DNA of 46,737 nt from an uncultured Anaerolineales bacterium (lineage in GTDB: Bacteria > Chloroflexota > Anaerolineae > Aggregatilineales > Aggregatilineaceae), in contig CAKZOB010000047.1 in the NCBI GenBank assembly GCA_937135955.1, positions 1 to 46,737 on the forward strand, given 5' to 3'. The position numbers were made by a program, and so were the translations under genes. Each line of letters starts with the position of its first letter. Positions within the stretch are counted from its first letter, which is position 1. Positions 1 to 46,737 of the stretch are shown one piece after another. A model generated the notes under the pieces. It saw only the letters and a program-made list of their open reading frames with translations. It had not been told where the DNA came from and did not search any database.

Positions 1-32
1 TGTTCGTCGGTTAGTTCGTGTCGTTTGCTCAT
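1..32 (-). CDS. IS5-like transposase, N-terminal fragment (runs off window)
   Basis: Ten complete codons are visible on the minus strand from ATG at 32-30, reading MSKRHELTDE and then the first two bases of a CA- codon. The pattern M-x-K/R-R-H-E-L-T-D-E-(Q-W) is the usual opening of IS5-family (DUF4096) transposases. The rest lies outside the window. The start sits about where transcription from the promoter at 40-68 should begin, so the mRNA may be leaderless. The call rests on ten residues. Confidence 0.5.
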   Translation of the reverse strand, partial: MSKRHELTDE

Positions 33-39
33 GCGCCGC

Positions 40-68
40 AGTATAATGGTCTGGCGCGACTTTGCAAA
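40..68 (-). promoter_or_regulatory. Promoter of the left-edge transposase
   Basis: On the minus strand TTTGCA (63-68) and TATACT (40-45) are 17 bp apart, a good sigma70 promoter. The predicted start is near base 33, immediately at the ATG. Confidence 0.5.
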
Positions 69-105
69 CACGCCCTAGTGAATGATGAAGAAGAGGAACA
101 AGGGC

Positions 106-209
106 AAAAAATGGCCGTCGCCGTGCGATAGTCACGACGACGGCCCGGCGCGACGTGCCATCGCCACGCGCGCCAACTTCGATTGTACCGAAGTGGGTGG
201 GCGTGGCAA
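106..209 (-). other. Short transcription unit: promoter, hairpin, terminator
   Basis: On the minus strand TTGCCA (204-209) and TACAAT (182-187) are 16 bp apart. About 30 bp after the predicted start comes an inverted repeat, GGCCGTCG (138-145) with CGACGGCC (113-120), followed by six T (106-111), which is a rho-independent terminator. The resulting RNA would be about 70 nt. It holds a GGCGCG/CGCGCC hairpin and a possible nine-codon ORF (M-A-R-R-A-G-P-S-S). It may be a small RNA, an attenuator, or simply a guard terminator in front of the IS. Confidence 0.35.
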
Positions 210-245
210 TAGCACGGGCGTTCGGTGAGCGCCGCGCGTTGCTAC

Positions 246-273
246 AAAAATGCCCAGAGTTTTCACCCTGGGC
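246..273 (-). terminator. Terminator downstream of tRNA-Pro
   Basis: On the minus strand GCCCAG (268-273) and CTGGGC (252-257) form a stem with a 10-nt loop, followed by ATTTTTG (T run 246-250). It lies 77 nt beyond the tRNA-Pro 3' end. Confidence 0.6.
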
Positions 274-349
274 GGCACCTTACCAGTTGGATACTACGGG
301 CCACACTTACATGGGGGCCCAAAGTGATCCAAATTTGGTCAAAAATCTG

Positions 350-424
350 TCGGGGCGCCCGGATTTGAACCGGGGACCTCATCGACCCGAACGATGCGCG
401 CTAGCCAGACTGCGCTACGCCCCG
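350..424 (-). tRNA. tRNA-Pro (anticodon CGG)
   Basis: Reading the minus strand from 424, the acceptor stem CGGGGCG pairs perfectly with CGCCCCG. The D-arm is GCGC...GCGC. The anticodon stem CATCG/CGATG encloses the loop TTCGGGT, with anticodon CGG at 389-387. The T-arm is CCCGG-TTCAAAT-CCGGG and the discriminator is A. CCA is not encoded. All arms fold without mismatch. Confidence 0.95.
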
Positions 425-435
425 TAAGTATCCGT

Positions 436-464
436 AGTGTACCGTAGCCCTGTGGGCTTGGCAA
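436..464 (-). promoter_or_regulatory. Promoter of tRNA-Pro
   Basis: On the minus strand TTGCCA (459-464) and TACACT (436-441) are separated by 17 bp, just upstream of the tRNA 5' end. The same TTGCCA -35 box occurs before tRNA-Gly. Confidence 0.7.
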
Positions 465-520
465 GGGCCAAGTTCTCTGGGGAGTGCGTGCAAAGGCTGT
501 CAGCGGCTTTGCCGCGCCCG

Positions 521-645
521 ATGACCCTCATCCCCCGGCCCGTTTTCCCGCGCTGCGGGCGAAAGGAAGCACTCGTACGAGAGATAGTAAGTCCCCTCGG
601 CCCGCGACGCAGTCGCGAGGGAGAAGGGAGGCAGGGGTGAGGGGC
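521..645. repeat. Intergenic palindromic repeat, copy A
   Basis: This repeat is bounded by CCCTCATCCCCCGGCCC and GGGGTGAGGGG. It contains CGCTGCGGGCGAA and the hairpin GCGACGCAGTCGC, and closely resembles 6922-7037 and the reverse complement of 10200-10290. No coding potential is evident. It fills most of the gap between tRNA-Pro and the SGNH hydrolase gene. Confidence 0.7.
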
Positions 646-765
646 AGCAGACTGCTGCAAAGTGCCCGTCGTATTTTGCATGCCCCCTTTCGCCCGCAGA
701 GACCAACTTTCCCTCAGCGCCCGTGCCCAGCGCGGGCCAGATACACCCGCCGGAAAGAGTGACGG

Positions 766-2058
766 CTATGACCCCTCGTGCTCGGCCTCTAGTACAGTCT
801 GCGCCACCAACTGTGCTACCAGCCGGTTACCCGCTTCGTTCCAGTGAGGATCGGAATAGTTGTAGAACTCCGTGCCTTCCGTCATTGTGCGCCACCAGAT
901 TTCGCCCGTCAGGTTGAGCAGGCGGATATGATTCGCCGCCGCGAACTCCTCCACCAACTCCATCTGATCGTCCACGATGTCCGTGAATTCCTGATAGCTC
1001 AGCAACGGCACGGTCAGTTCCAGGAAGTGCCCGATGTCCACCGGATCCCAGATGCGGCTCCAGTAGAGATGCTCCTTGGCGGGCACGAAGACCAGCAGGA
1101 AACGCGCGCCCTGCGCCTCGACCTCATCGCGCAGAGACAGAATTGCCTGGGTGGCGCGCTGCCATTCCCACGAGCGCAAGATTTGCTCGCGCGACCAGCT
1201 TAGCTGTGCAATGTGCGTGTGGAAGAAGACTGTCTGGAAGTGATGCACATTGGTGGATACGGTCATGGGGAAGCGGCACACCTTCGGCTGCGGACGCACC
1301 AGGTGCCACAACGAATCCGCCCAGAAGCGCAGCATATGCGGCATGATCAATCGCTCCGGCGGGCTGACCAGGTGCAACTGATAGGTGCGCCAGTCCAGGC
1401 CGGACTCGCGGCGGCGGGTGTATTCGCCCACCTCGAACAGGTCGTTGCCCTCGAAGTAGGTCATCACCACCCAGCGCGGCGATTTGTCCAGCCCATACTG
1501 ACGCACAGCTTCCACCTGCGCCAGCGGCCCCCAGCCCTCCATGCCCAGGTTGAGCACGCTCATGCCGGTTTGTTCGCCCAGCAAATCGATCCACCACACA
1601 GGCGCAAAATTGCCGGTGAACGAATCGCCGGTGACAACGATGTCGTAGTGATCGCGCCAGGGCGACTCGTTGCCCACAAAACCGTGATCGTCGGCGCGCA
1701 CTACGTAATGAAAAGTATGGTCAGGGATGTCTCCGCAGGTGGCCTCTCTGGCGTTGATCACATTGGGATCGGCGGGATTCCAGGGGCCGTCGTAGGTGTA
1801 GCCGGGCTTGAACGTGTAGCCCAGCCGCAGCGGACGGTCGTAGACACGAAAGGCGCTCTCGCAATAGGCGTGCGCCAGAGTCAGCGAAGAGCGACACGCT
1901 TCCAGCGGGATGAACTGCGGCATCAGGCGGAAGCCGATTTCCAGCGCCATCAGCGTCGTCAGAATGCTGAGCAGGGCAATGGCCAGGGCACGCGCCCAGC
2001 GCAGACGCACGCGTGGGAGTTGCCTTGTCTGCACGGTGGTCGGAGATTGCGCTGTCAT
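766..2058 (-). CDS. Membrane-anchored SGNH/GDSL hydrolase-like protein
   Basis: This is a probable esterase or acyl-group hydrolase of the SGNH fold, about 430 aa. A single hydrophobic segment near residues 25-42 should anchor it in the membrane with the catalytic domain outside. Three family blocks are visible in order: GDSFTG (block I, nucleophile Ser), EGND (block III, Asn) and DPHWNEAGN near the C-terminus (block V, Asp and His). Such proteins often remove or add acetyl groups on exopolysaccharides, but the substrate cannot be read from the sequence. I chose the ATG at 2058 because AGGTGAT lies just upstream; GTG 2070 and ATG 2067 are in-frame alternatives. It is the second gene of a minus-strand pair with the hydrolase starting at 2781. 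Confidence 0.75.
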   Translation of the reverse strand: MTAQSPTTVQTRQLPRVRLRWARALAIALLSILTTLMALEIGFRLMPQFIPLEACRSSLTLAHAYCESAFRVYDRPLRLGYTFKPGYTYDGPWNPADPNVINAREATCGDIPDHTFHYVVRADDHGFVGNESPWRDHYDIVVTGDSFTGNFAPVWWIDLLGEQTGMSVLNLGMEGWGPLAQVEAVRQYGLDKSPRWVVMTYFEGNDLFEVGEYTRRRESGLDWRTYQLHLVSPPERLIMPHMLRFWADSLWHLVRPQPKVCRFPMTVSTNVHHFQTVFFHTHIAQLSWSREQILRSWEWQRATQAILSLRDEVEAQGARFLLVFVPAKEHLYWSRIWDPVDIGHFLELTVPLLSYQEFTDIVDDQMELVEEFAAANHIRLLNLTGEIWWRTMTEGTEFYNYSDPHWNEAGNRLVAQLVAQTVLEAEHEGS

Positions 2059-2088
2059 ACGCCCCATCACCTTACAGGCAGGGCTACG

Positions 2089-2781
2089 TCACTGGAGCGA
2101 GAAGCTCTCGCCTGGCTGCAACACCACTGGACGGGCGTCCGTCTCGGTCTGCACCCGTTGCATCCACTGCGACACGTCGGCCTTGATCAGATCGAAGGTG
2201 TTGTAGTGCATGGGCATTACCACTTTGGGGCGCAGCAGTTTGATCGCTTTCAGCGAGCCATCAATGCCCATGGTGAAGTAATCGCCGATGGGCAGCATGG
2301 CCAGGTCAACGCCCTCTTCGCCGATCAGTTGCATCTCCAGAAAGACCGCCGTGTCTCCCGCGTGATAAAGCTTTGGCCCGGCCTCCGTCTTGATCAGGAT
2401 ACCATTGGGCTGTCCCCCATAGCTGCCATCCGGCAGGGAGGAACTGTGATGGGCGATGGTCAATTCCACACGCCCGAACGGTAACTGCACGCCGCCGCCC
2501 GGATTAATCCCGTGCACGTGTTCCAGGCCATGTTTGGCGCGCAGCCAGATGCCAATCTCGTTGTTGGCGACGACCGTCGCGCCGGTGCGCTTGGCGATGG
2601 CCGGTGCATCGCCTACGTGATCGCCGTGCCCATGCGAGATCAGGATGAAGTCGGCCTGCATGGTCTCCGCCTTGAGGGGGGCCAGCGGATTGCCTGTGAG
2701 GAAGGGGTCAATCAGCACACGGTGCGCGCCGATCTGCAGAGAATAGGCCGAGTGGCCCAGCCAGGTCACTGTGATCGCCAT
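2089..2781 (-). CDS. UPF0173-type metal-dependent hydrolase (MBL fold)
   Basis: This is a 230-aa cytosolic metallo-beta-lactamase-fold protein of the UPF0173/YtkL type. It begins with the family signature V-T-W-L-G-H-S-A and has the metal-binding motif HGHGDH. Further metal ligands are in AHH-S-S and H-A-G-D-T, and a late MHYNTF supplies the last His. The length matches the family (~225-230 aa). The substrate is unknown; members hydrolyse phosphodiester or related bonds. The start at 2781 follows AGGAAAGGAG with good spacing. It lies 30 bp upstream of the SGNH hydrolase and is probably co-transcribed with it. Confidence 0.88.
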   Translation of the reverse strand: MAITVTWLGHSAYSLQIGAHRVLIDPFLTGNPLAPLKAETMQADFILISHGHGDHVGDAPAIAKRTGATVVANNEIGIWLRAKHGLEHVHGINPGGGVQLPFGRVELTIAHHSSSLPDGSYGGQPNGILIKTEAGPKLYHAGDTAVFLEMQLIGEEGVDLAMLPIGDYFTMGIDGSLKAIKLLRPKVVMPMHYNTFDLIKADVSQWMQRVQTETDARPVVLQPGESFSLQ

Positions 2782-2972
2782 GTCGCTTTCTCCTTTCCTG
2801 ATCAAAGAATTGAGCGTTGCGTTAGGAGCATTGAGTCGTGAGTTCAGGGTATGGGCTATGATCCGGCGCGGTCACCCCACTCGGTTCGCCAAAGGTGTAC
2901 TCTTCTTGCTGCCAAGTATACGCCAGGGGGGACGCGCTGACAATGTGCCCGGCTTTTAGGCGAAAATAGGTC

Positions 2973-3001
2973 TTGCCAAAAGTGCCAACCTGATCTATAC
3001 T
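2973..3001 (+). promoter_or_regulatory. Promoter of tRNA-Gly
   Basis: TTGCCA (2973-2978) and TATACT (2996-3001) are separated by 17 bp, 19 bp upstream of the tRNA. Confidence 0.75.
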
Positions 3002-3020
3002 GTCGGGCGCATAGAGAAGT

Positions 3021-3092
<72 letters not shown>

Positions 3093-3100
3093 TGCAACAG

Positions 3101-3137
3101 CCGCCGTGTGAGCGATAATTCGCACGGCGGTTTTTGT
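3101..3137 (+). terminator. Rho-independent terminator of tRNA-Gly
   Basis: CCGCCGTGTG (3101-3110) pairs with CGCACGGCGG (3121-3130), with one G-T pair, and is followed by TTTTTGTT. Confidence 0.85.
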
Positions 3138-3181
3138 TGTCAGGTCGACGATCGCCGCGACGCTACACTGGATACCCAAAG

Positions 3182-4299
3182 ATGACCAACTCCCTTCGCA
3201 GTCACAGCGTTCTCAACCCTACGTCCTGCGGCCCCGACAGCGATCTGGAATACGTGGTCTGCGATTATTGTGGCACCGATCGCACGCGCCGCTTGGCGAC
3301 GCTGCCCCCCCTGCCAGGCTACCGTTGCCCATGCACCGGCTGGGCGCATCGGTGCTCCGGTTGGGAGAGGAGCGTATCCATTTCTGCCAGTGCCAGACGT
3401 GCGACCTGGTCTATATGAATCCGCGCCTGACGGAAACCGCCATTGCGCGTTTTTACGACAAGGTCTACGGGACACGGGGGGCCAGCGAGGGCTTCGAGAG
3501 CGATCAGCAGGCGCGGGCGACCCACATTCTGGACATGGCGGACCGCCTGCTCGCTGTGACTGAGGCGCAGCCTTCAGCGGAATCGGCAGCGCGCTCCACC
3601 CCCGTGCAGGTGCTGGATATTGGCTGTGGGGCCGGACAGCTCTTGCAGGAAGCGCAGCGGCGCGGCTGGCAGGTGATGGGCACGGAACTTTCGCAGGTCG
3701 CCGCGCGGCACGCCAGTCAGGTTCTGGGCGTGCCCATTCACTGCGGTGACTTTCGCGAGCTGGAGCTTCCCGCCGGTTCGCTTGATGTGGTGGTCATGCA
3801 GGCGGTGGTCGAGCACCTGCGCGCGCCGGTGGATTTCCTGCGCGACAGCGCGGCATTGCTGCGTCCGGGGGGCGTGCTTTTCTTCAGCGTGCCAAACGTG
3901 GCCTCGGCGGAGCACCGCGTCGCCCGTCTGCTGGGGCAGACGTGGCGCGGCTTCATCATCGAACACCTGTATTATTTCACGCCCGCTTTCGTGCGGCGGC
4001 TGCTCGCCGACCTGGGCCTGGAAGCAGGCTTTATGTCCAGTTGGAATCCGCTGGCGCGCTGGCCTAACCCCTTGCACGACATCCAGCAGATGAGACGAAA
4101 AGGGCCGGCGAGCACACCAACAAGTGCCGCCGGACAGACACCGCCCCTCAGCCTGCCGGCGACCTCCTTCGGTCGGCGTGTGCTGCGCCAGGCCAACAAT
4201 TACCTGCTGGATGCAGTGTCCAGGGCCAGCGAGGGGCGCAGAGGAAGGACAGGCACGGCAGGCAATACCCTGTTCGTGTGGGCGCGCAAACCCCGCTGA
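3182..4299 (+). CDS. Class I SAM-dependent methyltransferase, apparent frameshift near 3305-3335
   Basis: This is a methyltransferase with an N-terminal zinc-binding segment, seen in two frames. Frame 2 from ATG 3182 encodes the N-terminus with CDYCGTD and ends in nonsense. Frame 1 (open from 3268) continues with HFCQCQTCDLVY, which would complete the zinc cluster, and then a Rossmann methyltransferase: SAM motif I VLDIGCGAGQ, acidic E in GTELS, VVEHL, and LLRPGG(V)L. The frames join around 3305-3335, next to a run of seven C (3305-3311), so either a sequencing/assembly error or a real lesion is possible. Related proteins modify sugars or lipids in cell-surface synthesis; the substrate is unknown. 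The gene stands alone and converges on the RAM-domain gene. Confidence 0.7.
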
Positions 4300-4378
4300 A
4301 AGCCTGTGTTTCCGGAGCAATCAGGCAGCAAGTGCGCCCCAGGTGCCAGCAGCAGCGAGGCCAGACCAACACTTCTGA

Positions 4379-4615
4379 CTAGTTTTCGATCTCCACCGCC
4401 AGGCAAGTATTGGTGCTGAGGATGCCCGGAATCGTTTGAACCTGCGCTGCGATCACAGTGCCCAACGCCTCCAGATCGCCCGCTTCGACAACGGCGATGG
4501 CGTCATATTCGCCAAAGGTCATCTCCGCTGAACGGATCGCCTTCACGCGGTGCAGGTGCTTGACTACCGAAGTGACCTCGCCTGTGCGCACTTTGATCAA
4601 CACGTAGGCCTTCAC
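4379..4615 (-). CDS. Stand-alone Lrp/AsnC ligand-binding (RAM) domain protein
   Basis: This is a 78-aa protein made of a single RAM/Lrp-AsnC C-terminal domain (beta-alpha-beta-beta-alpha-beta) without a DNA-binding helix-turn-helix. It opens with KAYVLIKV-T-GE and carries the typical GEYDAI-V and IPGI-S strands. Such small proteins assemble as dimers to octamers and bind amino acids or other small effectors. The start is GTG at 4615, preceded by the strong site AGGAGG seven bases upstream. The GTG overlaps the stop of the formate-channel gene (GTGA), so the two are translationally coupled. A role in sensing for, or binding to, the channel is possible but is inference only. Confidence 0.82.
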   Translation of the reverse strand: MKAYVLIKVRTGEVTSVVKHLHRVKAIRSAEMTFGEYDAIAVVEAGDLEALGTVIAAQVQTIPGILSTNTCLAVEIEN

Positions 4616-5505
4616 GAGTTTCCTCCTGACCCGGTGCGTCGTGGACGCAGATAGACAAACCAGTACACAAGCGCTACCAGAACGGCACCTCCGATGATAT
4701 TGCCTAGAGTGACGGGTAGCAGATTCTTGAGCAGAAAATTGCCAACCGTCAGCGCGGACAGATTGAGGTCCGCTGCGTGGGCGCTCACCCAATCCCCCGC
4801 CAATTCCTGGATGGCCAGCCCCTGCCCGACGAAGTACATATTGGCCACGCTGTGCTCAAAACCAGCCGCCACAAAGCCGGTGATGGGAAAGAGGATCGCC
4901 AGAATCTTGTCGGTGGTGCTGTGCGCGCTGAAGGTCAACCACACGGCCAGGCACACCATAGCGTTGCACATAGTGCCCGAGGCCACCGCCTGCCCAAAGC
5001 CCAGATCGCACTTGGCAGTGGCAATGCTCAGCGCCGTGCGCCCGACTTCGGCCCCTGGGGGACCGAAGGTGTATTGCTTGGCCAGAAACACCAATATCAC
5101 TGTTCCCAGCGCGCCGGTGAAGTTGCCCAGATAGACGATCGCCCAGTTGCGCAGTAGCGCTCGTGTGCTCACGTCCCCTGCTGCCCAGGCCATGACGATC
5201 AGCGTGTTGCCGGTGAACAGCTCCGCGCCAGCTACAATGACGAGAATCAGGCCCAGGCAGAAGACCAGACCGGTTAACAGACGGCTCAGACCGTACGGTA
5301 TACCCCCGCCAGCGGCGACCGACGTGGCGAAGACAGCGCCCAGGCTGATAAACGCCCCCGCCAGCACCGCCAGGGTGAACATAGTTACCGTGTCCATCCT
5401 GGCCTTGGACGCGCCCACAGTTTCGGCCTGCCGGGCCATTTCTGCCGGAACAAGCGCATCAATTCTCAGAGGCTGCTGCACGGCCCCCTCGCTTATCAAG
5501 CCCAC
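4612..5505 (-). CDS. focA: FocA-type formate/nitrite transporter
   Basis: This is an integral membrane channel of the FNT family (formate, nitrite or hydrosulfide), about 297 aa with six predicted hydrophobic segments. The first FNT signature is seen in G-L-S-R-L-L-T-G-L-V-F-C-L-G and AGAELFTGN, and the second region in FEHSVANMYF, with the pore His inside FEHS. Family members form pentamers and move monovalent anions with or without a proton. With a Wood-Ljungdahl cluster 11 kb away formate is the likely substrate, but selectivity cannot be read. The start is uncertain: GTG 5505 is the longest form, and GTG 5481 has a better ribosome site (GAGGGG). It is coupled to the RAM protein by a 4-bp overlap. 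Confidence 0.88.
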   Translation of the reverse strand: MGLISEGAVQQPLRIDALVPAEMARQAETVGASKARMDTVTMFTLAVLAGAFISLGAVFATSVAAGGGIPYGLSRLLTGLVFCLGLILVIVAGAELFTGNTLIVMAWAAGDVSTRALLRNWAIVYLGNFTGALGTVILVFLAKQYTFGPPGAEVGRTALSIATAKCDLGFGQAVASGTMCNAMVCLAVWLTFSAHSTTDKILAILFPITGFVAAGFEHSVANMYFVGQGLAIQELAGDWVSAHAADLNLSALTVGNFLLKNLLPVTLGNIIGGAVLVALVYWFVYLRPRRTGSGGNS

Positions 5506-5639
5506 GAACCGAACTGGTGTGCAGATCAGACAAACGATGTATGCCGAACCCGCTATGTCTACTCAGATCATACGGAAGCGCCACACCGCGTATAGGGACA
5601 ATGCTCCACCCTCTGGCTGCGAGTTGTCCTGATTCTGCC

Positions 5640-5668
5640 TTTACAGCCCCGGCGAAGCGTGGTATAAC
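5640..5668 (+). promoter_or_regulatory. Promoter of the candidate structured RNA
   Basis: TTTACA (5640-5645) and TATAAC (5663-5668) are separated by 17 bp. The predicted start is near 5675. Confidence 0.6.
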
Positions 5669-5674
5669 GATGCT

Positions 5675-5881
5675 ACCCTGCCGTGCCCGTGATCCGCACA
5701 TCGGTTTTGAGCCAACACCCACACATGGGGTACCGAGGTCGTGACACGGACGCATTAGGACTTGTCCAAAGCGGAAGTGTGCGCTAGGTGCCCACCTGCG
5801 AAAGCAGGTTCAAAACATAGCGGCACACGGCATGGCGGGAGGTCTTATCCCGCGCCCGGCACCTCTTGCCGGGTGTTTTTT
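5675..5881 (+). ncRNA. Candidate structured ncRNA with 6S-like architecture, own promoter and terminator
   Basis: This is a ~205-nt transcript between a good promoter and a good terminator, without a convincing ORF. The ends close on each other: 5676-5691 pairs with 5826-5839 (14 bp: CCC, GCC, GTGCC and GTG with their complements, two single-base bulges). Inside lie a TCGGT/ACCGA arm, and ACCTGC-GAAA-GCAGGT with a GNRA tetraloop within a GTGTGC/GCACAC arm. The 3' strand of the closing stem can instead pair downstream (GCGGGA/TCCCGC), giving two exclusive folds. The terminator is CCCGGCA-CCTCT-TGCCGGG plus a T run (5855-5881). A long closed hairpin of this size resembles 6S RNA, but no conserved sequence confirms it. 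I found no SRP, tmRNA or RNase P core motifs. Confidence 0.45.
5855..5881 (+). terminator. Terminator of the structured RNA
   Basis: The stem CCCGGCA (5855-5861) / TGCCGGG (5867-5873) has a 5-nt loop and is followed by TGTTTTTT. Confidence 0.8.
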
Positions 5882-5942
5882 CGCCTTTATCACCCCCCAT
5901 TGTCTTACATCTATTCACCCGTATTACAAAACGGGTAAAGTC

Positions 5943-5971
5943 TTGATTCCCGCCAGTCAAAAGGCTATACT
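5943..5971 (+). promoter_or_regulatory. Promoter of the MBL-fold hydrolase gene
   Basis: TTGATT (5943-5948) and TATACT (5966-5971) are 17 bp apart. The predicted 5' leader is about 43 nt. The hydrolase therefore has its own promoter and need not depend on read-through from the upstream RNA. Confidence 0.7.
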
Positions 5972-6020
5972 GAGCGCACCTTGTGCCTCACCGTAACCCA
6001 GACCAGGGACACAACGAACG

Positions 6021-6866
6021 ATGCAGCGAGAACGGGTCGCCGATGATATTTATGTGTTCACCAGCGAACTATATGCTCAGGTTACTGCTGGTGCTGTCAT
6101 CACCTCCGAGGGTGCGATCCTGATAGACACACTGGTCTTCCCAGAAGAAGCGCGTGCCATCAAGCACTTCGTTGAAAACCGGCTGGGCTGCCCGGTGCGC
6201 TACATCATCAACACGCACTATCACGCCGACCATACTTACGGCACCTGTTTTTTCCCCGACGCGCAGGTGATCGCGCACGCGCGGTGCTATGAACTGCTCG
6301 ACACGCGCGGGCGTCAGGGCCTGGCCATCGCTCAGCAGAACAGCAGCGAGCTGCGCGATGTCAGCATCGTGCTGCCGCATCTGGTCTTCGATAGCGGCAC
6401 GCTCACCCTGCACCTGGGCAACAAGACGGTCGAGTTGCGGCACTCGCCCGGCCACAGCCCGGACTCCATCGTATGCCTGGTGAAGGAAGATCGCGTGCTG
6501 TTCGCCGCCGATACGTTGATGGCCCTGCCCTACTTTGTGGACGGGAGCTACGAGGACTTCGTGAACAGCCTGCATGCCCTGCAAAACGGCGGGTTCGAAA
6601 ACGTGGTACAGGGACACGGGGAAGTAGTGCTGCGCGGCGAAGTCGAGGAAGTCATTCAGTCCGACCTGAACTATCTGGCAATCATTCGCCGTCACGTGGA
6701 AGCGGCGCTCGAACGGGGCAAGCCGCCGGAAGCACTCACCGGCATCTCCATTGAGTCCTGCGGCAAAAGCCGCATTCCGCTCAATGGCTTGGTGCAGGAG
6801 CTTCACCAGGCCAATCTACGCGCGCTCTATCGCGAGCTGTCGGCGCAGCGGCGGGGCCGTGTCTGA
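6021..6866 (+). CDS. MBL-fold metallo-hydrolase
   Basis: This is a 281-aa cytosolic metallo-beta-lactamase-fold protein. The metal motif is THYHADHT (H-x-H-x-D-H), followed by the ligands S-P-G-H-S-P-D, A-A-D-T (Asp) and QGHGE (last His). It resembles the glyoxalase-II/SoxH-like hydrolases, which act on thioesters or similar compounds. A C-terminal helical tail (from about residue 210) may take part in substrate binding or dimerisation. The exact substrate is unknown. It is a single gene with its own promoter; downstream lies intergenic repeat copy B. Confidence 0.85.
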   Translation: MQRERVADDIYVFTSELYAQVTAGAVITSEGAILIDTLVFPEEARAIKHFVENRLGCPVRYIINTHYHADHTYGTCFFPDAQVIAHARCYELLDTRGRQGLAIAQQNSSELRDVSIVLPHLVFDSGTLTLHLGNKTVELRHSPGHSPDSIVCLVKEDRVLFAADTLMALPYFVDGSYEDFVNSLHALQNGGFENVVQGHGEVVLRGEVEEVIQSDLNYLAIIRRHVEAALERGKPPEALTGISIESCGKSRIPLNGLVQELHQANLRALYRELSAQRRGRV

Positions 6867-6921
6867 CGTGTGCCCCAGCGCCTCTCTCTGACCTCCTTAT
6901 CATTACCCACATCTTGAGCCG

Positions 6922-7037
6922 ATGGCCCTCATCCCCCGGCCCCTTCTCGCCCGCGCTGCGGGCGAAGGGGAGCGCCTGGGCGAGACCCTCGCCCCGCGAC
7001 GCAGTCGCGAGGGAGAGGGGATGTAGGGGTGAGGGGA
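6922..7037. repeat. Intergenic palindromic repeat, copy B
   Basis: This copy has the same layout as 521-645: CCCTCATCCCCCGGCCC at one end, CGCTGCGGGCGAA, the GCGACGCAGTCGC hairpin, and GGGGTGAGGGG at the other end. It lies between the MBL hydrolase and the metal ATPase, which converge on it. Confidence 0.75.
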
Positions 7038-7091
7038 GACTTGTGGGTAATGCATAGAGGATGTTCCAGGCGCGGCAGGCCGCGCGCCGTC

Positions 7092-9044
7092 TCAGTTCCT
7101 CACGCGCCCGAACAGCAGACGCAGCCCGTTGAGCACCACCACCACCGTGCTGCCCTCGTGACCGATCACTCCCAGCGGTAGCGGCAGGTTGACGGCGAAC
7201 GTCCCGATCACCAGCACGCTGATCACTCCCAGCGCGAAGGCGATGTTCTGCCAGACCACGCGCCGGGCCTTGCGGCTAAGCCGGATGGTGTAGGGGATGG
7301 CTTCGAGCCGGTCGCCCATCAGCACTACGTCCGCTGTTTCCAGCGCCACGTCGGTGCCTGCCGCACCCATGGCAATGCCCACCGTCGCCGCGGCCAGCGC
7401 GGGCGCGTCGTTGACGCCATCGCCCACCATAGCCACCGGTCCATAGGTGCGTTCGAGTTCAGTCATGATGGTCGCTTTCTCGTCCGGCATTAGTTCCGCC
7501 CGAATCTCGTCAACGCCAGTCTGTTCGGCGATGTGCCGGGCCACCACCGCGTTGTCACCGGTGAGCATGATGACATGCTCGACTCCCTCGCGGTGCAGTT
7601 CTGCCACGATCTGCGCCGCTTGTGGGCGCAGCCGGTCGGCCACGGCCAGCGCGCCCATCCAGCTATCGTTGTAGCACACGAACAGCACCGTTTTGCCTTC
7701 GTCGCGCAGGCGGTCGTGCACGGCCAGCAGGTCGGCGGGCGGCTGCCCCGCGCACTCGGTGATATAGCGCAGCCTCCCGACGCGCACCAGGGTGTCTCCT
7801 ACCAGGCCGGCCACGCCCTGGCCGGTATCGGCGTAGAATTCAGTCACTGCCTCCAGCGTCAGACCGCGCGCAGCGGCTGCCGCATAGACAGCCTGAGCCA
7901 GAGGATGGCCGGAGCGCGCTTCCAGCGATGCCGCCGTTCTCAGCAGATCGTCAGCGCTATGATCGCCATAGGGCAGAATGTCGGTCACCACGGGGCGCCC
8001 CTCGGTCAGCGTGCCGGTTTTGTCGAAGGCCACCACCTTGATCGTGCTCATCTGTTCCAGATGCGCCCCGCCCTTGAAGATGACGCCGTGCCGCGCTCCC
8101 GCTGCGATGGCCGACAGGAACGCCGCCGGTACCGAGATCACCAGGGCGCAGGGCGAGGCTACTACCAGCAAGACCATCGCCCGGTAGAAACTATCGTGAA
8201 AGTGCCAGTCCAGCACCAGCCAGGGCAGCAAGGCGACAGCAGCGGCGGCAGCGATGACGAGCAGCGCATAACGCTTCTCGAATTCGTCCAGAAAGCGCTG
8301 CGTGGGCGCTTTGCGCGCCTGCGCCTCTTCGACCATAGCGATGATGCGTGCCAGGGTGGACTGCGCCGCGTGTCGGGTGACGCGCACATCCAGCGAACCG
8401 TTCTGGTTGAGCGTGCCCGCGAAGACTTTGTCCCCCGGCCCTTTGTCCACCGGCAACGCTTCGCCGGTGATCGTCGCCTGATCTACTGCGCTTTGCCCGG
8501 CGACTACTTCGCCGTCGGTGGGGATGCGCTCGCCGGGCTGAATGAGCACCACCTGCCCGACTTCCAGATCGTTAACTGGCACGGTCTTCACGCCGGTTGG
8601 CGTGTGGATGCGCGCCTCTTCTGGGTAGAGCTTGAAGAGCGCCTGAATGGCCCGCCGGCTGCGCCCCATGGCGTAGTTTTGCAAAACATTGCTCAGCGAG
8701 AACAGGAACAGCAAGACGGCCCCGTCGCGCCATTCGCCCACCGCGGCAGCGCCCAGGGCTGCCAGCACCATCAGCAAGTCAATATTCAGTTCGCGCGCCA
8801 GCAGACTCTTGACGCCTTCCTGAAAGCCGTAGAAGCCCCCCGCTACATAGGCAATCACGCCCAGGGCGGTCACTTGCGAGTCGCTCAGGCCGAGCCGTCC
8901 GGCGGCCAGGCTGAGCAGGATAGCGCCGAGAGTGATGAGGACGAAGGCAGGCTCCAGCAATCGCCGCTGCCACCAACGCGGCGCGCGCCACAGCGGGCGC
9001 GCCACTTTCAGGGAAGGGGATTCCTGGGCGGTCAGGTGAGACAT
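7092..9044 (-). CDS. P1B-4-type heavy-metal exporting P-type ATPase
   Basis: This is a 650-aa ATP-driven membrane metal exporter. The phosphorylation motif DKTGTLTEG, the actuator motif TGEALP, the nucleotide-domain HP (SGHPLAQA) and the hinge GDGVNDAPAL are all intact. The transmembrane metal motif is SPC (in VVASPCALV) rather than CPC, and the last helix carries HEGST. Together these mark the P1B-4 subgroup, whose studied members export Co2+, Fe2+ or Zn2+. There is no N-terminal HMA metal-binding domain, as is usual for P1B-4. The start at 9044 follows AAGGAG. The gene lies 56 bp downstream of a TrmB-like regulator gene on the same strand, which probably controls it. Metal specificity is inferred only. 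Confidence 0.9.
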   Translation of the reverse strand: MSHLTAQESPSLKVARPLWRAPRWWQRRLLEPAFVLITLGAILLSLAAGRLGLSDSQVTALGVIAYVAGGFYGFQEGVKSLLARELNIDLLMVLAALGAAAVGEWRDGAVLLFLFSLSNVLQNYAMGRSRRAIQALFKLYPEEARIHTPTGVKTVPVNDLEVGQVVLIQPGERIPTDGEVVAGQSAVDQATITGEALPVDKGPGDKVFAGTLNQNGSLDVRVTRHAAQSTLARIIAMVEEAQARKAPTQRFLDEFEKRYALLVIAAAAAVALLPWLVLDWHFHDSFYRAMVLLVVASPCALVISVPAAFLSAIAAGARHGVIFKGGAHLEQMSTIKVVAFDKTGTLTEGRPVVTDILPYGDHSADDLLRTAASLEARSGHPLAQAVYAAAAARGLTLEAVTEFYADTGQGVAGLVGDTLVRVGRLRYITECAGQPPADLLAVHDRLRDEGKTVLFVCYNDSWMGALAVADRLRPQAAQIVAELHREGVEHVIMLTGDNAVVARHIAEQTGVDEIRAELMPDEKATIMTELERTYGPVAMVGDGVNDAPALAAATVGIAMGAAGTDVALETADVVLMGDRLEAIPYTIRLSRKARRVVWQNIAFALGVISVLVIGTFAVNLPLPLGVIGHEGSTVVVVLNGLRLLFGRVRN

Positions 9045-9100
9045 GGTGGTATGTTGCTCCTTGTCTACTCGATGAATACCATGTGACGGCCTGCTCGGCC

Positions 9101-9901
9101 TCAGGTGCTCGCGGACCATCCGGTCACGGTCTGCAGCGCGGCGCGCTCGTCGTCAGAGAGTTGTTGCAGCGCCTCAGCGGGAAGCCGCGAGAAGATACGG
9201 TGCGCGAACAGCTCCATCCACACGAATTGCCGGCTGATGCGCACCATGTTGTTGTTGGCGGTGATGGTAGCCGTGTACTCGGTGCCTTGCGTGCTGGCGA
9301 TCAGCACCTCGCGTTCGTCGGTCACCACCACCAGACTGTCGCCCAGGTTGTGCAGCGCGGTTTCGTGGGGTGGGTGATGGATGGTGACGCCCACTTCGAG
9401 CGGCGCTTCGCCCGTCAGCAGCGCGCCAAGGTAGACGTTGCGCTCGTCCGCCGCGACAATGGCCGCATGCAGCCGGCGCAGGTGAGCGTCATTCAGCACC
9501 AGCATCACCTCGCGCTCGGTGTGTTCCAGCATGTGCTCGGCATAGTTGAGGATGCGCTCCTCACCCCGCAGCATCCACAAATGCCCCACTTCCTGGGCCA
9601 AGTAGATCGCGTTGAGGTCGCGGCGCAGCGCGTCCAGCAGGCGGGCATATGTCTGCTCCAGGCGGTTGAGCAGCACGTCCGGCGGCAGTGGGCGATAGAG
9701 CGTGACCCTGGCCTCCTCTGCCTTGAGCACCGCGCCGCGCACTTCCAGCCGCCCCAGGGCCTCGTACACCATCGAGCGCGGGATACCGGCCTGCTTGCTG
9801 AGTTGATAGCCGGTGGCGGGATATTCTTTGAGCAGGGCCAGATACACCTTGGCCTCATATTCCGTGAAGCCGATGGCGCTAAGATTCTCCAGGAGCGACA
9901 T
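9101..9901 (-). CDS. TrmB-like transcriptional regulator
   Basis: This is a 266-aa regulator. Residues ~1-80 form a winged helix-turn-helix of the TrmB type (LSAIGFTEYEAKVYLALL, then A-GIPRSMVYEALGRLE-RG). A coiled-coil stretch follows around 85-110, then a C-terminal effector domain. Family members bind sugars or other small molecules and repress or activate adjacent operons. Here the neighbour is a metal exporter, so the signal may be a metal or a stress-related ligand; there is no obvious Cys cluster for metal. Start choice: ATG 9901 has AGGCGG six bases upstream, and ATG 9907 is in frame. The 8-bp inverted repeat at 9913-9955 is a likely autoregulatory operator. Confidence 0.8.
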   Translation of the reverse strand: MSLLENLSAIGFTEYEAKVYLALLKEYPATGYQLSKQAGIPRSMVYEALGRLEVRGAVLKAEEARVTLYRPLPPDVLLNRLEQTYARLLDALRRDLNAIYLAQEVGHLWMLRGEERILNYAEHMLEHTEREVMLVLNDAHLRRLHAAIVAADERNVYLGALLTGEAPLEVGVTIHHPPHETALHNLGDSLVVVTDEREVLIASTQGTEYTATITANNNMVRISRQFVWMELFAHRIFSRLPAEALQQLSDDERAALQTVTGWSAST

Positions 9902-9912
9902 GGTCATCCGCC

Positions 9913-9955
9913 TAGTAGTTCTAAATCGAAACGGTATACTGATTGTAAACTACTA
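9913..9955 (-). promoter_or_regulatory. Operator-like inverted repeat and promoter of the trmB-ATPase operon
   Basis: TAGTAGTT (9913-9920) and AACTACTA (9948-9955) form a perfect 8-bp inverted repeat 35 bp centre to centre. On the minus strand TTTACA overlaps the upstream arm, and an ATTTAG -10-like box lies 17 bp further on. The two arms therefore bracket a promoter, as repressor sites often do. Confidence 0.5.
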
Positions 9956-10021
9956 TCAGTCTGATGCCAACTGCTACGAGTATGGGGGCAGGAAGATTGC
10001 GTCAAGCCGCTTGCCGCTTTA

Positions 10022-10085
10022 CCTCACCCCCCGCCTCGCTTCGCTCAGCTTGCCCCCTCCCCGACGCGGGCGAGCGGGGGTGAGG
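10022..10085. repeat. Intergenic palindrome bounded by CCTCACCCCC / GGGGGTGAGG
   Basis: The element starts CCTCACCCCC and ends GGGGGTGAGG, with further pairing next to the ends (CCTCGC with GCGAG). It can fold into one long imperfect hairpin. It resembles the element at 17811-17853. Confidence 0.6.
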
Positions 10086-10199
10086 TCAACCAGAAGATCA
10101 CATGACGCTTCTCTGAGCTTACTTCTGCCCATGGTTCTGCTGGCTGGTTTTGATGCGATTACCCTGAGTATGGGGGTGCGCGCAAACTGTGACGGGCAA

Positions 10200-10290
10200 T
10201 TGCCCTTCACCCCTCCATCCCCTCTCCGTCGCGACCGCGTCGCGGGGCGAGGGGACTTACTTTCCAGGAGGCTGAGGGTCATGGGGCGGG
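10200..10290. repeat. Intergenic palindromic repeat, copy C (inverted)
   Basis: This is the reverse complement of part of copies A and B: CACCCCTCCATCCCCTCTCC, then GCGACCGCGTCGC, then GGGGCGAGGGGACTTAC. Together with 10022-10085 it accounts for most of the 9956-10353 gap, where no gene is visible. Confidence 0.65.
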
Positions 10291-10353
10291 GCGAAGTCGC
10301 TGACAACCTCCCCATGCACCCGATCATGGGAAGAACATTCACTTTTGGGGCAG

Positions 10354-11238
10354 TTATTTTGAACCGCCGACATGCTGAGGGCGCAGAGCCAGCTGAGGCT
10401 GTTCGACATGGGCATCCAGCCACTCGACAACACACGTCAGCACCTGCTCGCGCTCCGGTTCGTTGTGCACTTCGTGGTACAGCCCTTCGAAGACATGTAC
10501 GGTGGTATCCGCTGACCCCGATCGCGCGCGAATCAGCGCTGCGCCCTCTGGCAGGGTGAGCGGATCGGCTCCGCCGTGCAATGCCAGATAGGGCAGGCGC
10601 AGCTCTCCCAACCGTTCTGCGCAGGTACGGCTGGCGCGCAGCAGCGCTGCGGCCAGGCCCAGGCGCATCGGCCCACGGTATACCAGCGGATCGTGCACGT
10701 AGCGCTCGATCACCGCTGGATCGCGGCTGATGCCCGCCGCTTCCAGGACAGGAATGGGCGACCAGCCTGGCTGCCATTGACTGAGCAGTTTCACCGCGGG
10801 CACCAGCCACGCCCTCACACCGCCCAGGCGCAACGCCGTGCCCGTGGTGATCAGCCCGGCCAGTTCGTCCTGCCAGCGCAAGGCAAAAAGCAGCGCGATC
10901 AGCGATCCCATGCTGTGCCCGTAGAGGAAGAGCGGTGGATTGAGATGGCGCGCGCGTATTTGCTCGAAATAGGTGCGCAGATCGGAGACGTATTCGTCGA
11001 AGTCATGCACCTGCGCCCGCGCGCCGCCCGACCGACCATGCCCGCGGTGATCCAGCGCGTAGACGGCGTACCCGCGTTCCACCAGGTGAGCGGCTACATG
11101 GGCGTAGCGCCCGCTGTGTTCGGCATAGCCGTGCGCAATCAGCACCGCCGCTCGCGGCACGCCTTCGTCTGGCAACCAGCACTGAGTGAAAATTTCGACG
11201 CCATCCGGTCCTGCAAATGTTCCGGTTTCGTGCTGCAT
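10354..11238 (-). CDS. Alpha/beta hydrolase, monoacylglycerol-lipase-like
   Basis: This is a 294-aa serine hydrolase of the lysophospholipase/monoacylglycerol lipase type. The oxyanion region is AHGYAEHSGRY, the D-H-RGHGRS loop is typical of the group, and the nucleophile elbow is GHSMG. The late catalytic Asp is in HGGADPLT and the His in LYHEVHNE. There is no signal peptide, so it is probably cytosolic. It would cleave acyl esters of glycerol or related lipids. The start ATG 11238 has AGGGGGAAACC directly upstream. It is divergent from the sugar-binding-protein operon. Confidence 0.87.
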   Translation of the reverse strand: MQHETGTFAGPDGVEIFTQCWLPDEGVPRAAVLIAHGYAEHSGRYAHVAAHLVERGYAVYALDHRGHGRSGGARAQVHDFDEYVSDLRTYFEQIRARHLNPPLFLYGHSMGSLIALLFALRWQDELAGLITTGTALRLGGVRAWLVPAVKLLSQWQPGWSPIPVLEAAGISRDPAVIERYVHDPLVYRGPMRLGLAAALLRASRTCAERLGELRLPYLALHGGADPLTLPEGAALIRARSGSADTTVHVFEGLYHEVHNEPEREQVLTCVVEWLDAHVEQPQLALRPQHVGGSK

Positions 11239-11320
11239 GGTTTCCCCCTGTACCCTGTGCACCTGCTCTGAATTCTATGCTCTCACGGCCCCTCACACAC
11301 CTGAAGTGAGGATTGGCACT

Positions 11321-11348
11321 TTGAGACGGGGGAAGGTGTCATTATAAT
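11321..11348 (+). promoter_or_regulatory. Promoter of the first sugar ABC operon
   Basis: TTGAGA (11321-11326) and TATAAT (11343-11348) are 16 bp apart. The leader to the start codon is about 135 nt. A short palindrome, CCTCAC...GTGAGG, lies just upstream (11291-11312) and could be an operator. Confidence 0.7.
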
Positions 11349-11489
11349 CGGAAATACAAGGCGGGAAACGATTACCGAACAGCAGGGCGAGCGTGGAGGG
11401 GAAAGGAGAGACAGGTAAGCTGCCCGCTGAATATATCCGCCGAGCACTTTCTTGTCATTTAGTGTCTTTTGGGAGGAGGGATACCCATT

Positions 11490-12782
11490 ATGAAATTGCC
11501 TCGTCTTCTGCCCATTCTGCTGGTCGTCGCCCTGGTGAGTGCAGGCGCTTTGCCGCTGAGCAGCCCTGCCGTGGCCCAGGAACAGATCACTTTAGTGGTA
11601 TGGGACAACTGGACGCGCGACGCCGAGCAGGAAATGATCGAAATCCTCAACGATGAGTTCGAGGCGGCGCATCCGGGCGTGACGATCAAACGCGCGACCT
11701 ACGCCACCGATGACCTGACCAACATCCTGCCCCTGGAACTCTCCAGCGACAGCGGCCCCGACGTGACCATGATCAACCAGGGCTACAGCGGCATGGGCGC
11801 GCTGGTCGAGGCAGGGTTGTTGCTGCCGCTCAACGACTATGCCGACAAGTATGGCTGGTGGGATCGCTACGCCATGGGCCTGCACAGCCGCAACAGCTTC
11901 AGCGCCGACGGCAAACAGTTCGGCGTGGGCAACCTGTATGGCGTCTCGAACACGGCGGAAGTAGTGGGCGTGTACTACCATCGCAGCATCTTCGAGGAGC
12001 AGGGCCTGGAGATTCCCAAGACCCTGGCCGAGATGGAAGCGCTGATGGACAAACTGCTCGAAGCGGGCATCACGCCGATCGTCTTCGGCAGCCTGGACGG
12101 CTGGCCCGCCATTCACGAGTTCAGCGTGTTGCAGGGCGTCTATATCACCCTGGAAGAGCTGGACGCCTTCATGTATCGCCTCGAAAATGGCACCTTCGAC
12201 ACCGAGGCCAACCTGAAAGCCGCCCAGAAGCTGGTGGAGTGGGTGGACAAGGGCTACTTCTCGCCGGGCTTCGCGGGCATGGACTACGACGGGGCGACCT
12301 TCGGCGCATTCCTCAATCAGGAAGGCGCGATGTGGATCACTGGCAACTGGATGACCGGCAGCATCATTGAAGAACTGGGTGACGAAGCGGTGGGCTTCTT
12401 CGCCTTCCCGTCGGAGCAAGAGGGCGTTCCTGCCATTGTGCCGGGCGGTGTGGGCCTGGCCTACGGCATCCGCGCGGGCACCAAGTACCCCGACCTGGCC
12501 GCCGAATATATTGATCTGGTGACCGGGCCGCGCGCTGCCGAGTTGCTCTTCGAACGGGGCTTCTTCCCGGCGACCGCCCTCGATCCGGCGCTGCTGACGC
12601 CGGGCACGCTCACCGCCGACGTGTTCGACGTATGGCAGGCCGTCAACAAGGCCAACGCGGTCGGGCACTGGCTGGACTGGACAGCGCCCAACATCGCCGC
12701 CAACATCCAGGAGTTGATGGGCAAGCAGGTCACGCCCGAAGAGTTCGTGGCCGATGTCGAAGCGGAATATCGCGGCGGCTAG
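11490..12782 (+). CDS. Sugar ABC transporter substrate-binding protein (family 1)
   Basis: This is a 430-aa extracytoplasmic solute-binding protein. A signal peptide (basic start, hydrophobic core, cleavage near AVA-QE at about residue 30) is present, with no lipobox Cys. The mature part starts with ITLVVWDNW and shows family-1 features, including GPDVTMINQG, the Y-G-V segment and MWITGNWM. It should deliver an oligosaccharide or polyol to the two permeases encoded next. GGAGGAGGG lies eight bases before the ATG. A strong hairpin separates it from the permease genes, probably to make more binding protein than permease. Substrate unknown. Confidence 0.9.
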   Translation: MKLPRLLPILLVVALVSAGALPLSSPAVAQEQITLVVWDNWTRDAEQEMIEILNDEFEAAHPGVTIKRATYATDDLTNILPLELSSDSGPDVTMINQGYSGMGALVEAGLLLPLNDYADKYGWWDRYAMGLHSRNSFSADGKQFGVGNLYGVSNTAEVVGVYYHRSIFEEQGLEIPKTLAEMEALMDKLLEAGITPIVFGSLDGWPAIHEFSVLQGVYITLEELDAFMYRLENGTFDTEANLKAAQKLVEWVDKGYFSPGFAGMDYDGATFGAFLNQEGAMWITGNWMTGSIIEELGDEAVGFFAFPSEQEGVPAIVPGGVGLAYGIRAGTKYPDLAAEYIDLVTGPRAAELLFERGFFPATALDPALLTPGTLTADVFDVWQAVNKANAVGHWLDWTAPNIAANIQELMGKQVTPEEFVADVEAEYRGG

Positions 12783-12805
12783 GCTATACTGAGCGCATCA
12801 AGATC

Positions 12806-12840
12806 AAGGGGATGGTTGTCAGCCATCCCCTTTGCTTGTT
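12806..12840 (+). terminator. Intra-operon hairpin (attenuating terminator)
   Basis: AAGGGGATGG (12806-12815) pairs perfectly with CCATCCCCTT (12823-12832), followed by a T-rich stretch TGCTTGTTTT. It lies between the binding-protein gene and the permease genes. Confidence 0.65.
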
Positions 12841-12877
12841 TTGCGCTTGCTCCTAATCAATTGGCAGAGGCAAGCTA

Positions 12878-13801
12878 ATGAAAACTTTGTTGCGTGGCGA
12901 TGCTGTTTCCGCCCGCCGTCCCTACGAACGACCCTATCAGGCCTACCTGTACATCCTGCCGGGCTTTGTCATCTACCTGGTCTTTGTGCTGTGGCCCATC
13001 GTCAGCACCGTGCGCTATAGCCTGACCGAGTGGACGGGCTTCACCACGCCCAGGTACGTTGGCTTGGCCAACTACGAGCGCCTGGCGAAGGACGAATTCT
13101 TCTGGAATGCGCTGGGCAACAATGCCTTCTTCGTCCTCTTCTACACCATCCTGCCCATCCTGGTTGCCCTGCTGCTCACCTCGCTGATGACCCGCCGTCA
13201 CCTGCGCGGTATGACTATCTTCCGCGTGGGGTTGTTCGTCCCCCAGGTGATGAGCGCGGTCGTGGTGGGCATCATCTGGCGCTGGATGTTCGACTACCGC
13301 GGGCCGCTCAACAGCTTTTTGCGCGAGATTGGCCTGACCGAACTGGCCAGGCCCTGGCTGGGCGACTTCACCTGGGCACCTTACGCCGCGGGCCTGGTGG
13401 GCACGTGGGTGGAGTATGGGCTGTGCATGGTGCTGTTCATCGCCGGCGTGCAGTCTATCTCCGACGAACTCTACGACGCGGCCCGCGTGGACGGGGCCAA
13501 CCTGTGGCACGAGTTTCGCCATGTCACCCTGCCCGGCCTGCAACAACAGTTGCTGGTGGCCTTCGTGGTCACTTTCATCGCGGCGCTGCGCGTCTTCGAC
13601 CTGGTCTTCGTGCTCACGCGGGGCGGGCCAGGCCGCGAGACGCAGGTCGTCAGCATGTTGATCTACGAGCGGGCTTTCGAGTATCACGAAGTGGGTTACG
13701 GCGCGGCGATGGCCCTGGTGATGACCGTGCTGATCGTCTCGGTCTCGGCGATCACCTTCTACGTGCAATCGCGGCGGGAGGAGCGGGAAAATGCGCGTTA
13801 A
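12878..13801 (+). CDS. Sugar ABC transporter permease (MalF/UgpA type)
   Basis: This is a 307-aa inner-membrane permease with six hydrophobic segments. The ATPase-contacting EAA loop reads DAARVDGANLWHEFRHVTLP, with the canonical spacing G-x9-V-x-L-P. It pairs with the second permease, whose start overlaps this gene's end by 11 bp. No ATPase gene is nearby, so a shared multi-sugar ATPase elsewhere probably drives it, as is common for this family. AGAGGCAAGCTA precedes the ATG. Confidence 0.92.
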   Translation: MKTLLRGDAVSARRPYERPYQAYLYILPGFVIYLVFVLWPIVSTVRYSLTEWTGFTTPRYVGLANYERLAKDEFFWNALGNNAFFVLFYTILPILVALLLTSLMTRRHLRGMTIFRVGLFVPQVMSAVVVGIIWRWMFDYRGPLNSFLREIGLTELARPWLGDFTWAPYAAGLVGTWVEYGLCMVLFIAGVQSISDELYDAARVDGANLWHEFRHVTLPGLQQQLLVAFVVTFIAALRVFDLVFVLTRGGPGRETQVVSMLIYERAFEYHEVGYGAAMALVMTVLIVSVSAITFYVQSRREERENAR

Positions 13802-14630
13802 GCGGCGGCAACAGGCCTTCACCTATGGCGTGCTGATCTTCTTTCTGCTGATTGCCATCATGCCCTTCGTGGGCAATATTCTCACTTCCTTCAAGGCCAA
13901 GACCGAGCTTTCGCGCGGATTGTTCACGTTGCCGGAACAATGGCGCACCCAGAACTACGTCAACGCCTGGGAAGGCGCGCGCTTCAACGATTTCTTCGTC
14001 AACAGCGTGATCGTGGTTGTGCCGGTGGTAGTCGTCTCCACGCTGTGTTCTTTGCTCTCCGGCTACGCTTTCGGGCTGATCTCCTTCCCTGGCGAGCGGC
14101 TGCTGTTGCTGGTGATCGTGCTGGGGCTGATGGCCCCCACCGAGGCGGTGATCATCCCCCTGTGGCACCTGATGGATCGGCTGGGCCTGCGCGACTCCTA
14201 CTGGGCGCTGATCCTGCCGCAGATCGGGCTGAGCTTTTCCTTTGGCACGTTCTGGATGCGGGCGCACTTCAAGAACATGCCGCGCGACCTGATTGACGCG
14301 GCGGTGGTGGACGGTTGCAACACCTCGCCCTTTTCGCCGCGCAACGTGCTATGGAAAATCTTGCTGCCGCTCTCCGGCCCGGCACTGATGTCGCTGGTCG
14401 TGCTGGTCTTCATGTGGACGTGGAACGAGTTCTTCCTGGTGCTGGTGGTAGGGGGGACGGACTATCGCACGCTGCCCGTGGGACTGGCGCTGTTGCGCGG
14501 GCGCTATTCCGCCGACGTGCCGGTGATGGCCGCAGCCTCGACGATTGTCTCGTTGCCGGTGATAGTGATCTATCTGCTGTTCCAGCGCAGTTTCATCCGC
14601 GGCATGATCTCCGGCGCGGTGAAAGCATAG
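13791..14630 (+). CDS. Sugar ABC transporter permease (MalG/UgpE type)
   Basis: This is a 279-aa permease with six membrane segments, partner of the preceding gene. The EAA loop begins DAAVVDGCN as expected but then carries about five extra residues (T-S-P-F-S-P-R-N-V-L-W-K-I-L-L-P), so the G-to-I-x-LP spacing is 14 rather than 9. The reading frame is otherwise intact and membrane segments follow normally. The insertion could be real, or could come from compensating sequence errors. The gene is followed by a GC-rich hairpin and a convergent glutamate dehydrogenase gene. Confidence 0.9.
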   Translation: MRVKRRQQAFTYGVLIFFLLIAIMPFVGNILTSFKAKTELSRGLFTLPEQWRTQNYVNAWEGARFNDFFVNSVIVVVPVVVVSTLCSLLSGYAFGLISFPGERLLLLVIVLGLMAPTEAVIIPLWHLMDRLGLRDSYWALILPQIGLSFSFGTFWMRAHFKNMPRDLIDAAVVDGCNTSPFSPRNVLWKILLPLSGPALMSLVVLVFMWTWNEFFLVLVVGGTDYRTLPVGLALLRGRYSADVPVMAAASTIVSLPVIVIYLLFQRSFIRGMISGAVKA

Positions 14631-14656
14631 GGGCGGGTTCATCCGCCCGCCCCTTT
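14630..14656 (+). terminator. GC-rich hairpin between convergent genes
   Basis: GGGGCGGG (14630-14637) pairs with CCCGCCCC (14646-14653), followed by only three T. It is a weak terminator for the permease operon. Confidence 0.5.
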
Positions 14657-14677
14657 CCATCCTGTAGCAGGCTTGCC

Positions 14678-15976
14678 TTACCCGCCGGACGAGACGAACC
14701 CGCGCTTCTGAATGGCGTCGGCGACGCGCTGTACAGCCAGCATGTACACCGCCGAGCGCAGATCAACGCCGCGCTCCTGAGCCATCGCCCAGGCTTCCTC
14801 GAAGCTGCGGCTCATCTTCCGGTAGAGCTGCCGGCGGACTTCGTCAATCTCCCAGAAGTAGAATTGCAGGTCCTGCACCCATTCGAAGTACGAGACGATC
14901 ACACCGCCCGCGTTGGCCAGGATGTCGGGCACCACGTAGATGCCGCGATCGCGCAGAATGGCGTCAGCCTCGTAAGTCGTCGGGCCGTTGGCCCCTTCGA
15001 CGATAAACTGTGCGCGAATCTGGCTCGCGTTCTTGCCGGTGATCTGATTCTCGATGGCGGCGGGGATGAGCACGTCCGTATCCAACGTGAGCAACTCGGC
15101 GTTGGTGATGTGCTCGGCATCGCCCGCAAAGCCCTTCAGCAGACGACCGGGGCTGTGCGCCACATGCTGATTGATGGCGGCCAGGTCAAGCCCCTTGGGG
15201 TTGTAGAGCGCATCGGAGATATCGCTGACGGCCAGAATCTGGCAGCCGTATTCGCTGGCCAGGATGTTGGCGGCGTAGTAGCCCACGTTGCCGTAGCCCT
15301 GCACCACGACCCGCGCACCCTGCGGATCGCGCCCCAATTTGCGCAGTAGTTCGACCGTGGCGATGGCCACACCGCGACCGGTCGCCTCGGTGCGCCCTTC
15401 CGACCCGCCCAGGATGACCGGCTTACCGGTGGTGATCTCCGGCGAGTAGTAGCCCTGGATGGACGAGATTTCGTCCATGAACCAGGCCATCGTCTGTTCG
15501 TTGGTGTTCATGTCGGGCGCGGGGATGTCGCGCTTGCCGCCCAGGATGGGCGCGATCATCTTGGCGAAGCGACGTGTCAGGCGTTCCAGTTCGTGTGCGG
15601 AGAGTTCCGCCGGGTTGACGCAGATGCCGCCCTTGGCTCCGCCGAAGGGGATGTTAACAGCGGCACACTTAAGCGTCATGAGCATGGCCAGCGCGCGCAC
15701 TTCCTCGATATCTACGTCGGGGTGATAGCGGATGCCGCCCTTGCTGGGGCCGCGCGCCGACGAGTGTTGCACGCGATAGCCCTTGAAAGTGCGGATGCGC
15801 CCGTCGTCCGCGATGATGGGGATGGTGACGGTCATCTCCACTTCGGTCTGACGCATGATGGAGGCGATGCCCTCGTCCAGTTGCAGGCGCTCGAAGGTCG
15901 AGTCGAAGAGGGCGAGGGTTGTCGCCAACATGCTGTTGGTTGTTTCTAAAGAGGTTTCTTTGGTGGGTGTTGCCAT
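14678..15976 (-). CDS. gdhA: Glutamate dehydrogenase (Glu/Leu/Phe/Val family)
   Basis: This is a 432-aa NAD(P)-dependent dehydrogenase interconverting glutamate and 2-oxoglutarate plus ammonia. The substrate site is KGGIRYHP followed by GGAKGGICVNP with the catalytic Lys. Asp and other active-site residues are in PAPDMNTN. The Rossmann domain shows VQGYGNVGYYAA, and later A-AIENQIT and EGANGPTT are typical of the family. The start at 15976 follows AGGAGAAGG; the upstream ATG 16003 contains that ribosome site and is less likely. It has its own promoter directly after the terminator of the CODH/ACS operon. Confidence 0.93.
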   Translation of the reverse strand: MATPTKETSLETTNSMLATTLALFDSTFERLQLDEGIASIMRQTEVEMTVTIPIIADDGRIRTFKGYRVQHSSARGPSKGGIRYHPDVDIEEVRALAMLMTLKCAAVNIPFGGAKGGICVNPAELSAHELERLTRRFAKMIAPILGGKRDIPAPDMNTNEQTMAWFMDEISSIQGYYSPEITTGKPVILGGSEGRTEATGRGVAIATVELLRKLGRDPQGARVVVQGYGNVGYYAANILASEYGCQILAVSDISDALYNPKGLDLAAINQHVAHSPGRLLKGFAGDAEHITNAELLTLDTDVLIPAAIENQITGKNASQIRAQFIVEGANGPTTYEADAILRDRGIYVVPDILANAGGVIVSYFEWVQDLQFYFWEIDEVRRQLYRKMSRSFEEAWAMAQERGVDLRSAVYMLAVQRVADAIQKRGFVSSGG

Positions 15977-16035
15977 AACGTGTAGCCTTCTCCTGTTGGA
16001 CACTTGATGGTGCTGGATGCACCATTTCTACCGTC

Positions 16036-16063
16036 ATCGTAACACCTGGCCCTGAAAAAACAA
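16036..16063 (-). promoter_or_regulatory. Candidate promoter of gdhA
   Basis: On the minus strand TTGTTT (16058-16063) and TACGAT (16036-16041) are 16 bp apart. The -35 box overlaps the T run of the upstream terminator. Confidence 0.4.
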
Positions 16064-16088
16064 TCCCCAACTGTCATCAGTTGGGGAT
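16055..16088 (-). terminator. Terminator at the end of the CODH/ACS region
   Basis: A perfect 11-bp stem, ATCCCCAACTG (16063-16073) with CAGTTGGGGAT (16078-16088), has a 4-nt loop. On the minus strand it is followed by TGTTTTTTC. It lies 25 bp after the second cooC-like gene. Confidence 0.9.
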
Positions 16089-16112
16089 GATTTTGGTCGG
16101 GCGCACAGGGCG

Positions 16113-16901
16113 CTACAGGATGCGCTCCATCATGGCCGCCACCGCCCGGTAGACCGGCGAATCGTCGCCCAGTTCGATCAAGGGGCGTCCGCTGAATTCG
16201 CTTTCGGCCAGCTCGTCATCGGCGGGCACTATCCCTAGCAGGGGGATGTCGAGCCGGTCAATCTGTGCCTGCAAGGGGGCGGGGATGGTCTGCAGGGGCA
16301 GGTTGTTGACGATTAGATACGTCTGCTTGATGTTAATGTCCAGTTCATGGCGGAAGGCGGCGATGCGCTCCGCGGCGACAATGCCGCGCTGCGTGGGATC
16401 GCTGACCACCAGCAGAAAATCTACGTCGCGCGTGGTGCGGCGGCTGAGGTGCTCCATGCCCGCCTCGTTGTCAATGACCACGTAGCGGTAGTTGCGGCTG
16501 ATGCTATCCACCACTTCGCGCAGGTTGTGATTAACGGCGCAGTAGCAGCCTGGCCCTTCCGGGCGGCCCATGGCGATCAGGTCGAAACGCGACCCTTCGG
16601 CCACCGCCGCGCGGACTTCGTAATCCAGGTAATCGCGCTTGGTCATGCCCCCGCCAATTGTGCCCATGGCCGCGCCGCCCGCTGTCAGCGACTCCTTGAC
16701 CTTCTCCAGCAGCCCCTCGCGGATGTCGCCCACCGTCCATTCCAGTTCCAGCCCCAGCACCATGTTGAGGTTGCTGCTGGGGTCGGCGTCAATGGCCAGG
16801 ATCGAGCCGCCCCTGTTCTGAGCCAGGTACTTGATGATCATGGCGGCGATGGTTGTCTTGCCGGTGCCGCCCTTGCCCGCCAGCGCAATGGTCGTCGTCA
16901 T
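16113..16901 (-). CDS. cooC: CooC-type nickel-insertion ATPase (second copy)
   Basis: This is a 262-aa MinD/ParA-family ATPase. The deviant Walker A is GKGGTGKTT (residues 9-17), the Walker B region is VVIDNEAGMEHLSR, and the CxC motif that binds Ni or Zn at the dimer interface is C119-Y-C121. CooC-type proteins load nickel into the C-cluster of CODH; the close relative AcsF acts on ACS. Its start overlaps the stop of the preceding cooC-like gene (ATGA), so the two are translationally coupled. Two dissimilar copies suggest one serves CODH and one serves ACS, but which is which cannot be decided here. Confidence 0.9.
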   Translation of the reverse strand: MTTTIALAGKGGTGKTTIAAMIIKYLAQNRGGSILAIDADPSSNLNMVLGLELEWTVGDIREGLLEKVKESLTAGGAAMGTIGGGMTKRDYLDYEVRAAVAEGSRFDLIAMGRPEGPGCYCAVNHNLREVVDSISRNYRYVVIDNEAGMEHLSRRTTRDVDFLLVVSDPTQRGIVAAERIAAFRHELDINIKQTYLIVNNLPLQTIPAPLQAQIDRLDIPLLGIVPADDELAESEFSGRPLIELGDDSPVYRAVAAMMERIL

Positions 16902-17677
16902 CGTTCGATCTCCGCAACCAGCCGGGTTGCCATCTGTTCGGCGGCCTGCCGCAGGGCCGGCACGTAGTCGTAGACGGCGATGCCGCGCCGATCGGCTTCC
17001 TGCACAGCCAGGTCTGCGGGCAGGATGCCCAGCACAGGCAGGCCGGGGGTTTCGGCGGTCAGGAAGGCTGCCTCATCGTCGTCGCGCACTTTGTTACCCA
17101 CCAGCCACAGCCGCGTCAGGCCGATGTCGTGCGCCAGCTTCTTGATCTGCGCGGCGGTGCCTAGACTGCGCCGTGTCGGCTCAACGACGATGATCATCGC
17201 GTCCACGAAGTCCACAGTCGCTCGGCCCAGGTGCTCCACGCCCGCGTACATGTCCAGGATCAGGATGTCGTCCTGCCGGAAGAGCAGGTGTGTGAAAAGC
17301 GTCTTGAGCATGGCGCTCTCCGGGCAGATGCAGCCTGACCCGCCCAGGTCTACCGACCCCATCTCCAGCAGGCGCACGCCACGGTGCACCACGCTGAAAC
17401 GCTCCGGCAGGTCGTCCACGCGCGGGTTGAGCGTGAAGAAGCCGCCGATGGTGCCCGGCTTGGCCCCCGTGCGCTCTTCGATTAGTTCTTCCATCTCGGC
17501 GATGGGGCGCAACCGGGCGCGTAGTTCGGGCGGGAAGCCCAACGCTCCGGCCAGGCAGGGAGCCGGATCGGCATCTACGGCTAGCACCTGGCGGCCCGCG
17601 TCGGCGTAGACCTGGGCGAGCAGGGCGGCCAGCGTTGTCTTGCCCACACCGCCTTTACCGCTGATAGCGATTTTCAT
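16898..17677 (-). CDS. cooC: CooC-type nickel-insertion ATPase (first copy)
   Basis: This is a 259-aa P-loop ATPase with deviant Walker A SGKGGVGKTT (residues 6-15), the ILDMYAGVEHLGR motif typical of CooC, and the metal motif C116-I-C118 followed by PE. It is a probable nickel chaperone for CODH (C-cluster) or ACS (A-cluster). It differs clearly from the second copy, to which it is joined by a 4-bp overlap. The 192 bp upstream hold a palindromic element (17811-17853), so these two genes may form a partly separate transcript from metF. Confidence 0.92.
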   Translation of the reverse strand: MKIAISGKGGVGKTTLAALLAQVYADAGRQVLAVDADPAPCLAGALGFPPELRARLRPIAEMEELIEERTGAKPGTIGGFFTLNPRVDDLPERFSVVHRGVRLLEMGSVDLGGSGCICPESAMLKTLFTHLLFRQDDILILDMYAGVEHLGRATVDFVDAMIIVVEPTRRSLGTAAQIKKLAHDIGLTRLWLVGNKVRDDDEAAFLTAETPGLPVLGILPADLAVQEADRRGIAVYDYVPALRQAAEQMATRLVAEIER

Positions 17678-17810
17678 GGGGAGTCCTCAGGATCAGTGTT
17701 CAGTTGTCAGTTGGTAGCCTCTGGCAGCGAGATCGTCTACATGAGCACAGGGTGCAGTCCAGTAGTCCTCCGTTTCAGACTTCCGAAGCCCGTCGCTCGC
17801 TATCCATCTC

Positions 17811-17853
17811 ACCCCCTGGTCTCGCTACGCTCGGCAAAGGCCGAGCAGGGGGT
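17811..17853. repeat. Intergenic palindrome upstream of the cooC pair
   Basis: The outer stem ACCCCCTG (17811-17818) pairs with CAGGGGGT (17846-17853), and the inner hairpin CTCGGC-AAAG-GCCGAG is also perfect. The T run needed for a classic terminator is missing. It belongs with the CCTCACCCC-type elements seen at 10022-10085. Confidence 0.55.
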
Positions 17854-17869
17854 AAGGTAAGGCAATTCG

Positions 17870-19354
17870 TTACCCGGCGACTGCCTCTTCAGGCGCTTCC
17901 TGAGGCGGCACGAAGTCGGGCGGCAACAGCCCGGCCTCGGTGACGATGCGCGGGACGATCTCCTCCCAGCCAACGGCCATCAGGTGAATGCCGTGCACGC
18001 CCTGCTTGCCGCGGATGGCTTCGATCAGCTCCAGGGTAATGGTCACCGCTTCTTCCTGCACACCGTCGCCCGCCGCTTCCAGCCGCTTGAGCAGCCGTTC
18101 GGGGATGAATACACCCGGTACTTCGTTGTGCATATACAGCGCCATCTTCAGCGACTTGAGCGGCGTCAGGCCCACCAGGATGTAGACCTTGTCCAGGATG
18201 TCCCGTTTGGCCAGCTCATTGAGCCAGATTTCGAGGCGATCCGGGTCGTAGACCAGGTTGGTTTGCAGGAACTGCGCGCCCGCGTTGACCTTCTTGTGCT
18301 CGCGGATGGCCTGGAATTCCGGGCGCGAGGCGAACGGCGCAGCCGCTGCGCCCAGGAAGACCTTGGGCGGGAACTTGATCGGGCGACCGTCCAGGTAGTG
18401 CCCTTCGTCGCGCATCCGGCGCAGCAGCCACAGCATCTGCACCGAATCCAGATCGATCACGTCCAGCCGACCCAGCGGCGGCGGCCCCATGCGCCCGCTA
18501 TCGCCGGAGAGCACCAGGATGTTGCGCACACCCAGCGCGCTCGCGCCGAGCACTTCGGACTGAATAGTGGCCCGCGTGCGATCGCGGCCCTGCAACTGCA
18601 TCACTGGCTCTGCGCCGTGCTGCATGGCCATGATGCTGCACGCCAGGCTAGACATGCGCGCCGTGGCCGACGGGTTGTCGGTGAAGTTGACGGCGGCCAC
18701 ATAGGGGCGCACCAGCTCGATGTTTTGGCACAGCTTGTTCGTCGCGGTGCTGAGCGGCGGCGCGACCTCCGCCGTCACCACGAATTCGCCCGCCCGCAGG
18801 CGACGTTCCAGTTCGGAGATCGGCTCGGTGTAGGCCGGTGGGTGATATTGGTCATCGCCCTGCCACCAGTCCGGCTGACGGATGGGGCGGAAGACGGAGT
18901 CCCAGTTGGCGGCGCGTTTGGCCGGATCGCGCGAGAGCATCCCCTTGACGAACTTGCCCGTCCCCACCTTGCGAATCTGATGATAGACATCGCCCCAGGT
19001 TTCAGTGCCCACCTTGTCCCAATCCAGCGGCGGCAACACTTCCAGCAGCTTCTCCTGGCGGCCCATCTTGAAGGAGCGCTCGTAAATCTTGTACCACACG
19101 CAGGGGCGCGTAGGGTCTACATAGCAGTGTTCTTCGGTCGAGCCGCCGCATGGCCCGTTACGCGCCCCCTTGGGGCACTCCATCGGGCAGATGAAGGCAG
19201 TCTCCTGCAGCAGGCAGTTGCCGCACATGCGGCAGCCAAACAGCGGCCCTTTGACCATGCGCTCGATGCGGGCCAACAGGCGACGGCGGAACGGTTCGCG
19301 CTTGAAGGGGTAATATGGCGGTTGCCAACGGCGGGCAGGCGTGAAACCGGGCAT
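17870..19354 (-). CDS. metF: MetV-MetF fusion: methylenetetrahydrofolate reductase
   Basis: This is a 494-aa protein with two parts. Residues ~1-165 are the Cys-rich MetV-like domain (DUF2253 type) with C41, C44, C47, C56, C60, C69, C77 and C85, including C-R-M-C-G-N-C and C-P-K-G-x-R-N-G-P-C-G-G. Residues ~175-490 are the flavin TIM barrel of MetF (VVTAEVAPPL, NFTDNPSATARMSS, LQGRDRTRATIQSE, VLSGD). In acetogens MetV and MetF are usually separate subunits of the reductase that makes methyl-THF for AcsE; here they are one chain. The MetV domain may hold a metal or FeS centre for electron input. AAAGGAAG precedes the start. Confidence 0.9.
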   Translation of the reverse strand: MPGFTPARRWQPPYYPFKREPFRRRLLARIERMVKGPLFGCRMCGNCLLQETAFICPMECPKGARNGPCGGSTEEHCYVDPTRPCVWYKIYERSFKMGRQEKLLEVLPPLDWDKVGTETWGDVYHQIRKVGTGKFVKGMLSRDPAKRAANWDSVFRPIRQPDWWQGDDQYHPPAYTEPISELERRLRAGEFVVTAEVAPPLSTATNKLCQNIELVRPYVAAVNFTDNPSATARMSSLACSIMAMQHGAEPVMQLQGRDRTRATIQSEVLGASALGVRNILVLSGDSGRMGPPPLGRLDVIDLDSVQMLWLLRRMRDEGHYLDGRPIKFPPKVFLGAAAAPFASRPEFQAIREHKKVNAGAQFLQTNLVYDPDRLEIWLNELAKRDILDKVYILVGLTPLKSLKMALYMHNEVPGVFIPERLLKRLEAAGDGVQEEAVTITLELIEAIRGKQGVHGIHLMAVGWEEIVPRIVTEAGLLPPDFVPPQEAPEEAVAG

Positions 19355-19507
19355 TAGCTGCTTCCTTTGCTCTGCGATAAGAGCCTCTCGGTCAATCCAA
19401 GATCACCGGACTGTGCCACCGTCTGTCATTGTAGACGATAGCATAATCCGGTCTCAGTGCAGAATTTCAGTTTTGTATCACGAATAACATCACTTTCGGC
19501 GGTCTGA

Positions 19508-19537
19508 CTCATGACTATTGCTCTCATGACTATTGCT
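19508..19537. repeat. 15-bp tandem duplication at the acsE stop codon
   Basis: CTCATGACTATTGCT occurs twice in direct tandem (19508-19522 and 19523-19537). It covers the last codon and stop of acsE on the minus strand, so the stop context is duplicated just downstream. The rest of the 175-bp acsE-metF gap shows no gene. Confidence 0.7.
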
Positions 19538-20453
19538 GCAAATAGCCGTCGGCGTAGATCACTTTGTTGAGCAGGATTTGCACTGTCTTCCAGATCGCCA
19601 CCTGCTCCGGATCGCTCATGTCTACATCTTCGGGCTGCGGGTGCTCCATGGCCTGAATGCGGTCGTGAATCCTCAGGTAGAGCCGACCTACCGCGGTGCT
19701 GTCGTCGCGCTGCTCGATGATACGGATGACTTCTCTGAGCTTCTCGTCCAGCGGATCGGCGATCATCATCTGCAGGCCCGCGCCCATCAGCATGGCGCAA
19801 TAGACGCGGTTGATCAGCGGGCGATTCTCGCGCGGGACGGCGTTGGACACGTTAGATAGACCCACCGAGACCATCGGCGAGGGGTCCCATACATAGGGCA
19901 GGGTGCGCACCGCCTCGATGCACTCCGGGCAATACTCCTGGCAACCGGAGACGGTCAGCACCAGCGGGTCAATGATCAGGTTCTGGATGGGGAAGTCAAT
20001 CTCCACCATGCGCGGGATGAGATACTCGACAGCGATGTTGACGCGCTCGTCGGCGCTGACGGGGATGCCGCTGCTGCCCATGGTCAGCGCGATGAGCTTG
20101 GTATCGTACCGCTTGGCCAGCAAGGGCACTTTCTCCAGACGTTCCGGCTCGGCGGAAGTCGAGTTGATGATCGGCTGAGCCTTGGTGACCTTCCGCAACC
20201 CGGCCTCGATGCCCTGGATGTTGGTGCTGTCGAAGACCAGCGGCACGTCTACCACCGCCTCCAGCGTCTCGACGATCCAGGGGAAGACTTCCTCCCAGTC
20301 TTTCTTGCGAGGGCCGAGGTTGACGTCAATGGCCTGTGCGCCCGCCTCCACCTGACGCACGGCCAGGTCCATGAAGAACTCGCGATCTTTGGCGGCCAGG
20401 GCCGCTTTCACTTTCTCCGAAATAATGTGAATATTCTCGCCAATGATGTACAT
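19530..20453 (-). CDS. acsE: Methyltetrahydrofolate:corrinoid iron-sulfur protein methyltransferase
   Basis: This is a 307-aa TIM-barrel pterin-binding protein that moves the methyl group from methyl-THF to the cobalt of the corrinoid protein (AcsC/AcsD). The pterin-domain motifs are clear: G-ENIHI, AIDVNLGPR, PLVFDSTN, INSTSAEPERLE, IIDPLVLTVS, and S-V-G-L-S-N-V-S-N with the N-P-R-E-N-R segment. It is about 45 residues longer than the 262-aa Moorella enzyme because of a helical C-terminal extension (EDVDMSDPEQVAIWKTV...). It lies 44 bp after acsV in the same operon. Confidence 0.93.
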   Translation of the reverse strand: MYIIGENIHIISEKVKAALAAKDREFFMDLAVRQVEAGAQAIDVNLGPRKKDWEEVFPWIVETLEAVVDVPLVFDSTNIQGIEAGLRKVTKAQPIINSTSAEPERLEKVPLLAKRYDTKLIALTMGSSGIPVSADERVNIAVEYLIPRMVEIDFPIQNLIIDPLVLTVSGCQEYCPECIEAVRTLPYVWDPSPMVSVGLSNVSNAVPRENRPLINRVYCAMLMGAGLQMMIADPLDEKLREVIRIIEQRDDSTAVGRLYLRIHDRIQAMEHPQPEDVDMSDPEQVAIWKTVQILLNKVIYADGYLQQ

Positions 20454-20497
20454 CGCTCTTTGTCCTTTTCCAAGACCGGTTCTGCCCGGTCGGCACG

Positions 20498-22432
20498 CTA
20501 TGACTCGTGATTCCTGGCGGCGATGGCTGCCTGCACCGACGGAAAGCGCGACAGATCGGTGTGAGGCAGGAACAGCGCCGAGGTGAACGCTTCGTAGAAG
20601 GTATTGTCAGCCGACAGCTCGATGTAGGTCATGCGGCTGGCAATCTCGCGGATGCGGGCGCGGGCGTCGCGATCCAGCAACGCCAGGTACGCCCCGCGCA
20701 CGGCGGTGTTGCCCAGGAAGTGAAAGCGATCCCAGGGCATGTCGGGCAGCAGGCCGATCTCCACCGCCTTCTCCACGTTGATATACTTGCCGAACGATCC
20801 GCCGACCAGCACCTGCTCGACCGTCTCCAGGGGCACGCCCACGCTCTGCGCCAGCACGGTGAAACCGGCGTAGATGGCCGCTTTGGTGCGCAGCAGGTTG
20901 TCTATGTCCACATGGGTGATGACGATGTCGTGCCCCTCGCCGCTCTCGGCGGCCCAGCAGACCACATACTCCGGCCCGTGCTCGCCGACGCGCACGCGCG
21001 GCGTGGGCAGGTTCAGGTTGATGTGCCCGCCCTTATCCACCAGGCCGGTCAGGAACATCTCGGCCGCCAGGGAGATCAGGCCGCTGCCGCAGATGCCGCG
21101 CGGCTTGACATTGCCCACCACCCGGTAGGTCGGTTCGTAGGTCTGCCCGTTGATCCACACTTCCTCGATGGCACCGCGCGTAGCGCGCATCCCGTGCAAC
21201 ACGCCGCCGCCTTCGAAGGCAGGCCCGGCGGAGGCGGCTACCGTCACCAGCCAGTCGCGGTTGCCCAGTACGATCTCGCCATTGGTGCCCACGTCAATGA
21301 ACAGGGTCACCTTGTCGGTGTCGGCCAGTCCCGACGAGAGCACCCCCGCGGTGATGTCTGCCCCGACGTAGCTGGCCACGCCCGGCAGGCAGTCCACCGT
21401 CGCTTCGGGGTGAATGATCAGGCCCACTTCCTCAGCGCGCAGGGTGGGGATGTGATTGATGGCCGTGACGAACGGCATCAGGCGGATCGAGCTGGCTGGT
21501 ATCCCCAGCAACAGGTGCATCATGGTGCTGTTGCCGGCGATGGTGGCCTTGTAGATCGTCGCCGGATCGGCCTCCACACGCTTGCAGACGGCCTCGATCA
21601 GGGCGTTGATCGTGCCCAGCACCAGGCGTCGCAGTTCGTCGCCGTTGCCGTTCTTCGCCGAGTAAATGATGCGCGAGATGACATCCTCACCGCGGGCGAT
21701 CTGCGCGTTGTACTCGGCGGCCTGCGCCTCCACCTGCCCGGTGCGCAGGTCTACCAGCCAGACGGTGACGGTGGTGGTGCCGATATCTACGGCCACACCC
21801 CACAGGGGCGCATCGTCCGGCACATGGCCGGGCAGCAGATCGATCAGGCGGGCGGGACAGTTGGGGCAGTCCCATGCCTCTGCGTCGAGCACTGCCGTCA
21901 CCTGCCAGTTGGCCTCGCGCAGCGTCCGGCCAATGCGCCGCATCTGCGCCAGTGACAGCTTCACGTCGGCCAGGTCGGCGTGCTGACGCAGACCGCGCTG
22001 GATACGCGCCCAGTCGTCGGTCTGATCGTCCATGCTGGGCGGGGGCAGGGTCAGCGCGACGCGGTGAATGGTCTGCGCGTGACGCGGATCGTAGCCAGCG
22101 GGGACGGTCACCTCAATGGCGGTGCGGTCGGTCGTCAGTCGCCGCTCGATCTTCTCTTGCGGCGGGACGACGACGCGCACATCGCCTTCTACCACAGTCT
22201 GGCAGGCCAGGGCATAGCCTGCCGCTACGTCTTCGGCGGTCAGGCGCAGGGTGCTGCGCCGCCGCACTTTTCCTTCCAGCACCTGCACGGCGCAACGGCC
22301 ACAGCGCCCCTGCCCGCCGCACGGCTGCGTCAGTTCAACTCCGGCCAGGCGCGCGGCTTCGGTGAGCAACGTCCCCGTTGGCACCTGGATCGGAGCCGGA
22401 GCGGTGTCGAAGACAACGGTATGATCGGCCAT
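20498..22432 (-). CDS. acsV: Reductive activator of corrinoid iron-sulfur protein (RACo/AcsV)
   Basis: This is a 644-aa ATP-dependent activator that re-reduces the inactive Co(II) corrinoid to Co(I). The N-terminal plant-type [2Fe-2S] domain has C38, C44, C47 and C77 (spacing C-x5-C-x2-C-x29-C). The linker and ASKHA-like DUF4445 part follow with WGVAVDIGTTTVTVWL, AGNSTMMHLLLG, FIDVGTNGEIVLGN and VGGSFGKYI. It is preceded by acsC with a 10-bp gap, which fits its function on that protein. Length and domains match characterised RACo proteins. Confidence 0.94.
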   Translation of the reverse strand: MADHTVVFDTAPAPIQVPTGTLLTEAARLAGVELTQPCGGQGRCGRCAVQVLEGKVRRRSTLRLTAEDVAAGYALACQTVVEGDVRVVVPPQEKIERRLTTDRTAIEVTVPAGYDPRHAQTIHRVALTLPPPSMDDQTDDWARIQRGLRQHADLADVKLSLAQMRRIGRTLREANWQVTAVLDAEAWDCPNCPARLIDLLPGHVPDDAPLWGVAVDIGTTTVTVWLVDLRTGQVEAQAAEYNAQIARGEDVISRIIYSAKNGNGDELRRLVLGTINALIEAVCKRVEADPATIYKATIAGNSTMMHLLLGIPASSIRLMPFVTAINHIPTLRAEEVGLIIHPEATVDCLPGVASYVGADITAGVLSSGLADTDKVTLFIDVGTNGEIVLGNRDWLVTVAASAGPAFEGGGVLHGMRATRGAIEEVWINGQTYEPTYRVVGNVKPRGICGSGLISLAAEMFLTGLVDKGGHINLNLPTPRVRVGEHGPEYVVCWAAESGEGHDIVITHVDIDNLLRTKAAIYAGFTVLAQSVGVPLETVEQVLVGGSFGKYINVEKAVEIGLLPDMPWDRFHFLGNTAVRGAYLALLDRDARARIREIASRMTYIELSADNTFYEAFTSALFLPHTDLSRFPSVQAAIAARNHES

Positions 22433-22442
22433 CGCACCCGCT

Positions 22443-23783
22443 TTAGAGCGCCTGTTTCATGAACGCCGGAATGTCCACTGCCTCGCGCGGGCCGACACGC
22501 ACTTCCCAGCCCGGCAGTTCCTCTTCCAGCTCGCCGGAGAGCACCGCCACATGGCCGGGCAGCACAATGCGCTTGCGGCTGATCTTATCGTTCAGGCTGA
22601 ACTCCTTGACCGCCTTGGCAATGCGCTCGGCATCGAACTTGCCCGCGGCCCAGGCTGTCAGCACGCTCATGCCCTCGGCGTCGGTCACCAGCAGGTGCGC
22701 CGGCTGACCAGAGCCTTCGACCTCGTTGGCCACGCTGAAGTAGGTGATGCTGAAGTTGGTGGTGACCAGCACCGGCGATTCTGGCGTCGGGCTGTTGAAC
22801 TCGTAGACGCCCGGCTGTACCTGAATCGGCTTCTGCGGGTCGGTGTAGAGGTTCTCGCGCAGCACCAGCAGCGCGTAGGCCAGTTCGGGCGTGAAAGTGT
22901 CCAGCACCACAAAACCGGCGTACTTGGCGATGGCCTGCGCCGCCAGCAGCGACTCGGTCGCCTCATCGGGCGCATCGCCGGGGACGGCCAGGATGGAGTA
23001 TCCCGCCGAACGGAAGTTCTTCTTCAGCGCCAGGCGGCGCAGCTGCGTATAGAAGCCCAGCGACGACCCCAGCCGACGAACCGTAGGGGCCAGCACCAGG
23101 TTCTCCACCCCTTTGTCCTTCAGCCGGCTGCTCAGGGCCATCAGGCCATCGAGCGTGTCGGCGATCACGGCCAGGGCCGCGCCCGCGCCTTTGGCCAGGT
23201 CGGCCATCGCTTCCCAGTTGCCCGCGTCGGCCCCGACGATCAACGGTGTTTCGCCGTCAATGGGCTTCAGCCCGGCAGCGATCACCGTCGGATCGCGGCC
23301 CATCAGGATCAGCGGGCGCTCGCTCACCTCGCGCACGGCGCTCACCGCGTCGGCGAACGTCACCGGATCGCCCGACGCCGCTTCAACGGCGAACCCGTCC
23401 AGGCTCAAGTCCATGCCCACGTAGCTGACGCGGTAGGCGTTGGCGGCAGCGACGCGCGCTTTGAGCGCATCGAGCGGCTCGTTATCGCGCACACGCACGA
23501 ACAGCCCGGGTTTGTTGAAGAAGCGCTTTTCGTGGCGGAAGAGCACCGTCTCATTGCCCGCTTTCACCTCATGATCGTCCGCTCTGAGCGTGATCAGGCG
23601 CACGGGAGGTTGGGCGGCGGCGGAAAGTTTCTCCTTCGCCTCATCGCTGACATAGGGGCAGGCGGTCAATTCGGCTTGCTTGGCGGCCAGTTTCATGGCG
23701 AAGGCCATGCACGTCGGGAAACCGCATTCCTTGCAGTTGGTCTGCGGCAGAAGCTGGTAAATCTGAATGCCTGAGAGTGCCAT
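22443..23783 (-). CDS. acsC: Corrinoid iron-sulfur protein large subunit
   Basis: This is a 446-aa large (gamma) subunit of the corrinoid protein that carries the methyl group from AcsE to acetyl-CoA synthase. The N-terminal [4Fe-4S] motif C17-x2-C20-x4-C25-x16-C42 is intact (QTNCKECGFPTC...). A TIM barrel and C-terminal cobalamin-binding domain follow (LPGHVAVLSGELEEELPGWEV). Its length equals that of the Moorella protein. Its partner AcsD is not a separate gene here but the C-terminal part of the ACS fusion upstream, so this subunit should dock onto ACS. AGGAGAAAACC precedes the ATG. Confidence 0.95.
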   Translation of the reverse strand: MALSGIQIYQLLPQTNCKECGFPTCMAFAMKLAAKQAELTACPYVSDEAKEKLSAAAQPPVRLITLRADDHEVKAGNETVLFRHEKRFFNKPGLFVRVRDNEPLDALKARVAAANAYRVSYVGMDLSLDGFAVEAASGDPVTFADAVSAVREVSERPLILMGRDPTVIAAGLKPIDGETPLIVGADAGNWEAMADLAKGAGAALAVIADTLDGLMALSSRLKDKGVENLVLAPTVRRLGSSLGFYTQLRRLALKKNFRSAGYSILAVPGDAPDEATESLLAAQAIAKYAGFVVLDTFTPELAYALLVLRENLYTDPQKPIQVQPGVYEFNSPTPESPVLVTTNFSITYFSVANEVEGSGQPAHLLVTDAEGMSVLTAWAAGKFDAERIAKAVKEFSLNDKISRKRIVLPGHVAVLSGELEEELPGWEVRVGPREAVDIPAFMKQAL

Positions 23784-23820
23784 GGTTTTCTCCTGCTAGA
23801 ACGGTGCGCCAAGCCCCAGG

Positions 23821-24285
23821 TCAGGGAGTGGTAGGCGGCCTGGGCGATGGCTGGCGCACCACGTTGATGCCCAAATCGTTCAGTTCATCATCGCTGCGGG
23901 CAGCCAGGTGCCGCAGCAGTTGGCGGTAGGAAAGCATGGCTGCCGGATAGGTAATGCCGCCGCGCTGAGGCATGACGAACAGCGCCCGCACACCCAGGTC
24001 GCGCATGATCTGCGCCGCAGCGGCCAGGGGCAGGTCGGGGCGCACCTGCGGGATGCGCTCGTTCATCACGGCTTCGGCGGTGAGTGAGTCGCGGTTGGGG
24101 CGTCCGTAGCCCTCCACTACTTCGTCCTGCGACACCATACCCACGGCGTGCCCGTCTTCGTTGAGCACGATCACCGCTTCCAGGTGCTGTGTCAGCAGCA
24201 GACGGGCTACCTCGGCCAGGGGCAGGTCTGGCGCACAGGTGACCGCCGGGCCGATCAGGTCGCGCACCAGCAGACGTCCGGTCAT
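23821..24285 (-). CDS. CBS-domain-pair protein (second of two)
   Basis: This is a 154-aa protein with two CBS motifs, about residues 5-60 (VRDLIGPAVTCAPDLPL...GHAVGMVSQDE) and 70-115 (MNERIPQVRPDLPL...VRALFVMP). It has the C-terminal tail ITYPAAMLSYRQLLRHLAA-S-DELNDLGI. CBS pairs usually bind adenine nucleotides or SAM. The ATG overlaps the stop of the preceding CBS gene (ATGA). Proteins of this kind are not part of the classical acs operons, and their position between the ACS fusion and acsC suggests an energy- or ligand-sensing role on CODH/ACS. That role is inference. Confidence 0.85.
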   Translation of the reverse strand: MTGRLLVRDLIGPAVTCAPDLPLAEVARLLLTQHLEAVIVLNEDGHAVGMVSQDEVVEGYGRPNRDSLTAEAVMNERIPQVRPDLPLAAAAQIMRDLGVRALFVMPQRGGITYPAAMLSYRQLLRHLAARSDDELNDLGINVVRQPSPRPPTTP

Positions 24286-24818
24286 GGGCGCTCCCCCTTT
24301 TGCTGAGGCGCTGTGCCCGGCAGCCCCAGGCGGCGACGCCGGGCCGCTTCGCGCTTTTGCAGGAACATCTGCATGGGCGACAGACGGCGGGCGTAGATGC
24401 CCAGGTCGGCCAGTTCGGCGTCGGTGCACGCGGCCAGATGGCGCAGGAAATGCCGGTAGGTGAGCATGGCCGCCGGGTAGGTGATGCCCGCCGCGTTGTG
24501 CGTCAGGAAGACGACGCGCACGCGCTGATCGCGCATCAGTTGGGCGGCGGCGGTCAGGGGGATGTCGGGCGGTAGTTCCGGCACGTCTTCGCGCATGATC
24601 GCCTCGGCGGTCAGGGAACGCGGGTCGTCGTGCTGATAGGCCGCGATCAGTTCGTCTGGCGATACCATGCCCACAGCGTGCCCCTCGTGATCGAGCACGA
24701 TCACCCCTTCCACGTCCTTCTCCAGCATCAGACGGGCCAGGTCGCGCACTGGCGTGTCGGGCGCGCAGGTAGGGACTCCGACGGTCATCAGGTCGCGCAC
24801 CAGGCGGCGTTCGTTCAT
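24282..24818 (-). CDS. CBS-domain-pair protein (first of two)
   Basis: This is a 178-aa paralogue of the next gene. It has CBS 1 (VRDLMTVGVPTCAPDTPV...GHAVGMVSPDE), CBS 2 (IMREDVPELPPDIPL...VRVVFLTH), the shared tail ITYPAAMLTYRHFLRHLAA-T-AELADLGI, and then a basic extension (KREAARRRRLG). The start was placed at ATG 24818 because the sequence before it contains a strong hairpin (24849-24878); an in-frame ATG at 24884 would read through that hairpin. The two CBS genes probably arose by tandem duplication and are translationally coupled. Confidence 0.83.
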   Translation of the reverse strand: MNERRLVRDLMTVGVPTCAPDTPVRDLARLMLEKDVEGVIVLDHEGHAVGMVSPDELIAAYQHDDPRSLTAEAIMREDVPELPPDIPLTAAAQLMRDQRVRVVFLTHNAAGITYPAAMLTYRHFLRHLAACTDAELADLGIYARRLSPMQMFLQKREAARRRRLGLPGTAPQQKGERP

Positions 24819-24848
24819 GGCCCGCAACGCTCCGGCAATTGAGCAACT

Positions 24849-24878
24849 GCTCTGGGGCAGCCGCAGCCGCCCCAGAGC
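24849..24878 (-). other. Intercistronic hairpin after the ACS fusion gene
   Basis: A perfect 10-bp stem, GCTCTGGGGC / GCCCCAGAGC, encloses a 10-nt loop that can pair further. It starts 9 bp after the stop codon of the ACS fusion. No T run follows, so it is more likely to stabilise mRNA or to terminate partially than to be a full terminator. Confidence 0.65.
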
Positions 24879-24886
24879 GGTCATGT

Positions 24887-27800
24887 CTATTTGGCGCTCA
24901 TCAGATCGTCAATGGCCAGCCGCACGCGCCGCACGCTTTCCGGATGGCGCAGCACCACGATATCAGCGGCGGACTCAATCAGCGCCATGGCGGTGAGCGT
25001 CTCCCAGTGAATGGCGCGGGCTTCCCAGTCGCCCCAGGCTTCGGGCACACCGGTGCCCACCTTGGACTCTTTGGCCTTCCAGGCTTCGTAACCCGGCGTG
25101 ACGATCATGGGGAGCTGCGTCATGGCGTCGCCCTGCAGGGCCGCCAAACGCAGGCGCTCCATCACCGAGTAGCCGTACTCGATGCCGTAGCCGAGAGCGC
25201 CCGTTGTCGGATCCATCAGCACGCGGTCGAGCGGCAGGCCCATATCGCTGACCAGGATATTGAGTTGCTTGGCCAGGTTGACATCCATCGCTGTGCGCGC
25301 GATGACCACATGGTTGTTGGCCAGCGCGGTCGCCACGATGGTGCGGTAGTTCTTGTCTTCGCAGATGCCCAGCGCCAGCCGTTCACCCGCTGTCGCTTCG
25401 GCAATGGGCACCAGCAGGGCATTGTCGGCTTCCGCCTGGCCCGGCCCCCACACGATCAGCGGCAGGCCGGTCGCCCCCAGCACCGCTTTGGTGATGGCGA
25501 CGGCGCGCTCTGGCGTGTTAGGTTTGCCGTCGGGGTCGGTGAGGCTCAACGCCAGCACCAGGGCATCGGCTCCGGCGTTTTCGGCGGCTTTGGCCCACTG
25601 CGCCGGGTCGTTCACCACGTCGCCCCAGGCTTTGAGCAACAGCGGCGACCACTCCGCCGGGCGCTTGTCCATGATCTCGATGGCGACGGCAGGCCGGTGC
25701 GGGATTTCGCCCTCGAAGAACATGAAGGGCAAGGCCGTCTGTCCGCCGACGGTGAGGGTGCGGGCACGGGTACCGCCCTGCTCTTTGGTCGCGCCGAGCG
25801 TCACCTCGCGCACTCTGCCCGTCCACTTCTCCCGGACGATCTCCGTCTTGGTTTCGGCGGTCATCCAGGGCTTTTCCGGCGGCAGCGCTTTCTTAGGCGG
25901 CGCAGCGGGTTTGGGCGGGGCGGGCGCTTCCGCCTTGACCGGTTCGGCGGGCGTGGCCTGGGCAGCGGGTTCAGCCGCTGGCGCGGGCGGCGCGGCGGGC
26001 GTCACCGGAGCGGCGGGCGGCGGAGCCACGTTGGCCTTCGGCGGCGCGGGTGGGGCGGGCGGCAGAGCGCCGCTCACATCGGCCCCCAGTTCTTTGGCAG
26101 CGGCCAGCAAGCCAGCGGCCAGGGCGCGCCGGAGTTGATCGAAGAACGCGGCGCTGGCGTCGCCCAAAGCCGCCGGTGTCGGCGGCGCGGCGGGCTGAGC
26201 CGGCGCGGGAGTTTCGGGCTGCCCGGTCTCGCCGGATGGCGCGGGAGTAGGTGCAGGTTCGGGCGTCATCGTTGCCAGCGGTTCTACAGCGGGTTCTGCT
26301 ACTACAGGTTCGCTCTCAACAGGTGCGGAGGTAGATACAGGCTCCGCTTGTGGGGCGGGTGCGGGCTGCGCGGGGGCAACAGGCAGCGCCTCTTCGAGGG
26401 CTACAGGCTCGGCCATCGCTTCGACGGGGACTGCCTCCGGTTCGGCGGCTGCTTCGGCCCCCATGGGCGGCATGGCCAGGGCGGGATGATTGTGCTCCTC
26501 CAGCCAGGCGACCAATTCGTCCACGTCGGTGACCGTCCGCTCGTCGGCGATCTTGTCAATCAGGTCGGGCACGCCCTCGCGTTCGGCGGCGGCGCGCAGT
26601 TCCTCGCCCATGGTCTCTTTGAGGATGCTGCTCATCCACACCACGCGCTTGAGGCCACCGTCGGCGGAGATGAACTTGGGGCTGATCAGGTAGTACTTGC
26701 CCACGCCCATCACGCCCGGCGTCTGCAGACCGCCGCCCGCCATACCGGCCAGGGTGCTGAAGGTCATGCCGGCGGGGGTCATGCTGGTATCTTCGCGGCT
26801 GACTACCATCACGCCGTTGGCTTCGGGGATGTACATCACGATGCACTCGAAGCAGCCGCAGTTCTTGACCAGCAGGCCGTTGGCCAGGTAGCTGTTGATG
26901 TCCAACAGGCTCAGGTTGTAGACGTACTCATACCTGCCGTCATTGCTGATCATCTCGGCGCGTGTCACTGTGTCCAGCAGGTCATCGCGTTCAAGCCAGG
27001 GTTGCAGCGTTGAGGCCATATCGGGCAGAGCTTCCAGGACACGCGCCACATTTCCCCTGACGGGCCGTGAACGCCCGCTTGCGTAGTGGTAGCGCGTGGA
27101 CGTGCTCAATGTTCCCGCAGCGTCTGCCTGAGCCAGTAGCTGTCCAGCGGCATATGGCAACACTTCCGACTGGGACTTATCCAGTTCAGCAGCATTTTCA
27201 GCCTTCAGCATGGCCAGCTTTTCGGCTCGCGCGGGGTGATGGCTGTGAATGAGCGAGGCAAACCGTCGCAGGTCAGCGCCGTGCAGGGTGAGCTTGTAGA
27301 TCGGGCCTGCGCTGAAATGGGCCACAATGCCGAGCCGTCTCAGCAGAAGCGCCATATGACGCGCGGCTTGCTCGTCGCTGTGGCACAGGTACGCCTCTCC
27401 GACGATCCAACCATTCTGTTCCCGAACCCGTACTGAGCCGTCTCCGTCGAAGACGCCTGCTATGAACGCGGCGATATGCGTTTCGGGCAACGTGAAAAGA
27501 CGTCTCAAATCCCAGGTGGGAGAGTCGGCCCGTCGGACGCCCAGGGCATCGGCCAGAGCGCCAAGAAGAGCGTTGGAACCATAGAGTTCCATCCCTGTCT
27601 TGGTCGGAGTGATGGAGCGTGTCCCAATTCTGCCGCTGTGAGTCTTTTCGCGGCGGCCCAACGACTTGTCTGGGAAGACGCGCTCATAGACCGTCTGCAC
27701 ATGGCTCAGCAGGGCAGGTTCGGTGTTGGTGAAGAAGACCTGGCATTGGCTCTCGCCCACGCGGTTCAGCGACCCACCTGAGGCCAGGAACCCAAGCAGG

Positions 27801-30298
27801 TAGAGCAGGTCAGGCGAGATTTCCGGCAGCCGTTGAACCGGATTTCCGGCTGGCGGAGCGACTCGCTGGATGCGTGTCTTGATCTTGGCCCAGTCTTCGC
27901 CCAGACCTTCGCAAACCTTGCGATAGAGGGCGAGCGACCAGCTTGAGCGCGCGTCTGGCAGTTCCGGCCATGCGCGCCGGGCTGCTGCCTTGGAGCCGTA
28001 AGCCGCCTCCAGTTTTGCCCAGGCTTCGGCGATCAGGGTGTCATCGGCAATGCGCCAGCCGTCCGGCAGCAAGTCTATTGCCAGTGGGGTATGTTCCTGA
28101 ACCTTGATATGTCTGGCCGCATACACCCGGTCATTGACCTGCACCTCGTCCGCCCGAACCCAGACCTGTCCTTCAGGGCGATCAACGGCGAGGGGGTGGT
28201 TGGGCGTCAGGGTCAACCGCTGGCCGGATTTGGTCTCCAGTTCCACCAGGAACGGCGGTGCAGGATTGCGATGAACACCAAGCACGCGGCTCGGCGTGAT
28301 TTGGCCAGCATCGTCGAGAGTCGTAGCGACTGAGTCGAACGGCCCTAGCTGACCATAGTGAGCGTCTACCCATTCCCTGATGGTCGTCAGACGGCCATCT
28401 ATGATCACCTCAGCATCGGCGGTGAGGCAAGCAGTCATCGGGTTTTCCATGATCGAGTACATGGATACCTTCTGCACAGTGCCGTGCGAGCCGATGGCGG
28501 CGTATTCGTTGGTGCCTTCCCAGTAGCCCTTGACCGGATCGAGGCAGGCCCCCAGCTTGATCGGCTGATTGGGGCCGGTGGGGTTGATGCTATAGGACGC
28601 CTTGCAGTCCAGCCAGTTGTACGCACCGCACAGGCCCAGCCGTTCGGGGCTGACAATGCAGACGTGATTGGGCGCGAAACTCTGACATAAAGTGCACGAG
28701 AAAAATTCGTCCACCGCCGTGTCGGTGAGGTCGGCCAGGCGCTTGTTGCGATAGTCGTAGGCTTCGCGCGCCCGCGCCAGCCATTTCTCGATCTCGGCCT
28801 TGTCGGTGTAGAGCGTCACCTGCACCTTGTCTACAATCGCGCCGAAATCGGCGTGATAGCGGGCGTGCAGAATCTTGCCAAAGTGTTCCAGGCTGAAGCC
28901 CTTCTCGGCGGCGGCGTTGGAGATGCGAATCCAGGCGATGTCGCGCTGCCCGATGTGCTGAATGCCCGACGCACCGTTGATGAAGTAGTGTACCTGGCGT
29001 TCGAGCACCGGCTCGAAGTCCTTCTGCATCTTGCGGCCCGCCACCTCGATGACGATGCCCAGGTCCATATGCCCCTGCGGCTCGATTTCGTCGAAGCCAG
29101 GGCCGACGACCTCCACTTTGCCATCCTGGACTTCGTCCATGTCTACCATGCGCAGATATTCGAAGCAGCGCGAATATTTGCCGCCGAACTCGACGCGCAT
29201 ATCGGCCTTGCGCACCACCTCGCCCTCGAAGGCCGAGCCATAGGGCACCGGCACCGGCACGTCGGCGACCTTGATCTTCACGCCGCGCACCTCGATGCAC
29301 TTCTGCACCAGGATTTCGGCGCGCTCCAGGTCGTCTTTGCCCTCGATCTCGTTGAAAGGCATGCTGACCACATGCTCATAGGTGGTGACGCCGGTGGGCA
29401 GGATTTCGGGGATGACCGTGTCGGCAATGACCGGAAAGCCAAAGTTGATGGCCCCCGCCGCCGCCGCGTACTTCAGATCGTCCACCTCGCCCAGGGCCAA
29501 CACGAAGGCAAATACACGCTGCTTGTTATACAGCAGGATGTCGCGCGCCTGACCAGGCTTGATGCCGCCGAAGGTCAGCGCCGAGCGCGTGGCGAAGCCC
29601 AGGGCGTAGATGGCGCTGATGGTGTCGGTGCTGAAGGGGACGGTGTAGGTGTCGTAGCCCAGCTCAACCCCTTCTTCCACCAGTTGGTGAATGATGCTGC
29701 GCCCGTTGACGTTGCCACACAGGAAGCACAGGATGTTGCGGCGTTGCAGTTCGCGCACAATCTTGACGGCCACCTCGTTGGACTTGGCCGCGCCCACGAT
29801 CGCCGCGAAGCCGGGCATACGCCCATCCACCAGTTGGATGCCCCACGAGCGAAGCTGAATATCGTCAATGGGGCCGTTGAGATGGCCGACGTTGCCGCTG
29901 CCATTGCTGCCGTAGGCCGTGCCGCCAGCCAGTTCCAGGCCGGGGAACGGTTCGGGTTGCAGGCCATAGACAAAGCGAATGGCCTCGATGGTTTCGGCGG
30001 CGAGCAGCGTAGCCATGCCGCTATCGAGCGCCTCGCCCAGATAGGGCGTCCATTTGCGCGGTGCTGGGGCCGGGTGCAACAACGCGCGGGCATGTTCCAA
30101 CACCGGCTGCAGGTCGCCCAGCCTGGTCACTTCACGCCCGGTCATGCCGTAGATCACAGGCAGATAGTACGCCGTATTAGGGAAAGCTACCGGTGTATCT
30201 GGCCCTTTTTCGGCCAGCGCCTTCTTAAGCATCAATTCCGCTTCGGTTACCAGCGCATTCGCGCCGCGAATCGCGCGAGTGGCAATATATCGGGACAT
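24887..30298 (-). CDS. acsB: Acetyl-CoA synthase - intein - AcsD fusion
   Basis: This is a single 1803-aa ORF. Residues 1-623 and 1147-1279 are acetyl-CoA synthase (beta subunit), which joins CO, a methyl group and CoA. The A-cluster [4Fe-4S] ligands C535, C538, C547 and C557 keep the spacing of Moorella C506/C509/C518/C528 (offset 29). The Cys-Gly-Cys that binds the distal Ni (Moorella C595-597) is C1147-G-C1149, directly after the intein (624-1146). Residues ~1280-1478 are an Ala/Pro-rich linker with one helical island (~1375-1407). Residues ~1479-1803 are the corrinoid-protein small subunit AcsD (VTLGATKEQGGTRARTLTVG, FEGEIPHRP, LGYGIEYGYSVMERIRL-like). After splicing the product would be ~1280 aa. 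AGGAG precedes the start; the gene lies 12 bp after CODH. Confidence 0.95.
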   Translation of the reverse strand: MSRYIATRAIRGANALVTEAELMLKKALAEKGPDTPVAFPNTAYYLPVIYGMTGREVTRLGDLQPVLEHARALLHPAPAPRKWTPYLGEALDSGMATLLAAETIEAIRFVYGLQPEPFPGLELAGGTAYGSNGSGNVGHLNGPIDDIQLRSWGIQLVDGRMPGFAAIVGAAKSNEVAVKIVRELQRRNILCFLCGNVNGRSIIHQLVEEGVELGYDTYTVPFSTDTISAIYALGFATRSALTFGGIKPGQARDILLYNKQRVFAFVLALGEVDDLKYAAAAGAINFGFPVIADTVIPEILPTGVTTYEHVVSMPFNEIEGKDDLERAEILVQKCIEVRGVKIKVADVPVPVPYGSAFEGEVVRKADMRVEFGGKYSRCFEYLRMVDMDEVQDGKVEVVGPGFDEIEPQGHMDLGIVIEVAGRKMQKDFEPVLERQVHYFINGASGIQHIGQRDIAWIRISNAAAEKGFSLEHFGKILHARYHADFGAIVDKVQVTLYTDKAEIEKWLARAREAYDYRNKRLADLTDTAVDEFFSCTLCQSFAPNHVCIVSPERLGLCGAYNWLDCKASYSINPTGPNQPIKLGACLDPVKGYWEGTNEYAAIGSHGTVQKVSMYSIMENPMTACLTADAEVIIDGRLTTIREWVDAHYGQLGPFDSVATTLDDAGQITPSRVLGVHRNPAPPFLVELETKSGQRLTLTPNHPLAVDRPEGQVWVRADEVQVNDRVYAARHIKVQEHTPLAIDLLPDGWRIADDTLIAEAWAKLEAAYGSKAAARRAWPELPDARSSWSLALYRKVCEGLGEDWAKIKTRIQRVAPPAGNPVQRLPEISPDLLYLLGFLASGGSLNRVGESQCQVFFTNTEPALLSHVQTVYERVFPDKSLGRREKTHSGRIGTRSITPTKTGMELYGSNALLGALADALGVRRADSPTWDLRRLFTLPETHIAAFIAGVFDGDGSVRVREQNGWIVGEAYLCHSDEQAARHMALLLRRLGIVAHFSAGPIYKLTLHGADLRRFASLIHSHHPARAEKLAMLKAENAAELDKSQSEVLPYAAGQLLAQADAAGTLSTSTRYHYASGRSRPVRGNVARVLEALPDMASTLQPWLERDDLLDTVTRAEMISNDGRYEYVYNLSLLDINSYLANGLLVKNCGCFECIVMYIPEANGVMVVSREDTSMTPAGMTFSTLAGMAGGGLQTPGVMGVGKYYLISPKFISADGGLKRVVWMSSILKETMGEELRAAAEREGVPDLIDKIADERTVTDVDELVAWLEEHNHPALAMPPMGAEAAAEPEAVPVEAMAEPVALEEALPVAPAQPAPAPQAEPVSTSAPVESEPVVAEPAVEPLATMTPEPAPTPAPSGETGQPETPAPAQPAAPPTPAALGDASAAFFDQLRRALAAGLLAAAKELGADVSGALPPAPPAPPKANVAPPPAAPVTPAAPPAPAAEPAAQATPAEPVKAEAPAPPKPAAPPKKALPPEKPWMTAETKTEIVREKWTGRVREVTLGATKEQGGTRARTLTVGGQTALPFMFFEGEIPHRPAVAIEIMDKRPAEWSPLLLKAWGDVVNDPAQWAKAAENAGADALVLALSLTDPDGKPNTPERAVAITKAVLGATGLPLIVWGPGQAEADNALLVPIAEATAGERLALGICEDKNYRTIVATALANNHVVIARTAMDVNLAKQLNILVSDMGLPLDRVLMDPTTGALGYGIEYGYSVMERLRLAALQGDAMTQLPMIVTPGYEAWKAKESKVGTGVPEAWGDWEARAIHWETLTAMALIESAADIVVLRHPESVRRVRLAIDDLMSAK
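26861..28429 (-). other. In-frame LAGLIDADG intein inside acsB (523 aa)
   Basis: Intein residues are 624-1146 of the ORF. Block A starts with Cys (CLTADAEVIIDGR). Block B is TLTPNH with T698 and H701. Block F/G is VYNLSLLDINSY...LLVKN, ending in Asn1146, with Cys1147 as the +1 nucleophile. The penultimate residue is Lys instead of the usual His. Homing-endonuclease motifs lie between: block C LLGFLASGG has Gly841 where the catalytic Asp is expected, and block E GVFDGDG is intact (D953). The N-extein ends ENPMTA and the C-extein starts CGCFECI, which together restore the ACS active-site sequence exactly. No frameshift or stop interrupts it. Confidence 0.95.
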
Positions 30299-30310
30299 AC
30301 TCTGGTTCTC

Positions 30311-32326
30311 CTATTTGGCGGGCACACCGTAGAGCGCCGCCCGGCGTTCGGCTAGCGGCAATTCTTCCAGCTCCAGCATGCGACGGTCACCACTGCGCCC
30401 AAAGCGCGCCGGATCGTAGGCCGGCAGATTGAGCGCTGCGCGTTTCTTGTCTATGTGCGCCAGGGTGCGGCGGATCATCTCGTCGGGGTCGGCGACGAAC
30501 TCCATCTTGCCGCCATAGAGCGCTTCCCACCCTTCGCTGATGTAGCGCAGCACGCGGTCGCTATCGGAGACGCGATCGGGCATGCCGCTGATGGGCGAAG
30601 AGCCGCCGAAGATGACGTACACGCCGGACGCTACGCAGTAAGTGCCAATCGAGAGCGCTTTCTCGCTCATCCATTCCGGGGCCAGGCCGACGGCAGGAAT
30701 CTGATCAATGTCGTCGCCCAGGCCGCCTTCTTCGACCATCTGCGTCAGCACGGTCAGGATGCGCGAGTTGTCCACGCACGATCCCATGTGCAGCACCGGC
30801 GGGATACCCACTGTCTCGCAGACCTCGCGCAGGCCCGGCCCGACATGCTCCAGGCCAGCCTCACCGAGCAGCAACCCCAGCTTGGCGCTGGCGATGGCCC
30901 CGCAGCCGGTTTCCACCACCAGCACATCCTGGCGTAACAGCTCTTTGGTGACATAGGTATGCAGGTAATCCTGTTTGCTGCGCGGGTTGTTGCAGCCGAC
31001 GATGGCCGCCACGCCGCGAATGCGCCCCGCCATGATGGCATCGTTGAGCGGGCGGAAGGAGGCGCGGTAGCTGCCGCCCAGCATATAGTTGATGTATTCG
31101 TGCGAGAAACCAGGGATGAGGTCTTCGCGCACGTCGGGGATGTGCGTCTCGCCGCGGTTCTTGAAGTTGTCAATGGCTTCGCGCAGGATTTGCTTGGCGA
31201 TGGTCAGCGCTTTGTGCTCGTCGAATTCGATATGCAGGGCACCCTTGATCTTCACCTTGGGCGAGGTAGTGATGATCTTGGTGTGGAAGTTGCCTGCCAA
31301 CTGCACCAGCGCCTGCATGATGCACTGTACATCCACCACCATCGCTTCGACTGCGCCGGTGAGGATGGCCAATTCCTGGTGCAGGAAGTTGCCCGCTGCC
31401 GGAATGCCCTGGCGCATCAGGATTTCGTTGGCCGTGCAGCAGATGCCGGAGAGATTGACGCCCTTCGCTCCCGCCTTGCGGGCATAGGCGATGATCTCCG
31501 GGTCTTGCGAAGCGGCCACGATCATCTCGCTGAGCGTCGGCTCGTGCCCGTGCACGATCACGTTGACCATGTCCTGTTTGAGCACGCCCAGGTTGGCTTG
31601 GCCCAGGATGGGGGCAGGGGTGCCGAAGAGGATGTCGGAAATGTCGGTGGCGATCAGGCTGCCTCCCCAGCCGTCCGAAAGCGCCGTGCGGACGGCGTGT
31701 TCCAGGATATGTTCCGGGTCCTGATCGTCGCCAATGTGTGTGCGATGCAACGCCTCCACCACTTCGCGGTCAATGCCGCGCGGCATGATCCGCCGTTCCT
31801 GCCAGAGTTTCTGACGCTTCCTGGGGGCGCGGATGACAGGGGCAAGCACCCCATTCTGCTGACCGAACTGCGCGATATACAGGTCGGCCAGGTCGTTGGC
31901 GATTTCTTCGGGCGAGCGGCCCTCGATGGGGATGTTGTACTTGGAGGCGACGATGCGCAGTTTGGCTATATCGCGGATGGTATAGCCTTCGGCCTGCCCA
32001 TGCGCGACCGCCTTGAGCGTGAAAGCCATGTCGCGCCCGTGATCAGAGTGCGCGGCTGCGCCCGCCGCAATGGCGCGGATGAAGTTACGCGCCTGAATGG
32101 TGTCAATGGTTGCGCCACAGATGCCGGTTTGCCCATCTTTGGTCAGGCGGCACGGCCCCATCCCGCAGAGCTTGCAACACATGCCCGCCCCGCCGATGTT
32201 GCAGGGGGCCAGCTCTTCCGCGCGGGTGAAGGCGGTGCTCAGACCCAATTCTTCGGCACGGATCAGCATCTGTTGAGCAGCGGGATCGGCGCTCAGTTCT
32301 TCGGGGCTACGTTTTTCTTTGGGCAT
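30311..32326 (-). CDS. acsA: Carbon monoxide dehydrogenase catalytic subunit of CODH/ACS
   Basis: This is a 671-aa nickel CODH that reduces CO2 to CO for ACS or oxidises CO. The N-terminal cysteines C42, C50, C51, C54, C59 and C70 supply the D- and B-clusters. The C-cluster ligands are seen in VHGHEP (His), VDVQCIM, VGCNNPR, ETGCGA and MGSCVDNSR. Its length matches Moorella AcsA (674 aa). It is the second gene of the operon, 3 bp after the small HMA-like gene, with AAGGGGAAT before the ATG. It should form the alpha2beta2 complex with the spliced ACS. Confidence 0.96.
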   Translation of the reverse strand: MPKEKRSPEELSADPAAQQMLIRAEELGLSTAFTRAEELAPCNIGGAGMCCKLCGMGPCRLTKDGQTGICGATIDTIQARNFIRAIAAGAAAHSDHGRDMAFTLKAVAHGQAEGYTIRDIAKLRIVASKYNIPIEGRSPEEIANDLADLYIAQFGQQNGVLAPVIRAPRKRQKLWQERRIMPRGIDREVVEALHRTHIGDDQDPEHILEHAVRTALSDGWGGSLIATDISDILFGTPAPILGQANLGVLKQDMVNVIVHGHEPTLSEMIVAASQDPEIIAYARKAGAKGVNLSGICCTANEILMRQGIPAAGNFLHQELAILTGAVEAMVVDVQCIMQALVQLAGNFHTKIITTSPKVKIKGALHIEFDEHKALTIAKQILREAIDNFKNRGETHIPDVREDLIPGFSHEYINYMLGGSYRASFRPLNDAIMAGRIRGVAAIVGCNNPRSKQDYLHTYVTKELLRQDVLVVETGCGAIASAKLGLLLGEAGLEHVGPGLREVCETVGIPPVLHMGSCVDNSRILTVLTQMVEEGGLGDDIDQIPAVGLAPEWMSEKALSIGTYCVASGVYVIFGGSSPISGMPDRVSDSDRVLRYISEGWEALYGGKMEFVADPDEMIRRTLAHIDKKRAALNLPAYDPARFGRSGDRRMLELEELPLAERRAALYGVPAK

Positions 32327-32329
32327 GGT

Positions 32330-32725
32330 TTATTCCCCTTCATCCATTCTCTGCAATGGCCCCATGCCAGGGCACGGCCAGAGCGGACGCCCGGCATAGG
32401 AGACACGCTGCGCAAAGCTGACCGTCGGCCCGGCCTGGGCGTAGGCAGCAGAATGACGGAAAAAGACGTTGGGATCATCAGCCTGGTAAGCGGCCTGATC
32501 GGTTTCTACCGGGACAGGCAGCGGGTCGAGATAGCCCGCCTGTTCCAGGGGAGCGCGAATCTGCTCTGCTGCGATGACCTGCGGATCGTAAGTGACCTCG
32601 ACGACCTGGAAAGCGCTGCTGGCGTAGATATCCGCGATGCCCGGCAACGCAGATAGCAGACGCCGCACCTCCAAAACATGATGATCTCCGTACATAGCAG
32701 GGACTTCGAGAGTGAGTTTTTCCAT
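32330..32725 (-). CDS. Small HMA-fold protein lacking CxxC, head of the CODH/ACS operon
   Basis: This is a 131-aa protein. Residues ~1-70 have the beta-alpha-beta-beta-alpha-beta pattern of heavy-metal-associated domains (KLTLEVPAMYG...VLEVRRLLSALPGI...VVEVTYDPQ...I-APLEQAGY). The usual metal loop G-M-T-C-x-x-C is replaced by A-M-Y-G-D-H-H. The C-terminal ~60 residues are not recognised and include a single Cys in W-P-C-P-G-M-G. The start at 32725 is preceded by GGAAGAG; a longer in-frame form exists (to 32803) but would begin inside the leader. As first gene of a nickel-enzyme operon, it may be a His-based nickel chaperone or an assembly factor; that is inference. Confidence 0.75.
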   Translation of the reverse strand: MEKLTLEVPAMYGDHHVLEVRRLLSALPGIADIYASSAFQVVEVTYDPQVIAAEQIRAPLEQAGYLDPLPVPVETDQAAYQADDPNVFFRHSAAYAQAGPTVSFAQRVSYAGRPLWPCPGMGPLQRMDEGE

Positions 32726-32846
32726 AGGGTTGTTCTCTTCCACCTTCCTATTTGCATAGTACATACCGATTGCCGTCTCACGCCCGGTAAGCACGGTGAG
32801 CAAGGCAAAGAATTAAGTACAATAATATTCTTTATAACTAATAAAT

Positions 32847-32912
32847 CACCTAAAGGTGCTCCAGTTTCATAATGGGCGAAAACTGATTGTGAATGCAGTG
32901 AAAACCATCACA
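32847..32912 (-). promoter_or_regulatory. Candidate CRP/FNR-type site and promoter of the CODH/ACS operon
   Basis: AGTGAAAACCATCACA (32897-32912) matches the CRP-type palindrome TGTGA-N6-TCACA at nine of ten positions. On the minus strand a weak -10-like CATTAT (32869-32874) would place the start near 32862, about 42 bp from the site's centre, which is the class II activator position. The 12-bp palindrome CACCTAAAGGTG (32847-32858) lies just inside the predicted transcript. No good -35 box is visible, which fits activator dependence. Confidence 0.35.
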
Positions 32913-33027
32913 TCTCTTTCTAGCGTTTGTCACTTCTGGCCAGATATGGCGGTCGGCAAAGCGAGTCCCGACACGGGCTTCATGGCTGGGGCGAAGGCGC
33001 CCCCCTGCCTTCTGTTTGTCCGTTTTT

Positions 33028-33057
33028 TTGCCTTTGCCCGCGGCGCTTGTTTATAAT
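33028..33057 (+). promoter_or_regulatory. Candidate promoter of the maltose-type operon
   Basis: TTGCCT (33028-33033) and TATAAT (33052-33057) are 18 bp apart. The leader to the binding-protein ATG would be about 335 nt. I see no convincing gene or known riboswitch in 33064-33398. Confidence 0.45.
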
Positions 33058-33398
33058 GTGGCTTGACCTATCATGGGTTGTCAGGGGATCGTCGTCCCAT
33101 TCAGGCGGCTGCCCTGCGCAGAAGATATTTGTTTTGGAGCGTCGAGATAGGTGTTTTGGCCAGTCTCCAAGTGCACAGAAGCTCAGGCAAGGCAGCCCAG
33201 TATACCGTTGTCGGGCGGGGTGCCTTGTTGCATTTCTGGCGCTGGGGACGGGCAACGCCCTGTGGCGGACAGAGAAAGGAGTCGTTTTCTGTAGAGGCCA
33301 CTCAACCACCTGATCGCATAAGGTTTGCCCGGTAATTCACCCTATCGTTGGCTTGTTTCTATCGTCTTGCATCAGGTTACATGCAAATGGAGGAACCT

Positions 33399-34601
33399 AT
33401 GAAAAAGCATTTAGCATTGTTGCTGGTGATTGCGCTGGTGCTGGGGGCGCTGCCCGCCATGACCTCGGCGCAAGAGACCCCTACCCTGTTGATCTGGGCC
33501 GACGAGACCCGCGCCGCCGTCATCGAAGAACTGGGAGTCGCGTTCGAGGAAGAGTACGGCGTTGACCTGGTGGTGCAGCAGCTCGGCTTCGGCGACATCC
33601 GCGACCAACTGCGCATCGCTGGCCCGGCGGGCGAAGGCCCCGACATCATCATTGGCGCGCACGACTGGGTGGGCGAACTGGTGACCAACGGCCTGCTGGC
33701 CCCCATTGACCTGGGTGAGCGCGTGGAAGAGTTCGCGCCGGTGGCCATCACCGCCTTCTCGTGGGAAGGCGAGCTGTACGGCGTGCCCTATGCGGTGGAG
33801 AATGTCGGCTTCTTCTACAACACCGAACTGGTGCCAACCCCGCCCGCGACCTGGGACGAGGTGGTCGAAGTCTCTAAGGCGCTGATGGAAGAGGGCAAGG
33901 CCAAGTACGGCTTCATCCGTCAGGAAGGCGACCCCTATCACTTCTATCCCATTCAGACGGCCTTCGGCGGCTACATCTTCGGCCTGACCGAAGAGGGCGA
34001 CTACAACGCCCAGGATGTAGGCGTGGATAACGAAGGCTCGATCGCGGCGCTGAAGTGGTTGCAGGGCCTGCTCAAAGACGGCCTGATCCCCAGCGGCCTG
34101 GACGGCGGCGCGGCTGAGGCGCTCTTCCAGGATGGTGAAGCGGCCATGTACATCACTGGCCCGTGGAACATTCAGCGCTTCCTGGACGCGGGCGTGCCCT
34201 TCGACATTGCGCCCATCCCGGCTGGCCCCGGCGGCCCTGGCCGTCCATTCATCGGCGCGCAGGCGTTCATGATCAGCGCCTTCAGCCAGAATCCACTGTT
34301 GGCGCAGGCGTTCCTGACCGAGTGGGTGGCTTCCGAAGAGACGCAGCTCGCCCTCTATGAAAAGGGTAACCGCGCTCCCGCGCTGCTGTCGGCACAGGCC
34401 AAGGTCGAAGACCCCTATCTGGCGGCGCTGGCTGTCGCTGCCGAGGCAGGGCAGCCGATGCCGGGTATCCCCGCCATGTCGGCAGTGTGGTCGGCCTGGA
34501 CGGACGCCATCACCCTGGCCATGCAGAATCCCGATGCCGATGCAGCAGAACTAGCGGCCAAGGCGGCGGAAACCATCCGCGCGGCGGCGGCTGCTGAGTA
34601 A
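33399..34601 (+). CDS. malE: Maltose/maltodextrin-binding protein-like (MalE type)
   Basis: This is a 400-aa extracytoplasmic binding protein. A signal peptide (MKKHLALLLVIALVLGAL, cleavage near TSA-QE) is present, with no lipobox Cys. The mature domain has MalE-like features: TLLIWADET, VVQQLGFGDIRDQL, GPDIIIGAHDWVGEL, YGVPYAVENVGFFYN and AAMYITGPWNI. GGAGGAACCT precedes the ATG. It is followed by MalF- and MalG-like permeases and an alpha-glucan hydrolase, which supports maltodextrin as substrate. A hairpin at 34637-34663 separates it from malF. Confidence 0.9.
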   Translation: MKKHLALLLVIALVLGALPAMTSAQETPTLLIWADETRAAVIEELGVAFEEEYGVDLVVQQLGFGDIRDQLRIAGPAGEGPDIIIGAHDWVGELVTNGLLAPIDLGERVEEFAPVAITAFSWEGELYGVPYAVENVGFFYNTELVPTPPATWDEVVEVSKALMEEGKAKYGFIRQEGDPYHFYPIQTAFGGYIFGLTEEGDYNAQDVGVDNEGSIAALKWLQGLLKDGLIPSGLDGGAAEALFQDGEAAMYITGPWNIQRFLDAGVPFDIAPIPAGPGGPGRPFIGAQAFMISAFSQNPLLAQAFLTEWVASEETQLALYEKGNRAPALLSAQAKVEDPYLAALAVAAEAGQPMPGIPAMSAVWSAWTDAITLAMQNPDADAAELAAKAAETIRAAAAAE

Positions 34602-34636
34602 ACCGGTCCGCTCGAGCATTCTCGAATGCCCTGTGC

Positions 34637-34663
34637 AGGGGTCGGCACACCATGCCGACCCCT
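34637..34663 (+). terminator. Intra-operon hairpin between malE and malF
   Basis: AGGGGTCGGCA (34637-34647) pairs perfectly with TGCCGACCCCT (34653-34663) around a 5-nt loop. The following stretch is T-poor, so read-through is expected. It mirrors the hairpin at 12806-12832 in the first sugar operon. Confidence 0.6.
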
Positions 34664-34741
34664 TGCCCCACCAGGAGCATGATCCGAAAGGAGGAGGCGC
34701 GCTATCGCTGACCGGCAGGTCGGTTGGGCGCGCAGAATGCC

Positions 34742-36415
34742 ATGGAAACTGCAAGGGGTGCTTTATCTCGCCCGCCTGCCGCGTTGTTCTCGTCCCGCTC
34801 GCTGTTGATCACAGTGTTGCGGCTGATAGCGCTGGCACTGATTGATGCTTTTGCCATCTGGTTTGTCACCCGGCTGGTCAACGATGGGGAATATCTCCTG
34901 GCGATCTTCGCCGCCGTGATCACGGTGGCGATCAACGTCGCTTTCCTCTTTGAGGGCATGTATCCCTATCGCTGGTTTGCCCCTGGCCTGACCTTACTTA
35001 TTCTGATGATTATTTATCCCACCATTTTCACACTGTATGTGGCCTTCACCAACTATAAAGACGGCAACCTACTGACGCGCGTGCAGGCGGAAGACGTGTT
35101 GCTCAGCCGCACTTTTTTGCCAGAAGACGCCAAGACCTATAGCTGGACGGCGTTCCGTTCGCTGGAAGACCCCAATCGCTGGGCGCTGTGGCTGATCCCG
35201 ACAGATGGTGAGGGCGAAGCGCTCTTTGCCGAGCCAGGCCAGGCCACACCCTTGAGCGAGATCGATCTGGGCGAGAACACCCTGGATGAGGACGGCATTC
35301 CCACCGGCCTGCCGGGCTGGGAACGGGTGCCCTTTGCCAAGACAATTGCCATCCTGGATAGCGTGCTGGCCAAGACCGAGTTCGGGGAAGAGGATGAGAA
35401 ATTCATGCTCAACCCCAAGAACCCCACCAAGCAGGCCGGGCGCTTCGAGCGCAAATACACCCTCAACGACGACGGCACGCTCTACGACAACGAGACCGGC
35501 GTGACCTACAAAGCCATCCGGGGCACGTATACACCGGTTGACGGGCCGTACAAGAACGCGCAGGGCCAGGTGACCGATGCCGAAGGGCAACCGTTGCCGG
35601 TGATCCGCCCCGGCTACTACGTGCCGATCGGCCTGGACAACTTCAAACGCCTGATCGAAAGCGACAAAATTCGCGGGCCGTTCATCCGCGTCTTCCTGTG
35701 GACGTTCGCGCACGCCTTCTTCACCGTGTTCATCACCTTCTGGTTTGGGCTGTTCCTGGCGCTGCTGCTCAATGTCAGGTTCACGCCGGGGCGCGCGGTG
35801 CTGCGCACCCTGTTGCTGGTGCCCTACGCCATGCCCGCTTTCATCAGCGTGCTGGTGTGGAAGGGCCTGCTCAACGAGCAACTCGGCGTGATCAACAAAT
35901 TCCTGACCTCGCTGCCCTTCATTGACACGGGGCCGCGTTGGACATCGAGCGCCCTCTGGGTGAAGGTGGCCATCCTGCTCATTCAACTGTGGCTGGGCTT
36001 CCCCTACATGATGTTGATCACCACCGGTGCGCTGCAATCGCTGCCGGGTGACATTTACGAGGCGGCGCGGGTGGATGGCGCAAACGCCTTCCAGCAGTTC
36101 CGTCACCTGACGCTGCCCATGTTGCTGGTGGCAGTGGGACCGTTGCTGATCGCCTCGTTTGCCTTCAACTTCAACAACTTCACCATCGTTGAGCTGTTCA
36201 ATAAGGGCGGCCCGCCCATCTCGCCCGATCAGCCCGCTGGTCACAGCGACATCCTGATCACCTATACCTACGAGCTGGCCTTCGGCAGCGGGCGCGGCGC
36301 AGACTACGGCTTTGCTTCCACGATCACCCTGGTGATCTTCCTCATCGTGGCGCTGATCACGGTCTTCAACTTCCGCTTCACGCGCTCGTGGGAGGAGATT
36401 TCAGAAAATGTCTAG
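34742..36415 (+). CDS. malF: Maltose-type ABC transporter permease with large periplasmic domain (MalF)
   Basis: This is a ~557-aa permease. Three hydrophobic segments in the first ~105 residues are followed by a ~210-residue extracytoplasmic region (the P2-domain position of MalF, here including F-E-R-K-Y-T-L-N-D-D-G-T-L-Y and R-P-G-Y-Y-V-P-I-G-L-D-N-F) and then the core membrane segments. The EAA loop EAARVDGANAFQQFRHLTLP is canonical. The start is uncertain: ATG 34742 lacks a clear ribosome site, TTG 34724 is in frame, and a strong AAGGAGGAGG at 34688-34697 is too far upstream for either. It overlaps malG by 8 bp. Confidence 0.92.
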   Translation: METARGALSRPPAALFSSRSLLITVLRLIALALIDAFAIWFVTRLVNDGEYLLAIFAAVITVAINVAFLFEGMYPYRWFAPGLTLLILMIIYPTIFTLYVAFTNYKDGNLLTRVQAEDVLLSRTFLPEDAKTYSWTAFRSLEDPNRWALWLIPTDGEGEALFAEPGQATPLSEIDLGENTLDEDGIPTGLPGWERVPFAKTIAILDSVLAKTEFGEEDEKFMLNPKNPTKQAGRFERKYTLNDDGTLYDNETGVTYKAIRGTYTPVDGPYKNAQGQVTDAEGQPLPVIRPGYYVPIGLDNFKRLIESDKIRGPFIRVFLWTFAHAFFTVFITFWFGLFLALLLNVRFTPGRAVLRTLLLVPYAMPAFISVLVWKGLLNEQLGVINKFLTSLPFIDTGPRWTSSALWVKVAILLIQLWLGFPYMMLITTGALQSLPGDIYEAARVDGANAFQQFRHLTLPMLLVAVGPLLIASFAFNFNNFTIVELFNKGGPPISPDQPAGHSDILITYTYELAFGSGRGADYGFASTITLVIFLIVALITVFNFRFTRSWEEISENV

Positions 36416-37295
36416 CCTCAGCTACGTCATGCACAACAAGATGGCGCGCGACCGCTGGCTGAACTACCTGCTGCGGCTGTTCCTGGTGATCCTGGCGTTG
36501 TTCTTCGCCTTCTTTCCCATCATCTGGATCATCTCGGCGTCGTTCGATCAGACGGGCACGCTCAACACGCAGCGCCTCATCCCGCGCAACGCCGGCCTGG
36601 GCAACTACGACAGGCTGCTCAGCAGCGACATTCACCCCTTTGGCCGCTGGATGTGGAACTCGATCAAGGTGGCTTCGATCACCGCGTTTCTGACGGTGCT
36701 GGTCAGTGCCATCAGCGCCTATGCCTTCTCGCGCTTTCGTTTCCGCGGGCGGCGTAGCCTGATGTTGACCGTGTTCATCGTGCAGGTCTTCCCGAACTCG
36801 CTGACCATCGTCGCGACCTTCCTGCTCATTCAGACCATCGGGCGGCATGTGTCGTGGCTGGGGCTGAACACGCACGGCGGGCTGATCCTGGTCTACCTGG
36901 GCGGGGCGCTGGGCATCAACACCTGGCTGATGAAGGGCTTCTTCGACTCCATCCCGCGCGACCTGGACGAGTCGGCGCGCATTGACGGCGCGTCGGACTG
37001 GTTGATCTTCTGGCGGATCATCATCCCGCTGGTGCGTCCGGTGCTGGCGGTGGTGGGCATTCTGTCCTTCATCGGCACCTATGGCGACGTGATCATCTCG
37101 TTGACGCTGCTGAAGGACAAAGACGTGCAGACACTGGCCGTTGGCCTCAACCGCTTCATCAGCGACAGCTTCAACCGCGAGTGGGGCGTCTTTTCGGCGG
37201 GGGCGCTGATCGGCGCCATCCCCATCGTCGTGCTGATTCTCAGCTTCCAGCGCTTCTTTGTCAGCGGCCTGACCGAGGGTGCGGTCAAGGGCTAG
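36408..37295 (+). CDS. malG: Maltose-type ABC transporter permease (MalG)
   Basis: This is a 295-aa permease with six membrane segments and a canonical EAA loop (ESARIDGASDWLIFWRIIIP). The C-terminus EGAVKG is typical of MalG, whose end reaches into the transport path. It overlaps the malF end by 8 bp and lies upstream of a GH13 gene. No ATPase gene is linked. Confidence 0.93.
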   Translation: MSSLSYVMHNKMARDRWLNYLLRLFLVILALFFAFFPIIWIISASFDQTGTLNTQRLIPRNAGLGNYDRLLSSDIHPFGRWMWNSIKVASITAFLTVLVSAISAYAFSRFRFRGRRSLMLTVFIVQVFPNSLTIVATFLLIQTIGRHVSWLGLNTHGGLILVYLGGALGINTWLMKGFFDSIPRDLDESARIDGASDWLIFWRIIIPLVRPVLAVVGILSFIGTYGDVIISLTLLKDKDVQTLAVGLNRFISDSFNREWGVFSAGALIGAIPIVVLILSFQRFFVSGLTEGAVKG

Positions 37296-37317
37296 GCGCG
37301 ACCACATTTCGACTTCG

Positions 37318-37372
37318 AATTGCGGGATTGCGGAGTACGGAATGTCAAATTCGCCACCCGCAGTCCGCAATT
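37318..37372 (+). other. Imperfect hairpin between malG and the GH13 gene
   Basis: AATTGCGGGATTGCGG (37318-37333) pairs with CCGCAGTCCGCAATT (37358-37372) with a few mismatches. It may reduce read-through into the hydrolase gene. Confidence 0.5.
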
Positions 37373-37403
37373 CTGGCAGCGAGTTGAATTCTGGCGGTCT
37401 TCT

Positions 37404-39035
37404 GTGGAATTCATTTTCGGCACCTTTGCCACTGACGAACTGAAAGTCGTCCATCACCGGACGGCGCGATGGGGAGTACAGCACGGCTTCGCGCTGTCCC
37501 CCCGCGATCCTTCTCCCGGTCAACCTGTCACCCTGACGGTGCGGGTTGGCACCGACTTCACGGCGGACGCTGTTGCCTGTTACTACACACTGGATGGCAG
37601 CGTCCCCGCCGGTTCGCGCGGCGTGCCCGCCAACGGGCAGGTCGTGGACTTGCAACAGGTGGCTATCGAATGGGACACGATCGCCTGGGGCTATGTGACG
37701 CGCTGGCAGGGCACTTTGCCCCCGCTGCCAGAAGGTTCAGTCGTGCGCTATCGCATCGGCGTGTGGGCCGATGACGGGCCGGAGGTCTTCGCGGACTGGC
37801 CCCCCGTGCAGGACCTCGCCGAACGCGCGGCGGCGGCCTTCTTCCTCGGCGAGGAAAAGACGGCGATCGTGCCACCTGCCCCAGGCGACGGGCTGGTGTT
37901 CGACTATCACGTGGATCGTCTGCGACCGCCGGACTGGGCGCGAGAAGCGGTCATCTACCAGGTTTTTGTAGATCGTTTCTACCCCGGTGACGGGCGCGAA
38001 TGGCTGCGACCGGATTCGCTGCGCGGTTTCTTTGGCGGGACGCTGTGGGGCGTGCGCGACAAAGTGGACTACATCGCCAGCCTGGGCGCGACGTGTATCT
38101 GGCTCAGCCCGACCTGGGTCAGCCCGTCGCATCACGGCTACGACGTGATGGACTACACGCGCACTGAACCGCGCCTGGGGGGCGACGAGGCGCTGCACGC
38201 TCTGGTCGAGGCGGCTCATGCGCGGGGCATCCGCGTGCTGCTCGACCTGGTGTGCAACCATCTGTCGCACCAGCACCCCATCTTTCAGGAAGCGCTGCAC
38301 AACCCAAACAGCCCCTACCGCGCCTGGTTCACCTTCGACGATTCGCCGATCGGCTACCGCACCTTCTTCGGCGTGCGCTCCATGCCGCAGCTCAATCTGG
38401 CACACCCCGACGCGCGCGCCTGGATGCTGGATATCGCCCGCTACTGGCTGCGCGAGTTCGACGTAGACGGCTACCGGCTGGACTATGCCAACGGGCCGGG
38501 GCCTGGCTTCTGGGCGGACTTCCGCGCCGCCTGCCGTGCAGTCAAGCCGGATTGCTTCTGCTTCGGCGAGATCGTGGATCAGCCCTCAGCCTGGCTAGCC
38601 TACATCGGGCGGCTGGATGGTTGCCTGGACTTTCACGTGACCGATGCGCTGCGCAAGACGTTCGCCTACCGCGCCTGGAGCGAGGCCGACTTCGAGCGCT
38701 TCGCAGCCCGTCACGAGGTGTATTTTGCGGGCGAGGGCGACTTCATCCGCCCAACCTCCCTGGACAATCACGACATGGATCGCTTCCTGTTCGCCGCTGG
38801 CGGCGACAAAGCAGCGTTGCGCCGCGCCGCTGAGGTACAGATGCGCCTGCCCGGCCCGCCGGTCATCTATTACGGCACCGAGGTCGGCCTGACACAGCGC
38901 CAGGGCAAAGGCGGGGCGCTGGGCCTGGAGTCCAGCCGCGAGCCGATGATCTGGGGCAGCCGACAGGATGCTGACCTGCTGGCCTTCTACCGCGACCTGA
39001 TCCGCCGCCGGCAACAAAACGCGCCCTGGCGCTGA
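37404..39035 (+). CDS. GH13 alpha-glucan hydrolase (cyclomaltodextrinase/neopullulanase-like)
   Basis: This is a ~543-aa, probably cytosolic enzyme cleaving maltodextrins brought in by MalEFG. An N-terminal beta-sandwich domain (~150 residues) precedes the catalytic barrel (VIYQVFVDRFYPGD). The four GH13 regions are present: DLVCNH, GYRLDYANG with the nucleophile Asp, GEIVD with the acid Glu, and LDNHDMDR with the third carboxylate. The protein stops soon after barrel helix 8 (FYRDLIRRRQQNAPWR), so the usual C-terminal beta domain is missing. The start is probably GTG 37404 (GGCGGT upstream); the open frame extends to 37320 through the hairpin. Confidence 0.87.
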   Translation: MEFIFGTFATDELKVVHHRTARWGVQHGFALSPRDPSPGQPVTLTVRVGTDFTADAVACYYTLDGSVPAGSRGVPANGQVVDLQQVAIEWDTIAWGYVTRWQGTLPPLPEGSVVRYRIGVWADDGPEVFADWPPVQDLAERAAAAFFLGEEKTAIVPPAPGDGLVFDYHVDRLRPPDWAREAVIYQVFVDRFYPGDGREWLRPDSLRGFFGGTLWGVRDKVDYIASLGATCIWLSPTWVSPSHHGYDVMDYTRTEPRLGGDEALHALVEAAHARGIRVLLDLVCNHLSHQHPIFQEALHNPNSPYRAWFTFDDSPIGYRTFFGVRSMPQLNLAHPDARAWMLDIARYWLREFDVDGYRLDYANGPGPGFWADFRAACRAVKPDCFCFGEIVDQPSAWLAYIGRLDGCLDFHVTDALRKTFAYRAWSEADFERFAARHEVYFAGEGDFIRPTSLDNHDMDRFLFAAGGDKAALRRAAEVQMRLPGPPVIYYGTEVGLTQRQGKGGALGLESSREPMIWGSRQDADLLAFYRDLIRRRQQNAPWR

Positions 39036-39128
39036 GGGAACAGCCCGACTCCCGCTATAATAGATGGCGTTGTTTGCTGATGGCTGAACGCCGACGGCTG
39101 AAGACTGTGCCATGAGGGAGAGATTTGC

Positions 39129-40163
39129 ATGTCCCAAAAAATCGTGACGTTTGGGGAGATCATGATGCGCCTGACGCCACCCGGCATGTTGCGCCTGACC
39201 CAAACTACGTCGTTCGACGTGACGTTTGGCGGCGGCGAGGCCAACGTGGCCGCCTCGCTGGCGCACTACGGCGTGCCGGTGGACTTCGTCACCCGCCTGC
39301 CCGCCAACGACCTGGGCGACGCCTGCCTGCAATTTCTGCGCGGGCATGGCATCGGCACGGATAAGATCATACGCGGGGGAGAACGGCTGGGCATTTATTT
39401 CCTGGAGATGGGGGCGGCACAGCGCGGCAGCAAGGTGGTCTACGACCGCGCCTACTCATCCATCGCCACCATCGAGCCGGGCATGATTGACTGGCGCGCC
39501 GCCTTCGCCGATGCCGATTGGTTTCACTGGACGGGTATCACCCCCGCCATCGCTGCGGGCACTGCCGCCGTCTGCCTGGAGGCCGTCCAAACCGCCCGCG
39601 AGATGGGCCTGACTGTCTCGTGCGACCTGAACTATCGCAAAAAGCTATGGCGCTGGGGCAGGAGAGCGGGCGAGGTGATGGCTGAGTTGGTCAGCCTGTG
39701 CGACGTAGCGGTGGGCAACGAGGAAGACGCCGCGCAGGTCTTCGGCATTCACGCGCCGGACACCGACGTGATCGCGGGCAAAGTCGAGGCGGAGAAATAT
39801 CGCAGCGTCTGCGAGCAACTGAACGCCCGCTTCCCCTCCCTCAAGACGATCGCCATCACGCTGCGCGGTTCGCTCTCGGCCAGTCACAACACGTGGTCGG
39901 GTGTGCTATGGGACGGCGGGCGCTTCTACACCGGTACCACCTACGACATTACCCATATCGTGGATCGCGTGGGCGGCGGCGATGCCTTCGTCGGCGGCCT
40001 GATCTACGGCCTGCGGACCTACGACGACCGTCAGCGCGCCCTGGAGTTCGCCATCGCCGCCTCGTGCCTGAAACACTCCATCTACGGCGACTTCAACCTG
40101 GTGACAGTCGAAGAAGTGGAGAAGCTCATGGCGGGCGACGCCTCCGGGCGCGTTTCGCGCTAG
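39129..40163 (+). CDS. kdgK: PfkB-family sugar kinase, 2-keto-3-deoxygluconate kinase-like
   Basis: This is a 344-aa ATP-dependent sugar kinase. The N-terminal VTFGEIMMRLTPPG and FGGGEANVAASLA are typical of KDG kinases, and the C-terminal PfkB signature DRVGGGDAFVGGLIYG carries the catalytic Asp. The SCDLNYRKKLW segment also favours KdgK. It would phosphorylate 2-keto-3-deoxygluconate to KDPG, but other sugars are possible. GGGAGAG precedes the ATG. A TATAAT at 39056-39061 lacks a clear -35 box; the gene may be read from the maltose operon. Confidence 0.85.
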   Translation: MSQKIVTFGEIMMRLTPPGMLRLTQTTSFDVTFGGGEANVAASLAHYGVPVDFVTRLPANDLGDACLQFLRGHGIGTDKIIRGGERLGIYFLEMGAAQRGSKVVYDRAYSSIATIEPGMIDWRAAFADADWFHWTGITPAIAAGTAAVCLEAVQTAREMGLTVSCDLNYRKKLWRWGRRAGEVMAELVSLCDVAVGNEEDAAQVFGIHAPDTDVIAGKVEAEKYRSVCEQLNARFPSLKTIAITLRGSLSASHNTWSGVLWDGGRFYTGTTYDITHIVDRVGGGDAFVGGLIYGLRTYDDRQRALEFAIAASCLKHSIYGDFNLVTVEEVEKLMAGDASGRVSR

Positions 40164-40244
40164 CGTGCGTGATGTTTTTCTTCCGTCCCCTGTCCCTTTC
40201 TGTCGTGTTAGGGACTGAGGGGGCTAATGCGTAGAGCGAACAGG

Positions 40245-40274
40245 TCTCCCTCGCCCAGCGCTGGGCGAGGGAGA
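40245..40274. terminator. Perfect 30-bp palindrome between convergent genes
   Basis: TCTCCCTCGCCCAGC is followed at once by its exact reverse complement. It lies between kdgK and the convergent DUF5107/TPR gene. It probably stops transcription from both sides although T runs are short. The remaining 40164-40375 sequence shows nothing else. Confidence 0.6.
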
Positions 40275-40375
40275 TTTGCAGGCAAGCACATGATCTGCTT
40301 TGGGGAGAAAGCACGCCGGGCGTAGCGAGGCGCTCGGCTCCGCAAGGGTGAGAGAGGCGTCGTGGGGAGCGCCCT

Positions 40376-43300
40376 TCATCTCCCTTCTACTTCAGTGACT
40401 TTCCACTCGCGCAACATGGCCAGGTGAATTGTGGCCCCCAGATGATGCGGCTCTTCGCCCAAGATGAGGCCAAACTGTTCTTCCGCCTGATCGTACTGCC
40501 CCTGGCCGAGATAGCCCAGCGCCATCATGTAGTGGCAGTGGAGGCGGTTGCGCCGGTTCAAGTCCTCGTCAAAGACCAGGAAGTCGGGCAACGACACCGC
40601 GAAATAGTCCATCACCACCTGATCGTTGAGATGCGTCTGCCCATACTCGACCAACCGCGCGAAAACGCGCTGTGCTCCTTCGGGCCGGTTGAGCTTTTTC
40701 AGCGCCAACCCCTGATAGAAGATCATATCCGGCGGCTGATCGTTGTAGTACATGGGAGAGGTTGGCTCCAGGGTGCCCTCCGAAGCTCGCTGGAAACAGG
40801 CCAGGGCGCGTTCGGGTTGCCCCAGGGTTTCATAGGCGCAGCCGAGAAAGTAGAAGATGTGATTCTCCTGAGCGCTGATCAGTTTGCCCTCACCGAGGTT
40901 GGGCGGATACACCTGCGCCCGCTCTAACAACGAGATCGCCTCGGCGGGTTGTCCTGCCGCCAGACGGCCTCTGGCAAGCTGAACCAGACTGAGCACATAC
41001 TGACCGGTCACTTTGCCCTCGCCCCCTTCCCAGGGGTGGAAGGTGCGGCTCAGCAGGATATCCAGCGCCTCGGCGGGGCGACCGAGCACATTCAGCAGGG
41101 TGACCCGCTCGATGGTGAGATCGTCGCGCTGCTTCACCAGCGCTGCGTGACGCTCCAGGTCGGCCAGACGGGCCGCCGGCTCATGACCGAGTCTCTTGCG
41201 CAGTTGATCCAGTTCAAAGAAGACGCGCGCGTCCGTCGGATCGAGTGCAAATGCTTGCTCATAAAGCTGCAGAGCGCGGGCGGGGTCACGGCGCTTGTTC
41301 ATGGTCGCCAGCCCCAGGTTGCGGTACACGGTGGGAAAGGAGGGGGCGAGCGCCTGAGCGCGTTCCCAGGCGGCAATCGCCTCTTCGTAGCGCCGATGAG
41401 CATACCAGAAGTTGCCCAGGTAGTAAGGTGCGCGGGCGTCTTCGGGACAGTGCGCGATCGCAGCTTGCAGGGCTGGCACTGCTTCTAGTTGATTGGGAAA
41501 GCAATAGTCCGGCGGCAGCTCCCGCGCCTGCTGGAAGCACTCGCTAGCCTGTTCTGCTTGGCCAGCCTGCAGACAAACCCATCCCTGGAAGTATTTCACC
41601 ATGGGATCGGTGAGAGGTGCTTCGTCCAGCAGGGCAATGGCGTCGCTGAAAAAGCCTGCGTGCGCATAATCGAGCGCGATCTCGATGTAAGAATGGACAT
41701 TGCCGCGCATCAACTCGCGATAGGTGGAGTCGCCCGTCAACAGAAAACGCTCGTACCAGGCCCCGAAGTCCAGGCAATCCAGAGACAGACTGTGTTGCAC
41801 TTCGCCAAGCGCTTCGTCCACACGCCGTAGGTGACGCAGGGCCGCCGCTTTCAAATGGCGGGCCTTGTGATGGTGAGCATTTGTCACCAGGGCGTTGTCG
41901 GCTAGCTCGACGGCCTCGTCGCAGCGCCCGGAACGAGCGGCAAGCCGCGCCAGTTCAAAATAGGCCGGGCTGCGCCAGGCCGCGTTCCAGACGGCCTTGT
42001 AGAAAGCATCAAATGCTTCCTGGAAACGCCCCTGCATCTTGAGAGCCAGACCGAGGTTGTAGAAGGGTTCTCCGTCGTAAGGATTCGGATTGCGCAGGGT
42101 GAGCCGCTGAATTGCTCGCCGGAAGTAGCCTTCGGCCTCGGCGAACTTCGCACGGCGATAGAGCAACAACCCCAGCGCATTGTTGCAGCGCGCGTCTCCC
42201 GGATCGCGCCGTAGCGCTTCTTCGTAGTAGGGTTCAGGCTCGTAAGTGGCGTGACGGTATTGCTCCAGGTGCAGCCCGTTGAGATACAGCTCCTCGTTGG
42301 AGACGATCTCCTGAGGGGGCCTGGCGGCGGTGGCTGGGTCTGGAATGGCTGGCTTTGTCTCAGGCAAGGGTGTGAAGGAGATCAATTCCTGCCCGTCCGC
42401 CAGGACGCGCAGTGTCACCTGCTGAGGGGCGGTGCCTTTGGGCAAGACGACTGTGCGCTGAAGCGTGATTTCTGGCGAGAGCGCGGCTCCCTGAGCAAAG
42501 AGCTTCTGACCCGCTGCCCATAGCTCCACCTGCACCGTGCGCGGACTGCTCAGGTAAACCCCCAGGGTGGCCACCTCGCCGGTTACTTCCAGATTGATCA
42601 CCGCGTCTTTGCTGGCATTTTTCGGCGGGCCAATCCGTTTGAACGGCATGAAGACCTGGGTGAAGCGCTTTTCCTCACCGGGCATCAGCCACGAGAAATC
42701 GGGCTGATTGTCCGTATAGGCTCCGCACATCAGCTCCACATAGGGGCCGTCTTCATCGGTGAGCTGCCGATCCCAGGCCCGCCCGAAGTCACCGTTGCCC
42801 CATGTCCACTGCTTCTTGCCTGGGACAACATGGTGATTGGCAACGTGCACCATGCCCGCCTGAACGCCGTGATCGTAACAGCCCAGAAAGTCGAAATCGG
42901 AGTGATAGGCCATGTAGGAGGTGGGGACGGGGAGGTTCTTGTAGCGCGAGATGTCGGTCCCTGGTGCGTAGTTGACCTTGTAATACACTCCCGTGGCGAT
43001 CGGAAAGTCCGATACATCGCGCTTGCCGTGATCCATCACCGCGTACACATCCGGCGGGAAGACCGACTGATAGTCGTCGTTGACGTGTACCGCCGGATTG
43101 GCCCACCACAAGAAGGTTTGCGGTTCGCTGGTGCGGTTGTAAAGCTGAACCCGCACTTCCAGGTAGGCTCGGTCGGGGTAGAGGGTGAAACCCGCCATGC
43201 CCTTGGTGCGGAACATGCGCTCGATCTCGCTGAACCAGACCGTCTTGCTGCCGTCTGGGTTTTCCTGGATGCGATAATCCACCGGCTCGAAGGTGCTGGG

Positions 43301-43678
43301 GCGATGGTGCTGCGGCCAGTTGAATTCGATGCCGCCCGACACCCAGGGACCAGTCAACCCAACCAGGGCCGGTTTGATCACGCGATTGTAGTACACGAAG
43401 TGATAGCCGTTGGTCTTGTCCAGGGCCATCTGCACCCGCCCGCCCAGTTCTGGCAGGAGCATGATCTTGAGATAGCGATTTTCCAGGAAAACGGCAGTAT
43501 AGGGCCTGGCTTCCTTTTCGTCGAAGACCTGCTCGATGATGGGGTGGGGATATACCACCCCGCTGCTGCCCTGGTAGACCCGCTTCTCCAGGAACATGGG
43601 GTTCCTGTCCGGTTGGCCCACCCGATAGGTGGGGATAACGATTGTCTCTGCCCAGGCCATGACTTGATCGGGATGCAT
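40376..43678 (-). CDS. DUF5107/TPR protein, putative carbohydrate-active
   Basis: This is a 1100-aa protein. The N-terminal ~400 residues match the DUF5107 type, a mutarotase-like beta-sandwich (LENRYLKIMLLPELGGRVQ, GGIEFNWPQHHRPSTF, LYNRTSEPQTFLWWANPAVH, CYDHG). A beta linker follows, and then from ~residue 480 to the end there are many tetratricopeptide repeats (for example A-YYLGNFWYAHRRYEEAIAAWERA, VYRNLGLATMNKRRDPARALQLYEQA). There is no signal peptide. Relatives lie near sugar transport genes, and the domain may bind or act on glycans; no catalytic residue can be assigned. The start at 43678 follows AAGGAGGG. It is divergent from an AraC regulator. Confidence 0.8.
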   Translation of the reverse strand: MHPDQVMAWAETIVIPTYRVGQPDRNPMFLEKRVYQGSSGVVYPHPIIEQVFDEKEARPYTAVFLENRYLKIMLLPELGGRVQMALDKTNGYHFVYYNRVIKPALVGLTGPWVSGGIEFNWPQHHRPSTFEPVDYRIQENPDGSKTVWFSEIERMFRTKGMAGFTLYPDRAYLEVRVQLYNRTSEPQTFLWWANPAVHVNDDYQSVFPPDVYAVMDHGKRDVSDFPIATGVYYKVNYAPGTDISRYKNLPVPTSYMAYHSDFDFLGCYDHGVQAGMVHVANHHVVPGKKQWTWGNGDFGRAWDRQLTDEDGPYVELMCGAYTDNQPDFSWLMPGEEKRFTQVFMPFKRIGPPKNASKDAVINLEVTGEVATLGVYLSSPRTVQVELWAAGQKLFAQGAALSPEITLQRTVVLPKGTAPQQVTLRVLADGQELISFTPLPETKPAIPDPATAARPPQEIVSNEELYLNGLHLEQYRHATYEPEPYYEEALRRDPGDARCNNALGLLLYRRAKFAEAEGYFRRAIQRLTLRNPNPYDGEPFYNLGLALKMQGRFQEAFDAFYKAVWNAAWRSPAYFELARLAARSGRCDEAVELADNALVTNAHHHKARHLKAAALRHLRRVDEALGEVQHSLSLDCLDFGAWYERFLLTGDSTYRELMRGNVHSYIEIALDYAHAGFFSDAIALLDEAPLTDPMVKYFQGWVCLQAGQAEQASECFQQARELPPDYCFPNQLEAVPALQAAIAHCPEDARAPYYLGNFWYAHRRYEEAIAAWERAQALAPSFPTVYRNLGLATMNKRRDPARALQLYEQAFALDPTDARVFFELDQLRKRLGHEPAARLADLERHAALVKQRDDLTIERVTLLNVLGRPAEALDILLSRTFHPWEGGEGKVTGQYVLSLVQLARGRLAAGQPAEAISLLERAQVYPPNLGEGKLISAQENHIFYFLGCAYETLGQPERALACFQRASEGTLEPTSPMYYNDQPPDMIFYQGLALKKLNRPEGAQRVFARLVEYGQTHLNDQVVMDYFAVSLPDFLVFDEDLNRRNRLHCHYMMALGYLGQGQYDQAEEQFGLILGEEPHHLGATIHLAMLREWKVTEVEGR

Positions 43679-43712
43679 AGCTACCGCGCCCTCCTTGATG
43701 TGCTGATTGCAC

Positions 43713-43765
43713 TCTATCATGAGGGGAAAGGCCCAGGCAATGGCAAAAAACAGCGATATGATAGA
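43713..43765. promoter_or_regulatory. Candidate operator between the DUF5107 gene and araC-type gene
   Basis: TCTATCAT (43713-43720) and ATGATAGA (43758-43765) form an 8-bp inverted repeat in the divergent intergenic region. It could be the AraC regulator's binding site. No clear -35/-10 pair was found on either strand. Confidence 0.35.
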
Positions 43766-43826
43766 CTATGTTATTACGACCTCATGTAGATGATCCGGAT
43801 GGCAGGTGAAGCAAGAGGTGCCCCAG

Positions 43827-44762
43827 ATGAACGGTACCATTCGCATTCGTGAGGGATTTCGCGACCAGATTCTCTACGTCGTGCCGCGCCCCATCCTTGA
43901 ACGCCTGCGTCAACACCCTCTGCTCTACCAGCTTATTCCTACCGATATCGGATTCTTCCCCCATGCACGATATCACTATTGCGCACGTAGCGAGGGCGCA
44001 CCGGAACACATTTTGATCCTGTGCGTGGCGGGCACGGGCTGGTGCGAGATTGACGATACGCGCTATCCCCTCACAGCCAATCAGGCGGTTCTGATTCCCA
44101 GGAACACACCCCATATCTATGGCGCGGGGGAACCCGATCCCTGGACAATTCATTGGGTGCACTTCGTAGGGGTCGTCGCCGACTACTATGCCAGCCTGCT
44201 GCCCCCAAAGGTCTACACCATGTCCGTGGACCCTCACACGACTGCCACCGCAGTAACGTTATTCAGGGAATGTTACGAGTCTTTTCTGGGGAGTTTCGTG
44301 CTGCAACGGATGATCTACATTTCACAAACGTTGCATCACCTGCTGGGGGCGCTGTTCTTCAACAACCGGGCCTTTTCGCCGACACTGCGTACCAGTCGCT
44401 TTCATAACCTGGAGGAGACACAAAATTTCCTGCGGCGCAATCTGCACAGTCGCCTGACCCTGGATGAGATGGCTGCCCATGCCCGCCTGTCCAAATCGCA
44501 CTTTATTCGTCTCTTTAAAGAACAGACTGGCTACTCTCCAGTTGACTATTTTATCCATCTTAAGATGCAACATGCGTGCATGTTACTATCAGTTACTCAA
44601 AAAACCATACGCGAGATTGCCTGGGAGGTGGGATATGACGATCCTTACTATTTTTCCCGCATTTTCAAGAAAGTAATCGGGATTCCCCCTCGCGATTACC
44701 GGAATGAACAGGAACTGGCTCAGTTCCATGCCCCTCCCCTGTATGACCAGGCAGAATCATAA
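43827..44762 (+). CDS. AraC-family transcriptional regulator
   Basis: This is a 311-aa sugar-responsive regulator. The N-terminal cupin-like AraC ligand domain (YHYCARSEGAPEHILILCVAGTG-type strand pattern, PRNTPHIYGAG) is followed by two helix-turn-helix motifs at the C-terminus (LTLDEMAAHARLSKSHFIRLFKEQTG; IREIAWEVGYDDPYYFSRIFKK). The start ATG 43827 has AGAGGTG upstream; GTG 43806 is in frame. It probably controls the divergent DUF5107 gene and the downstream sugar-binding-protein gene. Confidence 0.92.
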   Translation: MNGTIRIREGFRDQILYVVPRPILERLRQHPLLYQLIPTDIGFFPHARYHYCARSEGAPEHILILCVAGTGWCEIDDTRYPLTANQAVLIPRNTPHIYGAGEPDPWTIHWVHFVGVVADYYASLLPPKVYTMSVDPHTTATAVTLFRECYESFLGSFVLQRMIYISQTLHHLLGALFFNNRAFSPTLRTSRFHNLEETQNFLRRNLHSRLTLDEMAAHARLSKSHFIRLFKEQTGYSPVDYFIHLKMQHACMLLSVTQKTIREIAWEVGYDDPYYFSRIFKKVIGIPPRDYRNEQELAQFHAPPLYDQAES

Positions 44763-45007
44763 GATAGTCTAGGAGATGGTCATTTCTGTCATTGTGAAAA
44801 CCTGTCGTGTGGGCGCACAATGAAAAATGGGATGAGATTTCAAGGAATATGCCTCGACTTTGCCGACTTTGTCTGTTCACCGAATGCGTGCCACACGATT
44901 GCCTCGCCAGCGTATTCCAGGAAGGAGGCGCTACTCTGAAAGAACCAATTAACCCTATAAGCCGATACCTATAGACGCTTCTCGAACCACGAAAGGAGTT
45001 TTGTTCC

Positions 45008-46303
45008 ATGCGTTCTGCCAAGTCTCTTGTTAGCGCAATGATCGTTGCGCTCATTCTGATCGCCATGGGCAGCCAGGCGGTGCCTGTGCGGGTCGCTGCG
45101 CAGGAGCAAATTGTGTTGCGCTTCGCCAACTGGGTTTCCGCTGAGGAAGCCAGCCGCGCCCGCGTCCAGAAAGTGATTGACGCTTTCCAGGCAGAGAACC
45201 CCGGCGTCACCATCGAGAACATCCCTATCCCCTTCGATCAGGTCCGTCAGCAGCTCATCACCATGTCTGCGGGAGGCAATCCGCCGGACATCATGCTGTT
45301 GAACGGAGCCTGGCCCTTCGAACTGGGTGGGATGGGCGCGTTGCTCGATCTCAACACCGTTGCGTCGCCCGAATACCTGGCCGACAACTGGGAAGGTGGC
45401 CTGCAGGCGGGCACCTACGAAGGCAAGCTCTACGCTGTGCCGCAGGGCATGACTCCGCACGGTCTGTGGTGGAACAAGAAGCTGTTCGAGCAGGCCGGCC
45501 TTGACCCCAATCAGCCTCCGCGCACCATGGAGGAGTTGAATCAGGTCATGGCCACTCTCAAGGCCAACCTGCTAGAGGATGTCTACGCCATCGGCATTGA
45601 CACCACCAAGATTGACTACGCGCTCACGGGTTTCTGGCCGTGGATACTCACCACTGGTGCGCGTCCCATGTATAATGGAGACTATGACTTCACCAAGCCG
45701 GAAGTCGTAGAAGCGTTCGAGTGGTTGCAGATGGTGGCCCAGGAAGGCTATACGCCAATTGGCCAGCAGATCAAGGAAGAACGCGAACTGATGGCCAAAG
45801 ATCGCATCGCCATGAAGCTCGATGGGCCGTACTTCGTGGGTATTCTGCGCAGCCTGAACCCGGCCCTGGAAGGCCAGGCTTTCTATGACACCTTTGCCGT
45901 GACCACCGTGCCCGTGGGCGGCAATGGGACGCCGGTCACCCTGGCCGACCTGCATCAGATCGGCATCTCTTCTCAGACCAAGCACCCCGACATCGCCTGG
46001 AAGTTCATCGAGTTCTTCAGCAGCAGCGAGATCGCCGTCAAGGAGTACATCATCCCCATGGGCATGATCCCGCCGCTGAAGAGCGCCGCCGAACAGTATG
46101 CCGACCTGTTGAGCGATCCGGTCAGCCAGGCCTATCTCAACGAAATCCTGCCTTCCATGATCGGTGGGCCTTACGACCCACAGTACGGCGCGGCTGCTCA
46201 GTTCATCATTCAGGCCATGCAGGAAGTGGCTGTAGCGGGCGCGCCGGTTGAGCAGGCGCTGCAGAACCTGACCCAGAACCTGAAGATCCTCTATCGCCAG
46301 TAG
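45008..46303 (+). CDS. Sugar ABC transporter substrate-binding protein (family 1), orphan in window
   Basis: This is a 431-aa extracytoplasmic binding protein. Its signal peptide is cleaved near VAA-QE (about residue 32), and there is no lipobox. Family-1 features are IVLRFANWVS, GNPPDIMLLNG, KLYAVPQGMTPHGLWWNK and AMKLDGPYF. AAAGGAG precedes the ATG. The 245 bp upstream (44763-45007) show AT-rich -10-like boxes but no convincing promoter pair. A strong terminator follows directly. Unlike the two other binding-protein genes here, no permease genes follow; an IS200/IS605-type element does. Confidence 0.92.
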   Translation: MRSAKSLVSAMIVALILIAMGSQAVPVRVAAQEQIVLRFANWVSAEEASRARVQKVIDAFQAENPGVTIENIPIPFDQVRQQLITMSAGGNPPDIMLLNGAWPFELGGMGALLDLNTVASPEYLADNWEGGLQAGTYEGKLYAVPQGMTPHGLWWNKKLFEQAGLDPNQPPRTMEELNQVMATLKANLLEDVYAIGIDTTKIDYALTGFWPWILTTGARPMYNGDYDFTKPEVVEAFEWLQMVAQEGYTPIGQQIKEERELMAKDRIAMKLDGPYFVGILRSLNPALEGQAFYDTFAVTTVPVGGNGTPVTLADLHQIGISSQTKHPDIAWKFIEFFSSSEIAVKEYIIPMGMIPPLKSAAEQYADLLSDPVSQAYLNEILPSMIGGPYDPQYGAAAQFIIQAMQEVAVAGAPVEQALQNLTQNLKILYRQ

Positions 46304-46737
46304 TCTTGGTTCTCAGGAGGGATGCGCCCCGCATCCCTCCTGACGCTTTTCCAACTCGCCTGACCGTCTGAGGAGCACGGTGTGACGGCTCTCCCCGCTT
46401 TAGCGGGGAGCTTCCCAGGCTACGCTCGCCGCAACCGGCCACGTTAGCGCCTGGCGGCCCTGTCCGGGCCGACTCGACCGCTAAAACCAAGATATTCCGA
46501 GCGGCGTTCACGTCGCGGTCTGCCGTGTAGCCGCAATGAGGACAGGCATGAACCCGAACGCTCAAATCCTTCTCGACCACTGCGCCACAGGCCGCGCACA
46601 CCTGCGAGGTGTAGGCGGGGTTCACGGTCACCACCAGCGTACCGGCGCTTTCAGCCTTGTACGCCAGCAGGTGTTGGAACTCCGCCAGCCCCGCGTCGTG
46701 GGCGCTGAGGGCCAAGCGGCGGTTGGCGGTCATGAAG
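46206..46737 (-). CDS. tnpB: TnpB-type (IS200/IS605 OrfB) protein, C-terminal part, runs off window
   Basis: Visible from the window edge are the end of the RuvC-like nuclease and the zinc finger: NPAYTSQVCAACG with C46 and C49, CPHCG with C64 and C67 (numbered from the ATG at 46733), and DRDVNAARNIL with the last RuvC Asp. TnpB is an RNA-guided nuclease or helper of IS200/IS605 transposons. The real start lies beyond the window, since the frame is open to the edge. The frame also stays open far past the usual protein end, through the right-end hairpin, the neighbouring terminator and into the antisense of the binding-protein gene, so the native end is probably nearer 46400 and the original stop may be lost. 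Confidence 0.85.
   Translation of the reverse strand, partial: FMTANRRLALSAHDAGLAEFQHLLAYKAESAGTLVVTVNPAYTSQVCAACGAVVEKDLSVRVHACPHCGYTADRDVNAARNILVLAVESARTGPPGANVAGCGERSLGSSPLKRGEPSHRAPQTVRRVGKASGGMRGASLLRTKTTGDRGSSGSGSGSAAPAQPARPLQPLPAWPE
46313..46350 (+). terminator. Terminator of the orphan binding-protein gene
   Basis: TCAGGAGGGATGCG (46313-46326) pairs perfectly over 14 bp with CGCATCCCTCCTGA (46330-46343), followed by CGCTTTT. Confidence 0.85.
46381..46500 (-). ncRNA. Candidate right-end omega RNA (reRNA) of the IS200/IS605-type element
   Basis: In TnpB elements a guide RNA spans the end of tnpB and the right end. Here the region after the zinc finger is GC-rich and structured. It finishes in the hairpin CTCCCCGC-TTTA-GCGGGGAG (46391-46410, plus-strand view) next to GGGAAGC, typical of right ends of this family. 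The exact RNA limits and the element's end cannot be set. Confidence 0.35.
46381..46737 (-). mobile_element. IS200/IS605-type element, right end (partial)
   Basis: The tnpB 3' end plus right-end hairpin lies 31 bp beyond the terminator of the orphan sugar-binding-protein gene. No tnpA and no left end are in the window. Confidence 0.6.

Follow-up and report, generated by a model that had tools for sequence, protein, structure and literature searches.

A locus identified with high confidence as a 6S RNA gene in a bacterium of the Anaerolineae (Chloroflexota)

We have studied a stretch of 46,737 nt from an uncultured Anaerolineales bacterium (contig CAKZOB010000047.1 of assembly GCA_937135955.1), which will be called the window. 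In the whole window Rfam 15 gives three matches over the gathering score: two tRNAs and a 6S RNA. The tRNA genes are tRNA-Pro(CGG) at 349–424 on the minus strand and tRNA-Gly(GCC) at 3021–3092 on the plus strand. The 6S match is found on the plus strand at 5672–5845. Upstream of it, on the minus strand, there is a gene for a formate/nitrite transporter (Pfam PF01226). The gene downstream, at 6021–6866 on the plus strand, codes for a hydrolase of the metallo-beta-lactamase fold (PF00753).

The signals expected for a separate transcript surround the match. The promoter (5640–5668, plus strand) can be read directly: TTTACA at 5640–5645, a spacer of 17 nt with TGG before the -10 hexamer, and TATAAC at 5663–5668. 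It is kept in the homologues described below, since TTTACA-17-TATAA is present upstream of 24 out of 30 and two more have a spacer of 18 nt; exact strings were searched, so that near misses are uncounted. The promoter is absent from the list of a simple promoter scan, because the scan demands T as the last base of the -10 hexamer. Judging from the promoter, the true 5' end is probably at about 5674–5677. On the 3' side an intrinsic terminator is apparent both in the sequence and in the fold, with a stem-loop at 5852–5876 (plus strand) and then a T run to about 5882. As for reading frames, none of the four small ORFs which overlap the RNA has a Pfam match at E 0.001. A frame free of stops over the RNA is found on the plus strand in 10 of the 30 homologues (eight in one frame, two in another) and on the minus strand in 8, while the lengths of the homologues spread over all three classes modulo 3. 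A protein-coding reading is rejected on these grounds: there is no Pfam match in the four ORFs and no consistent open frame among the homologues. An earlier note on this DNA had described a transcript with this same promoter, a strong terminator and no ORF, and these elements are all confirmed. A size of about 150–240 nt, a promoter, a terminator and the lack of a reading frame are the marks of an independent gene, and all of them are present here as signals in the sequence.

The nature of the RNA is given by the covariance model of 6S RNA, RF00013, which matches 5672–5845 from end to end (model positions 1–187 of 187). The score is 72.3 bits, 26 bits above the gathering score of 46.4, with E = 1.9e-12 in the search of the whole window. 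No other family among the 4227 compared is over its gathering score at the locus. The only other Rfam match up to E 10 in the region 5400–6100 is anti-hemB, placed mainly on the terminator, with 14 bits against the 49.5 required. The locus shares with the family (6S or SsrS RNA) the full-length match, a long closing arm, a central bubble, an apical arm and its own promoter and terminator. It differs from the RF00013 consensus by small gaps, mostly in the apical arm, and no feature excludes membership. The earlier note had remarked that size and shape resemble 6S RNA, and the end-to-end match bears this out; it had also called the RNA unassigned and without a family motif, which is wrong, as the match is over the gathering score. 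We consider it very nearly certain that we have here ssrS, the 6S RNA gene of this Anaerolineae (Chloroflexota) bacterium. What appeared as a structured RNA without assignment is settled as a standard 6S regulator. The size range quoted for 6S RNA in the cited part of PMC7726162 is 153–237 bp, and the same source attributes 6S genes in Chloroflexi to Wehner et al. 2014. Our literature search with the terms Chloroflexi, Chloroflexota and Anaerolinea found no title on a Chloroflexota 6S RNA. Given the plain Rfam match and this published mention of 6S in Chloroflexi, the locus represents a known family in its ordinary form and not a new class of RNA.

The minimum free energy (MFE) fold of 5672–5882 has a closing stem, a central bubble and an apical arm. 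This rod, with its large central bubble, is backed by the MFE and consensus folds and by comparison. The fold is more stable than all 200 dinucleotide shuffles, both for the match 5672–5845 (z -3.74) and for the transcript 5672–5882 (z -4.44). All parts are on the plus strand. The closing helix P1 is formed by 5677–5691 and 5826–5839, in the MFE and consensus folds and in the pairing of the homologues. It has 14 pairs, as the earlier note had proposed, with one base unpaired in the 5' strand, which is 5688 in the MFE folds and 5687 in the consensus of the 30 homologues. Helix P2 pairs 5704–5713 with 5807–5816, and 99.7% of its cells are paired in the 30 homologues. Within its 3' strand G5807, G5808 and U5809 have second possible partners in a hairpin on the 3' side of the central bubble, ACCUGC-GAAA-GCAGGU at 5794–5809, whose six pairs we discuss below. 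The core of this hairpin, CCUGC-GAAA-GCAGG at 5795–5808, is conserved; it is the inner GNRA hairpin already recognised from the window sequence, and its pairs can form in homologues. The apical arm extends over 5728–5793, according to the Rfam alignment, the MFE fold and the pairing of the homologues.

Comparison of relatives for covarying pairs, a check proposed in the earlier note, was carried out on 30 sequences: the best-scoring among 50 matched genomes, with the copy of the window (L001) included and the 20 weaker ones left out. The 29 other copies have 62.0 to 99.4% identity to the RNA of the window. The structure tested is the Rfam family structure mapped on the window sequence, which is itself one of the 30 aligned. 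Standard pairs are found in 83.8% of cells, against 79.9 ± 0.5 in shuffles, and fall to 32.5–44.2% when the partner is slid. In shuffles that ignore relatedness, none out of 500 reached the observed covariation score (0.197, against 0.132 in shuffles) or the number of cells changed on both sides (94 against 50.5). Two coarser measures are only slightly higher than in these shuffles and not clearly above them. Pairs changed on both sides number 19 (17.0 in shuffles), a value reached by 60 of the 500; further pair types number 63 (59.4 in shuffles), a value reached by 63 of the 500. Most double changes fall in the apical arm. In its main helix 11 of 16 pairs are changed on both sides in some sequence, and 75.1% of cells are paired. 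P2 is nearly invariant and the inner closing stem hardly varies in the 30 homologues; at the outer end of the closing helix in the model, the last four pairs fail in 11 to 24 sequences.

The gene is conserved in related Chloroflexota. Among 61 genomes (that of the window and 60 relatives), 50 have an RF00013 match at E ≤ 0.001, and 48 of these exceed the cut-off. In wider samples matches are found in 239 out of 298 genomes of the class (223 above the cut-off) and in 95 out of 400 genomes of the phylum (75 above it). These three runs used stricter filters, which lose weak matches. A clade model, built from 30 of the 50 matched copies, finds 52 of the 61 genomes, so that those with no 6S match go down from 11 with Rfam to 9. 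The clade model thus recovers a 6S candidate in two of the 11 genomes blank by Rfam (G037 with 37.4 bits and G045 with 60.7 bits, both missed by Rfam with the strict filters). Since Rfam missed these two, absence of 6S in other Chloroflexota judged by Rfam alone is uncertain. The 93 contigs of the genome of the window have no second match, either with Rfam or with the clade model at E up to 1, so we rejected the presence of a second copy. Seven other genomes of the class have two 6S matches each (G092, G124, G150, G169, G172, G187 and G291), and five of the seven are from a single family (f40). These double matches may be paralogues, like those of Bacillus, or may come from contamination or from a mixture of strains.

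Relatives were also collected through the protein of the downstream gene. Among the best 80 of 444 the nearest is that of Anaerolineales bacterium UBA2029, with 98% identity. These 80 come from MAGs labelled Anaerolineae, Anaerolineales, Anaerolineaceae, Anaerolinea, Thermoflexus, Ardenticatenia or its subgroups, Aggregatilineales, Chloroflexi, Chloroflexota and, in one case, Bacteroidetes. Judging from these relatives, the window would come from the Anaerolineae. Gene order was scanned in 40 of these best 80 loci; one of the first 20 (L038) has too little upstream DNA for the RNA to fit in.

The position of the RNA just before the metallo-beta-lactamase-fold gene raises the question of whether it is a cis-acting leader of that gene, a riboswitch or an attenuator. 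The scan gives this reading its support: among the 20 nearest protein relatives, 14 have a 6S gene upstream in the same orientation. However, none of the next 20 relatives has it there, and in another family of the order a proline tRNA gene follows the RNA in 7 of 8 genomes. The neighbourhood changes while the RNA stays, which fits an independent gene. Furthermore the transcript stops at its terminator, near 5882, and a separate promoter-like site, of a kind expected 0.5 times by chance, is present at 5943–5971. The model that matches is also that of 6S RNA and of no riboswitch. The terminator, the separate promoter-like site and the changing neighbours speak against a leader, which we reject as extremely improbable. 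A different proposal, put forward in the earlier note, is that of a distinct, unassigned regulatory RNA, in which the 3' closing strand could leave the long stem and form a hairpin further downstream instead. Both elements of this hairpin are indeed present: GCGGGA at 5835–5840 can pair with UCCCGC at 5848–5853, and the small hairpin (5835–5853, plus strand) has by itself -11.6 kcal/mol. Yet in the transcript it appears as a minor state, since a fold forced to contain it is less stable by 5.2 kcal/mol (-90.8 instead of -96.0). The pairs of this hairpin have probabilities of no more than 0.025, against a rounded 1.0 for the closing-stem pairs 9–165 to 14–160 (numbered from 5672).

Comparison leads to a similar view of this switch. 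The alternative is intact in four of the five members of the genus; in the fifth (L008) its helix is broken by a two-base bulge, and at none of the 25 loci outside the genus does the MFE fold of the same segment have it in that register. If any register is accepted, at least five pairs between the closing strand and the tail are possible in all five members of the genus and at 12 of the 25 loci outside it, but shuffled tails give as many (4.4 and 13.9 expected). When the whole transcript is folded, the closing strand pairs downstream with a mean probability no higher than 0.09 in 27 out of 30 homologues. The three exceptions, where the strand is predicted to pair partly downstream to an extent that is not negligible, are L011 (0.19), L021 (0.39) and L017 (0.56): they belong to the same family or order as the window and are among the 25 loci outside the genus. 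With the RNA placed by Rfam in the 6S family, we find the proposal of a distinct switching RNA very improbable. From constrained folding, comparison and the shuffle control we reject a downstream-pairing switch as the main function of the RNA: it is energetically minor, its register is lost beyond the genus and it does no better than shuffled tails. The GCGGGA/UCCCGC pairing would be a minor possibility with no shown selective value. The idea of two exclusive folds, as formulated in the earlier note, finds no support in this downstream pairing; it may instead apply to the central bubble, to which we return below.

The tRNA arrangement mentioned above is found in family f8, of the same order, where seven genomes (L025, L027, L111–L114 and L116, but not L115) have a tRNA-Pro(TGG) gene after the 6S gene and in the same orientation. 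Five of these seven are from one genus. In L025 the two genes abut (6S at 1501–1675 and tRNA at 1427–1501, minus strand), in L116 they are separated by 2 nt and in the other five by 44–48 nt. A joint transcript cut by the tRNA-processing enzymes would explain this arrangement; no title on joint 6S RNA-tRNA transcripts was found in the literature searched.

We turn now to the function of this 6S RNA. Such RNAs imitate an open promoter and hold RNA polymerase. The steps given here are drawn from established 6S RNA biology, and for this locus we infer expression, polymerase binding and synthesis of a product RNA (pRNA). Under nutrient shortage the rod would mimic an open promoter and occupy the holoenzyme of RNA polymerase with the housekeeping sigma factor. 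When nucleotides return, the polymerase would use the 5' side of the bubble as template for a short pRNA that starts opposite C5716. As it grows, the pRNA would open helix P2; the 3' strand of the helix, now free, would lengthen the GNRA hairpin on the 3' side of the bubble, and the 6S RNA would then come off the polymerase.

The template of the pRNA is predicted at 5702–5716 (plus strand), both from its likeness to the pRNA of Bacillus subtilis 6S-1 and from a conserved motif. The predicted product is GUUGGCUCAAAACCG, which begins GUUGGCUC. At the template the motif GTTTTGAGCCAAC is present in 27 of the 30 homologues, and the conservation of GUUUUGAGCCAAC in these 27 makes a start opposite C5716 likely. 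The pRNA of B. subtilis 6S-1 is given as GUUCGGUCAAAACUA in the cited part of PMC12005410; by hand count it agrees with our prediction, made here from the sequence alone, in 11 of 15 positions.

The possible consequences of pRNA synthesis for the central bubble were followed in predicted folds with the predicted template blocked. In the RNA of the window the GNRA hairpin then grows from three to six pairs with the bases freed from P2; with a shorter block (positions 36–45) the RNA refolds globally and the six-pair hairpin is kept. Blocking the template lengthens the hairpin in 23 of the 30 folds. In 6 of the 30 the hairpin already has five or six pairs in the free fold, and in one it does not form; P2 is complete in the free fold in 22. 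The hairpin can form with its full six pairs in 26 homologues and with five or more in all 30, and all 30 can also form the three competing pairs of P2. Since each of the shared bases has a conserved possible partner both in P2 and in the extended hairpin, these two may be the pair of exclusive folds. According to these predictions the central bubble would be a better-supported alternative fold than the downstream switch.

These features can be compared with the two model systems. In B. subtilis 6S-1, according to the cited part of PMC8876501, a smaller hairpin of the 3' central bubble pre-exists in the free RNA; a central bubble collapse helix forms, with no extended hairpin, and release is made harder when the 3' bubble carries an extra hairpin. 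The Anaerolineae RNA would resemble it by the small hairpin, which is predicted in the free RNA. It would differ in that blocking P2 lengthens the hairpin in our predictions, and, as an extra hairpin hinders the release of 6S-1, the release step may differ here. It would share with the E. coli type of 6S RNA that the 3'-bubble hairpin becomes longer once the 3' strand of P2 is set free, as the same part of PMC8876501 describes for gamma-proteobacteria. It would differ from the E. coli type in that the hairpin has six pairs and a GNRA loop, with half of these pairs predicted already in the free RNA. A tentative scheme, which we consider rather unlikely as it stands, is that the 6S RNA of Anaerolineae combines a pRNA start like that of B. 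subtilis with a release like that of E. coli, so that G5807, G5808 and U5809 would pass from P2 to the hairpin during pRNA synthesis. If such a bubble switch is true, this would be a Chloroflexota 6S RNA with a release mechanism between those of the two model systems.
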